Notes under the pieces: generated by a model | What the model was told of the DNA's origin: nothing | The model's database searches: none | Seen by the model: the letters and a program-made list of their open reading frames with translations, nothing else | In this document: positions 1-64,000 of the stretch, one piece after another | Position numbering within the stretch: the first letter of the stretch is position 1 | Layout of the letters: each line of letters starts with the position of its first letter | Assembly (NCBI RefSeq): GCF_052324685.1 | Contig: NC_135211.1 | Coordinates: 51,597,682-51,661,681, forward strand | DNA: 64,000 nucleotides | Origin: Brachyhypopomus gauderio | Lineage: Eukaryota; Chordata; Actinopteri; Gymnotiformes; Hypopomidae | Reading direction: 5' to 3' | Program-made: the position numbers and the translations under genes

Positions 1-716
1 GTTACAGACCAGTTACACCAACTTGACAATAGAGAGACATACATTACAGACCAGTTACACCAACCTGACTATAGAGAGAGACCAGTTACAGACCAGTTAC
101 ACCAACCTGACTAGAGAGAGACCAGTTACAGACCAGTTACACCAACCTGACTATAGAGAGAGACCAGTTACAGACCAGTTACACCAACCTGACTATAGAG
201 AGAGACCAGATACAGACCAGTTACACCAACATGACTATAGAGAGAGACCAGTTACAGACCAGTTACAACAACCTGATTGTAGAGAGAGATCAGTTACAGA
301 CCAGTTACAATAACGTGACTAAAGAGAGAGACCAGTTACAGACCAGTTACACCAACTTGACAATAGAGAGAGATACATTACAGACCAGTTACACCAACCT
401 GACTATAGAGACCAGTTACAGACCAGTTACACCAACCTGACTATAGAGAGAGACCAGTTACAGACCAGTTACAACAACCTGATTGTAGAGAGAGATCAGT
501 TACAGACCAGTTACAATAACCTGACTAAAGAGAGAGACCAGTTACAGACCAGTTACACCAACTTGACAATAGAGAGAGATACATTACAGACCAGTTACAC
601 CAACCTGTCTACAGAGAGAGACCAGTTACAGACCAGTTACACCAACATGATTGTAGAGAGAGATCAGTTACAGACCAGTTACACCAACTTGACTGTAGAG
701 AGAGACCAGTTACTGA
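1..716 (+). repeat. 42-bp tandem repeat encoding coiled-coil lectin neck
   Basis: About 17 copies of a 42-bp unit encode the 14-residue repeat [14 protein letters not shown] and variants. Two heptads per unit with Leu, Tyr, Leu and Ile spaced as a/d positions indicate a parallel coiled coil that multimerises the sugar-binding heads. The same unit, with LQTRYNNLT or LQTSNYNLT variants, appears in the minus-strand lectin exons at 22037-22330, 37746-37925 and 60123-60476, but with only about 3-5 copies there. Confidence 0.95.
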
Positions 717-2204
717 GATTTCTGTACTGCACAGAAGACTTTCAGTACTGGGTAAGTGAATAAATATGATCTACAGGGATCCTGCACAATGAATACATCT
801 TACAGTTGCAAAATAATCTACACGTCACAATCTTTGTTCAGCCTAAGCTGTTATGAAAAAGTTTTTATACACTTTGTGACTCTTATTAAAATCAATGGTG
901 CATTATGTTCACCTTAAAACTGTAAAGAAAGAAATTAGCCTAAAGAACAGGAACAACTTGAACGAACTATAAAGTTCCCTTTAAATAAATGTAGCATAAC
1001 ATAAATAAAGAAATGACAATGCAGTGGAAATTCAGACCATTGTTGACGGGTCAAAAATATGTCAGGAAACAGAAGCCCTCATAACACTGATTTTCTATGA
1101 TTTAGTATATTTATGTATGTGTTTCTTTTTGTGGAAATGCAATGCACAAGGTTGGAATTATTTCAACTCCAGTCTTTACTACATCTCTACTGAAGAGAAG
1201 TCCTGGAGTGAGTGCAGACAGTTCTGCAGAGAGAGAGGAGCAGACCTGGTGATCATCAACAGCAGAGAGGAACAGGTGAGAGAGGGAGAGTCCATGTGAG
1301 GGAGAACAGTTATACTTCTACTGCCTTTTCTTATGTAGGAACTATGTTTGCAGAAATTTATGTTTGAAATGGTGAAAAACACTCGTGCTTGGATCGGTCT
1401 GACTGATATAGATACAGAGGGCAACTGGAAATGGGTGGATGGCTCTAGTCCTCCAAACACTGGGTAAGAAAATCAGTGTAAAATAACACACACTCAGGGG
1501 CGATTTTAGGATCTGGTCTTTAGGGGTGCCCAGCCCCCAGTGCTCACAGAGGCACAATACCAAAGTATTGCGCAGGTGCAGAGCAAGGTTTTTGCATAAT
1601 ATAATATTTTAAAAATGTGTTGAGCCAGGGGGTGCTGAGCAACTTCACGGTGGTGCTCTAGCACCACTAAAAATACCCTAGCCTCACCCCTGCACACACT
1701 CATTAAACTTATAAAATCAACCTAAAAGTGCAACATGATTTTCATTATTTTTTTCTTTTCTTATATGAACTATTAACTGAGAGTAGAAGCCTATAAATAT
1801 TTGAATGTATTACTATTCTAATTTGTCATAAGATAGTACATAGTTTATAAGATCTGTGGTGGCAGTTGTACATTTGTAAAAACTTGTATGACCCAATAAG
1901 AGTAAAATGACATAGTTAAGCTGATGTTAGGGGGTGTGGTTAATATTGAAATAGTTAGGCTGATGTTAAGATTTTTGGTAAAAAATTTGGTTCTCAGAAC
2001 TCTCAGAGCAGAAGTTTGAACTTAAGGATATCAGCACAGTGATCAGACCTTAAATCTGATTCTATGAATTTCAGGTACTGGAATAAGGGGGAGCCAAATA
2101 ATCTAGGTAATGAAGACTGTGGTGAGATTCTGATGTCAATAGGTTGGAATGACTGGAATTGCTCTAATAAGAGCAAGTGGATCTGTGAGAAAAGTGTTGC
2201 ATAG
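1..2204 (+). CDS. Lectin gene A, CD209-like C-type lectin, 3' part (5' end outside window; probably damaged)
   Basis: Exons read on the plus strand: neck 1-751 (donor GTAAGT at 752), CTLD exon 1 at 1151-1275 (donor GTGAGA), CTLD exon 2 at 1354-1463 (acceptor GCAG, donor GTAAGA), CTLD exon 3 at 2075-2204 (acceptor TTTCAG, stop TAG 2202-2204). CTLD exon lengths 125, 110 and 130 nt match those of the complete gene at 19921-23186 in phase. The CTLD shows WIGL, WKWVDG, EPN (mannose-type Ca2+ site) and WND followed by the Cys, so the sugar site looks complete. The neck is a string of 14-residue coiled-coil repeats. Oddities: a 2-bp deletion near 112 and a 4-bp deletion near 408 break the neck frame, with a stop at 311-313 between them; the neck donor is in phase 0 while CTLD exon 1 needs phase 1. 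Type II membrane lectin by family knowledge; pseudogene or assembly errors in the repeat are both possible. Confidence 0.8.
1495..1692. mobile_element. hAT-type MITE in lectin intron
   Basis: 198 bp with terminal inverted repeats CAGGGGCGATTTTAGG and (right end, reverse complement) CAGGGGTGAGGCTAGG. A perfect 8-bp target duplication CACACACT lies at 1487-1494 and 1693-1700. CAGGGG ends plus an 8-bp duplication are diagnostic of the hAT superfamily. No coding capacity. It sits between CTLD exons 2 and 3 of lectin gene A. Confidence 0.9.
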
Positions 2205-2409
2205 TACGCTCAAAGCTGTTTTTGTAGTACAGTGGTACCTCGAGATACGAGCTGCTCTATATACGAGCAATCCAAGATACGAGCACCGAGACGAGCAAAA
2301 TTTCTGTTCGACACCCGAGTGCACGCTCGAGATATGAGCATGAACCACTAGGTGGCAGTACAGTACTATATGGAAAAAAAGAAATCATTAATCAGCTCAA
2401 AGACACACA

Positions 2410-3084
2410 AAGGCTGCATCTCAATTCAGGGGCTGCAGCCTACGTAGACCACGTAGATCGCAGCCCACAGTGGCCACACACTTTGAAGGCCGGGTAGGCT
2501 GCATCTCACGGCTGTTAAATGAAACAGTCTAGTCTTCGCAAGACGTATGTTTGCGTGACCACGCTCTGCCGCGTTACATACGTGTTAGCGCACTGTCCGA
2601 CAAATATCACATCACCCACAAATGCCTAAAAAAAAATGCGTTGAACATGTATTCACATGTTTGGCGGGAAATATAACTTAATATAACAAAATTCAATGTA
2701 TTTTTATAAACGTTACTCTTTAGTAAATACTCAAAGCACAGGTTTACCTGCAATATCATTAATAACTGGCATGTTATTTAGCATCTCATTGCAGTATAAA
2801 TGTCCATATTTAAAAAATACCGACATTTAAAAACGAATTCTTCGGCCCGTACACTAGACTCCGCCTGTTTATTGTTCATAGAGCAATGAATCCTGGGATA
2901 TCGTGGGACGCGAAGGATACTCAGACGCATCCTTCGTTTTCGGGGTTTTGAAGGCTACATTCGTCGGCCGCATAAGAAGGAGTCCACGAATTGGGACAGC
3001 CTCGGCGCGGCGCAGTGACGTAACCGGCCTACAAATGCGCACTTCGTGGGCTGCAGCCCCTGAATTGAGATACACCTTCAAACG
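2410..3084. mobile_element. Unclassified TIR DNA transposon, copy 1
   Basis: Inverted ends: a roughly 30-bp sequence beginning AGGCTGCATCTCAATTCAGG at 2410 and its near reverse complement ending at 3084. A second copy lies at 17834-18535. The interior is noncoding and contains CpG-rich stretches. I could not identify a convincing target duplication, so superfamily is left open. Confidence 0.7.
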
Positions 3085-3259
3085 CTTTTCTTTCTCTCCC
3101 TCCCCCACAACCTTAGGTTCAAAAACACAAACATACCTGTATGTGCGGAGATGACGTCATTTAGCGCGTTCTAGCAGCCAATAGCATTTTTTTTATTCTT
3201 GAGGCGTTGGTAAGGTCGACTCCTGTACCCGGTCATCACAGCCATTCGCACGTGTGCTT

Positions 3260-3716
3260 TGTATTGTCAGTCTATGTATGGGGTGGGTTTGAGACTTCTA
3301 TTTTGACGAGGTGTAGTTTGAGGTTCATTTTGATGATGTCACCAACACTGTGTTAGTTCAGGAAGTGCATTGTCAGTATATGAGAAGAGAGTCTCATGTC
3401 TGCATGTTGTAATCAATTGCCATCTGTTACATCTCTCGCCTTTCAGATGTACTGTCGGTATGTTAGTTTCTCAACATAAGTTTGAATCATATTCTGTTTA
3501 TATTTGTTGCTTGTTGCTTAGATGACATGTATTACGATGGTACAGCTCTAACTCTGCCATATAGCAATTGTTAATATGCTATTTTATTCTTTGTAGTTTT
3601 ACCCTACTTCCATTCAACCATTAAACAAGAAGAACTGGAATCCTCTTCAGCGTGGTGATTGGGAGAGGAGTTGTTTGTCTGCTGACTTGTGCAGGGCGTA
3701 TAAGGGTGGCAGAACA
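3260..3716 (+). repeat. 5' LTR of BEL/Pao retrotransposon
   Basis: 457 bp beginning TGTATTGTCAG and ending GGCAGAACA. On reading it is identical base for base with 12796-13252, so the insertion is very young or the pair was homogenised. The flanks share CTTT if the terminal T is counted as target (3257-3260 and 13253-13256), a weak 4-bp duplication candidate. Confidence 0.95.
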
Positions 3717-3821
3717 GTAAAACGACAACCTCTCAACGGGCTGAGATACATCAGAAGAGGTCAGTGTCATCGCTACAGTAAAGAAGTGATACAGGCACTC
3801 CGGTCAGGCTCATATCCCATT

Positions 3822-5892
3822 ATGGAAAAACAGAAGTCTGGCTCCCAAAGCAGTCTCGTCACCCAATCTCGTTGGCCAGCAGCTTCAAAATGCTCTCGTG
3901 GCTCTTCTTCCAGTTCAGCTGCCGCTATAGCCTTCGCAGAGGCAGAAGAAGCCAAGGCTAAAGCCAAATATGCAGAAAGAGAAATGCAGATTAAGATGCA
4001 AAAGGCACATTTAGACGCAGAGAAAACATGCTTAGATGCGCGACTCGAGGTTCTAAATGCTGAAAAAACTGCCGCCGCTGCGGTTGCAAAAGCCGAAGCA
4101 TTAGCGACAGCTCTAGTTTGTGACAAAGAGTCCGCCTGTGAATTAAAAGGGGACGCAGGTCGGAGCTCCCATGATTCTGTTCAGCGAACCAAAGATTACA
4201 TTCAAGAGCAGAACAGACTTCAGGAAGAAATACTGACGGCTCACCAGGTTGCGCTAAATGAAAGTATTTTGCCGCAGCTGCCATACGCACAGGTTTCAGA
4301 TCCCTTCAGCAGGCTCTCCCCCAAGGCTGCCTCTGATGTTGAGCTACAATTTACAAGTACACACACAGTCAAGACAGAGAAACAATCTACCCATTCAGAG
4401 GTGAATGCCATTGAGCCATTGCAGCTCATGGGGCATCCAGGCCCCAGTATTCGAAGGCATGATACCTGCTTTAGTTATTCTCGGCCACCAGAGAACGTGA
4501 GTCCCCCATCTGGGAACCTGCAATATCCTGGTGTAGGGCCGCCGTCGTGCCCAGCTCCATTATACCCAACTTATCAACAAGTCAAGCCATGCCCGCCATG
4601 CCCGCCTTCTCCTATAAAATATTCTCAGACCATCGACAATACTCCGCAGGCTCACTATAGAGACAGTCAGAACATTGCTGACCTCGTTAAGTACATGGCA
4701 CGCAGAGAAGTAATTGCCACAGGCCTACTGCAGTTTGATGATCGGCCAGAAAATTATAGAGCTTGGAAAGCATCATTCCAAAGCCTCGCTATGAGCCTCA
4801 ACCTTTCTGCTAAAGAAGAGATAGATCTCTTAGTCAAGTGGCTTGGTACAGAGTCAAGGGAACAAGCTAAGCGAATCAGAGCCGTGCATGTCTACATCCC
4901 AGAAAAGGGACTTCAAATGATATGGCAGCGGCTAGACGAATGTTTTGGGGCACCAGAAGTCATTGAGAGTACTCTGTTTAAAAGAGTTGATGGCTTTCCA
5001 AGGATTGCAAATAGAGATTGGAACAAGCTGAGAGAATTAGGAGACTTGCTGACAGAACTCCAAGCAGCAAAATCAGAAGGAATGCTTCCAGGCCTAGCAT
5101 GCTTAGACACTGCACGTGGCGTGTCCAACATTGTTCAGAAACTGCCCTTTAATCTGCAAGAGAGATGGATGATGTTAGGCTACATGTTCAAACAACAACA
5201 CGGGGTCTCCTTCCCTCCATTCTCTGTGCTTGTAGATTTTATATCAGATCAAGCTAAGATGCGTAACGACCCTAGTTTCTTCCTTCCGCAAGCAGGCTGC
5301 AGCAAACCAGACTACCCTAGAACTACAAACAGGGCGCCCATCTCAGTCCACAAGACATACGTCTCTCTAGATAAAACAACAAATAGTGGTATGCAGGACA
5401 CAAACATCAACCCAGAGAAGCTGTGCCCTATTCATAAGAAGCCACACCCCCTGCAAAAGTGTCGCGCATTCAGAGAGAAGTCTTTAGAAGACAGGAAAGC
5501 CTTTCTAAAACAGAATGGTATTTGTTTTAAATGTCTAGCTTCAACAACACATCTAGCGAGGAACTGTGAAAGACTTGTGAAGTGCAGCGAGTGTCACAGT
5601 GAAAGGCATCACTCAGCTCTACATGCGGTATCCATTCCTGAATCTGTGAAGGCCCCCACCTTTACTGGAGATCAAGGCGGGGAGATGAGCTGTTCTTCTA
5701 GAGAAGAAGCATCAGCCAACTGCACCGAAATCTGTGGAGATAATGTGAGGGGCAAATCATGTTCAAAGATTTCCTTAGTAAACATATTCCCGACCGGCTG
5801 CCGAGAAGAAGCGATCAAGGTGTACGCTGTTATTGATGATCAGAGTAATCGTTCTCTCGTAAGATCTGAGTTCTTTGATGTTTTCAATTTAA
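3822..5892 (+). CDS. BEL/Pao Gag plus start of A17 protease, interrupted by a transposon
   Basis: The frame is open from 3675 inside the LTR; the ATG at 3822 (MEKQKSGS) just after the LTR is the likelier start. Order: an Ala/Lys/Glu-rich coiled coil (about 3920-4240), a Pro-rich linker, a DUF1759-type Gag core (about 4690-5010, with LLQFDDRPENYRAW), then two Cys/His knuckles (CFKCLASTTHLARNC near 5525 and CSECHSERHH near 5585), then the start of the Pao-type aspartic protease (YAVIDDQSNRSLV near 5823). The frame meets the TTAA at 5889-5892, where the piggyBac relic begins, and runs into a chance stop at 5988-5990 inside that relic. Retroelement structural protein by family knowledge. Confidence 0.92.
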
Positions 5893-7740
5893 CACTAGAA
5901 GTCCCTGAAATTTCAACCACCCCCCTGAAGTCCCTAAAGAGGGTCCAAAGAACCTTAGTCCAAACTGACACCTCTGGTGGCTCCAATTAACATCCATTCA
6001 TTTGCAAAAGTGCCCATTGCCTGAGGAATCAGCAGGGGGAGAAGAGCTGAACTTGCCTCCAGTGTTATGTAAATGAGGCGTGTGTCAGGTATGGGTGGTT
6101 GCTGCTGAAAGCTTGCACCTCCTTGGCTGCCATATGAGACTGTGCAAGATCTCTTGCAAGAAGTCTCCTCATCTACAGAACCATATGTTTGAGATTTGAT
6201 TTGTGAAAGGTTGAAATAATGTGAAATTGACATAAACATAATATTTGAATTATAATGGCATATAGGTGGCATATTCATTAGTCAAAATGGCTCTGATATT
6301 TTTAACCTTATTTTAAGTAGTTTTGTCTTTTGAAAAACTGCTAATAGGTAAAAATGTTTTTACATAAATGTATACAAAAAACCCTCAGCTACTTGAAATA
6401 GAATAATATTATTGAGCAATTTTAACTTATCAAGATCAAGATTTTGCAGTGTGTCTCTTCCAAATACAGCCATAACCAGCAAACAAAAATAGGAAATTTA
6501 GGAAATCTTACCAAAAGAGATATCACTACTACAGATTTTCACTACTCTCTGAAAACTAACAATGTGTTGTGTGTGACGTTTGTGACCCTAGGCTTGAAAA
6601 TTGCTTCATATGGGCTTTTCAAACTTTTTTTTTGGCCCACCTCCACCCTTTCCCCTTGGGAGGACAACTTTGTTTTCATGTAAGGATCAAAAGAAAACAA
6701 ATCTGTATAATACAGTACAATAGTGATAAAAACAATTGGGGTTAGGTGAACCATACAGGACAGGAGAAAAAAGAGGGGGAGAGAAAGTAAAAAGGGAAAA
6801 GACAGAAGAGCAGAAAAAACAGCTCAAATGTTTCACCAACTGCTGCTACTAAATGAAGAGCAGAAAGTAAGACATACAGCACAAATGACTGATGTATGTG
6901 TGTGTGAGTGTGTGTGTTTATGTAAGTGCTACATAGGATAAATGTACAGAATGTACTTATTAGCAAGGCCCCAGAGGCTAGAGGCAGGCAGAGAAAGACC
7001 AGGGAACCCCACCCGCCCACGGCCCCTCCAGGATCATGTCCAAAGCCTGCTGTGTACTGGAAACCTTTGCTATCCTTGCTTCTCAGTCAACAGAGTAATT
7101 GAAATGTGTGGTGACATGAATTTTCATCCACATGTAGGTGGCTACAGTCATCTTTCTCTTTATTATAAAACTGACACAGACATTATTTGAACTATAATTC
7201 TAAAACATCTCAAGTCTGCCTCCTTTGTACTAATTTTGGATTTTTTTCTCACTGCAAAAGGTGACATGATTATTGGTCAAAATAGCTAAAGTTCAGATTT
7301 CTCTGAAAGGGTCTTTTCTTCTCCATCTGAGTCAATGGATCAACATAGCTCACACTATCACCCATCCCCCCGTCTACCTAGAAATGGCTGCATGACAAAG
7401 GATGGCCTCATGGCCTCATGATCCAAAATACCTCAGCACTGGCTTTTGGCAGGCTCAGGTAGAAATGTAGTAATGTTAGTAATGTTTTTCTTCTAAAAAA
7501 GATAAGTGGGTTCAAAATAACAATTTTTGAAAAAAATTACCAAATTAATTGTGTTGATCCACCTCAAAAAAGGTCATGCAAAAGTCTGTAAGCTGGTCCT
7601 GAGTGTGTCTGCCCATCCCCCAGCTGCATTGTTGTGCAGGGGACATGCATAAGGTGAGAGAGGCAGTCAGAGGGCCTGGCTGAGAGCAGCAGCTACAGAG
7701 GACATGATGTAAGTTTAGAAATATATACAATTAAGTTGAA

Positions 7741-8049
7741 ATGTTCTCAACAGAGCACTCACATACAATTATCCATTCAGTCTGCCACTCCCTCATTTGG
7801 GGAGAAAGCTACACTATTGTGGCTATTCCCCACTTTAGACAATTTGGACAATTTTTAATCATGGAGGGGTCTGAAATTTTCGTCTTAGGTGCATGTCCTC
7901 ACTGTATTGGAATATTTTATTGTCTGAGTGAAAGAGAAACAAAATGGGGTCACTAAAGTGGGAATAGCCACAATACTGTAGCTTTCTCCCCAAATGAGGG
8001 ACTGGCAGACTGGGTAGATAGTTGTATGTGAATGCTCTGATGAGAACAC
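7741..8049. repeat. Long inverted repeat (foldback) inside the piggyBac relic
   Basis: About 95 bp at 7743-7838 is repeated as its near-perfect reverse complement at 7954-8047, separated by about 115 bp. It may be a separate foldback MITE inserted in the piggyBac element or part of the family's own structure. No clear target duplication was found. Confidence 0.75.
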
Positions 8050-8051
8050 TC

Positions 8052-8168
8052 ATGAACAATTGTGCAAATGTGAGATGTGTCGACTGCTACAGATACACGT
8101 GTGGCAAATGTACCAGGGAGATACCCTGGCAGTGCCAGGCATGTTCTGACAGACTGCTGAAGTGCTAG
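8052..8168 (+). pseudogene. piggyBac transposase C-terminal zinc-binding tail
   Basis: A frame ending in TAG at 8166-8168 encodes a Cys-rich tail with CVDCYRYTCGKC and WQCQACSDRLLKC, matching the Cys-rich zinc-binding domain that ends piggyBac transposases. The DDE core is not readable upstream, so this is a remnant. Its plus-strand orientation gives the polarity of the relic. Confidence 0.75.
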
Positions 8169-8785
8169 TCACACAAGAAGGACATGCCACTCACACACAC
8201 ACACACAAACAAACACACACACAGCCCTGCATTGCAGCCTATTGTAAATATGTGTGGAATTGTTTTATTCCTTGTATTTTTTGTATAATTTTATGGCAAT
8301 AATAAAAAGCATGGAACATAAAAAAGCATGGAAACATAACAGTTGTTCTTTTGTATGTTTCTCATGCTGAAATTTCAGTCCTCCTGACTTAGACACAAAT
8401 GCTTCTGGTCATTACTCACATGTACCTGGCTATAAAATTTCTAATTTTCTATTTAAAATATAAAAAAATAATGTATTGTTTGTGCTTTGTTGCTCAGATA
8501 AAACTAAACTAAATACAATATATATAACCTTTATATTATAAAATACAATAAACTGAATAGAACTAACTAGAAACTAAATGGCTAAACTCAATGAAAAACA
8601 ACAATTAGTTGTGAGCTGAAGCATGCCCCCTCCTGTGGTGCGCCAGTAATGGCCTTATTTACAGAACAAAAGTGCCTGCTTACAGCTGATAATAGGGTGT
8701 TAGCTAAAATCCTTCAGTTCTCTCGACCCTTCTCTGGGTTCCGATAGTAGAAGTGTTGAAAGACCCTTCTCTGGGACTTCTAGTG

Positions 8786-11700
8786 TTAAACAGTCAAAGT
8801 TTTCCTTACACCCTAAAAACATGTGCAGGTGTGACAGAGGTGAGCGGCAGGCGAGCCTACGGCTTTCAAGTGAGTTCTATAGATGGAAAAGTCACTCTTC
8901 CGCTTCCAACTTTGATTGAATGTAACGAAATCCCTGACAACCGTTCAGAGATCCCCACGCCACAAGCTGCACAACATCACCCACACTTGAAACCTATAGC
9001 AAAACAGATACCAGAGCTCGACCATGACGCTCCAATAATGATCCTGCTTGGAAGGGACATGATCAGAATTCATAAGGCCAGAGAACAGATAAATGGACCA
9101 CACGACGCACCATACGCTGTAAGACTGGACCTTGGTTGGGTCCTGGTTGGCAATGTCTGTCTTGGCAGAGTCCACAAGCCATCTAGTGCTGAGGTCTTCT
9201 TCACGAACACTCTAGAGAAGGGAAGATGTTCACTTTTTGAGCCATGTCCTAATACCTACCGGGTGAGAGAGGGTGTCTGTACAGCGAAGACCTCAAGAAC
9301 CCCTAAAGATGTCCTCGATAAGACCTTATCACAAGGAGAGAGCAAGTGTCATGTCGGAGGTGACATCTTCAAGAGAACAGAGCATGACGAAAAGCCAGGG
9401 CATTCGATTGAAGACTTGACCTTCCTTCGCATCATGAAAGAAGGTTTTTACAAAAATGAAGGGAACAGTTGGGTAGCTCCCCTTCCTTTCAAGCTCCAAC
9501 GACGGCGCCTACCAAACAACAGAGAACAGGCTTTCAACCGCTTTCGTTCTTTACAACGCTCCTTCTTAAAGAGACCGGATATGAAAGAACACTTCTTCGG
9601 CTTCATGCAGAAGTTACTGGAGAACAGTCATGCCGAAAGGGCCCCCCCACTCCAAACACAGGAAGAATGTTGGTACCTGCCATTGTTCGGGGTTTACCAC
9701 CCAAAAAAACCGGGACAGATCAGAGTGGTTTTCGACTCAAGCTGTCAGTGTGAGGGAGTGTCGCTTAACGACGTACTCTTAACTGGACCTGACCTCAATA
9801 ATAACCTTCTCGGGGTTCTCATGCGTTTTAGGAAAGAGGCAGTGGCTATCACCTCAGATATACAGCAGATGTTCCACTGTTTTATTGTTAGACCACAAGA
9901 CAGAAATTTTCTCAGGTTCTTCTGGTACGAAGACAACAACGAAAACAAAGATGTCGTAGAGTTCAGAATGAATGTCCATGTCTTCGGGAACAGCCCCTCT
10001 CCGGCTGTTGCAATTTATGGCCTCAGACAAGCGGCAAGGGAGAGAGAGGTGGAATATGGAGCAGATGCCAGAGAGTTCGTAGAAAGAGACTTCTACGTTG
10101 ATGATGGTCTAAAATCACTGCCTACTGCCATAGCTGCCATCGACCTCCTAAAGAGAGTACAAAGCATGCTAGCCTTCTCTAATCTGAGGTTGCATAAGAT
10201 TACATCAAACTGCAAAGAAGTCATGAGCGCTTTCCCTTCAGAAGACCAGGCAAGCTGTCTGAGAAACCTAGATCTGGGTAGTGACACAGCGCCAGTTCAG
10301 CGCACCCTCGGGGTCGCTTGGGATCTTAAGAACGACACATTCACCTTCCAGGTGTCCGGCGACAGCAAACCCTTCACGCGACGTGGAGTCCTCTCCACCG
10401 TGAATAGTCTATATGATCCTCTGGGATTTGCAGCACCAGTCATAATCCAAGGTAAAGCTTTTCTTAGAGACCTCACAACACACTCTCAAGACTGGGATGA
10501 ACCTCTACCTCTCAGTAAACGAGAGCTGTGGGAACGGTGGAGAGACTCCCTGCAAGAGCTCCAAAGTCTACACATCCCCAGAGCCTACACACAGGCCTCT
10601 CTCTCTACTTCTCTAAGACGAGAGCTTTGCGTTTTCTCAGATGCTTCTGTCTCGGCGATAGGTGCAGTAGCCTACCTGAGGGTCTTAGACACAGAAGGGA
10701 ACTACCAGACAGGTTTCATCTTGGGGAAAGCCAGGCTTGCCCCACGTCCTGATTTAACTATACCCAGACTCGAACTCTGTGCTGCGGTGTTAGGTGTGGA
10801 TGTGGCAGATGTTATAAGAGCTGACATTGACATTGAATTCGATAAGGTCACGTTCTTTACTGATAGCAAAATAGTCCTTGGATACATTAACAATGAAAAA
10901 CGTCGATTCTATGTATTTGTAAGTAATAGAGTCCAGAGGATTAGAAGGAGCTCTCAGCCATCACAGTGGTGTTATGTGTCCAGCGATCAGAATCCAGCTG
11001 ATCTAGCAACCAGAGGTGTCCCTGCGGCTGACCTCAAGGAAACTACATGGCTGACAGGCCCTGCATTCTTATTGCAGTCAGACCAAACAACCTGCCACGA
11101 GCGTACCTTTGACCTTATCAATCCTGATGACGATTTAGATGTCCGCCCTGAAGTAATGACGTTGGCTACTGTCGCCATGGATCCCCATCTCGGTGCAGGA
11201 CGCTTCAGTCGCTTTTCCACCTGGAAGTCATTGATTCGGGGAGTCTCTGGCCTGATGCACATCGCTGCCTCTTTCAGAAAAGACTGCGACACAGATCCAA
11301 GAGGCTGTAAGGGTTGGCACCACTGCGCTGTACCCCGTGATGTCAATGAACTTATACGAGCCAAAAACATCATCATTAAGGCAGTACAAGCGGAAGTTTA
11401 TGCGAAAGAACTTCAGTGCATTAGTAGCGGAGAAAAGCTCCCAAAGGGTAGTCCTCTTCTTAATTTGAGTCCTGTCACGGGAGAAGACGGGTTCTTGAGG
11501 GTCGGGGGACGCATATCTCAAGCATGCATCCCAGATGAGGAGAAAAAACCAATTATAATCCCAGGACGACATCACATCGCGGTTCTGATAGCGAGACATT
11601 ACCACGAACAATGTCAACACCAGGGGCGACATTTCACTGAGGGTACTGTGCGTGCTGCAGGTTATTGGATTGTGGGGGGCAAAAGATGTATATGCTCGCT

Positions 11701-12724
11701 TATCCACAAGTGTGTTACTTGCCGAAGGCTCAGGGGTGAGAACAAAATACAGAAAATGGCAGACTTACCTGCGGACAGAGTAAGCATGGAGCCTCCATTT
11801 ACATATGTAGGAGTTGATGTGTTCGGGCCGTGGACCGTCTCCACTCGCCGCACAAGGGGAGGTCATGCTAATGACAAGAGATGGGCAGTACTATTCACTT
11901 GCTTGAGCATAAGGGCAATTCACATCGAGATCATTGAAAGTATGGACACCTCTTCTTTCATAAATGCCATGAGACGTCTCATTGCTCTTCGCGGCCCAGT
12001 GAGGCAGATACGGTCGGATCGGGGAACCAACTTTATAGGAGCATGCAGAGAGTTGAACATCTCTTCCAACTTAGATGAGAGCAAATTGTCTAGATTTCTC
12101 ACAGATCAAGGATGTTCTTGGGTCTTTAACCCACCCCATGCCTCACACATGGGGGGTGCATGGGAGCGGATGATCGGTGTCACCCGAAAAATTCTGGATT
12201 CTATGATGCTGCAAACTCGACCCGTGAAGATGACTCATGAAGTTCTAAGCACATTCATGGCTGAGGTGACTGCTATAGTGAATTCCAGGCCTCTGATACC
12301 TGTTTCTTCAGATCCTGAGGACCCTTTCGTCTTAACACCTGCAACTCTACTCACACAAAAGACCGGTTCCTGCCCTGTTCCCCCAGGTCAGTTTAGTGGG
12401 GCTGACCTTTACAGACGCCAGTGGAAACATGTCCAAAGTTTGGCAAACACCTTCTGGGACAGGTGGCAAAAACAATACCTGTGTACACTTCAACCAAGAA
12501 GGAAGTGGCGAAACGACGAGAACAACATTACGGAAGGGAGCGTGGTGCTTGTGAAAGACTGTCAGTCGAAGCGAAATGACTGGCCATTAGGCCGCATCAG
12601 TAAAGTGTTACCAAGTGAAGATGGGAGAGTTCGCAAAGTAGAAATCAAGGTTGCAGATAAAGAAGGGACTAAACTTTTCTTGAGACCTGTCACGCAAGTA
12701 GTGACGCTGCTTCCGGCTGAGTAA
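8786..12724 (+). CDS. BEL/Pao Pol: A17 protease remainder, reverse transcriptase, RNase H, integrase
   Basis: The frame is open from 8753 inside the piggyBac end; true Pol sequence begins at the TTAA 8786-8789 and stops at TAA 12722-12724. Counting residues from 8753: the rest of the Pao protease domain (to about 135, with LLGRDM), reverse transcriptase (about 225-500, catalytic YVDD at 448-451), RNase H (FSDAS near 628, ELCAAVLG, FTDSK near 701), integrase zinc-binding HHCC module (about 940-990, ending CVTCRRLRG), DDE core (VDVFGPW near 1021, RSDRGTNF near 1084, GGAWERM near 1133) and a C-terminal DUF5641-like module (about 1215-1320). All visible catalytic motifs are present. BEL elements normally carry gag and pol as one frame; here only the piggyBac insertion divides it. 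Confidence 0.95.
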   Translation, partial: LNSQSFPYTLKTCAGVTEVSGRRAYGFQVSSIDGKVTLPLPTLIECNEIPDNRSEIPTPQAAQHHPHLKPIAKQIPELDHDAPIMILLGRDMIRIHKAREQINGPHDAPYAVRLDLGWVLVGNVCLGRVHKPSSAEVFFTNTLEKGRCSLFEPCPNTYRVREGVCTAKTSRTPKDVLDKTLSQGESKCHVGGDIFKRTEHDEKPGHSIEDLTFLRIMKEGFYKNEGNSWVAPLPFKLQRRRLPNNREQAFNRFRSLQRSFLKRPDMKEHFFGFMQKLLENSHAERAPPLQTQEECWYLPLFGVYHPKKPGQIRVVFDSSCQCEGVSLNDVLLTGPDLNNNLLGVLMRFRKEAVAITSDIQQMFHCFIVRPQDRNFLRFFWYEDNNENKDVVEFRMNVHVFGNSPSPAVAIYGLRQAAREREVEYGADAREFVERDFYVDDGLKSLPTAIAAIDLLKRVQSMLAFSNLRLHKITSNCKEVMSAFPSEDQASCLRNLDLGSDTAPVQRTLGVAWDLKNDTFTFQVSGDSKPFTRRGVLSTVNSLYDPLGFAAPVIIQGKAFLRDLTTHSQDWDEPLPLSKRELWERWRDSLQELQSLHIPRAYTQASLSTSLRRELCVFSDASVSAIGAVAYLRVLDTEGNYQTGFILGKARLAPRPDLTIPRLELCAAVLGVDVADVIRADIDIEFDKVTFFTDSKIVLGYINNEKRRFYVFVSNRVQRIRRSSQPSQWCYVSSDQNPADLATRGVPAADLKETTWLTGPAFLLQSDQTTCHERTFDLINPDDDLDVRPEVMTLATVAMDPHLGAGRFSRFSTWKSLIRGVSGLMHIAASFRKDCDTDPRGCKGWHHCAVPRDVNELIRAKNIIIKAVQAEVYAKELQCISSGEKLPKGSPLLNLSPVTGEDGFLRVGGRISQACIPDEEKKPIIIPGRHHIAVLIARHYHEQCQHQGRHFTEGTVRAAGYWIVGGKRCICSLIHKCVTCRRLRGENKIQKMADLPADRVSMEPPFTYVGVDVFGPWTVSTRRTRGGHANDKRWAVLFTCLSIRAIHIEIIESMDTSSFINAMRRLIALRGPVRQIRSDRGTNFIGACRELNISSNLDESKLSRFLTDQGCSWVFNPPHASHMGGAWERMIGVTRKILDSMMLQTRPVKMTHEVLSTFMAEVTAIVNSRPLIPVSSDPEDPFVLTPATLLTQKTGSCPVPPGQFSGADLYRRQWKHVQSLANTFWDRWQKQYLCTLQPRRKWRNDENNITEGSVVLVKDCQSKRNDWPLGRISKVLPSEDGRVRKVEIKVADKEGTKLFLRPVTQVVTLLPAE

Positions 12725-12795
12725 CGGAAGAACTGATGAGGTTTTTTTGTCATTTAGGTTAACGGTAGTGGTATCCACAGATACCAGGCGGGGAG

Positions 12796-13252
12796 TGTAT
12801 TGTCAGTCTATGTATGGGGTGGGTTTGAGACTTCTATTTTGACGAGGTGTAGTTTGAGGTTCATTTTGATGATGTCACCAACACTGTGTTAGTTCAGGAA
12901 GTGCATTGTCAGTATATGAGAAGAGAGTCTCATGTCTGCATGTTGTAATCAATTGCCATCTGTTACATCTCTCGCCTTTCAGATGTACTGTCGGTATGTT
13001 AGTTTCTCAACATAAGTTTGAATCATATTCTGTTTATATTTGTTGCTTGTTGCTTAGATGACATGTATTACGATGGTACAGCTCTAACTCTGCCATATAG
13101 CAATTGTTAATATGCTATTTTATTCTTTGTAGTTTTACCCTACTTCCATTCAACCATTAAACAAGAAGAACTGGAATCCTCTTCAGCGTGGTGATTGGGA
13201 GAGGAGTTGTTTGTCTGCTGACTTGTGCAGGGCGTATAAGGGTGGCAGAACA
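12796..13252 (+). repeat. 3' LTR of BEL/Pao retrotransposon
   Basis: 457 bp matching the 5' LTR at every base I compared. It is preceded by a purine-rich run (GGCGGGGAG, about 12787-12795) suitable as polypurine tract. Immediately after it the right half of the pogo-like element resumes. Confidence 0.95.
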
Positions 13253-13554
13253 CTTTGCAACGAGTAACAGTACGTACGGTGTATACAGTACAGTATATCA
13301 ATACTACAAACGTTTTTTGTAGTACTGTAATAACTATTTCTCCTACATTTATTTTATTGTTTAATTATACATGTTGCGTGTGCCTTTATTAATAAAGAAA
13401 ATGTCTTTTTTTCCACATTTACGCTAGTTTTGTGACTTTTTTAAGGACCGGAACCAATTACAATACTTTGTTAAATTGCTTCGAGAACCGAGCAGTTCAA
13501 GATACGAGCACGGGTCTGGAACGGATTAAACTCGTATCTCGAGGTACCACTGTA

Positions 13555-13972
13555 TTGTGATGACGGTCACAGAGGGGCTGATGACATCAGTGAACAGGAC
13601 ATGACAAGGACTTCCAGGCTGTATTTAATTTACCAATGAATATTTCACATTGGGTGTTGAGTTCATTTGTATGTATGTGGTTTAGTTGTGTCCATATTTC
13701 TTTTTTTTTAAACACGTTAGCAGTTGTTACCACGCATGCGATGTGTGTACATTTTATTTAACCCTCCTCAACTTTCACCACCAACTTATTGTCAGTTGCT
13801 CCATTTTAAATAAATAAATAAATAAAATGTTCAGTACAAGCTTACAGTTTCTTTATTCATTTCCACCAATGCCAAAGTGTTTTTGGAATGAGCTCAGTTT
13901 ATTGTCAGACAGTTTGTACACTTGGAGCTTTTGTGCACAGAAAACCCAGACAAAACTGTGACCTACTCACAT
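13555..13972. other. Intergenic stretch without recognised genes
   Basis: Ordinary AT-rich sequence. It contains a short (TAAA)n run near 13808-13828 and nothing I can assign to a gene or element. Confidence 0.5.
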
Positions 13973-14406
13973 TGTCACGTAGGGCACCACCCCCTCTCCT
14001 AGCTGTCACTCTGGGTTCCCTTGTGTCTGCGTTTACTTGCCTGTTCATCCCGCCCTGCTCGTTTGTCTCCGTGATTCCTCGTTTGTAGCCACGCCCCTGT
14101 ATTATCATTCCCACCTGTTCCTTGTTTCAGACCTGTGTATATTTGCCCCTGAGTCTCCCTTGTCCTTCGTCTGGTATTTTGGATGTTTGGTTTGTCATTG
14201 CCCGTGGTTTGTTCCTGCTTTATATTCCTTACCTGTTTCTCGTGTTTTCTGTTTGTCATGCCTGTGTACGCCTGTTTTACGGACTGCCCTCCTATTATGA
14301 ACCCGGACTGGCTTAGCGACGATGATGATGGTATGCCCTTGAATAAATCTCGCTCTTCTCACCATTTGTGTCTGTTCTCTCGCTCCGCAGCGCGAGCTTC
14401 GTTACA
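13973..14406 (+). mobile_element. Solo LTR (TGTCACG family)
   Basis: 434 bp starting TGTCACGTAGGG and ending TTCGTTACA, with a perfect 5-bp duplication CACAT at 13968-13972 and 14407-14411. It contains AATAAA (about 14341) in the 3' half as expected for R/U5. No internal coding region remains, so this is a recombined solo LTR. Confidence 0.88.
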
Positions 14407-14588
14407 CACATTCAGAATTTTATAACAAAATATACTGTTATGACCAATGACCTCCTACGCAGGTTCACAGGTTTATAATGTAAACCCATATTTTTTTAAA
14501 TAATGAGGATGTTCTTTCAGTATGGATAGCAATAAGGATACATTTCTTTTATATACTCTGTTCTCTCAGGAGGTAGTTTAATTGGGCC

Positions 14589-14632
14589 TGTCACTCTACA
14601 GCCCCTGACCACTCCCCTTTGGGCGTGTGGTT
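14589..14632 (+). mobile_element. LTR fragment, 5' end only
   Basis: Begins TGTCACTCTACAGCCCC and continues with the CCCTTTGGGCGTGTG motif, matching the first about 40 bp of the solo LTR at 20996. It is truncated where the 39-bp minisatellite starts. Confidence 0.6.
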
Positions 14633-14639
14633 ACTAGTG

Positions 14640-14822
14640 AAATAGTTAAGCTAATGTTAGGGGGTGTGGTTAATATTGAAATAGTTAAGCTGATGTTAGG
14701 GGGTGTGGTTAATATTGAAATAGTTAAGCTGATGTTAGGGGGTGTGGTTAATATTGAAATACTTAAGCTGATGTTAGGGGGTGTGGTTAATATTGAAATA
14801 CTTAAGCTGATGTTAGGGGTTT
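14640..14822 (+). repeat. 39-bp minisatellite
   Basis: Nearly five copies of a 39-bp unit (AAATAGTTAAGCTGATGTTA followed by GGGGGTGTGGTTAATATTG), starting at 14640, 14679, 14718, 14757 and 14796. A 1.5-copy version lies in the intron of lectin gene A at about 1913-1970, followed by the same downstream sequence (TCAGAACTCTCAGAGCAGAA). Noncoding: its open frame exists only because 39 is divisible by three. Confidence 0.9.
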
Positions 14823-14862
14823 TCAGAACTCTCAGAGCAGAAGTTTGAACTGAAGGATGTGG

Positions 14863-15052
14863 CCCATTAGGAAACCCGACAACTGAGGGTCGTGTCTTGG
14901 TGCTAGTTGACAGCTGGTTATCGTTTCTTTCTTTTAGATTTGTCACAGGTTTTGTGTTGGTGCACGTTATTCATTAAATCCTCTTTTTCCCCCCGAGACT
15001 GGCGTGATCGCTTCCTTCTTTATTTGGACTCTTTCGCCCATCACTCAATGGG
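14863..15052 (+). mobile_element. Fragment of LTR related to the LTR at 39593
   Basis: Shares ACTGAGGGTCGT, a GTTGACNGCTGGT motif, ATTAAA and CTGGCGTGATCGCTTCCT in the same order as 39705-39890. Both ends are incomplete; the insertion cuts the duplicated lectin intron. Confidence 0.6.
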
Positions 15053-15214
15053 CGAAGGAGTGCAAATAAGTACAATATTGTTGTAGTTTTAGGTACAACA
15101 ATATTTGTAGACAAATATTATAAATACTCTATTTCAGAACTCTCAGAGCTGAGGTCTGAGCTAAAGGGTATCAGAACGGTGATCAGACATTGAATCTGAT
15201 TCTCTGAATTTCAG

Positions 15215-15359
15215 GTACTGGGCTAAGGGGCAGCCAGACAATGCCCATGATGAAGACTGTGGTGAGATTATGATGCTTAAAAGGCTGACAGGTTGGAATG
15301 ACTGGATTTGCTCTAATAAAAACAAGTGGATCTGTGAATTGGCCGATCCTGATATTTAA
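15215..15359 (+). pseudogene. Orphan C-type lectin terminal exon (QPD type)
   Basis: Follows an acceptor (GAATTTCAG at 15206-15214) and reads YWAKGQPDNAHDEDC ... GWNDW ... KWICE to a TAA at 15357-15359. QPD is the galactose-type version of the EPN Ca2+-site motif; WND is intact. The exon and about 80 bp of preceding intron match lectin gene A (2000-2204), but no other lectin exons lie between 2204 and 15215, so this is either a stray duplicate or the terminal exon of a gene broken by insertions. It could still serve as an alternative last exon for gene A. Confidence 0.8.
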
Positions 15360-15489
15360 AAAATGTTTGCTAGAATTACCATGTTGACTAATGCATGTAT
15401 ACAAACATTTGAACATTTAACAGTTTATATTCAAAATATAGTACATACCCGATACTGCATGTGATGGCAGACTACACACTAAGTAGGTT

Positions 15490-16004
15490 GACTCCGAACT
15501 TTACTTCCTGCGCCCGGGCACTCTCCTACAAGTGAACATCCTCCCCCCTACCTTCTCAAACCTCCAGAGGGCAGTAACAACTCCTGTCGGTTACTTCCTA
15601 ACACAACAGGTCAGCCCAGACGCCACCAGAGGGCGCGCACGGGCACACTTTTACAATCACTCACACCCACACCTACACTGTGCACACCCTCTCACTCCAA
15701 GCCACTCCCATTATCACTTTCCCCTCAGTATTGACACCTGTGCCTCATCAAGACAAGGCATACTAAAAGCCTGCAGGTCGTGCAGTCCAGTGCTGCACAA
15801 TCATCCCTGATCTTTACCTTGCATCGTGGGAAGTAACCTGCACTCTCTTTCAAGCTTCCTGTCACCTGTGGAACTCTTCTTTGGACTCTTGAGTATTCGT
15901 CTTACGTTACATTTGCCAAGTGGCCTGAGTTCCTGTGTTATTTTGTGATGAATAATAATAGCTTTATGATACAGCCTCCTGCCGCCTCTGTGCCCATGTC
16001 ACAA
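15490..16004 (+). mobile_element. LTR-like sequence related to solo LTR at 21478
   Basis: Shares CAAGCCACT, TGACACCTGT and CCTGCAGGTCGTGCAGTCCA-type blocks in order with 21478-21866 and ends GTCACA like that family. The 5' boundary and a target duplication could not be fixed. Confidence 0.5.
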
Positions 16005-16089
16005 ATATACAGTATGTATGTATAAATTAATAAATGTATGAATTTATTGTATATTTTAATAAAACAATGTTTTATTGTTTGTTTGAATT

Positions 16090-16093
<4 letters not shown>

Positions 16094-16136
<43 letters not shown>
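16094..16136. repeat. (CT)n microsatellite
   Basis: About 21 uninterrupted CT dinucleotides. Confidence 0.95.
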
Positions 16137-16141
<5 letters not shown>

Positions 16142-16280
16142 AACACACTCACACACAAACCAGACATCTCTTCTTACTTCAGTTAATTCACATTGTACAT
16201 TGTCTTAAATTATATGTTCACTACTTTCTTAATTACTTTACCTAGAGCTATTGTAGCTCACACACAAACTTCAGCCTGCA

Positions 16281-16306
16281 CCCCCCCCCCCCCCCCCCCC
16301 CCCCCC
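16281..16306. repeat. Poly(C) tract
   Basis: 26 consecutive C residues, a likely length-variable or assembly-uncertain site. Confidence 0.9.
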
Positions 16307-16309
16307 AAA

Positions 16310-17030
16310 AACTGCCACCCCTGCTAAGCAAGGTACCCCTGAGGTTCCAGTGTGGCACACAGGAAGCTCAATTGTTTTTATTCCTGTATGTCTGTGTCTG
16401 CCTGTCCGTGTGTTTTTCCCCAACCCATTGCTTCCTTTTGTGCCTGTGGTGGGTATTTAAGTGTGTGTCTCGTCCTTGTTCCTCGTCAGTTATTGTTGGA
16501 CTCGTAAAGTTGGTGTTTTGTGTTTATCTGTTTAGTGCAGTGACGACAGATGTACTTTGTATGGCTGTGCTGTTTTAATCTATGCCTGTTGTTATTTGAC
16601 AACCACCAGGTGTCACTGTTCTGCCATCAATTTTCAGTGTTCCAGGCACCATCAGGAAAAAGCCCCACAAGCTTCATGTCTGTTCATCACTACAAACAAC
16701 CCTATACTGGTCTAAAAATGTTCTTTTAGCAATGGTATGATACTGTGAAAAATAGATACACAATCCATCATTGAAAAGTGGTACCAGGTATCTTCATGGC
16801 AGCTTCCTGGTTTAAGAAATATTCAAAAAGTCCAGATAAATGTCAGAGCAAATTTCAGTAGGTCATAATTTGGTCATAATTTTGATGGGAGGGAAAGACT
16901 GAATGCTGTTCATATTATGGCCATTTAGACGTTCTGTTAACCACACTAGTACAGAGGTTTCTGCTTTGTGATCTTATTGCTTATTATGACATGACCGTCA
17001 TATGTCTGTCTTCTCTTTTAACACAGCAGG
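16310..17030. other. Noncoding stretch, no firm assignment
   Basis: 16370-16620 has the T/G-rich look and TATTTAAG box of the LTRs elsewhere in the window, but I found no matching termini. The rest is unremarkable. Confidence 0.4.
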
Positions 17031-17040
17031 CAGGAGCATG

Positions 17041-17064
17041 TACACCCGCATACATACATACATA

Positions 17065-17106
<42 letters not shown>

Positions 17107-17122
17107 CACACACACACACATA
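17041..17122. repeat. (CA)n microsatellite
   Basis: An interrupted CA array with CATA and CG variants at its edges. Confidence 0.95.
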
Positions 17123-17171
17123 CACATGCAGGCAACTCAACTCAACGCACTCAAGCACGCACGCACACCCA

Positions 17172-17480
17172 GGCAACACGGTGGTTTGGTGGTTAGCAAG
17201 TTTGCCTCTCAGCACTTGGGTCTTTGGTTCAAGTCCCTATCTGAGTGGAGTTTCTATATTCTCCCTGTGGCTGCATGGGTTTCCTCCAGGGTCTCTGGTT
17301 TCCTCCAACAGTCCAAAAACAGAGATTAGGTAAATTAGTAGTCCCTGACAAAAATTTCCCCGAGTGTGTGTGACTGTGTGTCTCTTCATGTTCAATAAAA
17401 TACATGTGTCTGTGCATGAATGTTTGTGTGCTTGTATGCCCAGTGGTGGATGGTGCTCTGTCACTAGGGTCTGTCCTCTC
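17172..17480 (+). mobile_element. tRNA-derived SINE, DANA/HE1-like
   Basis: The head GGCAACACGGTGG...TGGTTAGCAAG and GGTTCAAGTCC are degenerate RNA polymerase III A and B boxes. The following body (GTGGAGTTTCTATATTCTCCC, TGGGTTTCCTCCAGG, CAACAGTCCAAAAACA) is the conserved body of common fish tRNA SINEs. The 3' limit is uncertain. Confidence 0.7.
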
Positions 17481-17833
17481 TCCCCTTCCTGCACCCCATT
17501 CAGTCCCCCAGGAGGCTGTGGATTCTGGTAGAGAGAATGCTGGACCAAGTTATTTGAGTGACTGCTGCTTCTCATAAGTGTGTGATTGGTTGTGTAAGGT
17601 GTCATGTTAGAATAAAGGAAGCAATGAAACCATACAATTTATGGTATTGTCTATCATGCATTCAGCCCTCAAAGGACTCCAGTACCCAGAATTCCACAGG
17701 CTGTCTTGGTCATCCACCCCTCATTATTGAGTGACACCTGTTTCCCATTTACTGACATACCTGGACTCATTCATTTGTTATTTTGTGTTTGACAAGTATT
17801 GCCAAATTTAGTTTTGATGACAAAATTGTTGAT

Positions 17834-18535
17834 TGCAGCCTAAGTAGACCGCATCGACCGCAGCCCACGGAGGGCACACACTTCGAAGGCCAGGTAGGCT
17901 GCATCTCACGGCTGTTAAACGAGACAGTCTAGTCTTCGCAAGACGTATGTATGTTTGCGTGACCACGCTCTGCCCCGTTACATACGTGTTACATACGTTA
18001 CATACGTGTTAGCGAGCTGTCCGACAAAATGGAGCCAGAAACCGCTTTTTTTTCTGTTATTGGTTTTTTTTGAAGAACTAGGCATTATCTGTCGACAAAA
18101 TTCAATGTATTTGAAAAACATTACACTTTAGTAAATACTCAAAGCACAGGTTTACCTGCAATAACATTAATAATTTTACAATATATTAATTATTATATAA
18201 TAATTATAATAATAATAATAATGTTATTTAGCATCTCATTGCAGTATAAATTTCCATATTTAAAAAATACCTACATTTAAAAACGAATTCTTTGGCCTGT
18301 ACACTAGACTCAGCCATGTCGCCTGTTTATTGTTCATAAAGCAATGAATCCTGGGATATCGTGGGACGCGAAGGATACTCAGATGCATCATTCGTTTTTG
18401 GGGTTTTGAAGGCTACATTCGTCGGCCGCATAAGGAGGAGCCTGCGAATTGGGACAGCCTTCGGCGCGGCATATTGACATAACTGGCCTACAAATGCGCA
18501 CTTCGTGGGCTGCAGCCCCTGACTTGACATGCACC
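17834..18535. mobile_element. Unclassified TIR DNA transposon, copy 2
   Basis: Collinear with 2430-3075, starting GCAGCCTAAGTAGACC and ending GGCTGCAGCCCCTGACTTGA. The outermost left inverted repeat is lost. It has an (AAT)n-rich expansion at 18180-18225 and a 16-bp tandem duplication around 17985-18010 that copy 1 lacks. Confidence 0.7.
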
Positions 18536-18775
18536 CTCTTTCAGTAGCCTGCGGTAAACGAGTAAACAAACCAGTTTTGCTTCAGTGGTTCACCTTCAAC
18601 TACTAATAACCCTAGTGATCTACATAGCGGTGATGGCTAGCTAGCTAGCTAGAAGCTGCTTCTGTGCAAAATTCGTCATTTATTCTTTATAAAATTATTT
18701 TTACTTTTTTTAATGATTTCGTTTTTGTCTTTTGCCTAGATGTTTGCTTTGTAGATGTGAAAGTATAGTATAGAA

Positions 18776-19088
18776 CAGGGGTAATCAACTATATTGTTCC
18801 GCGGGCCAAATTTGGCAGATAGCTCTGACCAGCGGTCCAGGGGACGGGAGGGGGGGTGGCAAACGTAAGTTGTTGAGGGGGGTGGGGGGGGGGGGGTGGC
18901 GGTGAACGTAACACTCGTGACGGAGTGTTTTTTTCAATAGCGTTGAAATAAGTGCTCCGGTTTAAAATTAATTACTTAATGGGATGGCATTTGGGTCCGT
19001 ATCCAGTTAATCAGGAACGGGATTGGGTCCGGACAGGACTGCGTTCGGGTCCGGATCCAGACCGCGGTCCGCCTGTTCGTGACCTCTG
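18776..19088. mobile_element. hAT-type MITE
   Basis: 313 bp with ends CAGGGGTAATCAACTATATT and (reverse complement of right end) CAGAGGTCACGAACAGGCGG, and a perfect 8-bp duplication GTATAGAA at 18768-18775 and 19089-19096. The interior is GC-rich with a poly-G run (about 18877-18897) and no open frame. Confidence 0.88.
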
Positions 19089-19278
19089 GTATAGAATAAT
19101 CTAGATGAGTGGATATGTTTTGGCTAAGCTGATGTCAACTCTGTAGTTTGTAGTTTGGTGTACACATTTCTATATACTTGTATACTACTATATATTACAT
19201 GTTTGACTATTTTTGTGAAGCAAACACTTGAGCAAACATATTTCAAGCATCAATATTATTGATCTCTTTCAGTAAATG

Positions 19279-19670
19279 TGTCAGGAACAGCACGTGACTG
19301 CCGAATTAGTCCTTACACCTGCCGCTCGTTTACTCCCACATTCACGAATACTTAGGCTTCCCCCTCTCACTTCCGGGTTGTGAAGTATTGTTGGCATGCA
19401 ACTTACAAAGCGTTATCTCTCCGTGATTGATCTCCTGTGTATTGACCTCTGCTCTCGTTCCAGACCTAGTTCCCAGCCTAGCCCTCTTGTACCTCCAGCC
19501 CTCTGTCTAGCCGGCGTGAACTTGGACCGTCCTGACCTCAACCACCGCACTCTTACACTTCACACACTCTACGGAGTTATTCACCTGTACGAGTACTCGG
19601 TACTCACTTTAAACAATAAAACCACTGCATTCCGCAATTGGATCTGTGTCTTCCTGGTTGGATCGTTACA
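19279..19670 (+). mobile_element. Solo LTR
   Basis: 392 bp starting TGTCAGGAACAG and ending GGATCGTTACA, with the 5-bp duplication AAATG at 19274-19278 and 19671-19675 and AATAAA near 19615. No internal region remains. Confidence 0.88.
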
Positions 19671-19920
19671 AAATGTGTAGTTTCATATAAAATATGAAAG
19701 AATTTTTGAAAATGTGCCTCATATTTTCAGGTTTAGGACCATATTATTTATTTATGCAATACTCTAAGTCAATGTAACCTCATTAGGAAGAGAGCTGAGA
19801 TTGTTCTGAACATTTTGATATGAGACGTGGGTAAAATGCTATAATTATGTTTAGAGACACATTTATGAAACCATGCTTAAACAGCAAAAATGCCCAAAGT
19901 TCTTAACTCCAGATAGAGGC

Positions 19921-22900
19921 TCAGTTAAAAATGTTATTCTCACAAATCCAAACAAAATGGTCAATACAAGGATAATCAGCCCAGGTCTTTACATTAGACC
20001 CATAGCCAGTATTAACACAGTCCTCATCTCCTGCATTACTGTTTGGTTCCCCACGATCCCAGAATCTGAAACAGAGAATCAGAGGTTCACCTGTGTTTCT
20101 AAAGGTAATGAGCAAGAGTCATTAACTCCATCATGATCAGACTTCAGTTCAGTGGTCTCTTACCCAGTGGTCAGTGCTGTACCGTCCACCCATTTCCAAG
20201 TTCCCTCTTTCTCACTGTCAGTCAAGCCAATCCAAGCACGCACGCTGCTGAGAGTTTTACTGATGAACTCCTGTCATTGTGGTAAAATGGTATAATTTAT
20301 TGTCTCCCCCTACCCACCTGTCCCTCTGCTCCACCCTCACATGTTAATCTGCTCCGCCCTCACCTGTTCCTCTCTGCTGTTTATGATCACCATGTCTGCT
20401 CCTCTCTCTCTGCAGTCCTGTCTGCTCTCACTCCAGGTCTTCTCTTCAGTAGAGATGTAGTAGATACTGGAGCTGAAGTATCTCCATCCTGATATAGAAA
20501 TCTATTTCTCAGAACACTTATTTAACAAAGACCCAGGTTCTATACTGCATTGTGAAAAAAATCTTAGTCTTGTTTATGGTACTGGGACAGCACTATATAA
20601 CATAAATAAACATTATTATATAATTCATGCATTCATGAAAATTGAAAGGACGTGTAGAAATGTCCAGTCTTTCGATCTTGCAGTGGTGACCAAACAAATT
20701 GACACGTCTCTCAGCATGTTCACGATAATCACATTGACACACTGATATGTGAATATACAGGAAGAGCAGCACAGAGCCTCACCTCTGACACAAGTGTGTT
20801 GAATTACTTGGACAGAAAAAAGAAGAAGCTTGGTGCCATAGTTTTTAGTAAATCAACTAAATCAAACTACCAGCTTTAGACACAATTTCCTTTGGAACTT
20901 CCTATTGGTAATGGTGTGCAAATAATAATAATAATAATAATAAATAATAATCTTTATTTGTATAGCACCTTTTATACATGCATGCAACTTTACAGTGTCA
21001 CGGTGCAGCCCCTGACCCCTCCCTTTGGGCGTGTGTTCATGTCGTCTACGTCCAGTCGTCTGCGTCTGTGTATCTTCGTGGTTGTGGTTGTGTCCGTGGG
21101 TTAATCAGAATCAACTGTGGCTGGTCTCGTCATCACGCGGGGATTATGTGGTTTGTCTATTTAGTGTGCGTTCGCGCAGTGTCCCGTGCTCGTCTTTGTT
21201 AGAGTCGTACACGTTTGTGTTTATGTTCTACGTGCACTGTAAGCGCTTCTTTGTGTCAATAAACGTATCGTTCGTCTCTAAAGACCGGACTCGTGTCTCG
21301 TCCTTCCTCCAGCGCCACAGCGTCACATACAGAATAAAAAATATTAAACATTAACATTAAAAGGAAACAAAGATAAGAAGTGTCAGGATCCCTCTTTGTC
21401 TCCTCCATTCGTTACAAGAAGACAAAAAACAAAATGTTAAAAGAAATTAAAGATAAAAAGGAAACAAACAATAAAATTGTCACGGTGGGTCGACCAGGAG
21501 GCCACTAGAGGGTGCGTGCCCTCACACGCTCACACACTACACACACGCCCCCTTGCACCAAGCCACTTCCCTGGTCCGACTGTAAAAAAAACCTAATTAC
21601 TGACACCTGTACACGATCACTTTGCACCCATTTTTATGTCCGCAGGTCCTGCAGTCCAGTGCTGCACATTCCTTCGAGGACTCAAGCGTCTCCTACATCC
21701 TGCACCTACTAAGGAGATCCCTTCGTCTCTGCTCTTAGTATTTAACTCTTTTATGAGCTTTGCTATTTCTGTTTTGCTTCATGCTCATTTCTGTTTTTCG
21801 TTGTCATGGATAATTAAGCTCCTGACATGCAACCAGTGCCTCGGGCCGCCTCTATACCCCGTCACAAAAATAATGTAATGGAAAATAGATGGAAAATAAT
21901 TAGAACAGACATAAAGTGTAACTAAATAAAATAAGGTAATAAAGTAAAGTAAATAAGATAACAATAACATGGAAAGCTATTAAAACTATTAAAATAATTA
22001 GAACAGAGTTAGAGTTAAAGGTAAATATGCACTTACCTAGTTCAGAAAACTTTCTTTGGAGTTGTTTTTGCTCTTTCTTTAGCTGGTCTCTTTCTACCTT
22101 CAGGGTGTTGTACTTGGTCAGTAACTGGCGTCTCTCTATAGTCTGGTTGTTGTACTTAGTCAGTAACTGGTCTCTCTCTATAGTCAGGTTGTTGTATCTG
22201 GTCTGTAGCTGGTCTCTCTCTGCAGTGAACTTGACCCACAGCACTATGATGACAGTCAGCAGGAGAACACACAGCAGCCCCAGACACACTGCAGTCAGTC
22301 TGGAACATCTGCTCCCTGTAGTTCTGGTTCCTGGGTTCATACACATTAAATCATTACATGATGTAATGTAATTTTTAAATTCTCTGTACATTCAGCATCA
22401 CCATAAGAAGGTGGATTTACTACTACCCACCATAAAACTCCCAACACAGTTTTTGTACTAATGTTGTTTAAAGTGGTGGTGTGTAACTCTGGAGGGAGTT
22501 GTGCAACAGATGATAAGCAGTTTTCATAAGCTGTTCTGTGAGTTGGTGTGGTCTACTTGGTAAGATGACATTGATCCTAAATTCTTCAGTTACTCAATCT
22601 ATAGTATACATGTTAAATTTAAGGTCACTAAGGTTTCACTATCGCACCAGTCTATGCTATATGCATGATTTTATACACCTTTTAGAATCTGCCATATAGT
22701 ATACTTGTAATTCATTTAACTAAGTTCATTGTTTCAGGGGATCACAATCTAAACTACTTCCTGGGCTGAAGTCTCCAATATGTTTTTGAAAGGCCTTCAT
22801 ATACCATTGCAAGACAATACAGTGCAGACTGAACCTGAGAAGTCTTGTTAACTAATCCCCACTGTTTCCAGGGACACAGCTATGTTTAGTCAAATGCCTG

Positions 22901-23186
22901 TAAGTGATTAGTCATATTAGTGCAGTAATTGGTCAGTGGAAAATCCCCATAAAAATTTGCTCTTACCTCTGTACTGAGGATCTGCTGTATGAACTTTCTC
23001 AGTGTTCACACGATGAACATATTTGTTTTGGACGGGTGTGTGTTTCTTTGAGTCTAATTCACTAGAGGGCTCCTTTCCACTTCTGATCTCGCAAGTTTCT
23101 AAATGTTCCACATTCGCATAAATGTCTTCATATTCATTATCACTGTCTGAATCTGCTCTTCTGTCTGAATGTTGATAAATATCCAT
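19921..23186 (-). CDS. Lectin gene B, complete CD209-like type II membrane C-type lectin, 5 exons
   Basis: Exons in order: 23186-22967 (ATG, cytoplasmic tail), 22330-22037 (membrane helix and neck), 20488-20364, 20270-20164 and 20065-19921 (CTLD, stop TGA). Every intron has GT and AG ends, the phases agree (1, 1, 0, 2), and the lengths 220+294+125+107+145 give 297 codons, that is 296 residues. The tail carries [11 protein letters not shown] (tandem Tyr-x-x-Ile/Val motifs, possible signalling or endocytic sites). The helix is near [20 protein letters not shown] and is followed by about three 14-residue coiled-coil repeats. The CTLD has WIGL, WKWVDG and EPN (mannose type), but WND is replaced by WAD, and the first CTLD Cys appears as Ser (WSESRQDC). 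Expected role: Ca2+-dependent glycan recognition on myeloid-type cells. The loss of the Cys may weaken the fold or sugar binding. Confidence 0.9.
20996..21327 (+). mobile_element. Solo LTR (TGTCACGGTGCAG family)
   Basis: 332 bp starting TGTCACGGTGCAGCCCC, with a TATTTAG box and CAATAAA, ending CAGCGTCACA. Perfect 5-bp duplication TACAG at 20991-20995 and 21328-21332. The same family supplies the LTR at 41066-51418. It lies in intron 2 of lectin gene B, antisense to it. Confidence 0.9.
21478..21866 (+). mobile_element. Solo LTR (TGTCACGGTGGGT family)
   Basis: 389 bp starting TGTCACGGTGGGTCGACC and ending CCCCGTCACA, with the 5-bp duplication AAAAT at 21473-21477 and 21867-21871. It lies in intron 2 of lectin gene B, only 150 bp from the previous solo LTR. 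Confidence 0.88.
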
Positions 23187-23189
23187 CCC

Positions 23190-23898
23190 AATCTTCAGTT
23201 GTACAGTTGTACTTCTTTTGAATAGTGTGTGAATACACAACACTCTCCACTCTCCTGTGGGTGTTAAATTAACTTTATTCCACTGACAGCAGGAAGTGAC
23301 AGGGGCGTTTTCTGTATAAACCCTTGATGACAGTGGTATTAACTGTTGCGTAAATGCTTTGCATTACATACTGTGCTTTGTATGAGCAAAAACATGTCTG
23401 CTAATTTAGATTAACAGTAAGTCACTTGCGCTCTCTCTCTCTCTTGTTCTGTGTAGTGGAGACAGCAAAGGCTATTTTACTATCACATGTAGAGTGGACT
23501 CCTGTGAGAGACTGACCCATCCTAATCTCTTTGATTGTATGTAAAGATAAACACTGGTTCTCTACCCAGCAACAGGCTCCAAGGAATTCACACTCCTAAT
23601 GACTTTCTTCTCCCAAAGCTTAGAAGGCTAAAATTATCTGATCATCTGAGAGTAAAACAAAGACCATTAACGTGTTCTGTTAACGTTAAGTCATTAACAT
23701 GACTACAATAATGAAGTAGTGTGATTCAGTGTAACCATGTTTAGTTCATATTATGCATGTGTGCTATACTGTGACCCAGGTCAGGGAGAGCGCTGGGGGT
23801 AAGAGCACTCTGTTAACTGGTAGTCACTAGGCTACTATACTTGGGTCGTTTAGCTTTCTCTGTGTTCAACTGATTACTGCTCAGATTCAGCAACTTGT
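23190..23898. other. Upstream region of lectin gene B
   Basis: Contains the presumed 5' UTR and promoter of the minus-strand lectin. A GCAGGAAGTG ETS/PU.1-like site is visible at about 23288-23297. No further genes are seen; a short CT run lies near 23431-23444. Confidence 0.4.
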
Positions 23899-24666
23899 TA
23901 AAAAATTAAAACTGAAGTTAGGTTTTTTCTTTCGAATAAAATCATGTCTCTCTTTTGAATCTAGAAAGAGACTGGTTTCTGCTACATTTATATCTGTATT
24001 AGATTACGGTGATGTTTTGTATATGCACGCCTCTTCTCAAAGCTTACAGTCTCTGGATACTGTCTATCACGGAGCTCTGAGGTTCATCACCAATTTTAAA
24101 TCTCTTACACATCATTGTATGCTGTATGCGCGTGTTGGATGGTCTTCGTTGTATGCTCGTAGAAAATATCATTGGTCTATTTTAGTTTATAAGTCTATTT
24201 TAGGTCTACTCCCATCCTACCTTCTGACCTATATCAGTCATAGGAGTATTGATTCTTACAATCTACGCTCCCAGAATCTTTTTTTATTGTCTGTTCCTAA
24301 AGTTAGAACTGAACTGGGAAAAAAGGCATTTAGGTTTGCAGCTCCATTTACTTGGAATGAGCTACAAAAAGACTTGAAACTTAAAGATCTGGTTTCTTTG
24401 GGCTCTTTTAAGAGGATGTTGAGCAACTTGGAGGTGGATGCTTCTAGTTGCAAATGTTTTGACTGATTAATTGATTTGACTTATTGTCTTGATTCTATGT
24501 TCTGATGTATTGAAAACTTGTTATTGTCTTTATGTATGATTGTTTTTATTGTAAATTGTGAATGTACTGCTGCCTGTCTTGGCCAGGACACTCTTGAAAA
24601 AGAGATTTTTAATCTCAATGAGGTTTTTCTGGTTAAATAAAGGTTAAATAAAAAAATAAAAAAAAT
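23899..24666 (+). pseudogene. LINE 3' end: reverse-transcriptase C-terminal region and tail
   Basis: An open frame from about 23932 to a stop at 24464-24466 encodes the C-terminal part of a fish non-LTR ORF2: LDYGDVLYMHA, VYHGALRFIT, YKSILGLLPSYL and FAAPFTWNELQ. It is followed by an untranslated tail with GGCCAGGACACTCTTGAAAA, GAGATTTTTAATCTCAATGA and TGGTTAAATAAAGGTTAAAT ending in poly-A. This is a 5'-truncated copy of an apurinic-endonuclease-type LINE (L2 or a related clade; clade not certain). Confidence 0.8.
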
Positions 24667-25171
24667 TCATCAGTTGCTTCCGCGAACTCTAGGGAAGTCC
24701 ATATTAGGAGATACACAGATGTGAGACAAAGTAGCCTGCTGGGTGCCTATGTTTTGGAACATGCTGTGCTTAAGATAACCTGCTTGTTAGAACTGCTGAA
24801 TTGTGTTTAAGATTGTATATAAGCAGGGGGACTGCCCCCCTGCCTTCAGAGTTGTCATGCTTGAATGAGACTCTCATGTCTGGGTCTGTCTTTGTCCTAT
24901 TTATATATACACTGCTCAAAAAAATAAAGGGAACACTCAAATAACACATCCTAGATCTGAATGAATGAAATATTCTCATTGAATACTTTGTTCTGTACAA
25001 AGTTGAATGTGCGGACAACAAAATCACATAAAAATCATCAATGGAAATCAAATTTATTAACCAATGGAGGCCTGGATTTGGAGCCACACACAAAATTAAA
25101 GTGGAAAAACACATTACAGGCTGATCCAACTTTGATGTAATGTCCTTAAAACATGTCAAAATGAGGCTCAG

Positions 25172-26153
25172 TAGGGGAGAGTGGGGTGAGTTGTGCCAGT
25201 TTTTACTTAAAGTGACTTTAAAGTGAGACTATGACAGTAATGCTTCCAACTAAAATATGTACATATATTTCAGGATGTGGGGCATCCCTGGAATCAGTCA
25301 CTTTGGATGTGAAATATAGTATTCACGAAATACAGCTTTTTGAAAAAAAGTGGTCTCGTGGCACAACTTGCCCCCAGTGCGGGGTAAGTTGTGCCATTGG
25401 AGAGAATACATTGGGGTAAATTGTGCCATTGATTACTGAAGTAAAATAATATATTTTGATCTCAAGAACTGGAATGCTATATAAAAGCTAGACAAATTCA
25501 ATACAAAATTACTAATTTAAGGTTTATTTAAAGTTACTTTACAACATCAAAGGCTAATTTTCTACAAGCCTATTGTGCCACATGAGCACACAAAAGATAA
25601 ATTTTCTTAAACAAGGCCTAACACTTCAGAACAAAGTTCAGTTCAAAATGAAACAAAAACAGTAGCAAATATTACGTTTTTTTTAGCATAATTAGCATAT
25701 ATCTTAATTTTTCCCTTATTGATCCATTGCAGTTTACATTTACATAAGTTGAACCTATACGCTTTAAATAAGTCCAGTTCTTTTATATCCTATTTCTTTT
25801 CCATCTATCTTTTTCTTCTCCATGTATTGTTTTAATGACATCCTGTATATGCTCATCTCCCTCGCCACCTGACCAATAGACTTCCCTTCTACACCTCTTC
25901 ACTACTCTGTCCATGTCCTCTAGAGGAGTGGAAGCCCTGCATGTCTTCGTCTTATAACTCCGTGGCATGATGGTCTATTTCTATTTTGGGTCTAAAATTA
26001 AGAATGTCACATAGTTTAAGTGATTAAATATAAGAATACAATGTACAACTACAAAAAAAAACAATATGTTTAAAATATTCATAAGTGGGTGTGAGTTGTG
26101 CCACTGGCACAACTTACCCCAGGCCCTATGGCACAAATCACCCCAACCCCACC
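25172..26153 (-). mobile_element. TIR DNA element with pogo-like protein remnant
   Basis: Inverted ends of about 25 bp (GGGGAGAGTGGGGTGAGTTG at the left; complement of TGGCACAAATCACCCCAACC at the right). A minus-strand frame at 25968-25783 begins MPRSYKTKTCRASTPLEDM, resembling the start of the psq-type helix-turn-helix of pogo-like transposases, and ends after 61 residues. Class assignment is tentative. It lies in the Tc1 3' part. Confidence 0.55.
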
Positions 26154-26476
26154 ATTTGGGAAAAAATGCATCATCCAGTAGTTTTGGGCTAACATCATGC
26201 TAGCTGCATAGACTCATAGTGTAGCTTACCAAAGTACTAAAACATGTGTAAAATGTTTTCATACTTCTCTATAACTGTTTGGACACAACAATCAAAAATC
26301 CTTGATCATAGGAATTTTACTTTGAAAGGCAAAAAAACAGTTTTTTGAACTTAAAAGTGTCTTCCACGTCTCCTGGTGTACTGGCCTGTCTCCTGGTAGC
26401 GCCTCCAGCCTCTGGACACTACACTGACAGACATAGCAAACCTTCTTGCCACAGCTCGCATTGATGTGCTGTAGCG

Positions 26477-28427
26477 GATACATATGTTAGTTCATGGATT
26501 ATGAACGGGGCACCATCCTGATTGCTCAGGAACCAGTATTGTGATAACGGAGATAGGTGGAATATGGTTTGATCAGTCTCATTACTAAAGGGTTAAGTTC
26601 TGGTTCCGCGCAGTGACCTAATACCATCGACCATAATATGCATTTACCACCGTGACCAGATGAATAAATGTCCACATTTATTAAATGGTTAATATTACAA
26701 TTGATACAAAGCATATGAATGATTTGGCTCAAATTGAAACTAAACCTATATGTGAATCTACTAATTTAAACCAGGGATATAATAGTGAACAACAAAGAAT
26801 ATAAAATTAAACAACAACAGCGAATGATAAATAACTGTCGGTGATCATGAGATTTATTTATTTGACTATCCTAAGACTTGCCTAACTAGCATAGGACCCA
26901 GGGATGGACACGAGGTCTTTAGAGAGAGAATAGAAAAGAGAAAGAGAAGGTTTGGGCAGGTTAATGGTAACAGTATTTACTATTTTGGACTCTGGGAGAA
27001 ATAGAAGCTGGCAACCCCAAAACAGCACATGAACTGAGCGTCTTACTTCAAAGAAGAGGCGTGGTGATGCGGACCAACCGGTGCGCGTTCACGATTCGTT
27101 TCTTGAGGCAGCTAAGGTCTGCGGAGCAGGTCACGTGAGACGGCTCGAGTCGCGAAGACTTAGCGGTGACGTCACAGTCGCAGCTGGAGTGCGCAAACTT
27201 GTGCAGATGACTTGACTGAGAAAGAAGATGAGCTTGACTTGAACGACTAGACGAAATAAAAGTACTTTTGACGACGAAACGTAGAATAAAGAAAATAAAA
27301 TAAAATAAAGAAGAATCTTCTGTTGGACTCGGTGAGAGCATTAGTTGCGGTTTCTTGGCATCGCTCTTCTGGACACTGCGGTGTTCGGCGTGAGTCCCAC
27401 GAACAGTCGCGATCGTTTGGCGTGTTCGAGTCTTTGAGTCTCGGCGACTCTGGCGAAGTTCTCCAAGTCTTCCCAAATTACCAGGCTGCCAAGCTCATTG
27501 TTTCGCTTCGAGCATGGGCTTTTAAAACAAGTTTTAGGGGCGTAATTGTAAGGCACTTTCATGTTCATTAGGCCATTGATCATTGGCCTTTATTGATGAA
27601 TATTCATGACCTTTGCCCAGACGGGGGGAGAGAGAGAGAGAGAGAGAAAGAGAGGAGCGAGGGGTGCCCGTCTTTCCAGGTCTAGTTAATGACTTAACCA
27701 AAGAAGACAGATTAACACAATATGAAGACAAAAGGGAATTCCTAAATAAATTGTCTTACATACTCTGCCTAAACAAGAATTAATTTGGTTCTATTAGTCT
27801 ACATATTGAGCCATTCTTAATTTCCACTTTTGGACAATAAATTACACATAATGCACAGACAGGCATGAATGTGAGGTCACATACGTACACATAGGAATGA
27901 TTACATTCGATGAGTAACATACAAACTAATACATAGATATGCATCAATGTGGTGTGTTTATACAGTAACACGTATTCTAATAAGATCACTTAATACTGAA
28001 TACATGAAAGATCATAAGTTGTGTCTTTATATCAACCACATGGCACAGTGTTCACATTTAGGCACATGGTCATGTGGTCCTTTGTCCTTAAAGGCTGGAA
28101 AGCTGAATACTGGTTTCAAGAATAATTTCCTTCCTTCTAAAGTCCTTCCTGACTGTGGTCCCAGTGTCCTCCGACGAAGGTTGGTTTTGACCAGCCTCTC
28201 TTAGATGGCCTCTCTCCCAAGCTCAGGAGATCATAAGGCCAGCATTGTAGGCTTTTGGGAGGTAAACACCATTACGGATGTGGGTCCTTTGGGGCCTGTT
28301 GCTGTTGTAAAGAATCAGTGTTTATCTTTACATACCATTAAAGAAATCTGGGTGAGTCAGTTGCTCAGTTCTAGGCAAAGGATTCCATTTTGGGTGTCAC
28401 AGTGAAATGGCGTTTAGCTGTCTCCAC
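26477..28427 (-). mobile_element. Long LTR-like insertion (about 1.95 kb)
   Basis: It interrupts Tc1 coding sequence; the flanks rejoin with TGC repeated on each side. Ends are TGTAGCGG and CCACTACA. 26490-27000 is homologous, in reverse complement, to 32385-32850, so the family recurs here. AATAAAT signals lie near 26665 and 26857. No coding frame is credible. Very long solo LTR is the best guess; the 3-bp duplication is unusual. Confidence 0.5.
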
Positions 28428-28865
28428 TACATGCCATCCTGGATGAACTGCACTACCTGAGCCACTTGTGTGGGTTGTAGAGTCCGTCTCATGCTACCAT
28501 GAGTGTGAAAGGACCACCAACATTCAAAAGTGACCAAAATATCAGCCAGAAAGCATAGGTACTGAGAAGTGGTCTGTGGTCCCCACCTGGAGAGCCACTC
28601 CTTTATAGGGGGGGTCTTGCTAATTGCCTCTCATTTCTACCTGTTGTCTATTTCATTTGCACAACAGCAGGTGAAACTAATTCACAATCAGTGTTGCTTC
28701 CTAACTGAACAAGTTGGTTTCACAGAAGTGTGGTTGACTTGGAGTTATATTGTGTTGTTTAAGTGTTCCCTTTATTTTTTTGTGCAGTGTATTTATATAT
28801 TTGTAATAAATTAATCATTTAACCACGTCTGAGTCCTCATCTATTTCTAGAAAATTTCCACGACA

Positions 28866-29164
28866 GGTGCGAACCGGTATACCGCCCAGCACTAATCTTT
28901 GTAACTCCAAATCTGAACTGTACACATAATTGGAATTCAGCCTACTGGAAACAACTCGGCGAACTCAATCTAAATAAACCAAACTCGAAAACCTTCCAAC
29001 CATGGGAATGGTAATTATTCATAAAACCAGTATTCAGTTTTCCAGCCCTTAAAGGACCCAGAAAAACGGACCCATGTCTAAACTATGAACCTCTGCCCTT
29101 CAGATCCATGCCTGAACCATGTGCCTCTGAAATTTGAAAATTATGTGATATGTGGTTGATATAA
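28866..29164. other. Stretch between LTR and Gypsy debris
   Basis: No gene recognised. It may be internal sequence belonging to the LTR ending at 28865. Confidence 0.35.
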
Positions 29165-29300
29165 AGACACAATAAAGACACAATTCGGCCAGAGGAGGAT
29201 GGGTTCCCCCCTTGAGTCTTGGTTCCTCTCAAGGTTTCTTCCTCATGCCCTTAAGGAGTTTTTCCTTGCCAGTGTCGCCCTTGGCTTGCTCACTGGGGGC
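29165..29300 (+). repeat. Conserved teleost dispersed repeat
   Basis: Contains GGCCAGAGGAGGATGGGTTC, GGTTCCTCTCAAGGTTTCTT and GGAGTTTTTCCTTGCCAGTG, a block I recognise as recurring widely in fish genomes. It abuts the truncated 3' end of the Gypsy coding region. Its class is not assigned. Confidence 0.55.
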
Positions 29301-30700
29301 TTGGACTTGGACACTTTTTACAACAACTGTTGTGTCTAAATATGTTGTGTCAAAATATGTCAATACTGGACCTGGTTCAAGTGTGATGAGGTCTTTGATC
29401 TTCTGGAAAGCTGTCTCATGCTGTACATCCCATATAAACTCACTGGACTCTTTCAACAGGTGCCGCAGGGGTGCATTGATACTTGCAAGTCCTGGAGCAG
29501 CCTCGAGCTCACCTTTGTCTTTTGGAGACTTCATGTCTCTCACGGCGGTGATCTTGGCAGGGTCTGGCTTGACTCCGACTTTGGTGATGAGGTGACCAAA
29601 GTAGCTGACCTCAGTAGCGCAGACGATGCTCTTCTCTGGATTAGGCTTGACTCCTCGTTCTCTGGAGCTTTGCAGCATTGCACGTAGGTTTTTGTCATGT
29701 TCCTGTTTGGTCTTTCCGTAGATGAGGATGTCGTCCACTATCACCATGACGCCTTGTAGGTCCTCGTAGGTCTCGTTCACCTTTCTCTGAAACTCATCCT
29801 GTGCTGATTTCAGGCCAAAGGGTAGACGCAGGAAACGGTAGCGTCCAAACATCGTGTTGAATGTTATCAACCTGGAAGACTCCTCTGTGAGCTTTATAGC
29901 CCAGTAGCCTGATCTTGCATCCATTACACTAAAGTAACTTGCCCCAGCGAGCCTGGTTGTGATGTCATCTAGCTTTGGTAATGGGTAGTGTGGACATTTG
30001 ATTACTTTGTTCAAGTCACGAGGGTCTAGGCATATCCTCAGCTTGCCTGTGCGGGGTTTTTCTGCTGCTACCAACAGTATATATACACACACACACATAT
30101 ATATAAATAAAGGATATGCTTGGATATTCTGAGTTTTTCTGAGTTGACCCAGTCTGTTGGCTCGGTGACTCTCTTGATGATGTTCTGCTTCTCCATGCTC
30201 TGTAGCTCCTCTCGCAGGCGATCTCTCAGCGCAACAGGAACACGCCGTGGTGGATGGACTACAGGCACTACATCAGGGTCAATGTGGATGGTGCATTCCC
30301 CTGGGAATAATCCTATTCCTTTGAACACATCTGCAAATTCCTCCATTACAGGTTGCTCAGGTTGGTTTGACACAGAGAGGATGAGCTCAATCAGTCCGAA
30401 ATCTAGGCATGCTCTTAAACCTAACACTGGGGGAGCCTGTGTGTCAACTACATGCAGTTTCAAAGTCATCTGTTTGTCTTTGTACTGGCATTTTATGTTA
30501 CACTTGCCTCTGACGACGAGCTGCTCACCACCATAACTGTAGAGAGGGCGTGTTGAAGGCTGAAGCACGTCGTGTATTCCCAATTCCTTGAAGACGCGTG
30601 TGGGAATGATGTTGGCTGTAGCACCGGTATCCAGTTTGAACTTGATTGCACTTTGTTTTGGTCCGACCAGCAGGCTTGTGAATACTTGTTCTATGTCATG
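29300..30700 (-). pseudogene. Ty3/Gypsy protease and reverse transcriptase, degenerate
   Basis: Minus-strand frames give an aspartic protease with LDTGATANIIPTRVF (about 30640-30600), the RT thumb-side linker (HPPRRVPVALRDRL), then RT blocks LRICLDPRDLNK, FSVMDARSGYWAI, LPFGLKSAQDEFQ, the catalytic IVDDILIYG and SYFGHLI. About 65 bp inserted at 30073-30137 breaks the frame, and a deletion follows KDKGELE. RNase H and integrase are missing; the element is truncated at the left by the repeat at 29165. Confidence 0.88.
30073..30137. repeat. Small insertion in Gypsy RT, shared with 34739-34787
   Basis: A CA/TA-rich segment followed by ATAAATAAAGGATATGCTTG interrupts the RT frame. Nearly the same 50 bp occurs at 34739-34787. 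AACTCA is doubled at the edge on the minus strand. Confidence 0.65.
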
Positions 30701-30763
30701 AGCTCTGCTTCTCTGTGTTACCGCATCAATAAACAGTTCGTCCTCACTATCTGCATCGTTGTG

Positions 30764-31618
30764 TCATGTTCTAGCTTCACTGACTGTGTGCACTTCAGTT
30801 CTATTTCGACAACGACAAACTTTAGCAAAATGGTTCCACTTGTTGCATATTTTACATTGTTTACCTTTCGCAGGGCAGTTTTCTCTCACGTCATGTTGTT
30901 TGTTACCACAGGATCGACATGTCTTGCTTCGCTTTCGGTACTCCTCACGTCTGGATGCTGCACCGTTACCCTCTTGCACTCTGCCATGACGGGGTTTCCA
31001 AGCTGCCTTCTTTAACGGTTGCTTGCTAATAGCACGAACTGACTGTTCCCGCGAATTGTCATCCATCGTTTTAATTTGTATTTGGGCAAGTTCGTGAGAT
31101 CTAGCGACGTCAAGTGCTTCCTCCAATGTCAATTCCTATCCAAAATTCAATAACTTTTTGCGAACTTTAGGTGAGTGAATTCCGAAAACAATACGATCCC
31201 GTATCATCTCATCACTGTTAGCATAGTTACAGTCCTTCACTAGCATCCTCAGGTCTGTGACAAACTGTTCGAATGGCTCGTTCCCGCCTTGCACCTTCTC
31301 ATTGAACTTGTATCGGGCGAAAATTACGTTGGACTTTGGCATTACATATTCCTCAAAACGATCGTAGTATGGTTTCAACAACTTGCGTTGTGCAGCTGTT
31401 AATGTCCAAGTGTCATAGATGCCTATACCCTTTTCTCTGACCCATAGGAGAAGATAACTGCATCTTTCCTCTTCTTCTAGAGCTCTGTACGGTCCCGCGA
31501 ACATTAAATCAACATGGAGTTTGAACTTGTGCCATGCTACTGACAGATTACTAGCATCCCAGTCCATCTGCGGTGTGGGGACTCCTATTGTGTCCATCTT
31601 ATTTCCTTGTAGTTTCAC
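30764..31618 (-). pseudogene. Ty3/Gypsy Gag with in-frame stop
   Basis: 31618-31136 encodes a Gag capsid-like region (start at ATG 31618 or at 31597 MDTIGVP; FARYKFNEKVQGGNEPFEQF; DRIVFGIHSPKVRKKLL), then TAG at 31138-31136. The same frame continues with LTLEEALDVARSHELAQ and two zinc knuckles (CRSCGNKQHDVRENC and CKICNKWNHFAKVC). One nonsense change therefore separates capsid from nucleocapsid. It lies just downstream of the LTR and primer site on the minus strand. Confidence 0.88.
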
Positions 31619-31637
31619 GTTCTTTACTCTGACACCA

Positions 31638-31908
31638 TGTCTTGTTTTCTTGTTCTAAGAAAAGATGAGCACACTGGCGTGCTATATTAACTGATACGTT
31701 TATTCAAACATCTACATGAATATACGTACATCCAACTGTGGGTAACTACTCAACTAAGTTCAACTGTCCTAGTATCATAACTACGTGCAGGCACATCGGG
31801 AAGGGGTTCCGGTAAGTATCAATAACCAATAGGATTACAGTATTACATATGGACTATGTTATAGCATATCAATCCGCTATATTCAGGATATTCAGTGTGA
31901 ATATTACA
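31638..31908 (-). repeat. 5' LTR of the degenerate Gypsy element
   Basis: 271 bp; on the minus strand it begins TGTAATATTCACACTG and ends AAACAAGACA. It is followed directly by TGGTGTCAGAGT, a good primer binding site complementary to a leucine-type tRNA 3' end. No matching 3' LTR is found to the left. Confidence 0.82.
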
Positions 31909-31944
31909 CTGAGTGGCAGCGCAAATGTGAATCACAGTGACAGT

Positions 31945-32150
31945 GCGTTCAGTGAACGAATCAGAGAGTGAACGAGAGCCCTCAGTTCAGCGAACGAATC
32001 AGAGAGTGAACGAGAGCCCTCAGTTCAGTGAACGAATCAGAGAGTGAATGAGAGCCCTCAGTTCAGTGAACGAATCAGAGAGTGAATGAGAGCCCTCAGT
32101 TCTGGGAACGAATCAGAGAGTGAACGAGAGTCCTCAGTTCAGTTCACTGA
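31945..32150. repeat. 38-bp minisatellite
   Basis: About five copies of a 38-bp unit with TTCAGTGAACGAATCAGAGA and GTGAACGAGAGCCCTCAG. Related TTCACTCAAATGATTCGTTC motifs continue to about 32355. Confidence 0.9.
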
Positions 32151-32384
32151 GCAAGCACAGTTCCCTCGCAATGAGAATATCCGCCTCCAGATTTGTGGGT
32201 GATTCAGTGATTCACAGACCACACAGCAGTTCCCCTGCCAGCCTGGACGATCGCTGCTGAGCTCAACTACTGAACTGAGAAAGGAACAAATCAGTTGAGG
32301 AAGTGATTCGATTCAGTACGTTCACTCAAATGATTCGTTCATTCGAACTAATCGTCCACGAATGACACAACACTACTACCAGTT

Positions 32385-32865
32385 ATATCTCTCCCTCCCA
32401 GAGTCCGATATAGTTATTTTTTTGCCATTAGCCTCTTCCCAAATCTTCTCTTTCTCCTCTTTAAATCCTGTGACCATCGATAGTTGCTTATTATTCGCTG
32501 TTGTTTAATTTTCTATTCTTTGTTGTTTACTATTATATCTCTGGTTTAGATTAATAGATTTACATAAAGGTTTAGTTTCGTTTTGAGCCAAATCATTCCA
32601 TATGCTATTCTTTATAATGCATCAATTGTAATATCAACCATTCAATAAATTCGGAAATTTATTCATTAATCTGGTCACGGTGGTAAATACATATTTTGGT
32701 CGATGGTATTAGGTCCCTGCACGGAATCAGAACTTAACCCTTTGGAAATGAGACTGATTAAACCATATTACACCTATTTCTGTTATTACAATATTGGTTC
32801 CTGAGCAATCAGGATGGTGCCCCATTCATAATCTATAAATAACCAGTGTATTCGCTATATATATA
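32385..32865 (+). mobile_element. Partial LTR, same family as 26477-28427
   Basis: Collinear with the reverse complement of 26490-27000, including GCTGTTGTTTAATTTTCTAT-like and GGTCGATGGTATTAGGTC-like blocks and the ending CAATCAGGATGGTGCCCC. It is truncated at its 5' side and followed by the next LTR. Confidence 0.6.
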
Positions 32866-33066
32866 TGTCACGCCTGGCTCCGCCCCCTCCCTGTCTGTCT
32901 GCCCGGCTCCTCCTCCCCTGGTCTTCTGTTTAGTTCCGCCTCTCGTTTTGTCTCATTGATTTCAGCTGTCGCTTGTTTTGTGTTCATTTGGGTTTGTATA
33001 TATTCTTTGTTTTCCTGGAATGTGGTGTGGGTCAATGTTCGTGTTTCATTCAAAGTCTGTCTAGAT

Positions 33067-33832
33067 CAGTGGTTCTCAAACTGTGGTACGCGTACCACTG
33101 GTGGTACGCAGAGCACCCCGCGGTGGTACGCCAGATGAACTCGGAAAATAAAAGATGCTTTGAGGTTTTTTTTTTTTTTACACAACACATTTTTTTTATT
33201 AAAACAGAATTATGACAAGTCCTGAAATTCAGAAACTAAAAGGGATTACTCGTATTATGTGCGGAGAAAATGTCGCTAAACAGTTCGACCTGGTGCATCT
33301 TTCAAACGACACGGTCACTCGCAGAATTGATGAAATGGTGGACAACGTCAGACAAACATTGACCGAGAGAATTAAAATGAGTAAATGCTTCTCACTGCAG
33401 TTAGATGAATCCCTAGACGTCGCAGATTTAGACAACTTGCTCGTTTACGTGCGATATGCGTATGAGGGCATGTCGCACGAAGAATTTTTGTGCTGTACCA
33501 ACCACTACAAACACGAACTACAGGAGAACTACATTATAACATATGTGTGTAATGAGCAGGGTTGCCAAATGCGTGAGACACACGCATTTGACCGTCTTCA
33601 CACGCCACACATCCGATTTCTCACGTCGACAAAAAAAAATCTAGTTTATTTACCTCTGATCCACATCTATGATTCAATGAGTTACTAGTTCGCTCTGGCG
33701 CCAACCATCGTGATATAGCCTAATACTTAATTCGTGTCTATTTTACATCCTCCCGGTAACAATTTACATTCGCCCCCCCGCCCCCCCCCCCGTCAACAAC
33801 TAAAACTTGCCAAACAGCTTTTTCTTTTTTTT

Positions 33833-33863
<31 letters not shown>

Positions 33864-33934
33864 AGTAGGTGGTACGTGGAGGTTTTTCGTTTGACAGTTG
33901 GTGGTACTTTGTCTAAAAAGTTTGAGAACCACTG
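33067..33934. mobile_element. Internally deleted hAT (Charlie-like) element
   Basis: 868 bp with TIRs CAGTGGTTCTCAAACT and its complement, and a perfect 8-bp duplication GTCTAGAT at 33059-33066 and 33935-33942. It includes a fragment of transposase and homopolymer runs (C, T, G) at 33774-33862. Confidence 0.92.
33212..33535 (+). pseudogene. hAT transposase fragment
   Basis: The frame starting MTSPEIQKLKGITRIM reads VAKQFDLVHLSNDTVTRRID, KCFSLQLDESLDVADLDNLL and YEGMSHEEFLCC, matching the central DDE-region start of Charlie/ZBED5-like hAT transposases. After about 33535 the frame continues to 33688 without similarity, so the C-terminal dimerisation region has been deleted. Confidence 0.85.
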
Positions 33935-34660
33935 GTCTAGATAATACGTTTTAGAATTCTTCCTCTAAGTCTTGTGCGTGCTTGAGTTCTGTATGCTGTA
34001 GTCTTGCTTCTGTTCGTTTGGTGTAAGTTAAGTCTTGCTCTAGTTTGTATGTTACATGTTAGGTCTTGCTTGTTTTATGAATATACGGTGATTGTCAATG
34101 TGAGTTAGATGTGTGTCGCTTAGTTCGAGTTTCAGTTGTAAGGTTTTGTTTCTGCTTCGTCATGTTTCTCTTCATTGTGGTTCATTTGTATATCGCCTTG
34201 GGTTGTGTAAGTTTTATTGTCGGTTCGGTCATGTCTCTTTGTGTTGTAGTCCAGCGGTGTGTTGTCCACGATTTGGTGTTTAATAATATATATATATATA
34301 TATAGCCTACGCGTTCTATGTTTCCTGTGTCTTATTGTATTGGATGTATGGTCTCACATTTATGTTTATATGGTTCTGTACCACAGTGTCCTTGATTTGC
34401 CTAGTCTTATGTTTTGGTGTGTTCGTGGTCTTTAGGTGCCTCATATAAAAATAAGTTGTTGAGTTCGTTTGGTTACGCGTTGTGTTCTTCCGTGTGTATC
34501 TGTAGTCTGTGTGTCGGTGCTTGATTACTATGCCACGTAAAAGTAAAGTGATCCGTGACAGCGCTATACGGCTAGCCGGTATGGCTACGTCTAGTAGCTT
34601 AGAGTCCCGCTCTCCAGCGCCTGTGCGTCCGCCCCCTAGTCATGGTACCACCCCACCGTT

Positions 34661-34663
<3 letters not shown>

Positions 34664-34730
<67 letters not shown>
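34664..34730. repeat. (TA)n microsatellite
   Basis: About 33 TA repeats directly after the solo LTR. Confidence 0.95.
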
Positions 34731-34738
<8 letters not shown>

Positions 34739-34789
34739 CAGTATATACACACACTCATATATATAAATAAAGGATATGCTTGGATATAT

Positions 34790-35271
34790 TGTACAGTACT
34801 GACCACTGGGGAAGAGATCTCGGAACCAAATTCTGCTCATGGTAGAGTTACTGACTCTGATTTACTGCTCCTCATTACTTTAAGAAATACAGGTGACCTT
34901 CTGTTACATGCCCACCTGTGGGCTCTGGTCCAGGCAAAGTGGTGGGATGTAAAGAATAAGGACGCATTGTAGCACTGAATGGATTTTAATAGAGCACTGG
35001 GTGATTGATACAATAATAACACAGTGGTTAACTAACCACACAATATATACAATAACATAACCCAAAAACTTCAGCCCACTGGTCTTTGGTCATTATACAA
35101 CAACTGAATACTCGTCAATGGGGTGATATGAATTTCGGGACTCATCCTTCGATAAGGGCAGACACAGAGAAAAGAGGAAAACTACTAAAATAAAAACCTA
35201 ATAATGCAAAGCACTCAACACTCCAAAGAGTAAACCAGTTTGTGAAAAGGTATGCACTGCCATTCTCCATA
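34790..35271. other. Possible 3' untranslated/LTR remnant of a Gypsy element
   Basis: It lies on the 3' side of the minus-strand integrase remnant, so LTR or 3' UTR is expected, but no termini are recognised. Confidence 0.3.
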
Positions 35272-35965
35272 TTAAACCATATCAAACACCTCACTGATCC
35301 TCACAGGCTTTCTACTCAGGACTATTAACTGATTCAGATGAGGAATGTGCCTTAACATATTGACATGACACACCCAAGTATTGTGTTTCCTAATGGGAGA
35401 ACAAATAATGTAGTCCATCTCAAAAAGTGTTTCCTTGACAACATATGGACCTGAAAACATAGCTAACAGGGAGTATACATGTTCATGCAAAAATGCCCGT
35501 ACTTGACCACCCATTTTCAAATGTCTAGAGACGGCTTTTCCATCTAATAATAATAATAATAATAATAATCTTTATTTGTATAGCACCTTTCATACATACA
35601 TGTAACTCAAAATGCTTTACAGTAAAAATAAAAAAAAACATTAAAGGAGATAAGACAAAAAGAAAATGTTAAAAGAAATTATAGATAAAAACATTAAAAT
35701 AATAAAAAGTAAAAAAGTAAAGTAAATAAGATAATAAAAAGTAAAGTAAATAAGATAAAACTATTAAGATAAAAGCGGATCTAAACAGGAATATTTTGAG
35801 ACTGCTCTTAAAACTATGCAGGGATGATCTAAGAGCTTTTTCATACACTGTTGGGACACATTGTGAGCCACAGCATTAGCTTCATGAAATCTTTCCCGAA
35901 AAGTACTCTCATAATCCAAGATGTTTTGCCCCTGACCATCCTCAGGTAAAAACGCTTCTTAAAAT
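35272..35965 (-). pseudogene. Ty3/Gypsy integrase C-terminal remnant, split by a repeat
   Basis: On the minus strand 35960-35832 reads LPEDGQGQNILDYESTFRER, and 35520-35272 reads FSGPYVVKETLFEMDYIICS and TWVCHVNMLRH. These are typical of the region after the Gypsy integrase core (the GPY/F module with the VCHVNMLK signature). The non-LTR-tail-like repeat 35549-35830 splits it. Confidence 0.8.
35549..35830. mobile_element. Non-LTR 3'-tail-like repeat with (AAT)n
   Basis: Starts with eight AAT units and CTTTATTTGTATAGCACCTT followed by A-rich sequence. It is the same family as the repeat in intron 2 of lectin gene B (20918-22018), here inserted in Gypsy debris. Confidence 0.65.
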
Positions 35966-36829
35966 AGCTTCAGGGAACGACGCACAGTGTCCGCACACAC
36001 CGGCTGTGCCAGACTGAATATTAGTTCATAAGCACACAAGGTGTTCATGAGGTGAACATGAGGTGATTAAAGCATATGATTGGATGAACATGACATAAAT
36101 CATACATAATTTGACTAATTCCTGGAATGGGCCGAGGACGTCCAGGGGAAAGACAATACAATTCTAAGGCCTACAAAATCACACCAGACACTGTCCTACT
36201 TATATGATTAACACATATATAGGTAAAAACTCTAGCTTATACATCTATCATGTGACTATTATGATTAACACATACTAATAAAGCACAGCATCAGGGAAAT
36301 ATAAAAAAATCTACCACATTATTGATGTGTAAATTTGAGTTTTTAAACACAGTATTTGCAAATACTGGAAAATTGTCTTTTGTTTCAGACAAGTTTCCTT
36401 GGCCTTTCTCTCATTCTGTGCTACCAGCGTCACAAGAGTAAACTTGATACATGAGACCAAATAAAATTTAACTTTCAGAAAAAGCAACCAAATAAGTTGC
36501 TTAGAAAATATATGTAAAATATTTCTCACTGGTGGAAAACTTTCAATACATAGAAAAAATATGCTTTTCACTTTAATTTCAGTCATCAAAAAAAGAGAAT
36601 ATAAATATGAACTAAATATGTTTCCAAGAAACCACGAGATGAATGATTTGAATAATAATGATATGAATCTGGTATTCATTTTCATTTGAAGCTAAGTCAA
36701 GAAAAGAAGGTACAGTAAACTCTGGCCTGGATCATTACAGGACAGTAAGTCTCCTAGGACTGAAGTCTCACTGTGAATTTTGTGTGAGTGTTTGTTCATT
36801 TTACCTGTAGGGTCCAGAACTGCTGATCA
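35966..36829. other. AT-rich noncoding stretch
   Basis: The downstream flank of lectin gene C. I see no gene, RNA or element boundary here. Confidence 0.45.
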
Positions 36830-37925
36830 CTAAGCAATACGTTTCTCACAGATACACTTTTTTTTAAATGAGCACGGCAGGTCATTCCATTTCCCATCTC
36901 TTTCTGATACTTCTACACAGTCCTCCTCACCTGCATTATTTGGCTCCCCTGAAGCCCAGAACCTGAAAGCCAGAGAACCAAAGTCATCTGATCTGTTTTC
37001 AGCTACATTTTCATTCTAGAGCTTCAGCTGATTCTTCCCAAACTGTGCAAAATATCTTTCCACATAAAACAACCAGTTTAAATTTCTTGTTTAGTTTAAA
37101 TTACAATATATAACACAACAAGATCAAATACATTAGCTAGCACTTTGAATATGAGTAGTTTTCGTAGTGGTGTATGTAGACTCTCAACTCTACACTCTCT
37201 TACACAGTGGTTAATGCTGAGCCGTCCACCCATTTCCAGTCATTCTCCGTCTGTTGATCAGTCAGACCAATCCAAGCACGCTTGTTGGCCAGTGTTTGAG
37301 CTACAAAATCCTGCACATTTGATTGCAAATTATAAACAGACTGCTGAAGAACAGTTAGTCACTCTGAATCCTCTCACACTCACTCACCTGTTTCTCTTTG
37401 CTGTTTATGATAATCAGGTCTGCACCTCGGTCTTGGCAATACTTCCTGCTGTCACTCCAAGTCTCCTCTCCATCAGATAAATAAACCCAGGATGATGTCC
37501 ATCCCTTTTTTACATGGACATCTGTTTATAAAATAAGACAATAACACATTAGGTTATATGTAATAATATATGCTTGAAACAAAAGCTGGCTTCATCACTC
37601 AGTACAACAGAGTCTAATGAATTCTCGGCTGAATCACTTCATTAATGATTTAACTAGAGGGAACAGATGTAATGGCAGAAGGACTGTGGGAGAAAATACT
37701 ATCATCATTCAGCACGATAATGATTTAATCTGGATGTTCACTCACCCAGTTCACAAAGCTTTCTTTGGAGGCCACTCTCTTTCTTTAGCTGGTCTCTCTC
37801 TAATGTTAGGTTGTAGTTACTGCTCTGTAACTGGTCTCTCTCTATAGTCAGCTTATTGTAGCTGGTCTGTAACTGGTCTTTCTCTAACGTCAGGTTATAG
37901 TTACTGGTCTGTAACTGGTCTCTCT
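36830..37925 (-). CDS. Lectin gene C: neck and CTLD exons of a CD209-like lectin
   Basis: Exons on the minus strand: neck 37925-37746 (180 nt; acceptor CTGCAG, donor GTGAGT), CTLD exon 1 37521-37388 (134 nt; acceptor AAACAG), CTLD exon 2 37310-37204 (107 nt) and CTLD exon 3 36962-36830 (133 nt; stop TAG). Phases agree throughout (1, 1, 0, 2). The neck has about four 14-residue repeats ([14 protein letters not shown] type). The CTLD shows WIGL, WKWVDG, EPN and WND. Unusual: the conserved KWICE reads KCICE, and exon 2 ends with GTGTAAG instead of GGGTAAG. No membrane-helix or cytoplasmic exon lies upstream nearby; exon D at 60123-60476 is in a compatible phase and could supply them. If so the intron is about 22 kb. 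Confidence 0.8.
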
Positions 37926-38019
37926 CTGCAGTGAACGAGACACAATGAGGCATACTGTATAAATACATTAAATGAATACATTGTAGTGTTTCACATGTTG
38001 AACTGGGAGGATTAGTCAA

Positions 38020-39592
38020 GACTTCACATAGATCTCAGACCACAAACAGTGTGTATATGTGTGGGACCTACAGAACCTAATATAACACTATACTAGTTCA
38101 GACCACAAACAGTGTGTGTAACGATTCAGGGGGACAGGCGTGACGCAAATGCAAGTTTTAGGAAATTTATTAAAGACAACAAGAAACAGACTAGACTGAC
38201 AAAACTACAAGGCACACGAGAATTTACATAACAGAAAACATCAAACAACAAGACGGCAAAACAGAACCACAAAACGACAGAACTACTCTTGACTTATTAC
38301 GAAGACCACAAATGCATCACCGTACGACAGAATTAGAAACCAAGGAGGACTAAACGAACATAAGGCTCAGGGTTATACACACGGGAACAGCTACAAACTT
38401 AAACATAAAGCGTAGGGCTGCAGACAGCAACATAACATGAAAGACACAACCGAAAGACAACTAAACAACGATACAGAGGGGAAAACTATCGAATACAAGG
38501 AGACAACAAGGGAGCTAAAAGCAGACACAGTATACAACTAGGACACTAACGGACAGAAAAAACACGTAAGGGTTTAGGCAAAGCAGAGCGAGGGCAAGGA
38601 GTACTCACGAAACATACACACACAATGACCAACACGGGAGTGAAACACCACGGGGATTATATACACAGAAAACAAGACGGTGAAACGAGACGCAGGTGGG
38701 GACAATGATGGCAGGGGTGTGGCAGACAGGGGGAGAGACCATGGGGACAGGGAAACTAGGCGGGACCAGGGAGGAGGGAGGGGCTGGATGTGAGTGTGTA
38801 TATATGTGGGACCTACAGAACTTAATATAACACTATACTAGTTCAGACCACAAACAGTGTGTATATGTGTGGGACCTACAGAACCTAATATAACACTATA
38901 CTAGTTCAGACCACAAACAGTGTGTATATGTGTGGGACCTACAGAACCTAATATAACACTATACTAGTTCAGACCACAAACAGTGTGTATATGTGTGGGA
39001 CCTACAGAACCTAATATAACACTATACTAGTTCAGACCACAAACAGTGTGTATGTGTGTGGGACCTACAGAACCTAATATAACACTATAGTAGTTCAGAC
39101 CACAGAGAGTGTGTATATGTGTGGGACCTACAGAACCTAATATAACACTATACTAGTTCAGACCACAAACAGTGTGTATATGTGTGGGACCTACAGAACC
39201 TAATATAACACTATACTAGTTCAGACCACAAACAGTGTGTATATGTGTGGGACCTACAGAACCTAATATAACACTATACTAGTTCAGACCACAGAGAGTG
39301 TGTATATGTGTGGGACCTACAGAACCTAATATAACACTATACTAGTTCAGACCACAGAGAGTGTGTATATGTGTGGGACCTACAGAACCTAATATAACAC
39401 TATACTAGTTCAGACCACAGAGAGTGTGTATATGTGTGGGACCTACAGAACCTAATATAACACTGTACTAGTTCAGACCACAAACAGTGTGTATATGTGT
39501 GGGACCTACAGAACCTAATATAACACTATACTAGATCAGACCACAAACAGTGTGTAAATGTGGGTGACCTACAGATCCTAATATAACACTAT
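38020..39592. repeat. 63-bp minisatellite interrupted by a solo LTR
   Basis: The unit runs GACCACAAACAGTGTGTATA, TGTGTGGGACCTACAGAACC, TAATATAACACTATACTAGT, TCA. One-and-a-half copies lie at 38037-38116 and about 12.6 copies at 38795-39592, with ACAGAGAGTG variants in some units. A single unit occurs at the equivalent place upstream of lectin exon D (60570-60645), so the array expanded from a lectin intron motif. Confidence 0.93.
38117..38794 (-). mobile_element. Solo LTR inside the 63-bp minisatellite, minus orientation
   Basis: The plus strand begins TGTAACGATTCAGGGGGACA (complement of the usual GTTACA end) and ends about GGGGCTGGATGTGA. It includes the complement of TTTAATAAA (38169-38177) and a TATA-like GATTATATACAC (about 38655). 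GTGTG occurs at both edges, but the host repeat itself is GTGTG-rich, so the exact duplication is ambiguous. Confidence 0.7.
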
Positions 39593-39890
39593 TGTCATGG
39601 TGAGGCGGCCCCCTACCGGTCGCCTCCGTCCACAGCGGCTGTTGTTGTTGTTGTTTTGTGACGTCGTGTGCGTCACTCAGGTGGGCGGAGCCCATGATCC
39701 ATCTCACCTGAGGGTCGTTTGTTTGCCTATATATGTCTTGTCTTTGTACCAGTTGACCGCTGGTCATTATATCCTTAATTTGGAGATATTGCACGGGTTT
39801 TTGGTTTGCACACTTTCTATTAAACCATCCTTTTTCCCATGAGACTTGGCGTGATCGCTTCCTTTTTAGTTGCTCACCCCGCCCGTCACA
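39593..39890 (+). repeat. 5' LTR of a nonautonomous-looking LTR element
   Basis: 298 bp starting TGTCATGGTGAGGCGG, with a TATATATG box and ATTAAA, ending CGCCCGTCACA. No 5-bp duplication surrounds it (CACTAT to the left, GAATG to the right), so it is not a solo LTR. A related fragment lies at 14863-15052. Confidence 0.7.
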
Positions 39891-39975
39891 GAATGACCAG
39901 CCACCTTTCGGAAGCCGCCAGTCTCTTTTTCTTTCTCCTTCGTTCGTGGTCATGTCTCGTGGTAAGTGTTTGTCT

Positions 39976-40055
39976 GCGTGGTGTTATGTGAAGAATTCCG
40001 CCGTGCTTTTGTGTTGTGTTTGTGGCACGGCGAAATTCTTCACAAAACACCACGC
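39976..40055 (+). other. Long RNA hairpin in the LTR-element leader
   Basis: 31 bp at 39976-40006 pairs with 40025-40055, with only two mismatches and an 18-base loop. Downstream GAAGAGCC and GGCTCTTC (about 40101 and 40166) can form a second, weaker stem. It lies between the LTR and the open frame, where packaging or translation-control structures occur in retroelements. Confidence 0.75.
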
Positions 40056-40206
40056 TGTCTGCCCTGGGAAAACTCTTCGTGTTTGTTTATTGTATGTAGT
40101 TGAAGAGCCCTGCTGTGCTTAGATGTGTGTGTATAGCACGGCGGTGACCAGGGTAGTCGACCCACGGCTCTTCGTGTTGTGTGGTTGTTGTGTTGGGTGT
40201 GCGTGA

Positions 40207-40923
40207 ATGGACGCTATGGACCAGTGCGCTAGCTCGTTTGTTGTTGTTAAATGTTGTGTGTGCGTGACGTGGTCGCCGCTCATCCCTAGGGAGTCGGAGG
40301 AGGAATCGGAGGAAGAGGATTACCTCCCTCCGCCCGTGTGCTCCTCTCGCACCGCAGAGAAGGGTGAGGAGGAGGAGGGCTCCTATACTACGGAGGAAGA
40401 AGAGAGCCCTCCCCCCTCAGAGAGGTCTGCGGAGACCGTGAGAGGGAAGCGGACGCCCTCTTCCGCTCACGCCAGCGACAGTGCTATGGACTGCTCCCGG
40501 GGTGGCAGCCCGGAGCAGTCCATGGAGTGGAGCCGGGGAGAAGAGGAGGAGGAGGAAATGGAGACCGAAGGAGACCACCCACACGGCCCGCTCGGCCAGT
40601 CCGCCAGCCGCGATGCATCGGGCACGTCTGCCCGCCGCGATGCACCGGGCGGAGAGTCCGCAGCGAAGGCAGGAGGGGGACTGCCCAACGCAGCACCAGC
40701 AGCTCCGGACCTCTCTCCCCTGCTCGCTCTCCTCCTGGCGCGAAGCCTGGCGCCTGTTATGTGTTTGTCTGTGCCAGTGTTCATCAGTCTTCCCGTGTGT
40801 GTGCTTAACCCGTTTTTCCCTCTTGTGCCACTATGTGTAAGCGTGCCTGTGTGTGTGTTTGTGAATGTTCCGTTTGGTGTGTCTAACGTCTTTTCCCCCG
40901 TCTTCCCAGGGAGGGTGTGCTAG
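40207..40923 (+). CDS. Acidic, low-complexity frame of the LTR element (Gag-position protein)
   Basis: An open frame of 238 codons. Residues about 30-130 are Glu/Ser-rich with runs such as EEESPPPSER and EEEEEEME; 130-180 are Ala/Gly/Pro-rich; the rest is hydrophobic (VCLSVPVFISLPVCV...). No Gag, zinc-knuckle or Pol signature is present. Its position between an LTR and a polypurine-like GGAGGGGGCG suggests a Gag-like or junk frame of a nonautonomous element. Whether it is translated is unknown. Confidence 0.45.
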   Translation: MDAMDQCASSFVVVKCCVCVTWSPLIPRESEEESEEEDYLPPPVCSSRTAEKGEEEEGSYTTEEEESPPPSERSAETVRGKRTPSSAHASDSAMDCSRGGSPEQSMEWSRGEEEEEEMETEGDHPHGPLGQSASRDASGTSARRDAPGGESAAKAGGGLPNAAPAAPDLSPLLALLLARSLAPVMCLSVPVFISLPVCVLNPFFPLVPLCVSVPVCVFVNVPFGVSNVFSPVFPGRVC

Positions 40924-41374
40924 GCGATTCGTAGCGGACGCTTCGCCAAGGGCAGTCACCTCCCAGACGCAGGACTGAGCGCGTCGGATCTGCCCATCGT
41001 CGTGGGTTCGGGGCACTCGGTCCTGTTGGCACCCCGGGATGGGTAGTGCCCTTGGAGGGGGCGTCTGTCACGTTGAGGACCCCGGCCCCTCCCTTTTGGG
41101 CGTGTGTCAATGTTGTCTACGTGCTTTGTCTGCGTCAGTGGATATTCGTGGTTAGGGTTTTGTCGTGTGATTAATAAGTCTCACCTGTGAATCGTCTCGT
41201 GATCACGTGGGGCTAATGTGGATGGTCTATTTAATGTGCGCTCGCGCAGTGTCCTGTGCTCGTCGTTGTCTAATGTCCACACGTTGTTGTGTGCTTGTGT
41301 CTGTTTATCATGCGCTATTGCGCAACATATATATATATAAGTAAAGTGACGTTTGCTGCCACAAAGGATTTGTG

Positions 41375-44300
41375 ATATATATAATAGGATGGGGTACATG
41401 TAACTTTGTTATCAAAGCCGTCTTGACAGGTTTATTGCCCCCCAATAAAACTTTATGACCCCAATAAATTTTTATGACCCCTCCCCCTTATCGTGTTCTG
41501 TACATTGTGGTCATGGCATCTAATAGTAATTGTTTTTTTATCAGGAGTCCCTAAATGCTCCTCTTTGAAGTAATATGTGTGTGTGTGTGCCAGGTACACA
41601 GATTGCCCCCCCCCATTGTCATTTTGAAGTATAAGTTGTGTGACCCTGGCCCAACCTGAGAGTGCCTCTAATTTAAATTAGTTGATTTTTATCAGAAACA
41701 TATGGCTGTAGAGAGTCGTTTGATCAGGACCATCGTGAGACCCCTTTATCTAAATTAGTTTAGATAGTGTCTTCCATGGAAAATATTTTAGAGAAATAAA
41801 AAGTTTAATTACCTTAAAATATTTACAGCCTAAAAAGTCCTGTGGTTCATAGCTGATATGGGTGTAGAGAGTCGTTTGATCAGGACCATCGTGAGACCCC
41901 TTTATCTAAATTAGTTTAAATGTTGAGCCATCTAACGCAATTACCGTTGCAATCACCTGTCTGCATCAACTTCACACAGATAGTGTCTTCCATGGAAAAT
42001 AAATATATTTTAGATAAGTAAAAGTTAAATTGTCTTAAAATATTTACAACCTAGAAAAGTCTCGTGGATCGGCAGTTATCTCAATCAACTGGTTCGTACC
42101 GGTTATGTACAGATTTGGTCTAGATTTTGTCTACTGGACTCGGCCTGATGGGCGTATTGCCGGATTTGTGTTCGACCCCCCCCCCCCCCCCCCCCCTTCT
42201 CACTATAACATCCCACTTCTCACTAAAACATCTCCGGGCGATCTATTGTGAACTCGTGCGGATCAAATGTTAACTTTTGACTGTAATAATCGGAATCTGT
42301 TCCGAAAATGGTGTTCCCTGCTAAAACTTTCACAATTTTTGTTAACGTTTTGTTCTCTGAAGCGCATAGCATACGAGTTATCCTGACTTTAGGTTTTAAC
42401 AGTCCATTTTCTCTGATGTGTTAAAATCCCACAAGCTTAAAGAAAGTTTATTATATTACAACATTAACTAACCTGACTTTAAAAATAATTAGAACCAACT
42501 AAAATTTTACCGTCAATTGTCTTTGAAGTATAGGGTACGCGTACTAACCTTAAGCTTAAAGCTTGTGTTTTTGTCAGAGCCATGCTTCCTGACACAAGGA
42601 AAACACCCAAATGACTAGCCCTGGCTCACCTCTTACATGTCCCCGCCCTGTCCACTGATGACGTGAGCATGGTCACTGACAGTTATGAGCTTGCTAATAA
42701 ACCGGCATCATAAATATTTCTTCCTAATCTTGTTTTTAACGGTTGTCTTCACATTTTATATCACAAATGACAGCAGCATTTTAAGGTCTTGTACAAGCAT
42801 TCACTTTACAGCCATAGGGATATAAAACATTTGTTTTCTGCGTACAATGTACTGATGTAAACAAGTGAAAAAACTTCTGTCCATTTAGAAATGTATTTTG
42901 AAGTTGAACAAGTAAAACTAAAATCTACAACCTGTTTTTAAAGGTAATTGCAACTTTCAAGTCTTAACTTTACACCACCTCCGGCAAAATCTTTTTTAAA
43001 GTAAACATCTATTTACTCAGAATATTTTTGTTTGTTTGGCTATTTATTAAAGCACTTATGAAACTTTCATAAATATTTTATCTTCCTAAACCTTTGTTTT
43101 TGAAATTCCACATATTTGAAACATGTAAACATACTTTGCTTGCCCTACTTTCCGAATGATGCTGAAACTGCAGCCTTGACGTTGCAATTCATAGTTGTTC
43201 TATTTGACCTAACCTAAACCCAAACTTGCTGGAATTATTCATTTTACAACTGTGTAAAAACACGCCCATTATTGTGTTACATTATTAGATACAAACATTA
43301 TTGTGTTACATTCATTCTCTTTTATTTTTGACTCATAAAAGTTAAACAGTACATTAATTAAAGCTTGCCCTATTATGAAGCACAGCATTATACATTTTAA
43401 TATCATGTTAAAAATGTCAAACGGGTAAAAATAGGGTTTGAAGACAAATATTGTTTTTATTTCACACAAATCTGAGCTGCAAATTTTAGTTAGTTAATGA
43501 CATTCTAGCTAAATTCTTACAAATTGGCCTGTCATTGAGTATAGTCTTTTCCATCAGGCGTCGGTACCGCCGTAACCCACTTTTTAGCACATTTGCTGTG
43601 AATTGAATGTCTTTTGACACAGAGGTGAATAGCACTGAAGAGCTCCTGCCAATTTAGACGGTAAACGTACCCAAACAAGTGTGATATTAATTTATATCAA
43701 CGTAACAAATTGCCATACGAGGGAAAACACATGCTAATTCTACCTGCATCTTGGTCACTGTTATCTTTTTGTTTCCATATGCTCAAGATTGGGATTTCAC
43801 AGCTAAATAACTACCCTTTTTGTTGCTTTTCATGGTTTTACATAACGTCCACACGTATTAAATATATAATCAAATTTCAGAACTCTACACTCAACCTATT
43901 CGCCTATTCATGTATTTTTTATTTGGACACACGTATTGCACTCATGTATTTATTTATTTTGCAAAACTATTTCCCCTGAAATCCGCCAAAGACATCGCGG
44001 CGGCCTTCTTCGTTCGCTCACGTATAATCAACCCGTGTCTTTACTGTCAGAAATGCAGTCGATAAAAGCTGGCGCAGTGATGAGTTTTATTTCACAGGAT
44101 GAGCTTACACAGAAAAAACAATGCATGTATAAGCTATGGTGACTTATGATCCAAAGCGATAGCGGCAAACATTTAGCCTTTTATCTAAAAACACAAATCA
44201 GCCGGTCTGCTAATTTTGGGTGGCCGCCATCTGTGTTTCCTCACATCCCCCATTCAGTTCTGTTTAGAGAAAATACAAAGTTGATCATTCAAATTGCCAA

Positions 44301-45183
44301 CAGTTTTAGTCACAAAACAGCGGTTGAACACAGGGCGAATTAGATTATTAAACAAGCCATGTCTCAATAACTACTTGAAATTCAAGGTTCCATTACAAAC
44401 ATTTGGTTACCGGCACGTTTTTATTTTATTTTATTTTTTACCCATCATTTTGTTAACGTTAGCGCAAGGTTTTTTGCACACAAATAGGCCTATATATACA
44501 CGTATGTATGAATTAGTTACACATAAAGGACTTTTGTTAAGATTTTTACTGGCGTAACTAAATGTATTACATGACACATCCCAGCATCAGCCCCTCCATC
44601 AGGAAGTAGACCAATAGGGGAGGAGCATAGTAGCAGCGCTGTGATCGCACCCAAAACACATCACACATCAGTCAGCCGAGCACGGGTTTGGACGAAACTT
44701 CATGGATCTACATTGTCCGTAAGGATTTTTTCACCATAACAGAACTGCACGTACCATGATTTTGATAGCAGGAGCAAGATTCTAGTAGCAGCACAAGGTT
44801 TTTCTTTATTTTTTTCTGCAATATAGGTCACCATTGCAATTGCTCTGGCTAGTCTGAGGACATTTCAGGGCAATTTGTGAGTGAGTTCGGAGAGATGAGT
44901 GAAGTGTGTTAAGTGGTACGATCTTCTTTTGCAAAAATGTTTCAGTAAGTCAAACCAATCAAAGACACTGAATTTGCGGTAAACGTTTGCAAGCATCCCG
45001 ATTATGGATACAACTTACAAACCATGAATTAGGAATGCTAAATGTTATCACAAACCAGGTAATTGGCTTATTCAACCTTTTCAAAAACCATACACACATT
45101 ACCTCAACATATAATATGCATTATTTCAAGTTGTGCCAATATTCTGCAAAACATAAACAATACTATTGTTTACATTCTAATTC
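41375..45183 (+). repeat. Left arm of the palindromic element
   Basis: 3,809 bp. Contains a tandem duplication of about 165-215 bp (TGTAGAGAGTCGTTTGATCA at 41707 and 41869; TAGTGTCTTCCATGGAAAAT at 41766 and 41979), a C run of about 22 at 42177-42197, AATAAA signals and, near the inner end (about 44575-44760), a GC-richer segment with CCAATAGGGG. No credible genes. Confidence 0.9.
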
Positions 45184-45668
45184 TAATAGAAAGTATCTAC
45201 TCAAAAATACAACTGTCTGAAACACAAGACAAGCAAGCAACTTTTAGTTAAACTTTTGTGTTTCAGACAGTTGTATTTTTGAGTAGATACTTTCTTTTAA
45301 GAATACAATAGTTAAAGAAAAAAAACACTGATGACCTCTATGTCAAAAAAGAGAAAACATTATGACAATAAGAATGAAGCACTGCTAAGTGATAATTGAG
45401 CTGACTTTTGGTTTGTTATCATTTTTAACCACATGACAATTTTATTGCTTGTGTGTAATCATGTCTCTACTTATGAGGTTTTTCTTAAGTAGTGGATCGT
45501 CACCACCGGGGGAGGACCGGGTGATACACTAATAATCAATCTAAAGATCTGCATAATGTTCTTTTATCTGTACTTTCTTTTATGTACTCTAAATGCAACA
45601 AATTAACCTCTGAAGTTCTTAAAAAATGTCCCTGGCTGAGTTTTCTACATATCAGCATGGTTGTGTGT

Positions 45669-45713
<45 letters not shown>

Positions 45714-46205
45714 ACCTAAAATTCTGCCATGTTGAAGTCAGTCTCAAAAGAGAGCCCCATTTTCTGTCAGAGCAAGTTAAGTTTTGACTGATCACATGAT
45801 GTTGTTAAGATAGATTTGGGCTCCTCAGCCATGACTACCGCATGAAACACCTCCTGCCGCATGTAGTCAGTCCTCCCTGGTTGGTCTGAATTAACAAACC
45901 CCTGATAATAAATGGCTGGTTAAAGTGGAATGGGAGGGGGTGGGGGGGGGGGGTGCTCATTCCTTCCTCACAGGTGGTATTAACACTTGGAGATGGGGGT
46001 TTTACAGCAAACAGTTGAGATGTTGCCCGTATATGCCGATTCTGAGACAATGGCATGCTTTGCCTAGTAGTCGGATGTAATAAAGATTTCACCTTTGAAG
46101 TAAAATAACCTTAATTCTAGAAACTGTGTATATGGAAACGTATTTGTGGACACAGTGATAATCATTTACACTAAATTGATCATAATGTTCAACTAAGTGC
46201 CCATA

Positions 46206-46236
<31 letters not shown>

Positions 46237-47566
46237 CTTTTTTCACAAACGGCCCGATACTTCAGCTATGGAGATGTGTGATTAGCTGTTCATTGTATGA
46301 CCATTTGGATTTCTTAACCTCTAGTGTTTTGGATTTATTCAGTCTTGGATTTATTCTAGTTCTTCAATCTTATCTATCACGCTGAACCAGAAAAGAAAGA
46401 AAAAAAGGTTAGGAGGACTTGTTAAAGTTCTTTACTGCGAGGAAAAAATGGAGTTTGGTTGTGATTACTGCATTGTGTTGTACTGACTGAGGAAGTCACT
46501 AGCGTGATTACAAAACAGAATCGCTGTGGGCGCATAAGAACACTTAGTTCGTTAATCTGGTGGATTTCTAATTGGTTTAGACATTGTGAATACACATGTA
46601 ATGACTGGTAGGCATAGAAGATTTAAAGGAAAACTATTTTTATTGTTCACTTTGTCATATATAACACCATTATTACATTTACTGTCAGATGACCCGTCTG
46701 AGTACAAATTATGCTGAAAAATTAAATAAATAAATTTTAAAAAGTTGATTTGCAGAAATTTAGTAGAGTGAAATAGTATGTAACTAATAATAATGTTTTG
46801 CAGAATAATGACACAACATGAAATTCATATTATATGTTGGAAGTAATGTGTGCATGGTTTTGAAAAGGATGAAGAAGCCAATTTTCTGGTTTTCTGTAAA
46901 ATGTTACATTCCTAATGCAATGGTTGTTGGCAATATCCATACGTGGCATGCATGCAAAAGTTTACCACAAATTCAGTCTCTGAGTTTCAAATCTGAATCA
47001 TACATTGATTGAGTTGTATGCAAAAACAAGCAATCCTCACCAAAAAGTGTGGATGGGGTAAAGAGCACATGCCTGTAGCCAAAAGTTTCTAAAGGAATCT
47101 CAATTTCTGTAGTACTTCATTTAAACACATCTTATTTCATAAGGAAATCCGGCCCAGCTTCTGTAGCTATTTTATGATAAAAACTATTGGCACTTTGAAT
47201 GTTCAACTTTGCATTGTTTCTAAACAGAAGCAACCTGGAAGTGCATGAAAACACTGAATTGTTATCAGATGAAGGAGGTCTCTGGCTGTTATTGCTGCAA
47301 CGTGTGGTACTAACTGGAAAAAAGTCACTGTAGTCTGAATACAGACTTACTGTGGCAGCCTAACTGGTGGTTTTCTACTCTGTTTAGACTTTGTGAAGAG
47401 AAGTAAAGCAATTTTGGCAGGCCTTGAAGATTTTAAAAGAAAAATCGTAGAAATAATTCACTTTGGGCATATAAAACATCTTTGTTACATATTACTTGTA
47501 GATGGATCATAACACCAGGTTCTAATGATCCTGTAAAACAGTTGATTTACAAAAAATTTGTAAAAC
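45184..47566. other. Central spacer of the palindromic element
   Basis: It starts with a perfect 40-bp hairpin (45188-45227 against 45256-45295), then has (GT)n at 45662-45710, a G run near 45938-45955 and a (TA)n/poly-T run at 46201-46236. 46590-47010 is a diverged direct copy of about 47380-47800, which extends into the right arm. No coding potential was recognised. Confidence 0.8.
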
Positions 47567-50500
47567 GAATTAGAATGTAAACAATAGTATTGTTTATGTT
47601 TTGCAGAATATTGGCACAACTTGAAATAATGCATATTATATGTTGAGGTAATGTGTGTATGGTTTTTGAAAAGGTTGAATAAGCCAATTACCTGGTTTGT
47701 GATAACATTTAGCATTCCTAATTCATGGTTTGTAAGTTGTATCCATAATCGGGATGCTTGCAAACGTTTACCGCAAATTCAGTGTCTTTGATTGGTTTGA
47801 CTTACTGAAACATTTTTGCAAAAGAAGATCATACCACTTAACACACTTCACTCATCTCTCCGAACTCACTCACAAATTGCCCTGAAATGTCCTCAGACTA
47901 GCCAGAGCAATTGCAATGGTGACCTATATTGCAGAAAAAAATAAAGAAAAACCTTGTGCTGCTACTAGAATCTTGCTCCTGCTATCAAAATCATGGTACG
48001 TGCAGTTCTGTTATGGTGAAAAAATCCTTACGGACAATGTAGATCCATGAAGTTTCGTCCAAACCCGTGCTCGGCTGACTGATGTGTGATGTGTTTTGGG
48101 TGCGATCACAGCGCTGCTACTATGCTCCTCCCCTATTGGTCTACTTCCTGATGGAGGGGCTGATGCTGGGATGTGTCATGTAATACATTTAGTTACGCCA
48201 GTAAAAATCTTAACAAAAGTCCTTTATGTGTAACTAATTCATACATACGTGTATATATAGGCCTATTTGTGTGCAAAAAACCTTGCGCTAACGTTAACAA
48301 AATGATGGGTAAAAAATAAAATAAAATAAAAACGTGCCGGTAACCAAATGTTTGTAATGGAACCTTGAATTTCAAGTAGTTATTGAGACATGGCTTGTTT
48401 AATAATCTAATTCGCCCTGTGTTCAACCGCTGTTTTGTGACTAAAACTGTTGGCAATTTGAATGATCAACTTTGTATTTTCTCTAAACAGAACTGAATGG
48501 GGGATGTGAGGAAACACAGATGGCGGCCACCCAAAATTAGCAGACCGGCTGATTTGTGTTTTTAGATAAAAGGCTAAATGTTTGCCGCTATCGCTTTGGA
48601 TCATAAGTCACCATAGCTTATACATGCATTGTTTTTTCTGTGTAAGCTCATCCTGTGAAATAAAACTTATCACTGTGCCAGCTTTTATCGACTGCATTTC
48701 TGACAGTAAAGACACGGGTTGATTATACGTGAGCGAACGAAGAAGGCCGCCGCGATGTCTTTGGCGGATTTCAGGGGAAATAGTTTTGCAAAATAAATAA
48801 ATACATGAGTGCAATACGTGTGTCCAAATAAAAAATACATGAATAGGCGAATAGGTTGAGTGTAGAGTTCTGAAATTTGATTATATATTTAATACGTGTG
48901 GACGTTATGTAAAACCATGAAAAGCAACAAAAAGGGTAGTTATTTAGCTGTGAAATCCCAATCTTGAGCATATGGAAACAAAAAGATAACAGTGACCAAG
49001 ATGCAGGTAGAATTAGCATGTGTTTTCCCTCGTATGGCAATTTGTTACGTTGATATAAATTAATATCACACTTGTTTGGGTACGTTTACCTTCTAAATTG
49101 GCAGGAGCTCTTCAGTGCTATTCACCTCTGTGTCAAAAGACATTCAATTCACAGCAAATGTGCTAAAAAGTGGGTTACGGCGGTACCGACGCCTGATGGA
49201 AAAGACTATACTCAATGACAGGCCAATTTGTAAGAATTTAGCTAGAATGTCATTAACTAACTAAAATTTGCAGCTCAGATTTGTGTGAAATAAAAACAAT
49301 ATTTGTCTTCAAACCCTATTTTTACCCGTTTGACATTTTTAACATGATATTAAAATGTATAATCCTGTGCTTCATAATAGGGCAAGCTTTAATTAATGTA
49401 CTGTTTAACTTTTATGAGTCAAAAATAAAAGAGAATGAATGTAACACAATAATGTTTGTATCTAATAATGTAACACAATAATGGGCGTGTTTTTACACAG
49501 TTGTAAAATGAATAATTCCAGCAAGTTTGGGTTTAGGTTAGGTCAAATAGAACAACTATGAATTGCAACGTCAAGGCTGCAGTTTCAGCATCATTCGGAA
49601 AGTAGGGCAAGCAAAGTATGTTTACATGTTTCAAATATGTGGAATTTCAAAAACAAAGGTTTAGGAAGATAAAATATTTATGAAAGTTTCATAAGTGCTT
49701 TAATAAATAGCCAAACAAACAAAAATATTCTGAGTAAATAGATGTTTACTTTAAAAAAGATTTTGCCGGAGGTGGTGTAAAGTTAAGACTTGAAAGTTGC
49801 AATTACCTTTAAAAACAGGTTGTAGATTTTAGTTTTACTTGTTCAACTTCAAAATACATTTCTAAATGGACAGAAGTTTTTTCACTTGTTTACATCAGTA
49901 CATTGTACGCAGAAAACAAATGTTTTATATCCCTATGGCTGTAAAGTGAATGCTTGTACAAGACCTTAAAATGCTGCTGTCATTTGTGATATAAAATGTG
50001 AAGACAACCGTTAAAAACAAGATTAGGAAGAAATATTTATGATGCCGGTTTATTAGCAAGCTCATAACTGTCAGTGACCATGCTCACGTCATCAGTGGAC
50101 AGGGCGGGGACATGTAAGAGGTGAGCCAGGGCTAGTCATTTGGGTGTTTTCCTTGTGTCAGGAAGCATGGCTCTGACAAAAACACAAGCTTTAAGCTTAA
50201 GGTTAGTACGCGTACCCTATACTTCAAAGACAATTGACGGTAAAATTTTAGTTGGTTCTAATTATTTTTAAAGTCAGGTTAGTTAATGTTGTAATATAAT
50301 AAACTTTCTTTAAGCTTGTGGGATTTTAACACATCAGAGAAAATGGACTGTTAAAACCTAAAGTCAGGATAACTCGTATGCTATGCGCTTCAGAGAACAA
50401 AACGTTAACAAAAATTGTGAAAGTTTTAGCAGGGAACACCATTTTCGGAACAGATTCCGATTATTACAGTCAAAAGTTAACATTTGATCCGCACGAGTTC

Positions 50501-51381
50501 ACAATAGATCGCCCGGAGATGTTTTAGTGAGAAGTGGGATGTTATAGTGAGAAGGGGGGGGGGGGGGGGGGGGGGGGGTCGAACACAAATCCGGCAATAC
50601 GCCCATCAGGCCGAGTCCAGTAGACAAAATCTAGATCAAATCTGTACATAACCGGTACGAACCAGTTGATTGAGATAACTGCCGATCCACGAGACTTTTC
50701 TAGGTTGTAAATATTTTAAGACAATTTAACTTTTACTTATCTAAAATATATTTATTTTCCATGGAAGACACTATCTGTGTGAAGTTGATGCAGACAGGTG
50801 ATTGCAACGGTAATTGCGTTAGATGGCTCAGAACATTTAAACTAATTTAGATAAAGGGGTCTCACGATGGTCCTGATCAAACGACTCTCTACACCCATAT
50901 CAGCTATGAACCACAGGACTTTTTAGGCTGTAAATATTTTAAGGTAATTAAACTTTTTATTTCTCTAAAATATTTTCCATGGAAGACACTATCTAAACTA
51001 ATTTAGATAAAGGGGTCTCACGATGGTCCTGATCAAACGACTCTCTACAGCCATATGTTTCTGATAAAAATCAACTAATTTAAATTAGAGGCACTCTCAG
51101 GTTGGGCCAGGGTCACACAACTTATACTTCAAAATGACAATGGGGGGGGGCAATCTGTGTACCTGGCACACACACACACATATTACTTCAAAGAGGAGCA
51201 TTTAGGGACTCCTGATAAAAAAACAATTACTATTAGATGCCATGACCACAATGTACAGAACACGATAAGGGGGAGGGGTCATAAAAATTTATTGGGGTCA
51301 TAAAGTTTTATTGGGGGGCAATAAACCTGTCAAGACGGCTTTGATAACAAAGTTACATGTACCCCATCCTATTATATATAT
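47567..51381 (-). repeat. Right arm of the palindromic element
   Basis: 3,815 bp, inverted copy of 41375-45183. Example differences (left versus right in left-arm orientation): CAGCATT/CAGGATT near 43384, GACGGT/GAAGGT near 43658, GCGCAGTGATGAG/GCACAGTGATAAG near 44071, TTGAGCC/TTCTGAGCC near 41924, and the C/G run length. Confidence 0.9.
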
Positions 51382-51439
51382 TTTGTGTCTCGTCCTTCAC
51401 GCCGCACCCACCGTCACAGCCCAGTTTTGTTGTGTTTCC

Positions 51440-51700
51440 TGGGCATTATGGACATCAAAGAGGAATTCTACAGCATCGTAGGTTTGTCTTTAATTCACAC
51501 GGACAATAAAGAAATTAAGCAAAGGAGAAGCAATATAGCCTATAACGAACTTCATTCCATTTACATTTTAAGGATTTCCTAGAGTGATTGATGGAACCCA
51601 CATATGCTACCTATTACAGCACCATTAAAACATGAAGGTGATTACATTAACAGAAAATCCATCCATAGAATTAATGTACAGGTACTAACCTTTATAAGAA
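51440..51700 (+). pseudogene. PIF/Harbinger transposase fragment, copy 1
   Basis: Reads DIKEEFYSI, then after about 90 bp of possible intron the FPRVIDGTHI motif (first catalytic Asp), then after a one-base frame change APLKHEGDYINRKSIH, all typical of HARBI1-type transposases. Most of it (51519-51696) is repeated at 56814-56991 on the other side of the satellite. Confidence 0.75.
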
Positions 51701-51706
51701 TAATGT

Positions 51707-52040
51707 AGGGGAGACCAGGGACAGTTGTAACACTTTTTGTGATTTTTCCAATAAATCAAGAACCATTTACACTGGAATAGCCAACTTGCAACTTTCAACT
51801 ACTGAAACAATGTATATAAGTGGGTTTATGAAATATGTACAGGTTGCAAAATTGATTTAAATACAGTCACTCCAATGTTACAACCGTCCCTGGGTACAAG
51901 GACAGTTGTAACACATGCCAGGGATGGTTGTAACATCTAAAATTTACTTAATTAATCAAATACTCAAAATGAAAAAGATTATTTATCATTCATGTTATTG
52001 TGACTATTAATTTCCTTTTTTTAAATAGGCCTAATGATTA
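51707..52040. mobile_element. MITE-like fragment with GTAGGGGAGACC end
   Basis: The left end GTAGGGGAGACCAGGGACAG resembles the end of the element at 25172 (GTAGGGGAGAGTGGGG). GGGACAGTTGTAACA-like motifs recur three times in both orientations. The right end is lost at the satellite. Confidence 0.5.
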
Positions 52041-52069
52041 CTCTCACCCCACATGACAAAAAAAGAGGG

Positions 52070-55000
52070 GAAGGATCAGGCACCACACATGGTGTGATGG
52101 GAGGATGAAGACACCACACATGGTGTGATGGGAGGATGAAGGATCAGACACCACACATGGTGTGATGGGAGGATGAAGACACCACACATGGTGTGATGGG
52201 AGGATGAAGACACCACACATGGTGTGATGGGAGGATGAAGGATCAGACACCACACATGGTGTGATGGGAGGATGAAGGATCAGACACCACACATGGTGTG
52301 ATGGGAGGATGAAGACACCACACATGGTGTGATGGGAAGGATGAAGACACCACACATGGTGTAATGGGGAGGATGAAGGATCAGACACCACACATGGTGT
52401 GATGGGAGGATGAAGGATCAGACACCACACATGGTGTGATGGGAGGATGAAGACACCACACATGGTGTGATGGGAAGGATGAAGACACCACACATGGTGT
52501 AATGGGGAGGATGAAGGATCAGACACCACACATGGTGTGATGGGAGGATGAAGGATCAGGCACCACACATGGTGTGATGGGAGGATGAAGACACCACACA
52601 TGGTGTGATGGGAGGATGAAGACACCACACATGGTGTGATGGGAGGATGAAGGTTCAGACACCACACATGGTGTGATGGGAGGATGAAGGATCAGGCACC
52701 ACACATGGTGTGATGGGAGGATGAAGGATCAGGCACCACACATGGTGTGATGGGAAGGATGAAGACACCACACATGGTGTGATGGGAGGATGAAGACACC
52801 ACACATGGTGTGATGGGAGGATGAAGGTTCAGACACCACACATGGTGTGATGGGAGGATTAAGACACCACACATGGTGTGATGGGAGGATGAAGACACCA
52901 CACATGGTGTGATGGGAGGATGAAGACACCACACATGGTGTGATTGGGAGGATGAAGGTTCAGGCACCACACATGGTGTGATGGGGGGATGAAGGATCAG
53001 ACACCACACATGGTGTGATGGGAGGATGAAGACACCACACATGGTGTGATGGGGAGGATGAAGGTTCAGGCACCACACATGGTGTGATGGGGGGATGAAG
53101 GATCAGACACCACACATGGTGTGATGGGAGGATGAAGACACCACACATGGTGTGATTGGGAGGATGAAGGTTCAGGCACCACACATGGTGTGATGGGAGG
53201 ATGAAGACACCACACATGGTGTGATGGGAGGATGAAGGTTCAGACACCACACATGGTGTGATGGGAGGATTAAGACACCACACATGGTGTGATGGGAGGA
53301 TGAAGACACCACACATGGTGTGATGGGAGGATGAAGACACCACACATGGTGTGATTGGGAGGATGAAGGTTCAGGCACCACACATGGTGTGATGGGGGGA
53401 TGAAGGATCAGACACCACACATGGTGTGATGGGAGGATGAAGACACCACACATGGTGTGATGGGGAGGATGAAGGTTCAGGCACCACACATGGTGTGATG
53501 GGGGGATGAAGGATCAGACACCACACATGGTGTGATGGGAGGATGAAGGATCAGACACCACACATGGTGTAATGGGGGGATGAAGGATCAGACACCACAC
53601 ATGGTGTGATGGGGAGGATGAAGACACCACACATGGTGTGACGGGGAGGATGAAGACACCACACATGGTGTAATGGGGAGGATGAAGGATCAGACACCAC
53701 ACATGGTGTGATTGGGAGGATGAAGGTTCAGGCACCACACATGGTGTGATGGGGGGATGAAGGATCAGACACCACACATGGTGTGATTGGGAGGATGAAG
53801 GTTCAGGCACCACACATGGTGTGATGGGGGGATGAAGGATCAGACACCACACATGGTGTGATTGGGAGGATGAAGGTTCAGGCACCACACATGGTGTGAT
53901 GGGGGGATGAAGGATCAGACACCACACATGGTGTGATGGGAGGATGAAGGTTCAGGCACCACACATGGTGTGATGGGGGGATGAAGGATCAGACACCACA
54001 CATGGTGTGATTGGGAGGATGAAGGTTCAGGCACCACACATGGTGTGATGGGGGGATGAAGGATCAGACACCACACATGGTGTGATTGGGAGGATGAAGA
54101 CACCACACATGGTGTGATGGGAAGGATGAAGACACCACACATGGTGTAATGGGGAGGATGAAGGATCAGACACCACACATGGTGTGATGGGAGGATGAAG
54201 GATCAGGCACCACACATGGTGTGATGGGAGGATGAAGACACCACACATGGTGTGATGGGAGGATGAAGACACCACACATGGTGTGATGGGAGGATGAAGG
54301 TTCAGACACCACACATGGTGTGATGGGAGGATGAAGGATCAGGCACCACACATGGTGTGATGGGAGGATGAAGGATCAGGCACCACACATGGTGTGATGG
54401 GAAGGATGAAGACACCACACATGGTGTGATGGGAGGATGAAGACACCACACATGGTGTGATGGGAGGATGAAGGTTCAGACACCACACATGGTGTGATGG
54501 GAGGATTAAGACACCACACATGGTGTGATGGGAGGATGAAGACACCACACATGGTGTGATGGGAGGATGAAGACACCACACATGGTGTGATTGGGAGGAT
54601 GAAGGTTCAGGCACCACACATGGTGTGATGGGGGGATGAAGGATCAGACACCACACATGGTGTGATGGGAGGATGAAGACACCACACATGGTGTGATGGG
54701 GAGGATGAAGGTTCAGGCACCACACATGGTGTGATGGGGGGATGAAGGATCAGACACCACACATGGTGTGATGGGAGGATGAAGACACCACACATGGTGT
54801 GATTGGGAGGATGAAGGTTCAGGCACCACACATGGTGTGATGGGAGGATGAAGACACCACACATGGTGTGATGGGAGGATGAAGGTTCAGACACCACACA
54901 TGGTGTGATGGGAGGATTAAGACACCACACATGGTGTGATGGGAGGATGAAGACACCACACATGGTGTGATGGGAGGATGAAGACACCACACATGGTGTG

Positions 55001-56465
55001 ATTGGGAGGATGAAGGTTCAGGCACCACACATGGTGTGATGGGGGGATGAAGGATCAGACACCACACATGGTGTGATGGGAGGATGAAGACACCACACAT
55101 GGTGTGATGGGGAGGATGAAGGTTCAGGCACCACACATGGTGTGATGGGGGGATGAAGGATCAGACACCACACATGGTGTGATGGGAGGATGAAGGATCA
55201 GACACCACACATGGTGTAATGGGGGGATGAAGGATCAGACACCACACATGGTGTGATGGGGAGGATGAAGACACCACACATGGTGTGACGGGGAGGATGA
55301 AGACACCACACATGGTGTAATGGGGAGGATGAAGGATCAGACACCACACATGGTGTGATTGGGAGGATGAAGGTTCAGGCACCACACATGGTGTGATGGG
55401 GGGATGAAGGATCAGACACCACACATGGTGTGATTGGGAGGATGAAGGTTCAGGCACCACACATGGTGTGATGGGGGGATGAAGGATCAGACACCACACA
55501 TGGTGTGATTGGGAGGATGAAGGTTCAGGCACCACACATGGTGTGATGGGGGGATGAAGGATCAGACACCACACATGGTGTGATGGGAGGATGAAGGTTC
55601 AGGCACCACACATGGTGTGATGGGGGGATGAAGGATCAGACACCACACATGGTGTGATTGGGAGGATGAAGGTTCAGGCACCACACATGGTGTGATGGGG
55701 GGATGAAGGATCAGACACCACACATGGTGTGATTGGGAGGATGAAGGTTCAGGCACCACACATGGTGTGATGGGGGGATGAAGGATCAGACACCACACAT
55801 GGTGTGATTGGGAGGATGAAGGTTCAGGCACCACACATGGTGTGATGGGGAGGATGAAGGATCAGACACCACACATGGTGTGATTGGGAGGATGAAGGTT
55901 CAGGCACCACACATGGTGTGATGGGGGGATGAAGGATCAGACACCACACATGGTGTGATGGGAGGATGAAGACACCACACATGGTGTGATTGGGAGGATG
56001 AAGGTTCAGGCACCACACATGGTGTGATGGGGGGATGAAGGATCAGACACCACACATGGTGTGATGGGAGGATGAAGGATCAGACACCACACATAGTGTA
56101 ATGGGGGGATGAAGGATCAGACACCACACATGGTGTGATGGGAGGATGAAGGATCAGACACCACACATGGTGTGATGGGGAGGATGAAGACACCACACAT
56201 GGTGTGACGGGGAGGATGAAGACACCACACATGGTGTGACGGGGAGGATGAAGACACCACACATGGTGTAATGGGGAGGATGAAGGATCAGACACCACAC
56301 GGTGTGATGGGGAGGATGAGGGATCAGACACCACACATGGTGTGATGGGGAGGATGAAGGATCAGACACCACACATGGTGTGACGGGGAGGATGAAGACA
56401 CCACACATGGTGTGATGGGGAGGATGAAGGATCAGGCACCACACATGGTGTAATGGGGAGGATGC
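52070..56465. repeat. 4.4-kb satellite with 1,647-bp higher-order repeat
   Basis: About 115 short units built on CACCACACATGGTGTGATGG plus GAGGATGAAG with or without GATCAG or GTTCAGG inserts, giving mixed 31-, 37- and 38-bp periods. Each unit has a CACCA-CACA-TGGTG mini-hairpin. About 52443-54090 is repeated in tandem at 54090-55737 with an exact offset of 1,647 bp, so the array evolved by segmental as well as unit duplication. Minus-strand open frames across it are a by-product of the repeat. Confidence 0.95.
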
Positions 56466-56649
56466 TGCAGGTGGTGTGTAGGATGCCACCGTTGCCACAG
56501 TGGGTGTTGGAGCTGTAATACATACAACTGCATTCACTGCAGCTGCAGTGGAAGATGGCCAGAAATGGAGCTTAGAGAGAACCTGAGTCAGTTACTAGAG
56601 CAACTTATGCTCTGAAGCTAACCTGCTGCTAACCTGGTTAACTTGTACC

Positions 56650-57609
56650 TAAACCAGAGTTTACCAACACGTCATCATGACGTGTCCTTTCCTCGAAGAT
56701 CATGTGGATATTGAAGCTCAGTTTATTCGCCGAGCTCTTCGTTGGGAACACCTTATAAAACCCCGAATAGATGCATACTATCATTTTCATTAAGCAAAGG
56801 AGAAGCAATATAAGCAAAGGAGAAGCAATATAGCCTATAACGAACTTCATTCCATTTACATTTTAAGGATTTCCTAGAGTGATTGATGGAACCCACATAT
56901 GCTACCTATTACAGCACCATTAAAACATGAAGGTCATTACATAAACAGAAAATCCATCCATAGTATTAATGTACAGGTACTAACCTTTATAACCCTTAAT
57001 TAATAATGTACTTATCCTTAATGGTAACAAAAATAACATAGCTATTGTAACTGACCGTTCTCCCCATCAAGATCATGTGTGATGCTTCCCACCTCATCAC
57101 AAATGTTGAAGCCAGATGGCCAGGTTCCATGCATGATTACACACTGTACAACAAATTTAAACAGGGTAGCTTGTGGTAGTTTTGCTAGTTGTTCACATGC
57201 AGTGTAATAGTTAAATCATTGCAAACCCTTGTGCGATTATAGGACACTATGACGGCCTCCTTCATGTAGACAGAGGGTATCCCTGCTTGCCCTATACCTC
57301 ATGACTCCCTATTCAGATCCTGCACCTGGACCACAGTCCCAATACAATCAGGCCCACAGCAAAACCAGGGCAAGAATTGAAATCCAGGCCAGATTCCAGT
57401 GTCTGAAGGGGCTCAGAGTTACCCCTGAGAAGGTGTGCCACATAATAATGGCATATGTGGTATTACACAACATTGTAACCATCCAGGGAGAGCGACAGCC
57501 TACCAACTCGGACATGCCCACAGATGAGAAACCTTACATGCATGTGGGTAACAACAGAGATGGTAGAGTTTTCAGAGACTCCATCTGCAATCACTGCTTT
57601 CCACATTAA
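56650..57609 (+). pseudogene. PIF/Harbinger transposase, copy 2, degenerate
   Basis: Pieces in order: N-terminal DIEAQFIRRALRWEHLIKPR (56712-56770), FPRVIDGTHI (about 56867-56896), IKIMCDASHLITNVEARWPG with the following MHDYTLY (57069-57160, second catalytic Asp), then RGYPCLPYLMTP and ARIEIQARFQCLKG (third catalytic Glu) to a stop at 57607-57609. Frameshifts and a deletion after the N-terminal part break it. A 19-bp duplication (AGCAAAGGAGAAGCAATAT) lies at 56795-56832. Confidence 0.82.
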
Positions 57610-57723
57610 ATAATGCACTACCACCACCCACCCCACCATCTACCCTGTAACCTTTTTTAATATACATTACAGTCAAATTCACTGTTATGTTTCATTATTT
57701 CATTTTTCCTGTAAATAAATATA

Positions 57724-59082
57724 CACTGCTCAAAAAAATAAAGGGAACACTTAAACAACACAATATAACTCCAAGTCAACCACACTTCTGTGAAACCAGC
57801 CTGTTCAGTTAGGAAGCAACACTGATTGTGAATCAATTTAACCTGCTGTTGTGCAAATGGAATAGACAACAGGTAGAAATGAGAGGCAATTAGCAAGACC
57901 CCCCCATAAAGGTGGGGACCACAGACCACTTCTCAGTACCTATGCTTTCTGGTTGATGTTTTGGTCAATTTTGAATGTTGGTGGTCCTTTCACACTCGTG
58001 GTAGCATGAGACGGACTCTACAACCCACACAAGTGGCTCAGGTAGTGCAGCTCATCCAGGATGGCACATCAATGCGAGCTGTGGCAAGAAGGTTTGCTGT
58101 GTCTGTCAGCGTAGTGTCCAGAGGCTGGAGTCGCTACCAGGAGACAGGCCAGTACACCAGGAGACGTGGAGGAGGCCGTAGGAGGGCAACAACCCAGCAG
58201 CAGGACCGCTACCTCTGCCTTTGTGCAAGAAGGAACAGGAGGAGCACTGCCAGAGCCCTGCAAAATGACCTCCAGCAGGCCACAAATGTGCATGTGTCTG
58301 CACAAACGGTTAGAAACCGACTCCATGAGGATGGTATGAGGGCCCAACGTCCACAGATGGGGGTTGTGCTCACAGCCCAACACTGTGCAGGACGCTTGGC
58401 ATTTGCCAGAGAACACCAGGATTGGCAAATTCGCCACTGGCGCCTTGTGCTCTTCACAGATGAAAGCAGGTTCACACTGAGCACGTGACAGACGTGACAG
58501 AGTCTGGAGACGCCGTGGAGAGCGATCTGCTGCCTGCAACATCCTTCAGCATGACCGGTTTGGCAGTGGGTCAGTAATGGTGTGGGGTGGCATTTCTTTG
58601 GAGGCCCTCCATGTGCTCACCAGAGGTAGCCTGACTGCCATTAGGTACCGAGATGAGATCCTCAGACCCCTTGTGAGACCATATGCTGGTACGGTTGGCC
58701 CTGGGTTCCTCCTAATGCAGGACAACCTCATGTGGCTTTAGTCCAGGTCTGGGAGGAGATCCCTCAGGAGACCATCCGCCACCTCATCAGGAGCATGCCC
58801 AGGCGTTGTAGGGAGGTCATACAGGCACGTAGAGCCCACACACAATACTGAGCCTCATTTTGACTTGTTTTAAGGACATTACATCAAAGTTGGATCAGCC
58901 TGTAATGTGTTTTTCCACTTTAATTTTGTGTGTGGCTCCAAATCCAGGCCTCCATTGGTTAATAAATTTGGTTTCCATTGATGATTTTTGTGTGATTTTG
59001 TTGTCAGCACATTCAACTTTGTACAGAACAAAGTATTCAATGAGAACATTTCATTCATTCAGATCTAGGATGTGTTATTGTG
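57724..59082 (+). mobile_element. Tc1-like element, right end truncated
   Basis: The left end CACTGCTCAAAAAAATAAAG follows TA at 57722-57723. Collinear with the Tc1 at 24910-28789 in reverse. The right terminal repeat is missing after GATCTAGGATGTGTTATTG. It lies between the Harbinger transposase and Myb-like remnants, so it inserted into that element. Confidence 0.88.
58006..58856 (+). pseudogene. Tc1-like transposase, broken
   Basis: ATG at 58006 begins [20 protein letters not shown]. Two helix-turn-helix regions with the AT-hook-like [10 protein letters not shown] between them are followed by the first catalytic Asp in LFTDESRF. The frame then stops at 58486-58488. A shifted frame continues with MVWGG and the second Asp (MQDN, about 58718), and about 170 bp that should carry the third acidic residue's approach is deleted before VQVWEEIPQETIRHL. 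It is about 161 intact codons of a family protein of about 340. Confidence 0.88.
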
Positions 59083-59277
59083 TACACTTTGTACTACATT
59101 CTTAAACTTCATTTTTATCTGATGCCATGTGCATTTCACACCACTCGGGATAGACCTGGAATTAGTAAGTGTTCAATAAAAAAAAAAAAAAAAACTCAAT
59201 ACAACATTATAAATGTGGAGAATATAATAAAATAATCGCGCCCTTCTGCTAAATATAAAAATATTATTTTCACTCAC

Positions 59278-59448
59278 GCATTAAGTCTGCTGGCAATTTT
59301 TTTGACATGCAATTCTCGTTGGTTGGAGGCTGCTGTAGTATTTTTTCTGATTAAATATATATTCATTTTCTGCATATGCAGACATTAATATTTCTTGCTC
59401 AAGCGGTGTAAAATAAACGGATCTATTTTTTTCATCATTAGCGTCCAT
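59278..59448 (-). pseudogene. Myb/SANT-like exon of a Harbinger element
   Basis: ATG at 59448 reads MDANDEKNRSVYFTPLEQEI and LMSAYAENEYIF, then after one frame change RELHVKKIASRLNA up to a GTGAGT donor at 59277. This is the first exon of the Myb-like DNA-binding partner encoded by PIF/Harbinger elements. A GGTATTCCACAAAGCGGG terminus (complement) ends near 59660. It is convergent with the transposase pieces at 56650-57609, as in the younger element at 60646. Confidence 0.7.
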
Positions 59449-59664
59449 GGTTAATCAGTTTTTCGACACACCATTGAGAATGCCTTTTAACAGGAAACGT
59501 GAACGCGCTTCAGCTGGGTTTAATCTTCTCAGAATCAACTAAACTAACTGTGATCAACTTTTGTGGAACCGAAAACTCTGACTATGACACGGCGAAGTTA
59601 GTCAACTTTGAGTTCCGGTTTGAGTTTAGAGTTTGTTAAACCCGCTTTGTGGAATACCCCCCAG

Positions 59665-60122
59665 GTCAATAAAGTTGTTTGGAAATTTGTTTTGTATATA
59701 TTGCACATACAAAAAATAATATTCTGTAACTGATTAATACATGTTTCATTTTGTGCAAGTGTATATAATGACTATTACACCATTTCTATTTTAGTCAACT
59801 AAATTCTTTTGATAATTAGTCGACTAAATTCTAATGATAATGAGTCGACTAAAACTATACTAAGACTAAAAACAATCCAATGACTAAATTATGACTAAAA
59901 CTAAATGACATTTTAGTCAGAAGACTAAGACTAAAAATAAATCAAAAATTGCTGGCAAAATTAACACTGCAGTGGTGCCTAATTGATTTAGAAAATGTAT
60001 CAGCATGTTGATGATAATCAACTTTGACACACTGATGTCTATGTGTACATATACAGGATATAATATATAATATCATTTTCTTACGTGCATAAGACTGTAA
60101 TAGTATGCAAATGATCACTTAC
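59665..60122. other. Intron downstream of lectin exon D
   Basis: AT-rich. Repetitive AGTCGACTAAA-type motifs at 59795-59945 resemble old MITE debris. No gene is seen. Confidence 0.4.
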
Positions 60123-60476
60123 CCATTTCAAAAAACTTTTTTTGCAGTTCTCTCTCTTTTTGTAGCTGGTCTCTCTCTGCAGTCAGGATGTTGTATCTAG
60201 TCTGTAGCTGGTCTCTCTCTGCAGTCAGGTTGTTGTGTCTAGTCTGTAGCTGGTCTCTCTCTGCAGTCAGGCTGTTGGATCTAGTCTGTAGCTGGTCTCT
60301 CTCTGCAGTCAGGCTGTTGGATCTAGTCTGTAGCTGGTCTCTCTCTGCAGTCAGGCTGTTGTATCTGGTCTGTAACTTTACCCACATCACTATGATGACA
60401 GTCAGCAGGAGAACACACAGCAGCCCCAGACACACTGCAGTCAGTCTGGAACATCTGCTCCCTGGACTGTTGGTTT
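60123..60476 (-). CDS. Lectin exon D: membrane helix and neck of a CD209-like lectin
   Basis: 354 nt on the minus strand with acceptor TCTCTTCAG and donor GTAAGTG. It reads [17 protein letters not shown], a membrane helix [15 protein letters not shown], then five 14-residue repeats ([14 protein letters not shown] type) and ends FFEMG in phase 1. It is the counterpart of exon 2 of gene B (22037-22330). A Harbinger element begins 170 bp upstream (60646), and no cytoplasmic exon follows before the window edge. Downstream the next lectin exons in frame are those of gene C (37925 and below). Confidence 0.85.
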
Positions 60477-60897
60477 CTGAAGAGACATCATATTTTTAAG
60501 AATTAAGTAAATACATTGCAATCTTTCATATGTTGAACTGGGAGGAGTAGTCAAGACTTCTCATGGATCTCAGACAACAATCCGTGTGTATATGTGTGGG
60601 ACCTACAGAACCTAATATAACACTATACTAGTTCAGACCACAAACGGCCCGTCCGAAACCGAGTACTACACTACTATATAGTACGCGAGAAGCAGTACGC
60701 GAGCAACCTAGTACGTCCGAAACCACAGTATGCATTAAACCAGTACGCGAAACGTACCCGGATGACGTACTACATCGGCAGCCATTTTTAAGTATGTGAT
60801 TGCAGCACACTGTCCTATCCCATGATTCAACTGGAGCAACTGTCCTATCCCATGATTCAACTGGAGCAGCGGAGGAATTCGAAGTTAGAAAAATAAA

Positions 60898-62970
60898 ATG
60901 GCGGAAAGCGGCGAGCCAGCAATTTACAAGTGTAAGTAGATACAAACATAAAATAAAACATTAAAAAAAATATGATGATGTGCAAACCAATTGCAACCCA
61001 AGTGCCGTTACAAGTAGTGTCACTGAGAATGAAAAATACAATTTGTTAGATTACATATATATCGTTTTTACATTTTTTTATTAACGTAGTTAGCGAGTCC
61101 AAGCTGAGGTAATCTTGTTAGCTCACTATTTAACCCGTCAAGCTAATACCGATTAACTCATATATCAGATAACGCGAAAAATGTGCGGTATTAATGTCGG
61201 TTTTGTTAGATTTATATGCATATGCGCATATCCGAATAGAGCTGTGGATTTCTGTATTTTTTTTGTGTTTATGACCATCAGCGAGTCCAAGCTGATGTAA
61301 TACTGTTACAGGCATGAAAATCTGTCACCTTTCGGCGACATTCGCCGTTTTGAAGTTGAAAAGGGTGACCTACGTGAATCGTGTAGATCCGATGAGTTTT
61401 TTTGGGGTGGGGGAGATATTTTTATATAAAATCATATTGACTTAATAAGTAAACAGCACTTCCGAAATCGGCAATTTCTGCCCGGATACATCATCATAGA
61501 GGCCAAATATGAACGTTCTTCATTCGTGTTGTGGCGCAGGACCGAGTGCTATCTACACCGGGGACACGGCAGAAGAGCGAACGTTTACCAGATCGTACAT
61601 TTCCCACTACATTTACCAGATCGTACATTTACCACTACATTTACCAGATCGTACATTTTCATGCCTGTTGTTAGCTCGCTAGTTGACCCGTCAAGCTAAT
61701 ACTAATTGTACCGATTAACTCGCAACAAATCTGAAGCACATCCGTCAATTTTAGACCATTTTGCTCGCAATGATTTTAAGACATGACTAACTTAATCTGA
61801 TTTGCAGGTCGAATTCCTTTATGTTTATTTTCTTTTATTTTAAACCATGGTTGTTTGTCATACTGATATAACGATGTTCATGCATTCACCTCACCTATTT
61901 AGTAATACTATTGAAAGGCTAACCTATTCTTACCATATTCTATACTATTAAAATATATCTAGCTTTGTGATTATTGATTTTTGTAACTTTGCTACACTGA
62001 TACAGTAACCATCAATTTTAAAGCTAAAGTTTATTATTGCAGGGACCGATGAAGACACCAGGGACCTTATCCGGTGGAGGGTGGCCAATGCGGCCCTCTT
62101 CACCGGTAAAAGGAATGCAGCTGTACGAGGTTTTGAGTAAGTAACTTAGGTTAAATTAATACATCTGCATTACAGTTCATGTACACTATTAACTACAAAA
62201 GGCTTTATGTAATAGAGATGTATTAACAGTATTAACAGTTTTAAAAGACAGTGTATGCATTTTACTGTAGTTAACAGTTATGTCTATTATCTTGCAGAGC
62301 CTTCGTCTTGGAGAAACAGCTGCCAAAGGCAATCTCTCCACTTTATGTTAAAAAAAAGTGGGAGAACCTAAAGCAAAAATATAAAGTAAGTCTCTTCCTG
62401 ATCAGATTAAAAAAATTCAGTGAAGGTTTAGTTATAATACAAGGTGTTGTCCCCCGTCCCCTCTTCCGTGTTTTTATTAATTTTGTAGGAACTGAAGTGC
62501 CCCCCACTGGGGTGAGTACAGAGGGTGGTGTAGCAACAGCAGCATCCTGGAAATGGTATGCTGCCATGGATGAGGCAATAGGTGGGAGGCCATCAATAAG
62601 TCCACCCACCCTTATTGCCTCATCTGGCCAGGGTGCTGCTGTTGAGTCACTGCCCTCTGTAAAGGAACCCCTTGCCAAGAAGAGGCAGGGGAATTTAATG
62701 GAATATTTGAGGGAGTTGGAAGAGAGGGAAAATGAGAGGGAGACAGAGGCTGAGGAAAGAGACGAGAGAAGACAGAGAGAGGCTGAGGAGAGGGAGGAAA
62801 GAAGATGGAGAGAGGCTGAAGAGAGAGAGGAAAGAAGCGAGAGGGAAAGAATAGCACGAGAGGAGAAGAGAGATGCAGAAGCTAGAATAAGAGAGGAAAG
62901 GAGGGATAGGGAGGCAAGAGAGAGAGAGGAAAGATTTTTAAATGTATTGGAGATTTTGGCAAAAAAATAA
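60898..62970 (+). CDS. Harbinger Myb/SANT-like DNA-binding protein, 4 exons, one-base frameshift
   Basis: Exons 60898-60931 (MAESGEPAIYK), 62043-62136 (WTDEDTRDLIRWRVANAALF), 62298-62385 (LEKQLPKAISPLYVKKKWEN) and 62489-62970. All introns are GT-AG, and the first three exons total 216 nt in consistent phase. The Trp-rich trihelix/Myb fold runs over residues 10-75, then a GVSTEGGVATAASWKWY linker and a long Arg/Glu helix (REAEEREERRWREAEERE...) to the stop TAA. Exon 4 is one nucleotide short: a run of six C at 62500-62505 would need seven to keep frame. It normally recruits the transposase to element ends. It could be a live gene if the missing base is an error. Confidence 0.8.
61312..61672. 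mobile_element. hAT-like MITE in the Harbinger intron
   Basis: Inverted ends CAGGCATGAAAAT and complement; flanks CTGTTA and TTGTTA, an imperfect duplication. It contains about three copies of a 26-bp unit (TTTACCAGATCGTACATTT) at 61570-61650. The host sequence around it (GCGAGTCCAAGCTGATGTAA ... GTTAGCTCGCTAGTTGACCC) is itself a duplicate of 61090-61150. Confidence 0.6.
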
Positions 62971-63471
62971 ATAGTTGTATATCAGCTTTCAAGTCTTTTG
63001 GTGTTATTATATATTGTGAGAATGATGACAGTAATACATTTGCAACTAGAAATAGTTAGGTTGTAGATTTAATTTAAATATGTTTAGATTTTTTGTGTGC
63101 GTGCGCATGCTTACCCAAGTCTTATAGTAGTATATAGTATATACCCAAGGCATATACTATAGGTAGGGCATAGTTTTCAAGCTTATGCATAAATGATGTG
63201 TGTGACTAGATCTTTTTGTCCCAAACAACTTCATTAATTAAACAAGTTTTAGTCTTCTGATCAGTAGCCACACAGAGTAGAAATTCTCATGTCATAGATC
63301 TTTTGAATGTATTGATGGAGCAAGCTTTCTGTTTAAACTTTAATGCTAAATGATATTCATAACCTAAAGTTAATACATCATTTACACCCAACAAGTCTGA
63401 GTACAATTTGGAATGATTTTAATTTGGCATCAGTAAGAAAAATGGAGAAATACACAATTTGAAAAACATTT
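62971..63471. other. Convergent intergenic region of the Harbinger element
   Basis: The 3' flanks of the Myb-like gene and the transposase gene; AT-rich, with a TAGTATATAGTATATACC motif near 63126-63160. No other gene is seen. Confidence 0.45.
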
Positions 63472-64000
63472 CTAAATATAATCATGCTCGTGCAGAGCTA
63501 AAACACGATGTTGTGGTGCTGAGACAGCTGCAGCCAGAATCTCTCGTGCATCTTCCCCTGATGTTTGTTCTGTGCCGACAGGCTCTGGTGGGTCAGCGTC
63601 ATCAGCCTCTGGAATATCTGGGTCTATGATGTCGCCGTGAGCAATGCAGAGGTTGTGGAGCACAGCGCAGCATGCCACAACCTCTGGTGCAAAGACAGGG
63701 CTCACCTCAAGGGCTTTAAAGAAAATGGAGCGCCAGCGGGTCTTCAGCATTCCAAATGTTCTTTCAATTATGTTCCTGGCCCGAGAGAGTCTGCTGTTGA
63801 AACGAGCCTGTACAGGGTTCTGCACAGGCTCTTGATAAGGGGTCAGGAGCTGGATTGGTGCGCTGATGCACGGATAACCCCCATCCCCAAGGATGCACCT
63901 TCCTCTAGGTGGGTATAGGCCCTCTTTATATATAGAGCTGTTCTTCAGCACCCGTGCGTCGTGTACAGACCCAGGGTAACCAACAAAAATGTCAATAAAC
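63472..64000 (-). CDS. PIF/Harbinger (HARBI1-like) transposase, C-terminal part, continues beyond window
   Basis: A single open frame from the right edge to a stop at 63472. It reads VGYPGSVHDARVLKNS (second catalytic Asp), ILGDGGYPC, LSRARNIIERTFGMLKTRWR (third catalytic Glu in the ER-FG-LK motif), CCAVLHNLCIAHGD, then an acidic tail. No break is seen in about 176 codons. It faces the Myb-like gene at 60898-62970. A DDE transposase acting in the nucleus on the element's own termini by family knowledge; a domesticated host gene cannot be excluded, but the adjacent TIR argues for a transposon. Confidence 0.9.
   Translation of the reverse strand, partial: FIDIFVGYPGSVHDARVLKNSSIYKEGLYPPRGRCILGDGGYPCISAPIQLLTPYQEPVQNPVQARFNSRLSRARNIIERTFGMLKTRWRSIFFKALEVSPVFAPEVVACCAVLHNLCIAHGDIIDPDIPEADDADPPEPVGTEQTSGEDAREILAAAVSAPQHRVLALHEHDYI

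Follow-up and report, generated by a model that had tools for sequence, protein, structure and literature searches.

I found that the palindromic element in the window (the whole 64,000-nucleotide stretch of Brachyhypopomus gauderio DNA analysed here) is supported as a non-autonomous derivative of a Polinton/Maverick transposon, since the outer 0.73 kb of its arms matches the terminal inverted repeats (TIRs) of gene-bearing Polintons. Its founding form was probably a complete palindrome of one Polinton end, made by fold-back during replication. The assembly searched was the one that contains the window, 796.5 Mb in size.

The element is 10007 bases long. A single full-length BLASTN alignment joins the left arm with the reverse complement of the right arm at 99.685% identity. 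The near-identity of the arms described in the earlier note amounts to 6 mismatches and 2 gap openings over 3815 columns, the gaps being one 2-base difference and one 4-base difference, the latter in a poly-C run. The parts of the element and its target are as follows.

41066..41374, plus strand: target LTR, left part
41369..41374, plus strand: target-site duplication TTTGTG, left, abutting the element end
41375..45183, plus strand: left palindromic arm, 3809 bp (BLASTN, 99.685% to the right arm)
41375..42103, plus strand: left-arm outer part common to full-length Polinton TIRs (arm 1-215, 248-394 and 388-729 at ~90-96%)
42129..42317, plus strand: decayed remnant of a 208-aa ORF of the integrase end (tblastn, E 2e-11, 44% amino acid identity over 63 columns)
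45184..45187, plus strand: 4-base filler TAAT at the deletion junction (from comparison with the centres of C1b and C10)
45188..45227, plus strand: left 40-bp stem, what remains of the inner left half
45228..45255, plus strand: 28-nt loop, the palindrome centre (same loop in C10, C47 and C20; reversed in C1b)
45256..45295, plus strand: right 40-bp stem
45296..47566, plus strand: inner right half, 2271 bp (left counterpart missing in the window, present in C1b and C10)
47567..51381, minus strand: right palindromic arm, 3815 bp (BLASTN)
50651..51381, minus strand: right-arm outer part, the counterpart of arm 1-729
51382..51387, plus strand: target-site duplication TTTGTG, right, abutting the element end
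51382..51418, plus strand: interrupted LTR, right part, whose first six bases are the duplication

TTTGTG stands directly outside each end, as had been noticed earlier. When the flanks were joined with a single TTTGTG, they aligned along the full LTR length with a solo LTR inside C47 (268 of 349 columns identical), running from TGTCACG to CGTCACA. Since the joined flanks align over the length of this solo LTR, the empty site is a continuous LTR, in agreement with the insertion proposed in the earlier note. To the right, 0.7 kb from the element, lies a 4.4-kb minisatellite (52070-56464; 37-bp unit, ~124 copies), which is flanked by a 190-bp direct repeat (51509-51697 and 56803-56992, 97% identical). 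A perfect 457-bp direct repeat is also present in the window (3260-3716 and 12796-13252).

The ORF listing (ATG, GTG or TTG starts, minimum 80 aa) gave only six ORFs in the element, all of 85-92 aa and none of 100 aa. When the element was searched for Polinton genes with tblastn (139 ORF pieces, 12 Polinton loci), the matches were confined to TIR pieces and to what is left of the 208-aa ORF. The element is without the gene set of an autonomous Polinton/Maverick (PolB, integrase, ATPase, protease, capsid), and the earlier impression that it carries no transposase, polymerase or integrase motif holds. Rfam at gathering scores gave no match in window positions 36000-58000. An old tandem duplication (46456-47229 and 47283-48492, 67-77% identical in pieces) lies in one palindrome half and is found in other copies too. 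Foldback (FB) transposons have long arms of tandem subrepeats and a ~9-bp duplication. The window element has a 6-bp duplication and only short tandem repeats within its arms, unlike FB elements; the new foldback family that had been considered earlier gives way to a Polinton derivative, with no new foldback superfamily.

The terminal 501 bases of the element have at least 142 matches in the assembly (best 40 of 73 candidates scored), and at least 12 facing end pairs lie 6-24 kb apart among the matches listed, the window included. Eleven of the 12 pairs were read, leaving out C80. A 6-bp target duplication is present in all 11 elements; this 6-bp reading was made from the flanks, while automated matching gave AT-shifted or 7-base duplications for some. 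The five palindrome-type copies have five different duplications: TTTGTG in the window, TGTAAG in C10, CATGTA in C1b, CCTGCA in C47, and GACCAG in C4. The same-genome search proposed in the earlier note thus yielded copies with the same termini and 6-bp duplications at other loci, with other flanks and other duplications. Both ends are ATATAT in 10 of the 11 elements, while the left end of C12 is ATTTAT. The short end repeat required for jumping-back initiation is therefore present. One end has an extra AT unit relative to the other in a few copies (the left ends of C1a, C10, and C47; the right end of C12), a difference that could come about if jumping-back initiation takes place at a dinucleotide repeat.

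The search for a full-length relative with genes was also successful. Copies of ~16 kb have two facing ORF sets, and C138 carries PolB (PF03175, E 1.4e-42), an rve integrase (1.1e-9) with a Chromo domain (1.5e-8), and an adenovirus protease C5 match (2e-4, just above the Pfam cut-off), together with a sub-threshold A32 ATPase match (9.6e-4). Judging by these sequences, the full-length relatives are Polintons/Mavericks. They resemble the vertebrate Polintons/Mavericks of Barreat and Katzourakis (2021, PMC8097293, available text) in 6-bp duplications, TIRs, the PolB-integrase-protease set, and a size of ~16 kb, while the window element lacks those genes. According to the same text, the TIRs of intact elements are 46-1447 bp long, compared with 3.81 kb in the window and 4.9-6.5 kb in C4, C1b, and C10, and the ends listed there are (AGT)2, (AG)3, or (AC)3A instead of ATATAT. 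Arm positions 1-215 of the window element are ~95% identical, and most of 248-729 is 90-96% identical, to C1a, C138, C18, and C74; C21 and C12 match in part. The termini are ~95% identical to those of Polintons that carry genes, and each of the 11 elements read has a 6-bp duplication. The giant nonautonomous Polinton/Maverick derivative, which had been one of the earlier suggestions, is supported by these results. In tblastn, arm positions 755-943 match a 208-aa ORF that the full-length copies carry immediately internal to their integrase-end TIR, and both order and orientation agree. The window arm thus probably derives from the integrase end of a Polinton, for which the evidence is weaker than for C4 (see below). 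In C13, the DNA match extends at ~90% to L009 (C1a) position 1484, beyond the end of the C1a TIR at 1287. An IMG/VR scan with the integrase gave four pattern stretches and confirmed no relative. Polinton copies and fragments are clustered at ~0.85-2.2 Mb of G000:C23 and at ~2.5-2.9 Mb of C18. A second Polinton family has at least 16 loci genome-wide and is ~68% identical to the first in the integrase region; the copies match to a nearly equal extent.

The comparison of the copies showed that the ancestor of the window element was palindromic throughout. C1b and C10 each contain its 2.4-kb centre twice, inverted, around one loop, which gives palindrome halves of ~6.1 and 6.5 kb in summed lengths. 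Each of these copies has an insertion in one half only, and the insertion ends are similar in both. The left half of the window element is without a counterpart of 45296-47566 (2.27 kb), and a 40-bp stem is left beside the 28-nt loop. Thus, the window copy goes back to a complete palindrome, one half of which later lost 2.27 kb. This changes the earlier description of TIRs covering three quarters of the element. The arms do make up 7624 bases (76%), but only the outer ~0.73 kb is shared at the DNA level with Polinton TIRs, and the remainder of the arms belongs to the originally complete palindrome rather than to simply long TIRs. Similar cases were found in other copies. C47 keeps an inverted 80-90-bp piece of the same inner half on its left side, and C49 (with its duplicate C20) keeps a 747-bp inverted piece; both can be understood as full palindromes shortened by deletion as well. 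C49:237720 and C20:5325222 seem to be the same insertion in a segmental or assembly duplicate. They were initially taken as two insertions sharing a deletion but are counted as one locus, since the left flanks agree at all 40 bases compared. C16 has the same centre, and its left side contains an inverted stem of ~18 bases as well as an inverted piece of 44 bases; it is 83-89% identical in its longer matches (11-17% diverged). The palindrome is therefore not young. C7, C13, C326, and C33 hold only partial window-family sequences, which are not decisive for the history of the palindrome.

The nearest sequence to a parent of the window family is C14, which is ~80-93% identical in pieces. It follows the loop and departs no more than 3 nt away from the fold point predicted for the family, where 3 nt (CAA/TTG) are shared. 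This match is only suggestive with regard to the origin of the window family. In C14, tblastn detected no Polinton gene in ~10.7 kb on the left and 3.4 kb near the right side, two stretches 10.1 kb apart, and the stretches read have no Polinton terminus; these gene-free, terminus-free stretches speak against C14 as an intact non-palindromic parent. C14 may be a decayed precursor, the source from which DNA was captured, or a copy that happened to be truncated at the fold point.

C4 is a separate palindrome, made of the integrase end. It is 9.9 kb long with arms of 4898 bp that have 1 mismatch, and each half corresponds to the integrase end of all five full-length copies. Its 149-nt loop is contiguous and colinear with the arm in all five full-length copies read, where the equivalent is 146 nt in three and 140 and 133 nt in the other two. 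The fold closes on a 7-nt inverted microhomology, GAAAGAG opposite CTCTTTC. A flush 7-nt inverted match at a fixed junction has a chance of ~6 in 100,000 at equal base frequencies, though the true chance is higher in this purine-rich stretch. The predicted fold point of the window family has a microhomology of only 3 nt, as compared with the 7 nt of C4. C4 is built like a snapback (defective-interfering-like) replication product, and it represents a single event. A query with the integrase region matched no fewer than 10 loci at an identity of 98% or higher, with 1462 or more of its 1907 bases covered (best 40 of 74 candidates scored), and among the loci listed the inverted pair was found in C4 only. 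No inverted integrase pair within 20 kb was found at the 16 listed loci of the second Polinton family (~68%), and a PolB query gave no inverted pair within 20 kb among the 59 matches listed (best 40 of 70 candidates scored).

How may such palindromes arise? It is known that adenovirus-type replication displaces long single strands. In protein-primed strand-displacement replication, a strand that is growing or has been displaced would fold back with its 3′ end at a short inverted microhomology. Extended from there along its own strand as far as the 5′ end, it would become a self-complementary molecule in which the two ends have identical termini. As both termini are valid, the Polinton integrase could insert this molecule and duplicate 6 bp of the target. 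The palindromic form would then keep on transposing, and the window copy would afterwards have lost 2.27 kb beside its centre, leaving 3.81-kb arms. The fold-back is presumed to have occurred by replication and not by break repair, with the enzymes presumably supplied in trans.

A fold-back repair in place would lead to much the same structure. A break inside an integrated Polinton would let an end fold at a microhomology and copy to its own terminus, the product being closed via the opposite TIR. Fold-back priming at breaks has been described (PMC10622511 and PMC7467729, available text), and for a single copy like C4 the repair yields the same junction, loop, and intact duplication. However, it requires one more step, in which homology with the other TIR is used. 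The ends of C4 are identical over 1144 compared TIR sites, unlike the ends of all four full-length copies compared (C1a, C138, C18, and C74, excluding C21), which differ by 3-11 substitutions per 936-1179 sites. Moreover, the palindrome of the window family is present at several loci with different duplications, so it is mobile at least there. The different duplications around the palindromic form show that it moves as a palindrome, however it arose. Repair in place is thus unlikely, though less so for C4, and replicative fold-back is the probable origin. As for the TIR proper, no fixed substitution separates the integrase and PolB ends, and so the tip of the right arm of C4 is non-diagnostic of its origin. 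Two distinct TIR end lineages in the tree were considered and dropped, as the signal came from columns beyond the TIR.

The arms were also compared among copies. In a tree of nine arms, both arms are nearest relatives in 4 of the 4 copies with both arms, with support of 1.00 for C10, 0.97 for the window, 0.88 for C1b, and 0.80 for C47. Site patterns were counted for eight arms (the short left arm of C47 excluded) at sites with a base in all eight. Sites shared only by a copy's own two arms number 28 in C10, 6 in the window, and 2 in C1b, and none of the patterns among the eight arms unites an arm with that of a different copy to the exclusion of its own partner. Within copies, the arms differ by 7/3809 (6 in the pairwise alignment), 0/4120, 1/3784, and 11/1549 substitutions, while the arms of different copies diverge by ~0.8-3.5%. 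These results suggest that the two arms of each copy evolve together. On the other hand, an outer segment of C10 (L017:301-730, ~400 bp) is missing from the window, C1b, and C47; it has 2-7 substitutions (plus gaps) relative to five full-length copies, 1 relative to C4, and 11 relative to C12. The C10 end seems to have been exchanged with a full-length Polinton. Since this segment is near-identical to full-length TIRs and missing in its relatives, ends are exchanged by other routes too.

Could the arms have been lengthened by gene conversion between the ordinary TIRs of a non-palindromic element? The sister arms in the tree are near-identical relative to the divergence between copies, so some homogenising occurs. 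Nevertheless, gene conversion predicts neither an arm-contiguous loop closed by inverted microhomology nor complete palindromes with a 28-nt loop, and I regard it as very improbable. An assembly artefact from palindromic chimeric reads seems more improbable still, given the 6 sites that differ between the window arms, the insertions in one half only of C1b and C10, and the five loci with different flanks and duplications. Two elements inserted head to head would also explain the inverted halves, but this has almost no likelihood: the exact 18-base terminus motif was found only at the outer ends and not at the centres of C4, C1b, and C10 (three searched), and one duplication encloses each whole element.

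Replicative fold-back has counterparts among known systems. Symmetric defective genomes of adenovirus and palindromic derivatives of the yeast linear plasmid pGKL1 are protein-primed linear DNAs with one end present twice, and one of these defective forms is joined to cell DNA. They are not known to be integrated transposons, unlike the palindromes in this study. Adeno-associated virus (AAV) is a parvovirus and is not protein-primed. In the available text of PMC8235507, AAV snapback genomes are self-complementary, contain one genome moiety, and replicate given helper functions, which likens them to the palindromes found here; the latter, in contrast, sit integrated in chromosomes. A template switch was earlier proposed there for AAV genomes of non-unit length. 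As for Polintons, the available text of PMC8097293 states that Mavericks encode a protein-primed polymerase, that the repeats at the ends should be used for jumping-back initiation, and that particles have not been observed. Protein-primed linear replication of Polintons is inferred from genes and ends. In the open-access literature, with most subscription journals outside the search, I found no report of snapback-type palindromic Polintons.

It is possible, at a likelihood I would put slightly below even, that snapback genomes produced by Polintons integrate and give rise to long-lasting palindromic satellite lineages, which would parasitise Polinton replication and integration like defective interfering genomes. 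This tentative reading includes, as joint parts, the same fold point kept across copies that are 11-17% diverged and arms evolving in concert. Integrated one-end palindromes that close on a microhomology and have proper duplications would document protein-primed replication in the genome, and would provide a way to look for this replication mode of Polintons in any well-assembled genome. They would also be a case of defective-interfering-type genomes turned into a transposon family.
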